Below are positions 1-27,273 of a DNA stretch of 27,273 nt, in pieces (the first letter of the stretch is position 1; the number at the start of each line of letters is the position of its first letter). Source of the stretch: a virus; the IMG/VR virus record IMGVR_UViG_3300009508_001598, positions 1 through 27,273 of that record, one strand, 5' to 3'. Below the pieces are notes generated by a model that was not told where the DNA came from, did not search any database, and saw only the letters and a list, made by a program, of their open reading frames with translations. Both the position numbers and the translations under genes were made by a program.

Positions 1-1418
1 GATTTAACAACAAATTCAATGTAGTCATCACCCTTCTTGATGGAGTCATTAGACTTGATTTTGACGGTTGAACCTTTTTTCAATTTGTCAAATACTTTGA
101 CTAACTTCTCTCGATCTACAGTGCCTTCAATAAAGGAAGTGAAACTTTTGGTTTCATATTCTGTGGATTCTAATTGAACATTAGTCATGCCCATCTTGCG
201 ATAATGACCCAGAGCAGCAAAAGCCTTGTCCTTGGCTACGGCGACCTTCATTTTCTGACCACCTCGGGTGGTATAGGAAAGAACCTGTTGATCCTTCTTA
301 ACCTTTAGGGGAGCATCTTGAGGAACAGCTTCAACACGCGCTTCTTCAAGTTCTTCATTAGCTTTTTTCATCATATCTCTTAAGCGAGATAGTTTATCCA
401 ACTCACCAGGCTTGATTTTTGACTTCTTCTTGTTATCCTTAATACGCTCAACTGACTTGCCGTATTGTGATGAAGACTCTTCTACATCTTCTTTAGTCAT
501 TTTAGCAAAATGCTTCATAGCATCTTTTTCAGAACCGAATTTACCTTCTTCTTTTCCATCAACAGTGAGGGTAAATGTTGGTTTAAATGAACTGCCGGTC
601 TTTAAGAGTTCGACCTTCTTACCTTTCAGCTTCATGATCATTGGATTTTCTTTTGCATATTCGTCTAATGATTCTGGAATCAGCTCGTCGGGCTTATGAG
701 TATGTGTCTTATTACCAACACCCACGATCACATGATCTTTGCCGACAGAAAGAACCTTGCCTTTCTTGCCATTATGCTTCATAGTGACCTCAGACCCTTC
801 AGGGAACTTAGCAGATAATTGAGCAATATCTTTCCTGAGTGATTCACCAAGAAGTTTCTTTAACAGTCGCTTAACTTCTGCCTCAGCGGTTTTAGCATCC
901 ATCTTATATTTCTTCTGAATGAGCTTAACTGCCTCTTTAGAATTCTTTGCAAGACCCATTACATCGATCATCTCATCATCTGAAGGCTTCTTAGCTTCAT
1001 CAAGGTCTTCTTTATTCATTTTACGTTCACGTTCAGCCTTCTTAGAAGCTGCAATTCTTTCCTTGGCCTTCTTCAGACGTTCTCTGTCTTTTGCCTTCTT
1101 TTCGAGTGCATTTGCTTTCTTTTCAGCAGCGTCAGCACGACCTGATGTGGAGAATCTTTTAATAATCTTACCAATAATCTCTTCCAAATCTTCTTTATCT
1201 TCACCCAATTCCAAATCTTCTTTCTTCAGTCCCTTCATAATATGATCTATAGCCTGAGAGGGATTCTTGGCATATGCCATGATGAATTTAGACTTCTCAG
1301 AAGAAGAAAGACCAGACCACGCTTTTTGAATGACCTCCATTGCCTTCTTTTCTTCGGGTGACATATTAGCAGCTTTATCTGAGAGCTTCTCCATGAAAGC
1401 TGTTTCTAGTTCGTTCAT
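1..1418 (-). CDS. Lys/Glu-rich phage protein with KOW-like segment, C-terminus beyond window
   Basis: The frame is open from an ATG at 1418 to the left edge, so at least 472 residues are visible and the C-terminus is missing. A GGAG ribosome site lies just upstream (minus-strand CGGAGAATATA before ATG). The protein is extremely charged. Residues about 1-100 look helical, about 100-150 form a Lys/Glu/Ala coiled-coil-like stretch, and around residue 215 there is a KOW-like segment (GKKGKVLSVGKDHVIVGVG). Glu-rich linkers follow. It is the last visible gene of the late block behind the three fibre-like genes, 11 nt after the fibre gene stop. I do not recognise a named family. Similar Lys/Glu-rich proteins are common next to structural genes in marine T4-like phages, so a virion or capsid-associated role is an inference only. 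Confidence 0.75.
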   Translation of the reverse strand, partial: MNELETAFMEKLSDKAANMSPEEKKAMEVIQKAWSGLSSSEKSKFIMAYAKNPSQAIDHIMKGLKKEDLELGEDKEDLEEIIGKIIKRFSTSGRADAAEKKANALEKKAKDRERLKKAKERIAASKKAERERKMNKEDLDEAKKPSDDEMIDVMGLAKNSKEAVKLIQKKYKMDAKTAEAEVKRLLKKLLGESLRKDIAQLSAKFPEGSEVTMKHNGKKGKVLSVGKDHVIVGVGNKTHTHKPDELIPESLDEYAKENPMIMKLKGKKVELLKTGSSFKPTFTLTVDGKEEGKFGSEKDAMKHFAKMTKEDVEESSSQYGKSVERIKDNKKKSKIKPGELDKLSRLRDMMKKANEELEEARVEAVPQDAPLKVKKDQQVLSYTTRGGQKMKVAVAKDKAFAALGHYRKMGMTNVQLESTEYETKSFTSFIEGTVDREKLVKVFDKLKKGSTVKIKSNDSIKKGDDYIEFVVK

Positions 1419-1429
1419 TATATTCTCCG

Positions 1430-2653
1430 TTATGTTAATCGAACGATCGATAAAATAGATTCTATTATATAGAACCCAAAACTTTGTTCACTCGGAAGAT
1501 TTATCTGAAAATTATTAGATGCAGAATTGTTATCTTCGAATGTAAATAATCCTCTAATATTTATAATTATTGGATCATTATAATTACTTGTTGTTTGACC
1601 TGGGTAGAAATAGGTTCCTTGTATGGTTTTAGTACCGGATTGTATCTCAACAGTTCTTAATTCAGCCTGAGAAGTTGCATTATAGGTTCTAAGTTCTAAT
1701 GATATCTCATATGTGCCTTTAGTGAAACCTGAGAATACACCAGTGGTTCCATTAATATTCACGCCGGATAATGTTGGATCAAAATCGGCAGAACTGGGTG
1801 CGTGATCTCCTATATTGCCACTTCCACCAGCATTGGCGAAATTGATCTCTTGCCACGCTCCTACTGCCACACCTAAAGTGTCTGAATCCAATACAGAAGT
1901 GCCTGGGGTAGTTCCGTAATGAAAGTAAAATTTTGTGAACGGATTACGATATTCCCAAGATAACTGTCCAGCTCCATTGGTGGTCAATATTTGTTTTGCA
2001 GCACCATCTGTAGTAGGCCAAGAATTATCCTTTATTATAACAGATTCATCAGAGGTTGTCAACACTGGATTTCCAGCTGAATTGTTCACAACAAGACCTG
2101 GATTTCCTACACCATTTTGTTCTATGATGACACCAGAAACACCATACGATAAATTTTTAATTTTATATTGATCTGGTGATAGGTTACCACCCAAAATAGG
2201 AGCAGGATCGTCAGAGACAGCCTCTAACACAGTACCGGATCCCGCAATATTAGATAGAAGTGCTACCGTGCCCGGACCGGTTGGAATTGTCAATCCATTC
2301 AGATTACTAAATGATGTTGTATCAGCGGATAAGGTTCGACCAGGTTCAATGGTCACATCAGCATCGAATGAGATCGGGTTTAATCCTTCGAGAGATTCGA
2401 CTGATTCAAATCGAATGCCGCCAGCAAATAATGCTTCGAGTGAGGCTGTATTATTTACTTGTAATACTTGATTGATTGTCGGTGTTGATGCTCCTATACC
2501 AGCCTGCAGACCTAGGCCATAAGGTGTGTCACCATCACTTATACGGAGCTCACCGAATTCTGGATCATAAAAGATATCACCTTTTCTGCCGATATAAGAA
2601 TAGGGGTCTGTGGCCCCCATCTTATCGGCTGCAATTTTAAAGGTAGAAGCCAT
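1430..2653 (-). CDS. Fibre-like virion protein, paralogue 3 of 3
   Basis: 407 aa. The first ~50 residues carry a module shared with the next two upstream genes: start MASTFKIAADKMGATDP, then YIGRKGDIFYDPEFGELR and SDGDTP. This resembles the N-terminal domain of phage tropism-determinant and fibre proteins, in which a G-E/D-I-F-Y-x-P segment precedes a D-G-x-T/P turn. Residues ~215-235 contain the fibre-type motif QILTTNGAGQLSWEY. The last ~150 residues are Gly/Asn/Thr-rich beta sequence with SGFTKGTYEISLELRTY, suggestive of a C1q/TNF-like jelly-roll tip domain. The start overlaps the upstream stop by one base (TAATG), implying translational coupling. A role in host-surface recognition is inferred from family resemblance. 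Whether it is a side fibre, tip or decoration protein cannot be told. Confidence 0.8.
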   Translation of the reverse strand: MASTFKIAADKMGATDPYSYIGRKGDIFYDPEFGELRISDGDTPYGLGLQAGIGASTPTINQVLQVNNTASLEALFAGGIRFESVESLEGLNPISFDADVTIEPGRTLSADTTSFSNLNGLTIPTGPGTVALLSNIAGSGTVLEAVSDDPAPILGGNLSPDQYKIKNLSYGVSGVIIEQNGVGNPGLVVNNSAGNPVLTTSDESVIIKDNSWPTTDGAAKQILTTNGAGQLSWEYRNPFTKFYFHYGTTPGTSVLDSDTLGVAVGAWQEINFANAGGSGNIGDHAPSSADFDPTLSGVNINGTTGVFSGFTKGTYEISLELRTYNATSQAELRTVEIQSGTKTIQGTYFYPGQTTSNYNDPIIINIRGLFTFEDNNSASNNFQINLPSEQSFGFYIIESILSIVRLT

Positions 2654-3831
2654 TATGGAATTTCTTTAATATAAACCGAATCACCTGAGACACCAGTGAC
2701 CAATCTAAATGAACTACTGCCGCTGACTGTACTTACCTTTAATTTATACGATACAGTATCACCAGCAGTGGCACCGTGTACATCAATATGAACAAAATTA
2801 ACTGGTCCGAAAAATTGGTTCGCAGCTGGAAATAAGAGTTCTTTTAATTTGGTGGTACTTGCACCATTGACTTCTCTTTCAAGATGTAGATAAATTTCGT
2901 CTGCACCGTTGTTTGGATCCCATCCTACCATAGAGATTTCAATTTTAATGCCCGTGAATCCAGAAGTTACTGTAACGGAAGGATTGATAACAACCGGAAC
3001 AGTTTCATCAGTTGTGACAAAAGAACCGTGGGCAATTGTAGCAGCAGCGACATCGATACTCGACACACCTGGCGCAATAATGACGTAATCCTCATTGGGT
3101 GTCACAGGGATGTCAGATGTTAATGCTAGTGTTGATGTTCCAGCCGGGACCGTATGTGTATTCAACGCAGTGGCTGTCAAATCACCAGCAGAGGTGAATG
3201 AAGACACGACATTATTAGCTGTTAGTGTAGAATTGGGAAGATCTATTGTACCTACTACAGATATTGAATTGTTTACATTGAGATTCCCATCAACCTCAAT
3301 AGGAATACCTGGGCTTGGCTCTTCGAATAAATTTACTTTAATTCCGCCTTGGAATTCGGGAGTTAAATTTAACGGTACGACACCATCTTGAGCAATTGTG
3401 GCTGCAAGACCATGAACAATAGGATCTGCAGCAGACCCACCGATTGTACTGCCAGCAGGAAGATCAATTTTCCCGTCGCTTGATGAAATGGTGACACCAC
3501 CCAAATCAATCGAGCTACCTGAAAGATAAAGGTCTTTCCATCGATTTGTGTTCGAGCCGAGATCATAAGTAACATCTGCAGATGGAATTAAACCGCCAGT
3601 GATTTCTTGTCCATTGATATCAAGAGTGCCACCTAATTGAGGAGTGAGATCATCAACGAGATCCCCACCACCACCTCCGGTAGCTATCGCGACACCACCA
3701 GGCGTTGTTCCATCGGATCGTCTTAATGAGCCCGTGTCTGGATTATAGAAAATATCCCCATCTCTACCGATGTAGGCTGTAGGATCGGTCGCGCCCATCT
3801 TATCTGCATAAAGCTTAAACGTTGTTGCCAT
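2653..3831 (-). CDS. Fibre-like virion protein, paralogue 2 of 3
   Basis: 392 aa. It begins with the shared module (MATTFKLYADKMGATDP, YIGRDGDIFYNPDTGSLRR, SDGTTPGGV). Next come a Gly-rich hinge, PQLGGTLDINGQEI, and the classic marine phage fibre repeat DLGSNTNRWKDLYLSG (residues ~90-105). The rest is Val/Thr/Ser-rich beta sequence ending in a ~150-residue C-terminal domain that is unrelated by eye to those of its two paralogues. There is no cysteine and no signal peptide, as expected for a virion protein. The gap to the preceding gene is 7 nt and the stop shares a base with the next start (TAATG), so the three fibre genes form one translation unit. It is probably part of the adsorption apparatus; the exact position on the virion is unknown. 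Confidence 0.8.
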   Translation of the reverse strand: MATTFKLYADKMGATDPTAYIGRDGDIFYNPDTGSLRRSDGTTPGGVAIATGGGGGDLVDDLTPQLGGTLDINGQEITGGLIPSADVTYDLGSNTNRWKDLYLSGSSIDLGGVTISSSDGKIDLPAGSTIGGSAADPIVHGLAATIAQDGVVPLNLTPEFQGGIKVNLFEEPSPGIPIEVDGNLNVNNSISVVGTIDLPNSTLTANNVVSSFTSAGDLTATALNTHTVPAGTSTLALTSDIPVTPNEDYVIIAPGVSSIDVAAATIAHGSFVTTDETVPVVINPSVTVTSGFTGIKIEISMVGWDPNNGADEIYLHLEREVNGASTTKLKELLFPAANQFFGPVNFVHIDVHGATAGDTVSYKLKVSTVSGSSSFRLVTGVSGDSVYIKEIP

Positions 3832-3838
3832 TTTAGTC

Positions 3839-5197
3839 CTAGGTTCCGTCTATGTTAATCCAAGCACCGGATTGATAGCCCTGCAATCTACCGACAGTGG
3901 TGTTGTAAATCATATCACCATTTGCGGCTGTTAGTGAATTACGAGCGGTAGTGTCAATGTTAGGTAATCTAAAGGTGCCTCTATATTGGCCTATTTGATT
4001 ATATCCAGCTCCAGCGTTAATAGTTTTGACGCCATCTTTCCAGCTTGCTTCTGATAAATCTAGGAATGGCTGAGCATCAGGGTGCGATATAGAATCTCCA
4101 CCCATAATATGAGATGTGCTTAGTACCGCATTCACGGATCCATATGTTATTTTACTACCTTGTCCTAAATTAAAACGTGCTGAAGCTCCATTAAATGTTA
4201 AACTACTTAATATATGAATTTCACTATTTCTGACAGTGATGCTGTTACTAGTAGTTATAGCATCACTAAACTTAATCATCGAATTGTCCCAGCAATTCAC
4301 TCCGTTCAATGAAAGATTGTTATTATTCGAATCAACCGTTATTACCGATCCAGAGTTGGCAAAAACTTGCAGGCTGCCGTTTGTTTCATCAAGAGCGGCA
4401 ACCTCAACATCCACCATTGAATTATCCAAAGCGCTGATAGACCGCCCGCCTGGGGCAGTAGGTTTAAACTCACAATTATATAATTGTGAATAGCCATGAT
4501 ATGTATGGACATCATGCTCGAAAATCGTTGGGGCAAACCCTTGACTATTATTAGCAGTTCTAATATGACAATCCGTTGCACTTAACCTCTTAGCAAATTT
4601 TAGATCTTTTGTTGCGGGTTGAAACAGAGGTATCCCCCACAATTTAAGGGTAGCGTCTATGACAGCATAACATTCTGCTGTTGCAGGTGTTGGATTTAAC
4701 GCATTCTGATTGAGCAACAATATTTGATGATTTACATTCCATAGATCAAAACTATCGTAATCAGTGGTTGGATTGGGAATGTGGGTAACACTTTCTTCTA
4801 AGGCGATAACCCAAACCGCCTTACGTTGAGTGTTTCCATAACTAGGATCTATAGTACCAACTTCATCTATAGGATTTTCCATAACAAATTTAAACGCTTG
4901 ATCTAAATACGCAAATTCTTGGTCATAAACCAACCCAGTATTTGCCTGACGATAATCTTGGATAGCTGATAATTTATTAACTGGGTTGCCGACATATATG
5001 TAATATTCATTAGTCAGCGTATCATCTTGTACATCTAAACCGGCCTCGGTGACCGACACACCACCAGGTGTTGTGCCATCAGATCGTCTTAAAGAACCGA
5101 GCTCTGGGTTGTAGAAAATATCTCCCTCTCTACCGATATATGTGGTAGGATCTGTAGCCCCCATTTTATCTGCGTAAAGTTTAAATGTAGATGCCAT
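3839..5197 (-). CDS. Fibre-like virion protein, paralogue 1 of 3, with beta-helix-like body
   Basis: 452 aa. It shares the N-terminal module (MASTFKLYADKMGATDP, YIGREGDIFYNPELGSLRR, SDGTTPGGV). The central part (~200-370) has short recurrent Asn/Ser/Asp turns (NSMVDVEV, NSMIKFSD, NSITVRNSEIHI) typical of right-handed beta-helix fibres or depolymerase-like spikes. The C-terminus matches a motif common at phage fibre ends: RGTFRLPNIDTTARNSL, then GDMIYNTTVGRLQGYQ and GAWINID. Translation starts at ATG 5197 with GGAG eight bases upstream, inside the end of the preceding gene. It is the first of the three fibre genes. No catalytic residues for a depolymerase could be identified by reading, so enzymatic activity is not claimed. 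Confidence 0.8.
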   Translation of the reverse strand: MASTFKLYADKMGATDPTTYIGREGDIFYNPELGSLRRSDGTTPGGVSVTEAGLDVQDDTLTNEYYIYVGNPVNKLSAIQDYRQANTGLVYDQEFAYLDQAFKFVMENPIDEVGTIDPSYGNTQRKAVWVIALEESVTHIPNPTTDYDSFDLWNVNHQILLLNQNALNPTPATAECYAVIDATLKLWGIPLFQPATKDLKFAKRLSATDCHIRTANNSQGFAPTIFEHDVHTYHGYSQLYNCEFKPTAPGGRSISALDNSMVDVEVAALDETNGSLQVFANSGSVITVDSNNNNLSLNGVNCWDNSMIKFSDAITTSNSITVRNSEIHILSSLTFNGASARFNLGQGSKITYGSVNAVLSTSHIMGGDSISHPDAQPFLDLSEASWKDGVKTINAGAGYNQIGQYRGTFRLPNIDTTARNSLTAANGDMIYNTTVGRLQGYQSGAWINIDGT

Positions 5198-5200
5198 TGG

Positions 5201-7738
5201 TTATTCTCCAGGCGTGTCGGATTTATATCTTTTTACTAATTTATCCGTGCCTTCTTCTCCTGCCCCACCTTCTTCAGTCCATGCTTTTGTCATGAATGTC
5301 GGATGGTAGTTAATTAAATGAGCAGGCATGAGTCCTTTGTCAACCATTGCTCTAAAGAATTTATCAAGGGCTCTTGTATCCACATTGTTGATCTGGGCTG
5401 CCTTCACAAGATTTTGTCTTGCATGTTTCGGATTCTTTTTTCGTAAATCTAGGAATGTACGAACTGCTCGAGCATATTGTTTCTTGTGTGTTTTTGTATC
5501 AGCCCATCTTGCGATCCAAGGAACAAGCTTCATCAAGAGACCATCAGCGCCAAAATCTTCTTCTATGGACTCACTTCTTTGTTTGATCCATTTGGTTGCT
5601 TCTGGGCTGGTAGGAGGCGTACGCGTGAACTTATTAGCCCATTTGTACGCCTTTTGAGTTCCAGCTTCCCAATTAGCGCCCACACTGTTATCAACAATGA
5701 TGAAATTTTTTCTGAAATAACCTTGGAATCGGCCCAGATTTTTCTGAACATCCTGCCACATCTTGTCCACTGCTTTTGGTGGCAGGGATCGCTCTCTTTG
5801 AGCGTTTCTCTTTAATGCAGTATCTCTATCCGTATTAACAAAGATCATACCTACATCATAACCTAATTCTTTAAGGGTATCAGCTTGTTCTTTGATTTTT
5901 TTATAATCTTTTCCGGTACCATCAATGACCAGTCCTAGGCGACCCTTTAAGAACATTTCTTGTTTCTTGCCGGTAAGATCTGAAGCCTTACCTCGAAGCT
6001 CTTGACCTTTATCAGTAAAAGTATCGGTCTTTAAAGAAAGTCCTGCCTTTTTCATTGCCAATTCAAATGCATCGTCAACGTTGACTACCCTCATTCCAAG
6101 AGCGGTTAAGGCAGTCTTACCTACGACAAATGATTTGCCAGAACCGGGGCCGCCAGCCAAGAATATTGCTTTGAATATCGCTGGATCATTGACCCCTTCT
6201 TCGACATTGACCCCTTCTTCGAGTTCTTCGGGGACACAATTAGGAACTTTCTTGCCGTTCTTTTTCTTCATGCCTACTTGCTGATATCCATCCCAACAAG
6301 GATCCTCTTCATCAAGTTCCGGCTCGGGAGAGTCGACCTGATCTGTACTAGGTGCGGGTTCGACAACGGGCTTCCATTTTCTAAATGTTTTGAAGCGGTA
6401 ATCGATTTTCACCGAATGATCTTGTTTCATCAATTGGTGCGGTCTTGTGTAGATCTTGGCATGACGATGTTCTTCGAGCATCTCAGTAGACATATAATGT
6501 TCTACTGCATCCATCAGTTCTGTGACTTCTTCTTTTTTCGAACGCATTGCTTTAATTCGTTCTTTTTCTTTTGTCTTAATCTGAGGCAATAACTTCTTGG
6601 CAAGAGTCTTTAATTTAGCTCCCCCAATCTTTTTAACTTTATCGTCAATCTTTTGTCGCTGGGAAAATGACAAATCACCTGTGTCTTTACCAGCAGCAAT
6701 CTTTTTCTTTAGCAAGTTTCTTGCTGCCTTTTCTGCACGTGCCTTCAATTTTTCGGGAGAGGCCTGCTTCTTCATTGATTGCTTTCTCTTACGCGCAATC
6801 TGTTTGGACATCTTCTTCATCTGGAGACTTCGGGCTCGGCGTTGAGCCGGATTCAAAGCTTCATCAACCTCTTCTTCGTTGACGATGTCATCCATTTCAC
6901 GAACACTCTTAAGCAATTCATCAAAATCAATTGACTCTTCTTTTTTGAGGCCCATCTCATCACGGATGGTGTTGAACATCTTTCTTGCAACTTTTGGCGT
7001 TCTGACTATACGGTCTGGCAGACCCATGTGGAATGAAGGGAAGTTATCATCAGCGACAAGTTTGCGCATCTTAGATGCAGACATACCCTCAACACCTTCG
7101 GAGTCTGGATCGCGTTCGCCAGCAGAGACAACTTCAATTGATTTGAAATTATATTCTTTACCGTTATATTTGTTGGCAAGAGTATCAAATTCTTTCACAC
7201 GATCAGAACCTACAACAATTGTGACCAATGCGTATTTGGAATCGAGCTCTTTCAGAACTTCGATTATATTTCTTGCCTTAGAATTCTGTATGATATCACC
7301 AAACGCCTGCTGAGTATATTTTATTTTGTCCTTATAACCTAAAGGATTCTTCTTAGCGTCTTGTGAGTGGGATAGGTAGATTGCTACATCCGCCTTACGT
7401 TTACGGCCTTGCTTTTTCATTGCGAACACAAGTTTTTCGTGACCGTTAGTAGGTGGGTTCATCCTACCAAATGTAGTAACTACTGCCTTATCACCTTCTG
7501 TGGCTTCAGTAACAGGATTTATTTCGATGTATTTGGCTGGATCAAATTCTTTGAAGGCAATTGTTTTCTTGCCTTTCTTCTTTTTATCGCCCTTCTTAGG
7601 TTTTTCAGCCTTAGGTTCTTTTTTAGTATCGCTATCGTCGGCGTCAAGCTCGGTATCGTCGTGATCATCTTCTTTATTGACCACTACAGCTTTAGCTTCT
7701 CGATATTTCTTTTTGCGAACTTCTTCTAGATATGACAT
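5201..7738 (-). CDS. Giant fusion: nucleotidyltransferase domain plus P-loop kinase domain
   Basis: 845 aa from ATG 7738. A GTG three codons upstream is possible but has no better ribosome site. Residue numbers here count from that GTG. After a Lys/Asp-rich leader (to ~70), a HIGH-type nucleotidyltransferase domain spans ~85-265: FGRMNPPTNGHEKL supplies a T-x-G-H motif and GMSASKMRKL resembles the ISSTxxR/KMSKS site. Next are FDELLKSVREMDDIVNEEE (~275), a very basic segment (~300-420) and a CWDGYQQVGMKKKNGKK motif (~485) that I know as a recurrent element in marine phage proteins. A P-loop kinase domain follows at ~527-710 (IFLAGGPGSGKS, then VNVDDAF, VIDGTGKDY and NTDRDTALKRNAQRER), similar to zeta-toxin or polynucleotide-kinase folds. 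The order recalls NadR (NMN adenylyltransferase plus kinase), but the length and linkers do not fit. Substrates are unknown. Its place between glycan-modifying and fibre genes in a late block suggests a virion-associated enzyme, which is inference. Confidence 0.8.
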   Translation of the reverse strand: MSYLEEVRKKKYREAKAVVVNKEDDHDDTELDADDSDTKKEPKAEKPKKGDKKKKGKKTIAFKEFDPAKYIEINPVTEATEGDKAVVTTFGRMNPPTNGHEKLVFAMKKQGRKRKADVAIYLSHSQDAKKNPLGYKDKIKYTQQAFGDIIQNSKARNIIEVLKELDSKYALVTIVVGSDRVKEFDTLANKYNGKEYNFKSIEVVSAGERDPDSEGVEGMSASKMRKLVADDNFPSFHMGLPDRIVRTPKVARKMFNTIRDEMGLKKEESIDFDELLKSVREMDDIVNEEEVDEALNPAQRRARSLQMKKMSKQIARKRKQSMKKQASPEKLKARAEKAARNLLKKKIAAGKDTGDLSFSQRQKIDDKVKKIGGAKLKTLAKKLLPQIKTKEKERIKAMRSKKEEVTELMDAVEHYMSTEMLEEHRHAKIYTRPHQLMKQDHSVKIDYRFKTFRKWKPVVEPAPSTDQVDSPEPELDEEDPCWDGYQQVGMKKKNGKKVPNCVPEELEEGVNVEEGVNDPAIFKAIFLAGGPGSGKSFVVGKTALTALGMRVVNVDDAFELAMKKAGLSLKTDTFTDKGQELRGKASDLTGKKQEMFLKGRLGLVIDGTGKDYKKIKEQADTLKELGYDVGMIFVNTDRDTALKRNAQRERSLPPKAVDKMWQDVQKNLGRFQGYFRKNFIIVDNSVGANWEAGTQKAYKWANKFTRTPPTSPEATKWIKQRSESIEEDFGADGLLMKLVPWIARWADTKTHKKQYARAVRTFLDLRKKNPKHARQNLVKAAQINNVDTRALDKFFRAMVDKGLMPAHLINYHPTFMTKAWTEEGGAGEEGTDKLVKRYKSDTPGE
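6187..6222. repeat. 18-bp tandem duplication inside the fusion gene
   Basis: Two adjacent perfect copies of CATTGACCCCTTCTTCGA (plus strand) lie at 6187-6204 and 6205-6222. On the coding strand they give a doubled EEGVN-type hexapeptide just before the P-loop kinase domain, in the flexible acidic linker. The reading frame is kept, so this looks like recent slippage in a linker rather than damage. Confidence 0.85.
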
Positions 7739-7766
7739 ATGAACCACTTAAATGTTTTTATACCTT

Positions 7767-7774
7767 TATTTATT
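7767..7774 (-). promoter_or_regulatory. Possible variant late promoter before the fusion gene
   Basis: The minus strand reads AATAAATA, one mismatch from the T4 late box TATAAATA. A start point about six bases downstream would give a leader of roughly 23 nt to ATG 7738. A second near-match, TATAAAAA, lies at 7755-7762 but would leave almost no leader. The first box overlaps the end of the GT25-like gene. Single-mismatch matches are frequent in AT-rich DNA, so this is tentative. Confidence 0.3.
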
Positions 7775-8486
7775 CCTTGTAAAACCTCTGGAATCCATCA
7801 ATAAATTTATAATTTGAATTAGCAGAACCAGATTTCCATATTGTCGACTCTCTGAGCCAACCTATAGCTGGTGGTGATGATGCTATCAAAAGAGGCATTC
7901 TTGTTTTTCTTTGTCCTCTAATGAAATATGCGTTGTCGACAGCTCCTAGAACTCCTTTTTGTTCTATTTCTTCGACCAAATATGAAGCAGTTTTCTTTGT
8001 GATTGTATATGCATGGGCACCTTCATGACCATCAATCGATACCCATTTATCTGGAGATCCGGCCTTAACGTGGTCGTATTTCTTAGGATCCTTTACCTTA
8101 TAGCCCAAAACACCAATGTGATAATCAGGTACATCGATATCGACCGAATTCAATAATAAGGCATCGTGCTCCAGAATGATCACAGCTTCATCTGTTCCAT
8201 GAGAAATCTTTTTCCACATAGCAGCATGACCGGCGCTTGCGCAGTTCGCTTTATGGGCTTCAAGCATATCTTCGTTGTTTACCCATAGAGGCTTATCACC
8301 ACCAGAATATTTCCATTTCATAGGAATGCCAGTTGCTACCCAAGCATCCTTACCGATCATATTTGTATAACCGTTAAAATATTCCCATTTTATTCCGACA
8401 TCGTCACAAGATTTGGCTGCGACTGCCGCATATTCATGACTCTTTTCGTTTGAATGTCTTAGAATAAAAGTCTTTGTTGGTTTCAT
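7770..8486 (-). CDS. GT25-like glycosyltransferase
   Basis: 238 aa. The pattern is that of glycosyltransferase family 25 (LPS/collagen-type galactosyl- and glucosyltransferases). An N-terminal strand (FILRHSNEKSHEYAAVAAKSC) leads to a CASAGHAAMWKKI segment equivalent to the family's GCxxSHxxxW. Next comes VIILEHDALLL in place of the usual ILEDDxxL, and HAYTITKKTASYLVEEI matches the family's late helix. The usual acidic pair is EHD here, so metal binding through Glu and Asp remains possible. The gene start lies 53 nt inside the upstream sulfotransferase gene, an unusually long overlap, but both frames look genuine. It probably transfers a sugar from a nucleotide sugar onto a surface glycan of the cell or virion. 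The acceptor is unknown. Confidence 0.72.
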   Translation of the reverse strand: MKPTKTFILRHSNEKSHEYAAVAAKSCDDVGIKWEYFNGYTNMIGKDAWVATGIPMKWKYSGGDKPLWVNNEDMLEAHKANCASAGHAAMWKKISHGTDEAVIILEHDALLLNSVDIDVPDYHIGVLGYKVKDPKKYDHVKAGSPDKWVSIDGHEGAHAYTITKKTASYLVEEIEQKGVLGAVDNAYFIRGQRKTRMPLLIASSPPAIGWLRESTIWKSGSANSNYKFIDGFQRFYKE

Positions 8487-9177
8487 CCGCTGTAATCCTT
8501 AATCTCGAATAGAGATTGAAATCATTCTTGAAATATTTTTTCATTGCCATTATCGTTTCATAATCAAACGGTAACGGAGAATATTCATTTTCTTCTTTTT
8601 TGTATTTAGGCAATTCGTGCACTAACGGTAAACCTAAATCTTCGAGTAAATCACGTAAGTGGTCTTCAAGAAAAGGTAATAGATAAACACGACCATATAA
8701 TTGTCCCCTGTACGACATTTGGTCTGTTACCTTGATAGAACCACCTGTATCATTTTTAAAATGACTTGCAATTCCGCCTGGTGACCCGGCCAAGTAATGA
8801 TATTCGTCCAGCATGGTAGGAATATCTCTGCTCCATGTTTCTTTTAGAGAGTTGTACATCGAACGATGTCTGTCGACAGGATCTCTCAGTATCGTGAACA
8901 CTCTGTAGTCTTCTAAATTGTCTTCATCTACAATGTTGATATAAGCTAGAATATCATCCAGACCCATGAATTTGATTTCCATAGGTTTAGTCCCGTTTAC
9001 AATCATAGCTTTTTTTATACTGCTCGGTAGTGTATCGGCTATTTGATTCCCATCTTCACAACCTGTGTGAATGGCCTCATCGTCTTTTAAATTTTCGATT
9101 AAAAATTCCATAACCGAACTTCCGGCGGATCTTGGTGATCTTATGAAAATAACTTTGTGTTTTTTTGAAAGATACAT
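8434..9177 (-). CDS. Sulfotransferase-family protein (first of two)
   Basis: 247 aa. Residues ~9-26 (VIFIRSPRSAGSSVMEFL) form a P-loop-like 5'-phosphosulfate-binding loop of PAPS-dependent sulfotransferases, and VFTILRDPVDRHRSMYNSL (~95-113) is the 3'-phosphate-binding R-D-P-x-x-R-x-x-S motif. Length fits the carbohydrate sulfotransferase (Sulfotransfer_2) group. The start overlaps the stop of the GT32-like gene as TAATG, so the two are translationally coupled. With the flanking glycosyltransferases it makes a plausible module that builds and sulfates a glycan. PAPS would have to come from the host, as no PAPS synthesis gene is visible here. The substrate is unknown. Confidence 0.75.
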   Translation of the reverse strand: MYLSKKHKVIFIRSPRSAGSSVMEFLIENLKDDEAIHTGCEDGNQIADTLPSSIKKAMIVNGTKPMEIKFMGLDDILAYINIVDEDNLEDYRVFTILRDPVDRHRSMYNSLKETWSRDIPTMLDEYHYLAGSPGGIASHFKNDTGGSIKVTDQMSYRGQLYGRVYLLPFLEDHLRDLLEDLGLPLVHELPKYKKEENEYSPLPFDYETIMAMKKYFKNDFNLYSRLRITADETNKDFYSKTFKRKES

Positions 9178-9836
9178 TATGTAGTTCCTTTATCATAGGT
9201 TTTGACATTCTTAAAAAGGCCTGTAGAACCCCAGAATTGATCGGCATAAATCTTACCTGGTCCATCATATCTAGGCCCAACGTACCATTGAGGAACAAAG
9301 AAATGAGAAGGCCAAATTGTAAGCATGTGTCTATATCTTGGAATCAATCCTGCTAGGAATAGATTACCAGTAGATCGGAATGGTTCAGGTTTTAAGTGTT
9401 CGGGTTTCGTTGCGTGTAGTATATCAATGATATCTTTTAAGAATTTATTACCGGGATTTGCTGCTAAGACAGGACACACGTACCCAGGCTTTGCCTTTTC
9501 GTTTTCCCAGCAGGTATAAGCGTGTTCGGGTGGTGATGTGAATAGCTCATCGACCCTTTCCAAACACTGAGAATCTGCCTCTGGCATGAATCCACCCTGC
9601 TCATAGAGCAATTCGTATCTAATTAAATCAGATACTCCAGGCCACTTTTTCATTTGATAGTATTGATCAATTAAATGCTGATTTTTCCATTTACGGGCTT
9701 TAAGCATTTCATCGGTAAAAAGGATATGATTCCAATCTGGATGTTTATCTTTCCAAGTCTGAATCCATTTGATAGGAGCAGGATTAGGTCCTATCCATAT
9801 CTGTATGATTTTCTTTTCAATGTTCATTATTCTCAT
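9177..9836 (-). CDS. GT32-like glycosyltransferase (DXD-sugar family)
   Basis: 219 aa. The N-terminus IEKKIIQIWIGPNPAP...W and the segment WKDKHPDWNHILFTDE match the start of the glycosyltransferase sugar-binding DXD family (OCH1/GT32 type: IPKxIHxIW, then NPxWxxxLWxD). SDLIRYELLYEQGG is the conserved helix before the catalytic motif. The expected DxD after GG is replaced by PEADS, giving E-A-D, so catalysis may use a variant metal site. Two starts are possible, ATG 9836 and ATG 9827 (MNIEKK), neither with a strong ribosome site. It overlaps the coiled-coil gene by 20 nt upstream and the sulfotransferase by one base downstream. Confidence 0.74.
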   Translation of the reverse strand: MRIMNIEKKIIQIWIGPNPAPIKWIQTWKDKHPDWNHILFTDEMLKARKWKNQHLIDQYYQMKKWPGVSDLIRYELLYEQGGFMPEADSQCLERVDELFTSPPEHAYTCWENEKAKPGYVCPVLAANPGNKFLKDIIDILHATKPEHLKPEPFRSTGNLFLAGLIPRYRHMLTIWPSHFFVPQWYVGPRYDGPGKIYADQFWGSTGLFKNVKTYDKGTT

Positions 9837-10038
9837 TATTACTCAATAATCTACCAGAGACGAGATCTGCCTTTTCGGTCTCTATCACTTCAATACAGAG
9901 ATTCGTGATCTCTATTTCTTTATTAAGCCACCACATCTTTTGTTGTAGCTTTTCTAATTCTTGCTGATAATATTCTAATTCTTTTTCTTTTCGAATTTTT
10001 TGTTCAAGAATGTCAGTCAGTAATAAAATGTTGCCCAT
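9817..10038 (-). CDS. Small coiled-coil protein
   Basis: 73 aa. It opens with MGNILLLTDILEQKIRKEKE and continues as a continuous heptad-rich helix (YYQQELEKLQQKMWWLNKEI) to about residue 55, ending in an Asn/Glu tail. I recognise this as a type of short protein found in marine T4-like phages, always without known function. It lies 6 nt after the structural protein gene. No Shine-Dalgarno motif is obvious. It might be an assembly factor for the neighbouring virion protein, but nothing in the sequence proves it. Confidence 0.65.
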   Translation of the reverse strand: MGNILLLTDILEQKIRKEKELEYYQQELEKLQQKMWWLNKEIEITNLCIEVIETEKADLVSGRLLSNNENNEH

Positions 10039-10044
10039 AATTTA

Positions 10045-11433
10045 TTAATATAATTCAGACCATGATACCTGGCCGATGCCCGTCTTGGAAGGAGATGTCG
10101 CTGCAGCTACAATTGTTACTGTATCTGATTCTAAAGCAGAAAAAGTGTTTGTCGCAAATTTTCTTTTAAGCTGATAACGTGCGCTTTCAAGAAACTGTAT
10201 TGGACTACTACTTCCAGATAGTGCTGCTCCGGAAAATATAATATTGTCTTTCGTAAAAGATACATCAGTAGCAGCAGTATCAATTTCTACAGCACTATAC
10301 GTTTCACCTGGATCTGTAAAAGTTGCTCCAGTAAGAGTACCATTACGAATCATCATGAAATAGAGATTCGTATTATCTACAGAAGATACTTGCAGTTCCA
10401 TAATTCTTACAGCGGCTGCAAGTGCAATAGGTTTTAGCCGAAGAGAAATTAACGGATAGAAGGTTTTTGCATTGATTAAATTATTTGTTGTGGTATCGAT
10501 TTCTACTAGAGGTGAACTAGACACAAAATCTAAACCATTTTCTGCGTTATGAATTGAACCAATATCTTCAATACCACCTTCTGCAATTACAGAACTAGAG
10601 GACAGATAGAAATACTGAGATGGCCCAGTATAGGTACCAGATGCAATTAATTCTTGTCTCAATGGTAAAAATGGAGTCTTTGTCCAAGTACCCACGGTGT
10701 AGTTGGCGTTATTTACAGTATGGATAACATGAAACTCGCCGTCGATCACGTAACCGAACTTCACTTGACCCGATCCATACCATTCGTATTCGATACCAAG
10801 CAATTGTTGTGTAATAGGATTAGCTATAATTTGAGATCTACCGTCACCGGTAAGCGCATCGCCATTCCATTCTCCAGCATTTCTACCTACTCGAACAGTC
10901 TCGACGCCATTCTTTTTAATGACAAGAAAGTAATCGCCAGTACCATCATCCTCAAAGAAAGCTCCGTTTTCGTCATTATAGATACCGATTCGACGAGTGA
11001 TGTCTGCAACAGGAATATCGAATCTACATGCCATTGTGACAAATTGTTCTTTGCCTGGAATATAAGAAATAACGTTTGATGTTTCTCTTCGAATAAAATC
11101 ATTTGCAGCTTTGACTACGGCTACAGCAGTGTTTTCTGTGACTTTGTAGATGCCTGGGTTAAGAGGATCAAACGTCTCAGGAGTTGGGCTATCGTTAGCA
11201 ATATAGATTACAGCTGTACCACCCAACTCTTGGAGCCAGGAATCATCTTCAACCACGTGTGAAAATGTGTGGTGAAACATCGTCTTAGGATTGGAAACCT
11301 TGAGACGATTCTTAGAAGTAAATGAGGGTCTCCAGTCGGACTGCGCGCCAAAGCGATCTGCCAAGGTAACCGCTTCAAATAATGAAGTACCGTTGGGTAA
11401 AAACTGTTGAGTTTTTTTATTCCATTGAGCCAT
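10045..11433 (-). CDS. Virion structural protein
   Basis: 462 aa, with no membrane segment or signal peptide. The N-terminal 40 residues (LPNGTSLFEAVTLADRFGAQ) precede a mixed alpha/beta domain. The segment FVTMACRFDIPVADITRRIGIYNDENGAFF followed by a YFLVIKKNG strand is a motif I know from structural proteins of marine T4-like phages. The C-terminal half is Ser/Thr/Ala-rich beta sequence. It lies 3 nt after the ligase-like gene in the late block. A tail, baseplate or fibre-attachment role is plausible, but the exact T4 counterpart cannot be named. Confidence 0.7.
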   Translation of the reverse strand: MAQWNKKTQQFLPNGTSLFEAVTLADRFGAQSDWRPSFTSKNRLKVSNPKTMFHHTFSHVVEDDSWLQELGGTAVIYIANDSPTPETFDPLNPGIYKVTENTAVAVVKAANDFIRRETSNVISYIPGKEQFVTMACRFDIPVADITRRIGIYNDENGAFFEDDGTGDYFLVIKKNGVETVRVGRNAGEWNGDALTGDGRSQIIANPITQQLLGIEYEWYGSGQVKFGYVIDGEFHVIHTVNNANYTVGTWTKTPFLPLRQELIASGTYTGPSQYFYLSSSSVIAEGGIEDIGSIHNAENGLDFVSSSPLVEIDTTTNNLINAKTFYPLISLRLKPIALAAAVRIMELQVSSVDNTNLYFMMIRNGTLTGATFTDPGETYSAVEIDTAATDVSFTKDNIIFSGAALSGSSSPIQFLESARYQLKRKFATNTFSALESDTVTIVAAATSPSKTGIGQVSWSELY

Positions 11434-11436
11434 GAG

Positions 11437-12669
11437 TTACTTTTGCCATCCCTTTATGTAATCTGGAGAGAAATTGGCTCTGCTGAATTGCATTCTATCT
11501 ACCAATTTTAAAACATTCTTACCAGTATGATCAATAGCAACAAAACCTTCTTGACCAGTAACCTCGAACCCTTTCGAAGTCTTCAATAAAGTCTTGATAC
11601 CCTGTACAGTATTCAGTTTATCGATCACTATGTGTTTGGCATCGACTAACATATTATATAACTCAAAAACTTTTTCGATGTCTTTATCCTTATATTTATT
11701 AAAATAAGAAAGGACACTATTCTTTTTATCTACTTGTGTCTGTTTACCCTTCGGAGAGGCTCGTTTAGATGCCTCTTTGTTGTAATAGTCATCAATAAAA
11801 CGGCGTAAGCCAATAACAAAGGACTTAGGATCACCGACAGGAGCTCCTTCTCTTACCTTTGAATTAATGAAAGTATTTACTCTCATATTCAATTCCGAAT
11901 CTTTATAGAGACCTTCCAACACATCTTTCTTTAATGTTTTGAATAGAGAGCCTGCCTTAGATAATAGGGCAGTGAATTCTTTTGTTTCTTGGGCAGTAAA
12001 TGTGGCGGTACCTGATTTGTCTTCAAAGACAGCATCTACGTTCCACACAGAACTTACTTTTTTGAGGTTTGGGACAATCGCCTTTCCAAAACTTGCTGAC
12101 ATTGATTCAAGATCTGCTCCTCGGTATGTTGTGTGCCAGACCACACCGATCTTTGATCTTGATATTGTTTTAGCGAGGTCTGAATCGACCGGTATCGCAT
12201 AAACAATGGTATTAGGATGGAAAGTAAGATGCGGTTCGCCATCAATGTTTTGTGCTTTGATATCGTCCGACGTATAGAGGAAATCACCTTGTACAACTCC
12301 TTCAATCCCCAATTTGGAGAATTCAACGAGCGCGACTTTAAATTTATCATTTAATTCACCACTCAAATCATTATCAATGTCTTCATTTGATTTATAAAGC
12401 TTCGGATTCTTATTGAAGACACCCTTTTTAGCCACAAAGAACCGGCCATCAGACGGGTCAATACCAGCAAATATAGCAGGGGCACCGTCCCATTTAGTTG
12501 TAATAGAAACAGCAGCGCTAGTATTACCAGCTAACATATCTCGGAGAGCACGGAGATACAAGATAACGTTGCGAGTGCCATTAACACCACCATCGATCAC
12601 AGCATCTTCGAGGTGTGTCATATGCAAGTTCTTAGCTTCGGTAAGAAGAAAATCCTTGAATGTGCCCAT
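11437..12669 (-). CDS. Ligase-like nucleotidyltransferase (resembles phage DUF6267 family) with capsid-targeting-like N-terminus
   Basis: 410 aa. Residues 57-64 (TTKWDGAP) give K-W-D-G, matching motif I (KxDG, the adenylated Lys) of the DNA/RNA ligase and capping-enzyme superfamily. GIEGVVQGDFL (~121-131) resembles motif III, and EGFVAID with LKLVDR (~375-392) resembles motifs IV and V. From memory the whole protein resembles a family annotated only as DUF6267 in T4-like phages. The first residues MGTFKDFLLTEAK look like the T4 capsid-targeting peptide MKTYQEFIAEA and contain an LTE cleavage-like site for a gp21-type protease. Its start overlaps the methyltransferase stop (TAATG). Working idea: a ligase- or repair-type enzyme packaged in the capsid. 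Activity and substrate are unproven. Confidence 0.72.
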   Translation of the reverse strand: MGTFKDFLLTEAKNLHMTHLEDAVIDGGVNGTRNVILYLRALRDMLAGNTSAAVSITTKWDGAPAIFAGIDPSDGRFFVAKKGVFNKNPKLYKSNEDIDNDLSGELNDKFKVALVEFSKLGIEGVVQGDFLYTSDDIKAQNIDGEPHLTFHPNTIVYAIPVDSDLAKTISRSKIGVVWHTTYRGADLESMSASFGKAIVPNLKKVSSVWNVDAVFEDKSGTATFTAQETKEFTALLSKAGSLFKTLKKDVLEGLYKDSELNMRVNTFINSKVREGAPVGDPKSFVIGLRRFIDDYYNKEASKRASPKGKQTQVDKKNSVLSYFNKYKDKDIEKVFELYNMLVDAKHIVIDKLNTVQGIKTLLKTSKGFEVTGQEGFVAIDHTGKNVLKLVDRMQFSRANFSPDYIKGWQK

Positions 12670-13418
12670 TAAATGTTTCCCAGTATATACTCTATAGGTG
12701 TTTTATTTCCATCATTATATGTAGTCATTTTTCTTAGAATCTCTTTATCTATAAGCTGGGGATGCGCCCACCAATCTTCAAAAGCTCTAGACCTATCTTC
12801 ATCCGGTGATATATTCGGAGCGACCAATACATAGCCTCGCTTCGTTAAAAATTCTCTCGACAATGTTCTATAATCTTGATCATCATAGAAGTAATCATCG
12901 TGTTCGTATGTAATTACCCGAAACTGATAAAAATTCCAAGGTATCTTAAGCATTGCCTGATAAGATACTTCAGGTGGGTCGCAATCTAATTGAAGATAAT
13001 CTATCACATTATTTTGAGTAAATCTACAATGCTCCCCATAATGTCTATGCATCAATGTATCATAATTTATCTTGGTGGCATCCATTGCGTAAGCTCTATT
13101 GGTTCCTCCCACCGGAAGATCAACGCCATCACCAGTCCCTCGTACCAAATTCCATTCTTTTACTGCTTCTTCATTAATATCAAAACTGATTCCAGTCCAT
13201 CCATTGTCTTGAAGCAGAGCAGTATTACTCCTAAATGTAGGATGGTCACTTCCTACCTCTAAATATGTTCCGTTCTTTTTACCATCGACCATGGCCATCA
13301 CATATACATCTTGCAAACATTCTGAATAATTTTTTTCTAATGTATCCCATCCTTCAAAATTGTGCCGCAAATCTTTACCCTTTATTGCCTCAAACAAATC
13401 ATAACTAAATGGCTTCAT
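12669..13418 (-). CDS. FkbM-like SAM-dependent methyltransferase
   Basis: 249 aa. GTYLEVGSDHPTFRSNT (~49-66) followed by GWTGISFDIN is the FkbM-family motif I and II pattern (G-x-Y/F-x-D/E-x-G-A/S ... SNT ... GWxGxxxExN). IDYLQLDCDPP (~138) sits where FkbM proteins have their D-x-x-K/D strand. FkbM-type enzymes methylate O or N groups, often on sugars, using S-adenosylmethionine. The N-terminus MKPFSYDLFEAIKG could also be read as a capsid-targeting-like peptide with an L-F-E site, as in the genes on either side. It is expressed from the late promoter at 14916-14923 through the gene before it. The acceptor could be glycan, protein or nucleotide; context does not decide. Confidence 0.72.
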   Translation of the reverse strand: MKPFSYDLFEAIKGKDLRHNFEGWDTLEKNYSECLQDVYVMAMVDGKKNGTYLEVGSDHPTFRSNTALLQDNGWTGISFDINEEAVKEWNLVRGTGDGVDLPVGGTNRAYAMDATKINYDTLMHRHYGEHCRFTQNNVIDYLQLDCDPPEVSYQAMLKIPWNFYQFRVITYEHDDYFYDDQDYRTLSREFLTKRGYVLVAPNISPDEDRSRAFEDWWAHPQLIDKEILRKMTTYNDGNKTPIEYILGNI

Positions 13419-13461
13419 TTTGTTTCTTATCCTTTACATTGTATATTTAATGATACATTTT

Positions 13462-14892
13462 TTACTTGTATATGTTTTTAAACTCATCACTCATCACTGC
13501 AGTAAATGAAGGCGCAGATCTAAAGTTCCCTTTATATCGCAATTTAATATGACATAATACCACACCACCTAGTTTCAAGTCAAATTGTAGCATTGCAGCA
13601 GTGGATCCAGGTTCAAATGCCTGTACACTGCCTGGTGTGTAATCTAATTCGACACCACCTTTGGAGGCGAGGTTTTCTATTTTTTCTGATACAGTATCGA
13701 TGTCTTTGTATTCACCCTTCTCGATTACAACACCTTTCTTGGGGCCATAATCACCGATACCTGTCACAAGAGTAAAATCGAAATCGACTTTCTGCAAGTC
13801 TTTTAAATCTGCTTTGAAAATCAATTGTACTAACTGGTTACCAATCATCTCTTTATTTGCAATGATCGATTTGGCAATCGGATCAAAGAGTGATCGAGAT
13901 GTTCTCAATTCGGCATTGATAATCTCATTGTTGATACGTTGAACATATTGTTTCCAGTTCTTTGTATCGGGTCGTACTTTTTTCATGTCTGCTAAGATTG
14001 CATCAGATAATTCACCTTTCTTCTTAGCCCTTGCAATGACTTTAAGATAGAACAGACCTGCTTTCTTATCGATATCCTTCATCATCTTTTCAAACTTCTT
14101 GTCTGCAAAGAGCGTGGAAAATGATTTGTTGATTAAAGTAGGATCAGTTTCGGTGAGTCGAATCTTTTTCTTCAGAGAGACACCCAAGTGCTTGTTGCCT
14201 TTTCTAATGATAAAATCAGAAGAATTAAAGTCATTCATGCCGTACTTAGAGATTTGGAATTGTTTCACATCGTCGTCCCAAGCTTGGCCGGTGAGATAGA
14301 CCATATCAGCACCACCATAACCAGCAGCATGAATTGCCTGGGCCGCAGAAACTGCTTTGGCCAGATTTGAATAATCTCCTGCGAGACTGTCAACCTGTCC
14401 TTGTTTATATCCTTTGACTTTATCCAAGCTACCACGAACCTCTTCAATCAGAGCATCCATCTCATCCGAGTTTGTAGGATTAGTGATGCTTGATTTCAGC
14501 ATGAGAGCCGCAGTCATCAATTCATGTGGGTCATCACCAGCACCAGAACGCTTGCCATCCGGTCTAACATTCACATAGACAATTCGATCCATGTCCTTGT
14601 GCTTGAAGGCATAATCTTTCTCACGCCGGGCAGGCGGTACCGAAACATTCTCTAAGTCTGGGTGAGAGGATATGAAGTCATTTGCTAACGGAGCATATTT
14701 GGTTCTATCTTTATCCGCCATCAACTGAGAAATCCCGAGCTTAGCGCTGTTAGATTTCTTAGGTCTATCGTCGATAGAAATCTCTGTGGGAATTGAGCCA
14801 ATGGCGTTATCAATCTCTGTAGTAATCTCCAGAGCCAAGCGATTCTCATCTGCAGGGGATAATGATTCTAAAAAAATAGTGAAACTTTTCAT
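13462..14892 (-). CDS. Late protein with nuclease-like motif and capsid-targeting-like N-terminus
   Basis: 476 aa. ATG 14892 has GGAG six bases upstream and lies 24 nt from a perfect late-promoter box. The N-terminus MKSFTIFLESLSPADENR resembles T4 internal-protein leaders (MKTYQEFIAEA). Around residues 225-245, SSDFIIRKGNKHLGVSLKKK fits the D ... (S/E)-x-K spacing of PD-(D/E)XK restriction-like nucleases that have a G-x-S-x-K strand. The C-terminal ~120 residues are beta-rich. Similar proteins exist in marine T4-like phages as unknowns, in my recollection. Nuclease function is a hypothesis resting on one motif. It might instead be a virion protein with no enzymatic role. Confidence 0.62.
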   Translation of the reverse strand: MKSFTIFLESLSPADENRLALEITTEIDNAIGSIPTEISIDDRPKKSNSAKLGISQLMADKDRTKYAPLANDFISSHPDLENVSVPPARREKDYAFKHKDMDRIVYVNVRPDGKRSGAGDDPHELMTAALMLKSSITNPTNSDEMDALIEEVRGSLDKVKGYKQGQVDSLAGDYSNLAKAVSAAQAIHAAGYGGADMVYLTGQAWDDDVKQFQISKYGMNDFNSSDFIIRKGNKHLGVSLKKKIRLTETDPTLINKSFSTLFADKKFEKMMKDIDKKAGLFYLKVIARAKKKGELSDAILADMKKVRPDTKNWKQYVQRINNEIINAELRTSRSLFDPIAKSIIANKEMIGNQLVQLIFKADLKDLQKVDFDFTLVTGIGDYGPKKGVVIEKGEYKDIDTVSEKIENLASKGGVELDYTPGSVQAFEPGSTAAMLQFDLKLGGVVLCHIKLRYKGNFRSAPSFTAVMSDEFKNIYK

Positions 14893-14915
14893 GATAACTC
14901 CGTATGCGATAAAGT

Positions 14916-14923
14916 TATTTATA
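14916..14923 (-). promoter_or_regulatory. T4-type late promoter
   Basis: The minus strand reads a perfect TATAAATA, the -10 box used by the T4 late sigma gp55 with gp33 and the sliding clamp. The start point would fall near 14910, giving an ~18-nt leader that contains the GGAG of the gene at 14892. It sits in the only gap (45 nt) between the replication block and the long late block, which is where a late promoter would be expected. Confidence 0.8.
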
Positions 14924-14937
14924 ATATCCCAGCAGAT

Positions 14938-15213
14938 CTACCTATGCTTCTTGAGACTCTTTTTCATGCGGTGCAACTTTGCAAAGATATTGGACCACCT
15001 TTTTGCCACAATTAATTTACGTTGGTGTCTCCTAGCCCTAGCGCGAGCAGACTTCTCAGCTCTTGTTGCTTTTGCAGATCCAAGTACAATGACTTCTTCT
15101 TCTATCTCATCTTCGAACTCTGTCACACGGCCGGGGGATTTCTCCCCACGAATGATCTGGTCCATTTCCTCTACGCTGTCTAGCAAAGAGTCAAAATCTG
15201 TTTCGCTTATCAT
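14938..15213 (-). CDS. Small basic protein with FDxLLxSVxEMD motif
   Basis: 91 aa. Residues 7-24 read FDSLLDSVEEMDQIIRGE, nearly the same as FDELLKSVREMDDIVNEEE inside the 845-aa fusion protein. An acidic stretch (EFEDEIEEE) follows, then an Arg/Lys-rich tail (RAEKSARARARRHQRK). The start overlaps the gp41 stop (ATGA), so it is produced with the helicase, yet its motif links it to a late protein. The function is unknown. The acidic-then-basic layout could suit a scaffold/core protein or a nucleic-acid-binding helper. It is the last gene before the late promoter. Confidence 0.68.
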   Translation of the reverse strand: MISETDFDSLLDSVEEMDQIIRGEKSPGRVTEFEDEIEEEVIVLGSAKATRAEKSARARARRHQRKLIVAKRWSNIFAKLHRMKKSLKKHR

Positions 15214-16628
15214 ATCAAGCCTCCTATTGAGAATTTCGAAACTTTCTCTCCAGTCTGCCGTTGGCCAAACTGGGATTTATCGAACACTGGGCGGTCATCT
15301 TCTTGTTTCTTGATATCACCGGAATCTTGGTGAATAGTTTGTTGTACACTTTCTTCTAGGTCGTAGATCTTCATCTTGGCCCGTTCAATTCCAACAAGGA
15401 ACCGTCGATAATAACTGAGATCACCCCATCGATTCTTGAGCTGTTTGATCATCAATTGATTCATAGAGTCTAGCTGTTCAGATGTAATCAAACCAAGAAT
15501 ACAATCTGCTGTATGGGTGATACCCATTGATTCAGATGTATTGGTTAGATCGACATCGGAGTTACCATATCCGTCACGATTGAACTGAGATGATGTCACC
15601 ACAGAACAATTGAATTCCATGGCCAAACCACGAACTTCTTCTGCGATTGATTTCACCAACGTGTATGAATTGGCAGCTGCAGCACCTTTCACCCGAGAAG
15701 AAGCACAGATATTCAGATAATCCACAAACACGACATCTGGTACAAAGTTCTTCTTCATTTTGAGTTCATTCAATAGATGTCGGAAGTGGCCCACGTGAGC
15801 ACTTCCCGTAGGATATTCTTTAATGATCATCTTGCCAGGGGTTTTTGATTTGTATCGAGCCATTCTCTTTTCAAAAACATCACGAGGTATCTCACCAACT
15901 TCATCAAGAGTGATATCCATAATATTAGCATCAATCCTTCGAGCAACTTCTTCCTCAGCCAATTCCATAGTAATGAATAGAACATTCTTACCATGCATCA
16001 ACATCGATGATGCCATATGACACTTAACCAGTGATTTACCACCACCGGTCGTAGCCAATAAAACAGTCATCGATTTACGAGGTAATCCACCCTTGGTGAT
16101 TCGATTCAATAATTCAATATCAAAAGGAATTCTTTCTTCTTTTCTATGATAGTAATCGTATCGATCATCGTTCTGCTCAAGGAAATCATGGCCGACACTT
16201 GAATCAAAAGACACGCCCAAAGAATCAGATAGAAGCTTCGGTATCTCACCTTTATCTAGGTCACCACCCTCGCCTTCTAGAATCATAATCGATTTACGAA
16301 CCGAATTAAACAGGTCTCTATCTTGGCAGAATTTCTCTGTCTCATCGATAAGAAAATCTGTGTTCGTATCTACGTCAAGTGCAAGTTCCTTTACTAGATC
16401 TTGTACACCTTGATAAGCATCCTCATTAAGGTCTTTTCTCTTATCTAAAGAAAGAGATAAAGCCTCCTTAGACGGAGGCTCCTGATATTTCTCGACGTAC
16501 TCACAGATAGTCGAATATACCTTTTGGTGATAATTATCTTCAAAGTATTCTTGTTTTAAATAAGGATAAACCTTGCGGTAATAATTCTCATTCAGTATCA
16601 GATTCGACAGTATCGTCTTCTCTAGCAT
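15210..16628 (-). CDS. 41: Replicative DNA helicase, T4 gp41 type
   Basis: 472 aa from ATG 16628; a GTG directly before it is the alternative. This is the DnaB-like 5'-3' hexameric helicase that unwinds DNA at the fork and works with primase gp61 and loader gp59. The N-terminal domain (ILSNLILNENYYRKVYPYLK) matches T4 gp41. The RecA-like core has Walker A ATTGGGKS, then NVLFITMELAEEEVARRIDANIMD, the Walker B region DVVFVDYLNIC and the motif H4-like stretch VVTSSQFNRDG. Length is close to T4 gp41 (475 aa). The start lies 41 nt inside the uvsX end, a tight arrangement that suggests coupled translation. Confidence 0.95.
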   Translation of the reverse strand: MLEKTILSNLILNENYYRKVYPYLKQEYFEDNYHQKVYSTICEYVEKYQEPPSKEALSLSLDKRKDLNEDAYQGVQDLVKELALDVDTNTDFLIDETEKFCQDRDLFNSVRKSIMILEGEGGDLDKGEIPKLLSDSLGVSFDSSVGHDFLEQNDDRYDYYHRKEERIPFDIELLNRITKGGLPRKSMTVLLATTGGGKSLVKCHMASSMLMHGKNVLFITMELAEEEVARRIDANIMDITLDEVGEIPRDVFEKRMARYKSKTPGKMIIKEYPTGSAHVGHFRHLLNELKMKKNFVPDVVFVDYLNICASSRVKGAAAANSYTLVKSIAEEVRGLAMEFNCSVVTSSQFNRDGYGNSDVDLTNTSESMGITHTADCILGLITSEQLDSMNQLMIKQLKNRWGDLSYYRRFLVGIERAKMKIYDLEESVQQTIHQDSGDIKKQEDDRPVFDKSQFGQRQTGEKVSKFSIGGLI

Positions 16629-17646
16629 CACCCGTTCCTAATTTAAATTTATTTTCGACAAAGGTCTTGAATTTTGCATCTTCACACAATTTTTCAAAAA
16701 ATTCATCATCATTCTCGATGTCTTTAAGTCGACGCTTGGGTTCGACCATCTCACCGGTAGCCATATCGACTACGTTGTACCAACCTTGTGTCGAACCTTT
16801 GGCCAGATGACCTGATTCAAGTGCAAGATCGAACAGCGCAGACCATTTCTGGATGCCGGTCTCAAATAAGACTCTAAATGGTAGTTTAGCCTTCTCTTTG
16901 ACATATCGAGATTTTTCAATATTAATAGTAAATTTAAACCCTTCGAGATCTTTGCCGTCCTTTTCTTGTGATTTACCAATGATGAACACTTGATTGGCAG
17001 AGTACATGATTCCGGTACCACCAGACACGATTGCTTTCGGAAATAGACCTATCTCTTGGTAAACGTGGTTGATAGCAATACACGGAATATCTCGTGTGGT
17101 TAGTTTAGGTGTAATGATTCGAAAGAGTGATTTCAATTGTTTTGCACGAGTCATGTCTGCAACAGACTTCTCATTCAAAGCATCTTCGACCTCTTTCTTA
17201 GAAGCAAGGTTACCAATCGAATCAATCATAATGAAGATACGATCACCTTTGCCAATGTCTTCCATACGCTGAGTGATGTCGAATTTTAACTGTTCGACAT
17301 CTTCGATGGGCACGTGCAAAACACGATCAGTATCGATATTATAACTTTCTAGGTAGTCAGGCGTGATGCCATATTCTGAATCATACAATAATGCAATACC
17401 ATCTTTGTATTTGTCCAGATATGCCTTCATGCAATATAGACCCAAAAGGGTCTTGAAACTCTTAGAGGCACCAGCAAACACTGTAAGACCTGGAATCAAG
17501 CCACCATCAAGTGATCCACTGAACGCGAGGTTCAGAATAGGCAGATCAGTCTTGATTGGTTGTTTTTCATTAAAGAAACTTGATTTAGATAATACAGCTG
17601 AGTGTTTGACAGTTCCTGCTTTGAGCATTTTGTCCATTAGACTCAT
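16588..17646 (-). CDS. uvsX: UvsX RecA-like recombinase
   Basis: 352 aa. This is the phage RecA homologue that forms filaments on gp32-coated single-stranded DNA and drives recombination-dependent replication. The Walker A is GASKSFKT, almost the T4 UvsX form (GPSKSFKS), preceded by LNLAFSGSLDGGLIPGLTVF. IFMIDSIGNLASKKE supplies Walker B, and AINHVYQE with SGGTGIMYSANQVFIIGKS supplies the L2/Q194-like region. The acidic C-terminal tail (DAREDDTVESDTE) is typical of UvsX and is thought to tune DNA binding. It is about 40 residues shorter than T4 UvsX. The start overlaps the upstream small gene by four bases (ATGA). Confidence 0.96.
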   Translation of the reverse strand: MSLMDKMLKAGTVKHSAVLSKSSFFNEKQPIKTDLPILNLAFSGSLDGGLIPGLTVFAGASKSFKTLLGLYCMKAYLDKYKDGIALLYDSEYGITPDYLESYNIDTDRVLHVPIEDVEQLKFDITQRMEDIGKGDRIFIMIDSIGNLASKKEVEDALNEKSVADMTRAKQLKSLFRIITPKLTTRDIPCIAINHVYQEIGLFPKAIVSGGTGIMYSANQVFIIGKSQEKDGKDLEGFKFTINIEKSRYVKEKAKLPFRVLFETGIQKWSALFDLALESGHLAKGSTQGWYNVVDMATGEMVEPKRRLKDIENDDEFFEKLCEDAKFKTFVENKFKLGTGDAREDDTVESDTE

Positions 17647-17927
17647 GTATTCTCTCCGTTCATGATTTCATATAGTCGGTCGGCGAAAGCATCCAACTTC
17701 TCATACCGATTTGGCCAATAAATGTAGTCCTTTTCAGGATTGTTCTTCAAATTATTGATTAAAGGTATGATACTATCATATAACATTTTCGCGCGGTTGT
17801 CAACCGTTTCCAGCTGTGATGACAAACTTTCTGCAGATTGTTGTGCAACACGAACTGCCTCCAGTTCATTTTCATCAACAGCAGTGAAGCCAAAATCAAA
17901 CGTCAAGGGATCGTTGACAATAGCCAT
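17643..17927 (-). CDS. Conserved small protein between gp32 and UvsX
   Basis: 94 aa. The start DPLTFDFGFTAVDENELE and the C-terminal IYWPNRYEKLDAFADRLYEI are recognisable from small proteins at the same site in marine T4-like phages, which I know only as unknown function. The middle is a predicted helix (VRVAQQSAESLSSQLETVDNRAKMLYDSI). The phrase YIYWPNR followed by a helix resembles a T4-like clamp- or polymerase-interacting tail, but that is speculation. AAAGGAGA lies seven bases before ATG 17927, directly after the terminator T-run, so the gene can be translated from any readthrough message. Confidence 0.75.
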   Translation of the reverse strand: MAIVNDPLTFDFGFTAVDENELEAVRVAQQSAESLSSQLETVDNRAKMLYDSIIPLINNLKNNPEKDYIYWPNRYEKLDAFADRLYEIMNGENT

Positions 17928-17941
17928 AGTGATTCTCCTTT

Positions 17942-17966
17942 AAAAAAGGGGGGCATTGCTGCCCCC
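17942..17966 (-). terminator. Rho-independent terminator after gp32
   Basis: The minus strand reads GGGGGCAGCAATGCCCCC, a perfect 7-bp GC stem with a GCAA tetraloop, then C and a run of six T. The hairpin starts six bases after the gp32 stop. It would end most gp32 messages while partial readthrough feeds the UvsX-gp41 genes, which would help explain high gp32 expression. Confidence 0.93.
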
Positions 17967-17972
17967 ATCAGG

Positions 17973-18893
17973 TTAGCCTTTGGCCAATTCCTTGAAGATA
18001 GAAAGATCGTCATCATCGTCATCATCGACGACAGATGTGGCTACACTTTCGACCATCACCGGAGCTGGTTCTGATTTCATAGACGAAGACAGATCAAGCA
18101 CATCATCTTGCTCTTCATTGAAAGGATCGGCAGATGGAGCATTACCAAGATCGAGTACACGATATAATTTCTGCTTCAATTCATCATATCTCTTGAAGTT
18201 TTTCTCGTCAAGCAATTCTTGGAGAGAATGTTGCTTTGACCAGATATCTTCTAAGACATCATCATCATCAGACAAGGCTTCAGGAGCATCAAACTCTGAC
18301 TTGTCATAATTGGGGTATCCTTCAAATTGACGAATCTTCAATCGGAAGTTTGCACCTTCCCAAAAATCAAAAGGATTCACTGGAGCCTCATCTTCAAAAG
18401 ATGGGTTCATCAAATCATTCAACTTATCGAAGATCTTCTTGCCAAATTGATACAAGAATACCTGTCCTTCATTCTGCGGGTTTGCAGAATCTTTTACCAC
18501 ATAAACATTGGCGATGTACTTGAGACGACGCTTTTGTTTACGAGCCACTTCTTTGTCTGATTCCAGTCCAGTGTTCCACAACTTAGAGTTGTATTCTGAT
18601 ACCGGATCATCTTGATTCAGAGTGGTTAGGGAGTTCTCAATATACCATAAACCAGTAGGGCCTTGAAAGCCGTGGTCCCAGATACGTACGAATGGCATTT
18701 CTTCACCCTTAGGAGCAGGCAAGAAGCGCAGGATTGCAAATCCATTACCAGCCTTGTCTCGTTGGGGTTTCCAGAATTTACCTTCATTTGGATCTGAATA
18801 GGTCTTTGAGGATAACTTGTCTAGCTCGGCATTGAGCTTATCAAGTGATTTTGTACGATTCTTTTTCAGTGCTGAAAAGTCGTTAAGTGCCAT
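17973..18893 (-). CDS. 32: Single-stranded DNA-binding protein gp32
   Basis: 306 aa. ATG 18893 is chosen because AAGGAGA lies eight bases upstream and the following MALNDFSALKKNR is the usual basic N-terminal cooperativity domain. A 35-residue upstream extension in the same frame has no ribosome site and overlaps gp59. The core matches T4 gp32: KAGNGFAILRFLPAPKGEE, VRIWDHGFQGPTGLWYIE, KYIANVYVVKDSANPQNEG, FWEGANFRLKIRQFEGYPNYDKSEF. The C-terminus is a run of Asp ending DLSIFKEL, the acidic tail that contacts gp59 and other replication partners. The T4 zinc ligands are gone: where T4 has three Cys this protein has NSLTTLNQDDPVSEYN. Confidence 0.96.
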   Translation of the reverse strand: MALNDFSALKKNRTKSLDKLNAELDKLSSKTYSDPNEGKFWKPQRDKAGNGFAILRFLPAPKGEEMPFVRIWDHGFQGPTGLWYIENSLTTLNQDDPVSEYNSKLWNTGLESDKEVARKQKRRLKYIANVYVVKDSANPQNEGQVFLYQFGKKIFDKLNDLMNPSFEDEAPVNPFDFWEGANFRLKIRQFEGYPNYDKSEFDAPEALSDDDDVLEDIWSKQHSLQELLDEKNFKRYDELKQKLYRVLDLGNAPSADPFNEEQDDVLDLSSSMKSEPAPVMVESVATSVVDDDDDDDLSIFKELAKG

Positions 18894-18942
18894 AGGTTGT
18901 TCTCCTTCGTATAGCGATGTATTTTTAGTATTGCGATTTATT

Positions 18943-19548
18943 TCATAATAAAAAGTGATTCTTGACATAGTCAGAGAATCGCTTTGGTTCAAAATCAAGG
19001 AAGGGTTTATACTTTCTTGATTTTCTTATTATATCAGAAGCTACGAACTTGTCAACCACTTTCTCGTCCCAATACGTAAATATTTTCGCCAGATGAGCTA
19101 ATATCGTAAATGTCTCTAACGATATCTTCTTCTGTAAGAATAGTGTCATAATGTAGGGGTGTTGTCCTTCATGTGATATAAAGTTCTCCCTGTAGTCCTC
19201 ATTGAGCGACTTCAGGTCGGATTGGAATAGATACCCGAGTGATTCAATTCTCTTGAGCCATTCGGTATAGATACGAGCCCCTTCAGGCTCTACTATATCT
19301 CTAATCCAAGTGTCTGGTTTCACCAAAAGGTTTGCCAGTAAAACGTTCTGCCAGTCGGGATGTTTTGTCAACTTCCGAAAGTAGAATGTATCATTGCGCG
19401 TTCGAAACGTCTCGTAAGACGCCTTGACTTTGCCATTATATTTATGAAAATCGTATTGATCTGTCGTAAAATGTTTTTTAAGAGCGAGATATCTGATATA
19501 CGCAGAATACGCTTCTTCATTAGCATATGTCGGTGATATCGGCTTCAT
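18943..19548 (-). CDS. 59: Helicase loader gp59
   Basis: 201 aa. This protein binds fork DNA and gp32 and loads the gp41 helicase. YDFHKYNGKVKASYETFRTR followed by DTFYFRKLTKH aligns with the T4 gp59 N-terminal HMG-like domain, and ISLETFTILAHLAKIF matches the T4 C-terminal ISFETFILLDSFLNII. The order gp33-gp59-gp32 is the T4 order, which supports the call. The start overlaps the gp33-like gene by 29 nt and has only a weak ribosome site, so translation is probably coupled. Length is close to T4 gp59 (217 aa). Confidence 0.92.
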   Translation of the reverse strand: MKPISPTYANEEAYSAYIRYLALKKHFTTDQYDFHKYNGKVKASYETFRTRNDTFYFRKLTKHPDWQNVLLANLLVKPDTWIRDIVEPEGARIYTEWLKRIESLGYLFQSDLKSLNEDYRENFISHEGQHPYIMTLFLQKKISLETFTILAHLAKIFTYWDEKVVDKFVASDIIRKSRKYKPFLDFEPKRFSDYVKNHFLL

Positions 19549-19777
19549 CTTTTTGTACCATACGTAATTTAACCGCCTCTGTTCTAAGCTTTTCTTTTAG
19601 AATAGAAGATTTTTTTACCACGTCGGCTACTGATTCGATCTCCAAGTTATTTCTTTCTGCATACTCGCACAGAGCATCAATATAAGGAACACCATTTGAT
19701 ATCATATTAGATATCGCGTGATGTATTTTTTCGGGCGTCATTGCTACTACCATATTATAGGGATCCTCGTCGGTCAT
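19520..19777 (-). CDS. 33: Late transcription coactivator gp33-like
   Basis: 85 aa. In T4, gp33 bridges host RNA polymerase and the gp45 clamp for late transcription. The segment NGVPYIDALCEYAERNNLEIE matches the T4 and cyanophage gp33 core, in which a helix ending in YxEA/D is followed by ENxxE and a C-terminal helix. The position directly before gp59 is conserved. ATG 19777 has AGGA eight bases upstream. However, the strong promoter behind it would start transcription at about 19786 and leave only ~9 nt of leader, so ATG 19741 (MTPEKIHHAI) is a real alternative start. No obvious gp45-binding tail was identified. Confidence 0.82.
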   Translation of the reverse strand: MTDEDPYNMVVAMTPEKIHHAISNMISNGVPYIDALCEYAERNNLEIESVADVVKKSSILKEKLRTEAVKLRMVQKDEADITDIC

Positions 19778-19792
19778 TTGGTTATTCCTGTT

Positions 19793-19821
19793 ATTATATC
19801 AGGTGGCGACCTGAATGTCAA
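19793..19821 (-). promoter_or_regulatory. Consensus sigma70-type promoter with palindromic spacer, before gp33
   Basis: The minus strand has TTGACA (19816-19821), exactly 17 nt, then TATAAT (19793-19798) with TG one base before the -10 (extended -10). Both hexamers are perfect. The spacer holds CAGGTCGCCACCTG, an inverted repeat with 5-bp arms, placed as a repressor or activator operator would be. It would drive gp33-gp59-gp32 early after infection. Confidence 0.82.
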
Positions 19822-19829
19822 GACATTTA

Positions 19830-20564
19830 TTATATTATATGATATCCTGACTTGATCATTAATTCGGTATCTAATTTTGTTGAAATCATTTTAACTATTT
19901 CTTGGGGTAATTGCATTGGGAATTGATTCCTGTAGTATTGTGCTCTCTCCCATGTGAAATCAGCTGCAAATTGGTGAGCCAAAAAGCCAGGTGGAATTAA
20001 CAACACTTGGTCCATAGGACGAATGGCTGCCAAGCTTTTTCTCCACATTGGTGCTGACATCGGCACTTCAAATTTGTCCAACATCATTTTGAAAATAACT
20101 TCACCGGTGCCCTCGGTAATCAAATCCTCATATTTAAATATCCATACATTTTCGAAATCTAGCCATGGAATATCTTTGATGACCCATTTCTTATAAAACT
20201 CATTCCAGATAGTTGCTAAAGCTCCCACGTCGATACCCTCAACGTGCCAAGATTCATCATCGGTTTTTAATTCGTCATATCTTGGTTGAGTATCAAAGAA
20301 ATCTATAGGTTCTCTGTATACAATAGATTCGATCCATGTATACGGATTTTTAATTACCACAAGGGTTGGAACAGTTTTCCATTCTTCTGGCTTAAGGACT
20401 TCTAAATCTATCAAATGTTTCCAAGGTTTGCCCCAGTTTTGTACATCTGCAAATTCTTTATTGCCCATATTCCAATGCTGATTGTTTGCCTTGAACGACT
20501 CTTCCACAAACACAGTGCCGGTTCGTTGCAAACCAAACACATAAAAAATATTATTTCGTCTCAT
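19830..20564 (-). CDS. Sulfotransferase-family protein (second of two)
   Basis: 244 aa. IFYVFGLQRTGTVFVEESF (~6-24) is the PAPS-binding loop type of sulfotransferases, and TLVVIKNPYTWIESIVYR (~67-85) is the paired 3'-phosphate motif, with KNP replacing the more usual RDP. WIFKYEDLI (~140-149) matches the family's Y-E-D strand. Phage proteins of this kind are common in marine myoviruses; their acceptors are unknown. AGGA lies eight bases before ATG 20564. It is separated from gp33 only by the promoter and from the small membrane proteins by ~30 nt. It shows no close resemblance to the first sulfotransferase outside the motifs, so it is not a recent duplicate. Confidence 0.78.
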   Translation of the reverse strand: MRRNNIFYVFGLQRTGTVFVEESFKANNQHWNMGNKEFADVQNWGKPWKHLIDLEVLKPEEWKTVPTLVVIKNPYTWIESIVYREPIDFFDTQPRYDELKTDDESWHVEGIDVGALATIWNEFYKKWVIKDIPWLDFENVWIFKYEDLITEGTGEVIFKMMLDKFEVPMSAPMWRKSLAAIRPMDQVLLIPPGFLAHQFAADFTWERAQYYRNQFPMQLPQEIVKMISTKLDTELMIKSGYHII

Positions 20565-20595
20565 AATAAAGTCCTGATCTCACATGAACCTTAAT

Positions 20596-20745
20596 TTATT
20601 TAGACGTGTAGTACCTACGACATTCTTGGTGGGATTCTGCGATCCCATCTAAAACTTCTTGTGCACATCTTTCGTCTAAATTTCGGTTACTGTCTTTTAC
20701 AAGTACAGTTCCTACTAAGATCATTGCGATTATAATACCTGGCAT
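20596..20745 (-). CDS. Tiny protein with N-terminal membrane or signal segment
   Basis: 49 aa, starting MPGIIIAMILVGTVLVKDSN. A strong AAGGAGG site lies five bases before ATG 20745, which is the best evidence that it is real. Residues 3-16 are hydrophobic and the rest is polar with two Cys (ERCAQEVLDG, HQECRRYYTSK), suggesting a small anchored or exported protein with the Cys-bearing part outside the cytosol. The family is unknown. It is preceded by a hairpin at 20779-20796. Confidence 0.6.
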   Translation of the reverse strand: MPGIIIAMILVGTVLVKDSNRNLDERCAQEVLDGIAESHQECRRYYTSK

Positions 20746-20778
20746 AAAGCCTCCTTGTCAACATATAAAGATTGGGTC

Positions 20779-20796
20779 GGGGAGATGCGTCTCCCC
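20779..20796. other. Strong intergenic hairpin
   Basis: GGGGAGATGCGTCTCCCC is a perfect 7-bp stem with a four-base loop between two tiny membrane genes. Neither strand has a clear T-run after it (minus continues GACCCAATCTTTAT), so it is a poor intrinsic terminator. It may be a processing site, mRNA-stability element or weak terminator that sets the dose of the downstream gene. Confidence 0.6.
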
Positions 20797-20836
20797 AGTT
20801 TATGCCGCCATGCGCTTAAGGGGCACCCAAAAAGTT

Positions 20837-20980
20837 TTACAGAAATGGTACTGGCATGTAAAGTGAATCACCTGACACAACAACACCGTAATTCGGGGTG
20901 AATAATGGGGCCATAAGACCGGCTACCAAAACGGATACAAAGAAACCTACTAATAATTTTTCTTTTAGATCTTTAGACAT
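20837..20980 (-). CDS. Tiny single-span membrane protein, second of a coupled pair
   Basis: 47 aa. A short charged start (MSKDLKEK) is followed by one hydrophobic helix (LLVGFFVSVLVAGLMAPLF) and a mostly uncharged tail ending PVPFL. ATG 20980 shares its A with the stop of the preceding tiny gene (TAATG), so the pair is translationally coupled. This supports both being genes despite a weak ribosome site. The function is unknown. N-in, C-out topology is expected from the charges. Confidence 0.58.
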   Translation of the reverse strand: MSKDLKEKLLVGFFVSVLVAGLMAPLFTPNYGVVVSGDSLYMPVPFL

Positions 20981-21099
20981 TATAAGAGACCTGCGTTCAG
21001 ACTGAGCATGAATGTAATTGGCATTATTAACGTAAATCCTACAATCTGTAAGACGCTACAAATTAAACAAAACCTTTCGGATTGTTTAGTATTAATCAT
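20980..21099 (-). CDS. Tiny membrane protein, first of a coupled pair
   Basis: 39 aa, starting MINTKQSERFCLIC and continuing as a hydrophobic stretch (SVLQIVGFTLIMPITFML) long enough for one membrane span. AGGA lies eight bases before ATG 21099; an ATG five bases upstream gives only a two-codon reading. The stop overlaps the next start (TAATG). The ~110 nt between it and the bilin reductase stop hold AT-rich sequence without a recognisable gene; no promoter there could be called with confidence. The function is unknown. Confidence 0.55.
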   Translation of the reverse strand: MINTKQSERFCLICSVLQIVGFTLIMPITFMLSLNAGLL

Positions 21100-21211
21100 T
21101 TCATTTTTCCTTTTTATAAGAGTTCAACACGTTTGTTGGGGTAGAGCCTCGTGAGCTCGATGATATATATACTCAATTTTTTGTAAACACTGACATTAAT
21201 TTAATATATTC

Positions 21212-21901
21212 CTAAATTTCTTCGAACAGAACATCATTGATGTAAGGGATTGAATCGTGCATAGGAATTCCCATGGCCAAAAGAGAGCGATGAAGCTGCG
21301 CATTCTTTTTTTGATTCTTGCAATACTTATTTTGTGCTGGGAGAAAATCTGAATTGCCATCTTGCCAGGCATTAGAATTTAAATCTTCCATGTAAAATCG
21401 AACTGCTGCAATTCCTGTACTACAAAATTGTTCTAATTCATCTTCAGAAGAAATACCACCTGCTGCAACTATGTGAGGTGAAAATATTTCTGTTGCCCAT
21501 TCTGGTAATTCTCTGGGCTTTTTCCAACTGAGGTCTGAAGTCAAACCACTGAAATAGGAAACATACGGGTGCGTCTCTTCTGCAACCGGTGAGAAGTCCA
21601 TAAACGACCCACTGATTTTATTTGGTCCTGAGACCACATCGAAACCTAATATTGGTAAATTGATCCATGGCTGAGGAAATACATTTACATGTAGTAGCCA
21701 TAACTTTTTATTGTGGGTGGTGCCGGGCTCAATGATTTTTACATGAGCCTTTCTGATAATATCCGACTTCCAAAAAGTATCTTTCCAACCTTCAAATTTC
21801 TTATTATGTTTTGGATTATTATAACGAGCAAGATTACTATCGAAAATATCTTCGATTTCCGTTGCTAACAATCTCAACCTATCCCAAATCACTGAATTCA
21901 T
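21212..21901 (-). CDS. Ferredoxin-dependent bilin reductase, PcyA/PcyX/PebS family
   Basis: 229 aa. It reduces the biliverdin made by heme oxygenase, taking electrons from ferredoxin. Family signatures by eye: LHVNVFPQPWINLPILGFDV (residues 70-89, cf. PcyA LHCVMFP...LPLFGCD), DFSPV (102-106), KKPRELPEWATEIFS (127-141, cf. PcyA QPRELPEWGNIFS), NKYCKNQKKN (191-200) and the C-terminal YINDVLF. In this alignment from memory, PcyA His74, His88 and Asp105 correspond to H53, H71 and D88, while Glu76, needed by PcyA for 18-vinyl reduction, is K55. That favours a phycoerythrobilin-type product as in phage PebS or PcyX, rather than phycocyanobilin. It lies in one minus-strand unit with heme oxygenase. 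I am confident of the family but not of the product. Confidence 0.93.
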   Translation of the reverse strand: MNSVIWDRLRLLATEIEDIFDSNLARYNNPKHNKKFEGWKDTFWKSDIIRKAHVKIIEPGTTHNKKLWLLHVNVFPQPWINLPILGFDVVSGPNKISGSFMDFSPVAEETHPYVSYFSGLTSDLSWKKPRELPEWATEIFSPHIVAAGGISSEDELEQFCSTGIAAVRFYMEDLNSNAWQDGNSDFLPAQNKYCKNQKKNAQLHRSLLAMGIPMHDSIPYINDVLFEEI

Positions 21902-21916
21902 AACAATGGCCTGATT

Positions 21917-22042
21917 TTAGAGTAATGTATGCATTGGGATAAGCATCCCAAACAATACACAGCCTACTAAAATCAACTCTCCTGCTTGAAACCAAGCATT
22001 TCTGTTTTCGTCACTTCTGACGGCGTTGAGGAACTTTTCCAT
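21917..22042 (-). CDS. Tiny membrane protein between heme oxygenase and bilin reductase
   Basis: 41 aa, starting MEKFLNAVRSDENRNAWF. A hydrophobic stretch (LILVGCVLFGMLIP) runs to near the C-terminus, so one membrane span with the N-terminus inside is expected. CGGAGG lies upstream, but ~15 bases from the ATG, which is longer than ideal. The fit into the gap between the two pigment genes (37 nt after one, 15 nt before the other) supports it. No family recognised. It could place the pathway near the membrane or be unrelated. Confidence 0.5.
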   Translation of the reverse strand: MEKFLNAVRSDENRNAWFQAGELILVGCVLFGMLIPMHTLL

Positions 22043-22079
22043 GTGCTGTATTTCTTTGCCTCCGTAGGCGTTACTAAAG

Positions 22080-22703
22080 TTAATAGTCATCATTGTAATC
22101 CGACTGTTCGTAATCGGGGTCTATGAAACTTGTGATTTCATCATACCCGTCGCCTCCCTTCCAATCATCCATCAATTCGTAAAAGAGGCGCTCGGCAAAC
22201 CCAAAGCATTTTCTTGCTTCGTCTACCATGTCATCATGTAATAATGCTCGAATCCCAGCAATAAGATTCGTGCGATTCTCGAACTCATACATCGTTCCAG
22301 AACCTGGTGTCTTTTTCTTAATGATTTGACCTCCATGCATGTCACCAAAGTGTCTGACATATACATGTGCGAGAAGAGAATCATTATCACCCTTCTCGTC
22401 TAAACTGCTAATGTGTAGAATATACTCACCAACCGATGGGTAAGTATCTTCTATTTCTTCTAACCTATGCAGATCTTCGAGCTCTTGGAGATCTTCCATT
22501 ATGGCATTTGCTCTAAAAACATTTTCTAAATCAGAAGGCAATTTTACTGCTGTTTCTAGGACCCCATATATTATCATTTGTGCATAGAGATACTTCTGAT
22601 AAAGTCTAGGATGAATATCACCACTTATAAGCAGTTCTGCAAACTCGGTCCTCTCAGCATTCTGATGGTGTTCCCAAGTTAGTTCCTTCAAATTATTTGC
22701 CAT
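22080..22703 (-). CDS. ho1: Heme oxygenase (HO-1 type)
   Basis: 207 aa. It opens the heme ring using O2 and reduced ferredoxin to give biliverdin, iron and CO. LKELTWEHHQNAERTEF (5-21) carries the proximal heme ligand, most likely H13 (cf. T-K-E-x-H-x-x-A-E). YVRHFGDMHGGQIIKKK (115-131) is the distal helix signature, where most enzymes have GDLSGGQ, so Leu-Ser is Met-His here. The protein is slightly shorter than cyanobacterial HO1 and ends in an Asp/Tyr-rich tail. GAGG lies seven bases before ATG 22703. It has both an early-type and a late-type promoter upstream and leads the bilin reductase unit. Iron release for the host or phage is the alternative purpose if no bilin is needed. Confidence 0.94.
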   Translation of the reverse strand: MANNLKELTWEHHQNAERTEFAELLISGDIHPRLYQKYLYAQMIIYGVLETAVKLPSDLENVFRANAIMEDLQELEDLHRLEEIEDTYPSVGEYILHISSLDEKGDNDSLLAHVYVRHFGDMHGGQIIKKKTPGSGTMYEFENRTNLIAGIRALLHDDMVDEARKCFGFAERLFYELMDDWKGGDGYDEITSFIDPDYEQSDYNDDY

Positions 22704-22729
22704 AAAATATCCTCAATTCAATGTGTGTT

Positions 22730-22758
22730 ATCTTATCACAAACTAATAAGAATGTCAA
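22730..22758 (-). promoter_or_regulatory. Sigma70-type promoter before heme oxygenase
   Basis: The minus strand has TTGACA (22753-22758), a 17-nt spacer and TAAGAT (22730-22735) with an extended TG before it. The start near 22723 gives a ~20-nt leader holding the GAGG site. The first nine bases (TTGACATTC) are the same as in the gp33 promoter. Confidence 0.75.
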
Positions 22759-22772
22759 GATAAACTCATCGT

Positions 22773-22780
22773 TATTTATA
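22773..22780 (-). promoter_or_regulatory. T4-type late promoter toward heme oxygenase
   Basis: TATTTATA on the plus strand is a perfect TATAAATA on the minus strand. It lies ~70 nt before the heme oxygenase ATG, behind the early promoter, and shares four bases with the opposite late box. If used, the pigment genes would be expressed late as well as early. Confidence 0.6.
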
Positions 22781-22784
22781 AATA
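22777..22784 (+). promoter_or_regulatory. T4-type late promoter toward the lipase operon
   Basis: A perfect TATAAATA on the plus strand. The start would be near 22790, so an ATG at 22789 cannot be used, and translation would begin at ATG 22819 with GCGGAG six bases upstream. It is the only promoter seen for the plus-strand island. Confidence 0.82.
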
Positions 22785-22818
22785 GATTTTGAATCACTAC
22801 AAAATTGCGGAGAAAAAA

Positions 22819-23601
22819 ATGAAAAAAGTTACGCAGTATAGTCATGAAGATATTCTTGAGTCGCACAGACACGCGGTAATGGCCCAAACAGCCTACCTAG
22901 ACGGTAAGGAAGCAAAGCCACATTTCAAATCATTAGGTTGGACAGGTCATAAATTCATCGATATCGATGGTGCTCAATGCCATGTTGTCTGGAATAAGAA
23001 AGAAGTTGCAATTGCCTTTAGGGGCACAGAACCTTCGGAATTCACTGATATCCTTGCTGATTTAAATGCGTGGCCAGATGAACCCTTAATCGGACACGGG
23101 AAAGTACATAATGGCTTTCAAAACGAATTAGAAAAATTATGGGTTGATGTCACTAAAGCAGTGACACCACATCTAGGCAAAAAATTGACTCTCTGCGGAC
23201 ATTCTCTAGGTGGTGCAATGGCCACGGTTGCAGCTAGTCGTTTCTCTATGGATATCAGCATCGATTGCCTCTTTACATATGGGTCACCCCGAACAGGTAC
23301 TGCTGATTTCGTCAAGGCGTTTGCTCAAGTTAAACACTTCCGATTTGTAAATAACAATGACATCGTTCCTACAGTGCCCCTGGCTCTGATGGGGTATCGT
23401 CATCATTGTCCGCCAATGTACATCGATTTCAATGGACACATTCATGGCAACCTATCTTGGGGTGCAAGAATGCGAGATAAATTGAAAGGTCGTTGGGCTG
23501 CATTGAAGAAGGGTCAACCATTTGACAATTTCTTCGATCATAGTTCAGCATATTATTCCCAATATACAGGAGAAGAAGCTGATGTTAGCGGAAATGTTTA
23601 G
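22819..23601 (+). CDS. Class 3 lipase-like alpha/beta hydrolase
   Basis: 260 aa from ATG 22819. The fold signatures of fungal-type class 3 lipases are clear: VAIAFRGT (63-70, oxyanion hole), VHNGFQNEL, LTLCGHSLGGAMATV (123-137, nucleophile Ser129), FTYGSPRTG (152-160), FRFVNNNDIVPTVP (174-187, Asp181) and DHSSAYY (240-246, His241). The catalytic triad therefore appears complete. No signal peptide or membrane segment is present, so the enzyme is made in the cytosol or packed in virions. It leads a late operon of small membrane proteins. Attack on host membrane lipids at lysis is an attractive guess; a virion-borne or storage-lipid role is also possible. Confidence 0.88.
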   Translation: MKKVTQYSHEDILESHRHAVMAQTAYLDGKEAKPHFKSLGWTGHKFIDIDGAQCHVVWNKKEVAIAFRGTEPSEFTDILADLNAWPDEPLIGHGKVHNGFQNELEKLWVDVTKAVTPHLGKKLTLCGHSLGGAMATVAASRFSMDISIDCLFTYGSPRTGTADFVKAFAQVKHFRFVNNNDIVPTVPLALMGYRHHCPPMYIDFNGHIHGNLSWGARMRDKLKGRWAALKKGQPFDNFFDHSSAYYSQYTGEEADVSGNV

Positions 23602-23887
23602 TGATACATTATGGATCTACACAGCAATAGCAGGATCATTACTTGGTGCTGGATTCTTATTTTGGTTTAAAGACACTCGGATGGCCACATGGGCTGTTGC
23701 GAAATTCGATGGGCTGCTTGAACACTTAGCAGTTCGATGGGGTTGGACTTGGTTGCAGAATGATCCAGAGGCTTGGCGAAAGAAATATCCAAGAATCACT
23801 GGCAAGATTGATGAATTAGAAGCGCGCCTTGCAAAACTTGAAAAGGTTGAGTGGGACCAATATAAAGAGAAAAAATCAAAAAAATGA
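23582..23887 (+). CDS. Small membrane-anchored protein
   Basis: 101 aa from ATG 23582, with AGGAGA eight bases upstream inside the lipase end; the two genes overlap by 20 nt. One hydrophobic helix (WIYTAIAGSLLGAGFLFWF, ~11-29) is followed by an amphipathic Trp-rich stretch (LAVRWGWTWLQ), then a charged helix (IDELEARLAKLEKVEW) to a Lys-rich end. The predicted layout is a short outside N-terminus with a large cytosolic coiled coil. No family recognised. It could be a holin-like or anchoring partner in this operon. Confidence 0.75.
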   Translation: MLAEMFSDTLWIYTAIAGSLLGAGFLFWFKDTRMATWAVAKFDGLLEHLAVRWGWTWLQNDPEAWRKKYPRITGKIDELEARLAKLEKVEWDQYKEKKSKK

Positions 23888-24093
23888 GACGTTCGACTAG
23901 TCATGTAAAACCAATAACGATAGAGAAATATTTGTCGTATATTGATGTGCGAATGGAACAGCTGACAGAAGAGGCTGCCAAGTGTAACAGTCAATATGAT
24001 AGGCTTTGGTACAACAAAGTAATAAGTGAACTACATTGGGCTAAACTAGGTTCCGAAAATTGTTTTATGGAACCAGAAGACATTAAGGAGTAA
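23884..24093 (+). CDS. Small soluble protein of unknown function
   Basis: 69 aa, MRRSTSHVKPITIEKYLSYI, mostly helical with two Cys and no membrane span. ATG 23884 overlaps the previous stop as ATGA, supporting translational coupling. The C-terminus is acidic (MEPEDIKE). The helix YLSYIDVRMEQLTEEAAKCN could form a dimeric coiled coil. I do not recognise the family. Confidence 0.68.
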   Translation: MRRSTSHVKPITIEKYLSYIDVRMEQLTEEAAKCNSQYDRLWYNKVISELHWAKLGSENCFMEPEDIKE

Positions 24094-24096
24094 CTT

Positions 24097-24258
24097 ATGG
24101 GTTATATTAAAGAAATCTTAACTGAAAGAACATCACTTGACGGAGCAGTATTGATCGGCATTTGTGGTGCAATTATATTATTAGGAGGAGTTGTAAAGTT
24201 AGTAGCATGGGGTGGTTTACTCTATGGTGCGTATACGTTGTTAAAGAAGGAGAAGTAA
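24097..24258 (+). CDS. Short membrane protein, conserved in marine T4-like phages
   Basis: 53 aa, starting MGYIKEILTERTSLDGAV. AAGGAG lies six bases before ATG 24097, partly within the previous gene end. One long hydrophobic region (LIGICGAIILLGGVVKLVAW, then GGLLYGAYTLL) could make one or two spans. Its MGYIKEILTERTSLDG start is familiar to me from other marine myoviruses. It lies one base before the EF-hand protein start. The function is unknown; a holin subunit is possible. Confidence 0.72.
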   Translation: MGYIKEILTERTSLDGAVLIGICGAIILLGGVVKLVAWGGLLYGAYTLLKKEK

Positions 24259-24259
24259 A

Positions 24260-24598
24260 ATGGCCGGAAAGAAAAAGGTACAAGTAGACGAGCATTTAGC
24301 AGCTGCCGATAAAAATGGCGATGGCCACATCTCTATGGAAGAAATCGAAGAGCATATGAATCTTGAGTTCAAACGAAAAGAACTCGAAGACAAAGATGCG
24401 CAACGTGATGCTATTCGTAAGATGGCATGGTTCTCATTGATAGGTCTTTTACTCTATCCCTTTGGTATTTTCCTTACGGATTTCTTCGGATTAGAGAATG
24501 CTGCAAAATTGACTGCTGATATTGCACCAACATATTTTGCTTCAATAGCAGTTTTGGTTTCTGCCTTCTTTGCTGCGGATGCTGTAGGTAAAAAGTAA
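24260..24598 (+). CDS. EF-hand protein with two membrane spans
   Basis: 112 aa. Residues 17-28 (DKNGDGHISMEE) are a canonical 12-residue EF-hand calcium loop with acidic or polar ligands at 1, 3, 5, 9 and 12. A charged helix (FKRKELEDKDAQRDAIRK) follows, then two hydrophobic segments (~54-75 and ~88-108). A single EF-hand ahead of two membrane spans suits a calcium-responsive membrane protein or a dimer. Two spans also fit a class II holin. AAGGAG lies eight bases before the ATG. Similar proteins occur in marine T4-like phages, in my recollection; none is characterised as far as I know. Confidence 0.78.
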   Translation: MAGKKKVQVDEHLAAADKNGDGHISMEEIEEHMNLEFKRKELEDKDAQRDAIRKMAWFSLIGLLLYPFGIFLTDFFGLENAAKLTADIAPTYFASIAVLVSAFFAADAVGKK

Positions 24599-24921
24599 TG
24601 TCAGATTTTGATATTGATGAAAACTCTAATGTGACAATACCAATACGCAATCTTCTAGCTATGATTTTTGCTACTGGTATTATCGTTATGGGATATTTTG
24701 AATTGACTGAACGAATTACAATGCTAGAACGTGATCTACATTTGGCAGAGTCTTATGTTGAGCAGAATAGTGAATTCAGAACCAATTGGGAGCCACCACC
24801 CGAGGTACAAGAAACTGTAAGATTGTCACATAGACACGACATACGTTTAGAGTACATCGAGAAGAAATTGGCTCAATTAGAATCCGAAATGGATAAGGCT
24901 TTAGAAGAACAGATAAAGTAA
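24598..24921 (+). CDS. Membrane-anchored coiled-coil protein
   Basis: 107 aa. A short acidic start (MSDFDIDENSNVTIPIRN) precedes one membrane helix (LLAMIFATGIIVMGYF, ~19-34), then a long helix ending in an acidic coiled coil (IEKKLAQLESEMDKALEEQ). The start shares a base with the previous stop (TAATG). The layout, an inner-membrane anchor with a long coiled coil, is like an i-spanin, although no matching outer-membrane lipoprotein is seen on this strand. It is the last gene of the plus-strand operon and meets the minus operon seven bases later. A weak GAGG/CCTC hairpin at 24923-24935 is the only terminator candidate. Confidence 0.75.
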   Translation: MSDFDIDENSNVTIPIRNLLAMIFATGIIVMGYFELTERITMLERDLHLAESYVEQNSEFRTNWEPPPEVQETVRLSHRHDIRLEYIEKKLAQLESEMDKALEEQIK

Positions 24922-24927
24922 TGAGGA

Positions 24928-25077
24928 TTAACCTCTTCGTTCCTTTATCTTTCTTCGAATCTTGCTTGCAAAGACTTTTGTCTCATCCCATAGATCTATG
25001 GCAATATCCTGAAGATCTTTTACATTACCCACAAAGAATCCCAGAGCAAACCCAATAACTAAACAGAATAATTCCAT
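24928..25077 (-). CDS. Tiny membrane-anchored basic protein
   Basis: 49 aa: a hydrophobic start (MELFCLVIGFALGFFVGNVK) followed by a charged helix ending in a basic tail (KIRRKIKERRG). AGAAGG lies eight bases before ATG 25077, and the gene begins two bases after the previous stop, at the end of the minus operon. No family recognised. The topology should place the basic tail in the cytosol. Confidence 0.58.
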   Translation of the reverse strand: MELFCLVIGFALGFFVGNVKDLQDIAIDLWDETKVFASKIRRKIKERRG

Positions 25078-25079
25078 CG

Positions 25080-25376
25080 TTAGGCCTTCTTACCGTATTT
25101 AATTGTATTTCCATCCTTGGCTTTAGCTTGAGAAGCCATAGGACCGTATCCTCGTTCTAGTCGCATTATACGACCAGGGTCTACATTAGGGTGATGTTTG
25201 ATCACCTCAAAGACTGCCTTTAATTCTTTGTGTCGTTCTTCTGAGGCAGCCCTCTTTTGTTCTTTGATCACAATTTCAAATAACTTGTACAGTTGACTTG
25301 TTTTGAGACCCTTGATTAAATCTTCGGCCTCTGCAGCATAATTGCGTTCATCAATATGATCAGCTTTTCGGTTCAT
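25080..25376 (-). CDS. Small unknown protein of an early operon
   Basis: 98 aa, charged and helical (AAEAEDLIKGLKTSQLYKLF, EQKRAASEERHKELKAVFEV), with a conserved-looking end GRIMRLERGYGPMA. No Cys and no membrane span. The gene overlaps the previous one by 17 nt. The family is unknown. Its place in a sigma70-driven operon suggests early host-takeover action, as for many small T4 early proteins, but this is guesswork. Confidence 0.65.
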   Translation of the reverse strand: MNRKADHIDERNYAAEAEDLIKGLKTSQLYKLFEIVIKEQKRAASEERHKELKAVFEVIKHHPNVDPGRIMRLERGYGPMASQAKAKDGNTIKYGKKA

Positions 25377-25641
25377 CTTTATTATCCCATGATAAAGTTA
25401 TGTCGGCTTCATCTTCCAGCGCGACAGTATATGTGATTGTATCTACAGCACTAGAAAAATCATTGGCCCACATACATGGTTTATAATCATCATCTAGTGC
25501 ATCTCTCAAATAGTCCATAAGTGATTTCAATTCTTCATCTGACACGAAATCTCCCATACCATCTGCTGCGGTCCATTCAGCCTCGATCTGATCTTCTATC
25601 TTTCGAGCACGATATTCGCAAAGACTTACTATATTGCTCAT
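25360..25641 (-). CDS. Small acidic unknown protein
   Basis: 93 aa. SLCEYRARKIEDQIEAEWT forms the first helix, SDEELKSLMDYLRDALDDD the second, then a beta-rich acidic C-terminal part (TVALEDEADITLSWD). GGAG lies seven bases before ATG 25641. The start overlaps the stop of the tiny upstream gene as ATGA. It is strongly acidic, a feature seen in DNA-mimic and inhibitor proteins, but no specific match can be made. Confidence 0.66.
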   Translation of the reverse strand: MSNIVSLCEYRARKIEDQIEAEWTAADGMGDFVSDEELKSLMDYLRDALDDDYKPCMWANDFSSAVDTITYTVALEDEADITLSWDNKDEPKS

Positions 25642-25769
25642 GTGTTATCTCCATCGCAGTACATAAGATCAGATTTGTTAAATTTTACTTTTTCTTTTGT
25701 ATCCAAAAGTGGATATACACTCCCTACAATACCTACTATTAGAAACCAAACCATAATTAAAACTTCCAT
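25638..25769 (-). CDS. Tiny membrane protein linking two operon genes
   Basis: 43 aa: one N-terminal hydrophobic helix (MEVLIMVWFLIVGIVGSVYP) then a polar tail. ATG 25769 shares a base with the upstream stop (TAATG) and the TGA overlaps the next start (ATGA). Being coupled on both sides is the main evidence. The ribosome site is weak. The function is unknown. Confidence 0.6.
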   Translation of the reverse strand: MEVLIMVWFLIVGIVGSVYPLLDTKEKVKFNKSDLMYCDGDNT

Positions 25770-26194
25770 TATCTGTTCTTATCGAATTGTTCTGTGAAGG
25801 TGACGCCTTCGTGTGTGAAGGTAACTGTCGAGTGGCTATAGACCTCTCGTTCTTCTCGTCTGTACTTTGTTGTTACTGTACAAAAGGTACGATAATGAGG
25901 TCGTGCTTTTGATTTATCGTGTCCAATTGCTCCACCAATCACAGCACCAGCAACAGTTGCTTCAGTATCTTTCCCGATTGCATTGCCGATTGCAGCACCT
26001 ATGATTGCCCCACCTAGAGTAGATCCTGTCTTGTCTCCACCGACCAGACGATCTTCACACTCTTCAACAGTGTAGGGTTTTCTTATAACTACTGTTTTAT
26101 ATCGATCCTTTACTACAGGGCCTGAACCAGCAGTAGATTGCGCCACAATGACCGTAAAGAAAAGAGCTGCAGCTCCTATAATAAGTTTTTTCAT
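25769..26194 (-). CDS. Exported glycine-zipper protein
   Basis: 141 aa from ATG 26194 (AAGGAG five bases upstream); a GTG two codons earlier lies too close to that site. Residues 1-24 are a signal peptide (MKKLIIGAAALFFTVIVAQS, then A-G-S cleavage region). There is no lipobox Cys. The centre (TGSTLGGAIIGAAIGNAIG and TVAGAVIGGAIGHDKSKARP) is the glycine-zipper two-helix domain of the Rickettsia 17-kDa antigen type, found in envelope proteins. Two Cys (ECEDR, FCTVTT) flank it and may pair in the periplasm. It leads a sigma70-driven operon, so it probably alters the host envelope early, for example in superinfection exclusion. That role is inferred. Confidence 0.82.
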   Translation of the reverse strand: MKKLIIGAAALFFTVIVAQSTAGSGPVVKDRYKTVVIRKPYTVEECEDRLVGGDKTGSTLGGAIIGAAIGNAIGKDTEATVAGAVIGGAIGHDKSKARPHYRTFCTVTTKYRREEREVYSHSTVTFTHEGVTFTEQFDKNR

Positions 26195-26217
26195 TTCCAC
26201 TCCTTAATAGACATACC

Positions 26218-26246
26218 ATCATATCACATTTAAATGTAAATGTCAA
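26218..26246 (-). promoter_or_regulatory. Sigma70-type promoter before the glycine-zipper operon
   Basis: The minus strand has TTGACA (26241-26246), 17 nt, then TATGAT (26218-26223) with an extended TG. The spacer contains the perfect 12-bp palindrome ACATTTAAATGT (26227-26238). The start near 26211 gives a ~17-nt leader with AAGGAG. It also sits directly behind the S74-type fibre gene. Confidence 0.8.
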
Positions 26247-26249
26247 CCG

Positions 26250-26888
26250 TTATTTTAAAAAATTATAATTAATTTGATAATAGCCATTAACTAATCTAAC
26301 GACTGATGGCATATATTCCTTAACCTCTTGAGCTAGAACACCAGCACTCTCACCTACTAGCCCGAAAGTATTTGCTAACTTATTCCACGTCCAAGTATAA
26401 AGTCTATGACCATTTTCTGTTCTGATATATTGAATATGATCTTTCAGACGAATGTCACTATAGAACCAAAAGTATGGCAGTATTGTTCTATAACCACTTA
26501 CACCATTATGGTTTTGCCATGTCAGATATGCCCTACTACCTACTCGATATACGGCTGGAAAGCTAGGATTGGGTCCATAATTTATCCATTGACCGTCAAA
26601 TTGGCTAGGAAAGTAATTTGTAGAGCAAAAGTACATATTGCCCCCACCATAGGACGTAAAAGCAGCTCTGGGTTGTAGATATGAACCATAGTTCCAGACT
26701 GTTATGCTGGTACCTGAAGGATTATACCAAGGTCGGGGTCTACAATAATACTCGTTTGCATCGTAGATAGCATTCCAAGCCCAGGAGCCATCTACTCCTC
26801 GATATTCAGAATTGTAAATTGGATTGCTGCCACCCATGTATTGCTGAAGTTCAGCATATCCAATAGACCCCGATCCTCTTGTTGGCAT
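26250..26888 (-). CDS. Fibre-type virion protein with shortened S74-like chaperone domain
   Basis: 212 aa. The start MPTRGSGSIGYAELQQYMGG is a typical opening of marine T4-like virion proteins. The middle is rich in Tyr, Trp, Gly and Asn. From residue 143 it carries the Peptidase_S74 signature: SDIRLKDH (S144 and K149 at the Ser-Lys dyad places), then GVLAQEVKEYMPSVV. S74 domains fold fibre trimers and then cut themselves off. Here only ~63 residues follow the Lys and the protein ends just after YYQINYNFL, where normal domains continue with a helical bundle. It shares a base with the upstream gene stop. Self-cleavage may be lost. Confidence 0.82.
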   Translation of the reverse strand: MPTRGSGSIGYAELQQYMGGSNPIYNSEYRGVDGSWAWNAIYDANEYYCRPRPWYNPSGTSITVWNYGSYLQPRAAFTSYGGGNMYFCSTNYFPSQFDGQWINYGPNPSFPAVYRVGSRAYLTWQNHNGVSGYRTILPYFWFYSDIRLKDHIQYIRTENGHRLYTWTWNKLANTFGLVGESAGVLAQEVKEYMPSVVRLVNGYYQINYNFLK

Positions 26889-27273
26889 TAGATCACCACT
26901 CCGACTATATCTATAGCCTTGAAAAAATATTTTGGTGAATCAATTCCAACATTAATCACATCATTAGCTATTGCGGTAATAGTAATATGATCAGTAGGGT
27001 CAGTGATTAAGATGTTGTTATTAGCTTGATGGATGTTTATGAACGTGTCTGGGTCTGTTGGAATATTACCAATAGTTACCGTACCACCAGCAGGGACGTG
27101 CATTATATCTCGATTCTTGTGCATTGAGGTATCGTAAGGTACCGGTGTCTCACCTGCTGCTATTACTTCGGCTGGGTCAGGAAATACTATTCCTGGCTGA
27201 GAGATTTCTGATGTATATTCGTAGGGATCCAAAAAAGGAATACTAATTGCTATTTGGTCATATTCTAAAGCCA
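26888..27273 (-). CDS. Virion-type protein, probable start one base beyond window
   Basis: The frame stays open to the right edge. The last two window bases would complete CAT, hence ATG, if the next base is T, and the first visible residues would be ALEYDQIAISIPFLDP. If so it is ~128 aa and almost complete; a TTG at 27232 is a poorer start. The sequence is Pro/Asp/Ile-rich beta material without membrane spans (HVPAGGTVTIGNIPTDPDTF, ITDPTDHITITAI). It overlaps the S74-type gene by one base (TAATG-like), so both likely belong to one structural operon. I do not recognise a named family; a small baseplate or fibre-accessory protein is a guess. Confidence 0.65.
   Translation of the reverse strand, partial: ALEYDQIAISIPFLDPYEYTSEISQPGIVFPDPAEVIAAGETPVPYDTSMHKNRDIMHVPAGGTVTIGNIPTDPDTFINIHQANNNILITDPTDHITITAIANDVINVGIDSPKYFFKAIDIVGVVI

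Follow-up and report, generated by a model that had tools for sequence, protein, structure and literature searches.

A late-type operon headed by a lipase gene

The stretch of DNA analysed here, referred to as the window, is 27,273 bases long and comes from an IMG/VR virus record. Judged from its predicted genes, it is a fragment of an uncultured T4-like marine myovirus, since it encodes UvsX, a gp41-type helicase, gp32, gp59 and a gp33-type late coactivator (19520-19777; PF16805, E=2e-12), all on the minus strand. That strand holds all evident genes of the window other than a run of six plus-strand genes (22819-24921), encoding a class 3 lipase and five small proteins, B to F. Membrane spans were predicted in four of the five (B, D, E and F), and C appears soluble. 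An earlier reading of this DNA, made from the letters alone (hereafter, the sequence-only reading), had given the coordinates, the count of membrane proteins and the orientation opposite to everything else correctly. Its description of the genes as all overlapping is nearly right: the spacing from the lipase to F is -20, -4, +3, +1 and -1 nt, so that three junctions overlap (by 20, 4 and 1 nt) and two have short gaps (3 and 1 nt). Relatives keep the same gene block.

A T4-type late promoter, TATAAATA, was found upstream of the lipase gene (22777..22784, plus strand) as an exact match to the motif. Among dereplicated relatives with a strand switch, TATAAATR was present within 100 bases upstream of the lipase in 21 of 26 (1.3 expected from shuffles); where the lipase lies inside a co-directional run, it was present in 2 of 40 (1.0 expected). 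The claim of a perfect late promoter is thus borne out by the exact motif, its excess over chance in strand-switch relatives and the gp33 coactivator encoded in the window, and the conserved motif together with the gp33 gene predicts late expression of the operon.

The operon is flanked on its 5' side by a divergent heme oxygenase gene (22080-22703, minus strand; PF01126, E=7e-19), which is preceded on the minus strand by a sigma-70-like TTGACA-17-TAAGAT; TATAAATA can also be read on the minus strand, in the same AT-rich stretch upstream of this gene. Heme oxygenase is kept beside the lipase operon in dozens of relatives, and in some of them (L110, L113) it is co-directional and downstream of lipase-B-D. 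At the 3' end, a terminator-like hairpin (24905..24955, plus strand; -18.7 kcal/mol, z=-4.6) lies between convergent genes; a consensus terminator scan did not pick it up because it has no T-run. The convergent gene directly after the operon (24928-25077, minus strand), below the ORF cut-off, encodes a small one-TM protein of about 49 aa (MELFCLVIGFALGFFVG...). A secreted glycine-zipper 2TM protein, conserved near the operon, is encoded further on (25769-26200, minus strand; PF05433, E=1e-6).

The lipase

The first gene (22819..23601, plus strand) encodes a 260-aa class 3 lipase (PF01764, E=4e-22; 79 bits against a curated cutoff of 22). The motif GHSLGG places Ser129, and the triad S129-D181-H241 was invariant across 42 diverse sequences. 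No N-terminal signal peptide was visible by eye, in agreement with the sequence-only reading of a complete-triad class 3 lipase lacking an export signal. The AlphaFold model (pLDDT 85) shows the alpha/beta fold of fungal lipases, and Foldseek searches against the PDB returned fungal lipases, feruloyl esterase A and plant phospholipase A1 (probability 1.00, TM 0.5-0.7), enzymes to which sequence comparison likewise relates the protein. The LysB/cutinase family was absent from its Pfam and PHROG matches, and the best folds were class 3 lipases.

A cationic amphipathic helix was modelled at about residues 205-235, before the catalytic His. In 60 dereplicated lipase homologues this segment spans 29-35 residues with a median net charge of +6, which suggests an affinity of the predicted enzyme for anionic membranes. 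The helix was considered as a mark of lysis-linked lipases only, and this was rejected: it is also present in the lone lipases of two relatives (G007, G008), so that it indicates membrane affinity at most.

The small proteins

Protein B (23582..23887, plus strand), with one predicted TM, an amphipathic helix and a coiled-coil tail, is a candidate holin or holin partner. It has no Pfam or PHROG family. In relatives it shows an invariant core and constant gene company, adjoining either the lipase or GH19-Rz-Rz1, and it is single-copy in 17 of the 25 large records. Its structural model was of low confidence (pLDDT 72, pTM 0.29). From its sequence features and neighbourhood, B could be a holin, an antiholin or a membrane partner of the lipase.

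Protein C (23884..24093, plus strand), small and soluble, is also without a Pfam or PHROG family and occupies a variable slot, filled in relatives by an IscA-like protein, a methyltransferase or others. The IscA-like Fe-S gene was found inside the operon at about 29 loci. Protein D (24097..24258, plus strand) is a holin-like hydrophobic membrane protein of 53 aa, with one TM or a tight hairpin; it adjoins a lysozyme and Rz in two relatives (L102, L207) and GH19 in another (L055). Neither B nor D had any match among isolated phages.

Protein E (24260..24598, plus strand), a candidate holin, combines an N-terminal EF-hand-like loop (EF-hand_5, E=5e-5, just under the cutoff) with two TMs. B, D and E resemble holins in size, spans and neighbourhood, and none of them matched a holin family in Pfam or PHROG. 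Protein F (24598..24921, plus strand) has an i-spanin-like topology: a short cytoplasmic N-terminus, one TM and a coiled coil. It matches only phrog_20984 (E=1e-9), and the Rz of relatives belongs to a different family (isp9). In pelagiphages, F homologues often follow an M15 peptidase or a lysozyme plus a holin-like gene; among 80 F loci, about 22 had an endolysin and about 40 a pelagiphage-type holin-like gene nearby. No protein with an o-spanin lipobox was found among the six operon proteins; in the syntenic relative G004, a lipoprotein o-spanin is encoded at another locus. For B, D, E and F no characterised homologue was found.

Association with lysis genes in relatives

The lipase family was confirmed in at least 547 and the B family in at least 577 stretches in IMG/VR, and about 250 loci were compared for gene order. 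Five arrangements were distinguished. The first is GH19 endolysin - Rz - Rz1 - (CHAP lipoprotein) - B - E or h34 - DnaJ - ClpA, with PHROG matches for the endolysin (7e-74) and for two Rz-like spanins (5e-6 and 5e-9). The second, to which the window belongs, is lipase - B - (IscA-like or other) - D - E, mostly with a divergent heme oxygenase. In the third, lipase - B - D is followed by GH19 (L055, L083, L101). In the fourth, the lipase and B accompany spanin genes, either as Rz - lipase - B (L015-L018) or as lipase - B - Rz - Rz1 (L059, L098, L106). The fifth is T4-type lysozyme - (D) - Rz - B - E, with the lipase last and in the same direction in two loci (L207, L191); the lysozyme was recognised as PF00959 in the L102 homologue. 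A GH19 or spanin gene lay within five genes of B on the same strand in 42 of 102 dereplicated B loci, and B was present at 59 of 68 dereplicated lipase loci; because the counted loci share ancestry, the five distinct arrangements weigh more than these totals.

Many GH19 cassettes also carry, between Rz1 and B, a gene for a CHAP/NlpC-type domain protein that is predicted to be a lipoprotein from its lipobox-like ..SAC/SCA (L058:1593-2111, L067:9444-9962, L129:2427-2936); this putative peptidoglycan hydrolase may be anchored in the outer membrane and take part in lysis. A tail-anchored coiled coil after Rz1 in G004 was considered for its likeness to XhlA, and this was dropped as it had no Pfam or PHROG match.

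In the GH19-Rz-Rz1 cassettes, where E follows B, the membrane proteins left unaccounted for are B and either E or h34. The slot after B and before DnaJ held E in 17 dereplicated loci, h34 in 15 and both in none. The protein h34 (L092:10269-10634; phrog_10198) also has two TMs, and its homologues occur in 358 phage records, mostly of Vibrio phages; the KVP40 homologue follows the Rz-like spanin genes at a distance of about 3 kb. Although both proteins end in a similar-looking segment, E and h34 were not accepted as one family (profile comparison probability 5-7%). Two unrelated 2-TM proteins swapping at one slot of a lysis cassette suggest a holin-type function for both, and h34 is put forward as a candidate holin family.

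Isolated phages place E in two kinds of company. In the roseophages CRP-810 and CRP-345, an E homologue (about 40% identical) directly adjoins lysis genes, namely a GTA_holin_3TM holin with a GH108 hydrolase, and a spanin2-family protein with an endolysin. Since CRP-810 has another holin beside E, the latter could be a partner instead of a holin. In HTVC008M and Melnitz, E lies between gp51 and the tape measure gene, away from their lysis genes (L021:8001-8333, L022:7962-8291); here it is possibly an unannotated holin of phages whose lysis is poorly understood. E adjoins gp51 in 13 dereplicated contigs. None of the neighbour genes listed was found at 64 of 129 E loci, and many E loci have no lysis gene nearby. 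A 106 kb contig with a close E (G006) has an Rz/Rz1 pair, and no lipase, B, GH19 or T4 lysozyme was recognised in it. The 'lysozyme' before E in CRP-207 was not counted as a lysis link because the protein looks like a membrane coiled coil: gp73 (L023:3292-3873), annotated as 'putative lysozyme', has an N-terminal TM and a coiled coil, like the cc8 family found upstream of many lipase operons, and its label is probably a misannotation.

Endolysins in lipase-bearing phages

The sequence-only reading had the lipase standing in for a visible peptidoglycan-degrading enzyme. No peptidoglycan hydrolase was found among the six operon proteins (Pfam, PHROG), nor any endolysin in the 27 kb window or on the 25-34 kb contigs of the closest relatives, as would be expected if the phage lysed its host by cleaving lipids and had no peptidoglycan hydrolase of its own. 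In addition, the lipase and B occupy the usual endolysin position in L015-L018 and in L059/L098, where no hydrolase was recognised on what are fragmentary contigs. Against this stand the longer records. The lipase is present in 16 of the 25 large or close records searched, and seven larger lipase-bearing contigs encode a separate endolysin, either GH19 (G001, G003, G005, G008) or a T4-type lysozyme apart from the lipase (G002, G004, G017). The endolysin is followed by Rz in G001-G005 and G017, and by Rz1 too in G002, G004 and G017, and in these six contigs the cassette lies at least 20 kb from the lipase. At five further loci (L207, L191, L055, L083, L101), a single gene run holds both an endolysin and the lipase. 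The idea that the lipase replaces the endolysin was accordingly rejected and is regarded as very improbable.

Among the relatives on long contigs, G004 is the closest that shares synteny with the window (lipase 53% identical). Its gene order is that of the window, with a UvsX/gp32/gp59/gp33/heme oxygenase block leading into lipase-B-IscA-D-E, and a lysozyme-Rz-Rz1 cassette lies about 23 kb from the lipase. The sequence-only reading had named two signs that would speak against it, a standard holin-endolysin-spanin set at another place in the genome and no toxicity from the operon; an endolysin-spanin set of this kind is present in G004. Since the contigs of the closest relatives (82-92% lipase identity) are 34 kb or less, an endolysin of the window's own lineage is expected, not seen; that of the window phage is either outside the fragment or absent. 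The presence of Rz/Rz1 in cassettes of this T4-like phage group makes the host presumably Gram-negative.

Comparison with known systems

The nearest functional parallel is LysB of the mycobacteriophages Ms6 and D29, deletion of which delays lysis and lowers the burst (PMC6116114). Like the operon lipase, LysB is a serine lipolytic enzyme with G-x-S-x-G; its gene has holin-like neighbours within a lysis cassette, and the enzyme acts on top of an endolysin. A lipolytic enzyme in one run with an endolysin was found in the five loci named above, not in the window. LysB differs in being cutinase-like and in cutting the mycolyl-arabinogalactan link, whereas the operon enzyme is a class 3 (fungal-type) lipase of a T4-like phage. 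The latter is not a member of the LysB family; by analogy, it would play a LysB-like role as a lipolytic lysis accessory, with another enzyme family acting on another envelope.

With the canonical holin-endolysin-Rz/Rz1 cassette, the operon shares a late promoter and small overlapping membrane-protein genes, and relatives have runs that include endolysin and Rz/Rz1. It departs from that cassette in that it is headed by a lipase, the window holds neither an endolysin nor a lipoprotein o-spanin, and G004 keeps its endolysin and spanins at another locus. CRP-810 and CRP-345 share with it a homologous EF-hand 2-TM protein directly beside lysis genes, but they are phages of a different type, lack the lipase, B and D, and have E next to another holin. 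The lipase of P-SSM2 (PSSM2_200), likewise a class 3 enzyme from a marine phage of the T4-like kind, shows about 37% identity across half its length; in contrast to the operon enzyme, it is shorter, lacks the cationic helix and stands alone beside a tRNA ligase gene, with no B, D, E or F.

A proposed split lysis system and the alternatives

The late lysis-type operon of the sequence-only reading is well supported in that B, D, E, F and the lipase each adjoin endolysin, Rz/Rz1 spanin or holin genes in other phages; given these neighbourhoods, holin-like (E/D/B) and spanin-like (F) are fair putative labels. The late promoter, the operon structure, the intact lipase active site, the four membrane proteins and the repeated linkage to endolysins and spanins in relatives make it reasonably likely that the lysis system of this T4-like marine phage is split and that the operon supplies one half of it, the membrane proteins plus the lipase, the latter as a LysB-like accessory. 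The lipase would probably contribute to opening the host envelope together with a wall-cutting enzyme and not as a substitute for it. In the mechanism proposed, B, D and/or E would produce an inner-membrane lesion as a holin, possibly with an antiholin partner, and the EF-hand loop of E might respond to Ca2+ once the membrane leaks; F would be i-spanin-like or a structural coiled coil. The cytoplasmic lipase, kept near the membrane by its cationic helix, would be freed or triggered at lysis time and hydrolyse lipids, either those of the inner membrane or those in the outer membrane's inner leaflet. The envelope would then rupture sooner, with the usual tasks still carried out by a separate endolysin and by Rz/Rz1.

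Several observations weigh against such a split system. The lipase lacks B or lies far from lysis genes in some relatives (G002, G007, G008, G017, P-SSM2), many E loci, such as those of HTVC008M and Melnitz, are without a nearby lysis gene, and metabolic genes such as the IscA-like one also enter the operon. The main rival is auxiliary lipid metabolism, in which, at a late stage of infection, the lipase would break down or remodel lipids of the host to yield fatty acids or energy, the operon being a loose collection of late genes with mixed functions. A class 3 lipase without an export signal would suit this role, as would the lone lipases beside ligase or nucleotidyltransferase genes (G007, G008, P-SSM2), the IscA-like, methyltransferase and nuclease genes in the operon of relatives, and the adjoining heme oxygenase. 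The tight pairing of the lipase with B, the several different gene orders that link the operon to endolysins and spanins, and a promoter that is late, not early, make this explanation rather unlikely. A virion-borne lipase, or one located in the envelope of the host, that acts at entry or in superinfection exclusion would be consistent with late expression, with envelope binding by the cationic helix and with the distant lipoprotein-lipase-like protein contained in virions of the cyanophage S-CREM1 (PMC9964418). The window lineage shows no linkage to tail or capsid genes, its linkage being to lysis genes, and no defence-type family was matched (PADLOC), so that this role appears improbable. 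A defence or toxin system was dismissed on the same zero PADLOC matches.

Implications

Lysis of Gram-negative hosts is explained by the holin, the endolysin and the spanin (or disruptin). A literature search that covered a minority of the subscription journals turned up no publication linking a class 3 lipase to lysis by phages. More broadly, it is conceivable, if somewhat doubtful, that the lipase family serves T4-like phages of marine Gram-negative bacteria as a lipolytic factor dedicated to lysis, partnered with B, forming a further class beside those three and widespread in the sea. The unannotated B-E pair offers a marker of lysis loci in these viruses, and for B, D, E and F, all of them widespread families without an assigned function, the associations described offer a first lead to what they may do. 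If the proposal is true, an enzymatic anti-lipid step would be added to Gram-negative lysis in very common marine T4-like phages, as LysB adds one in mycobacteria, and it would affect which lipids viral lysis releases to the sea.
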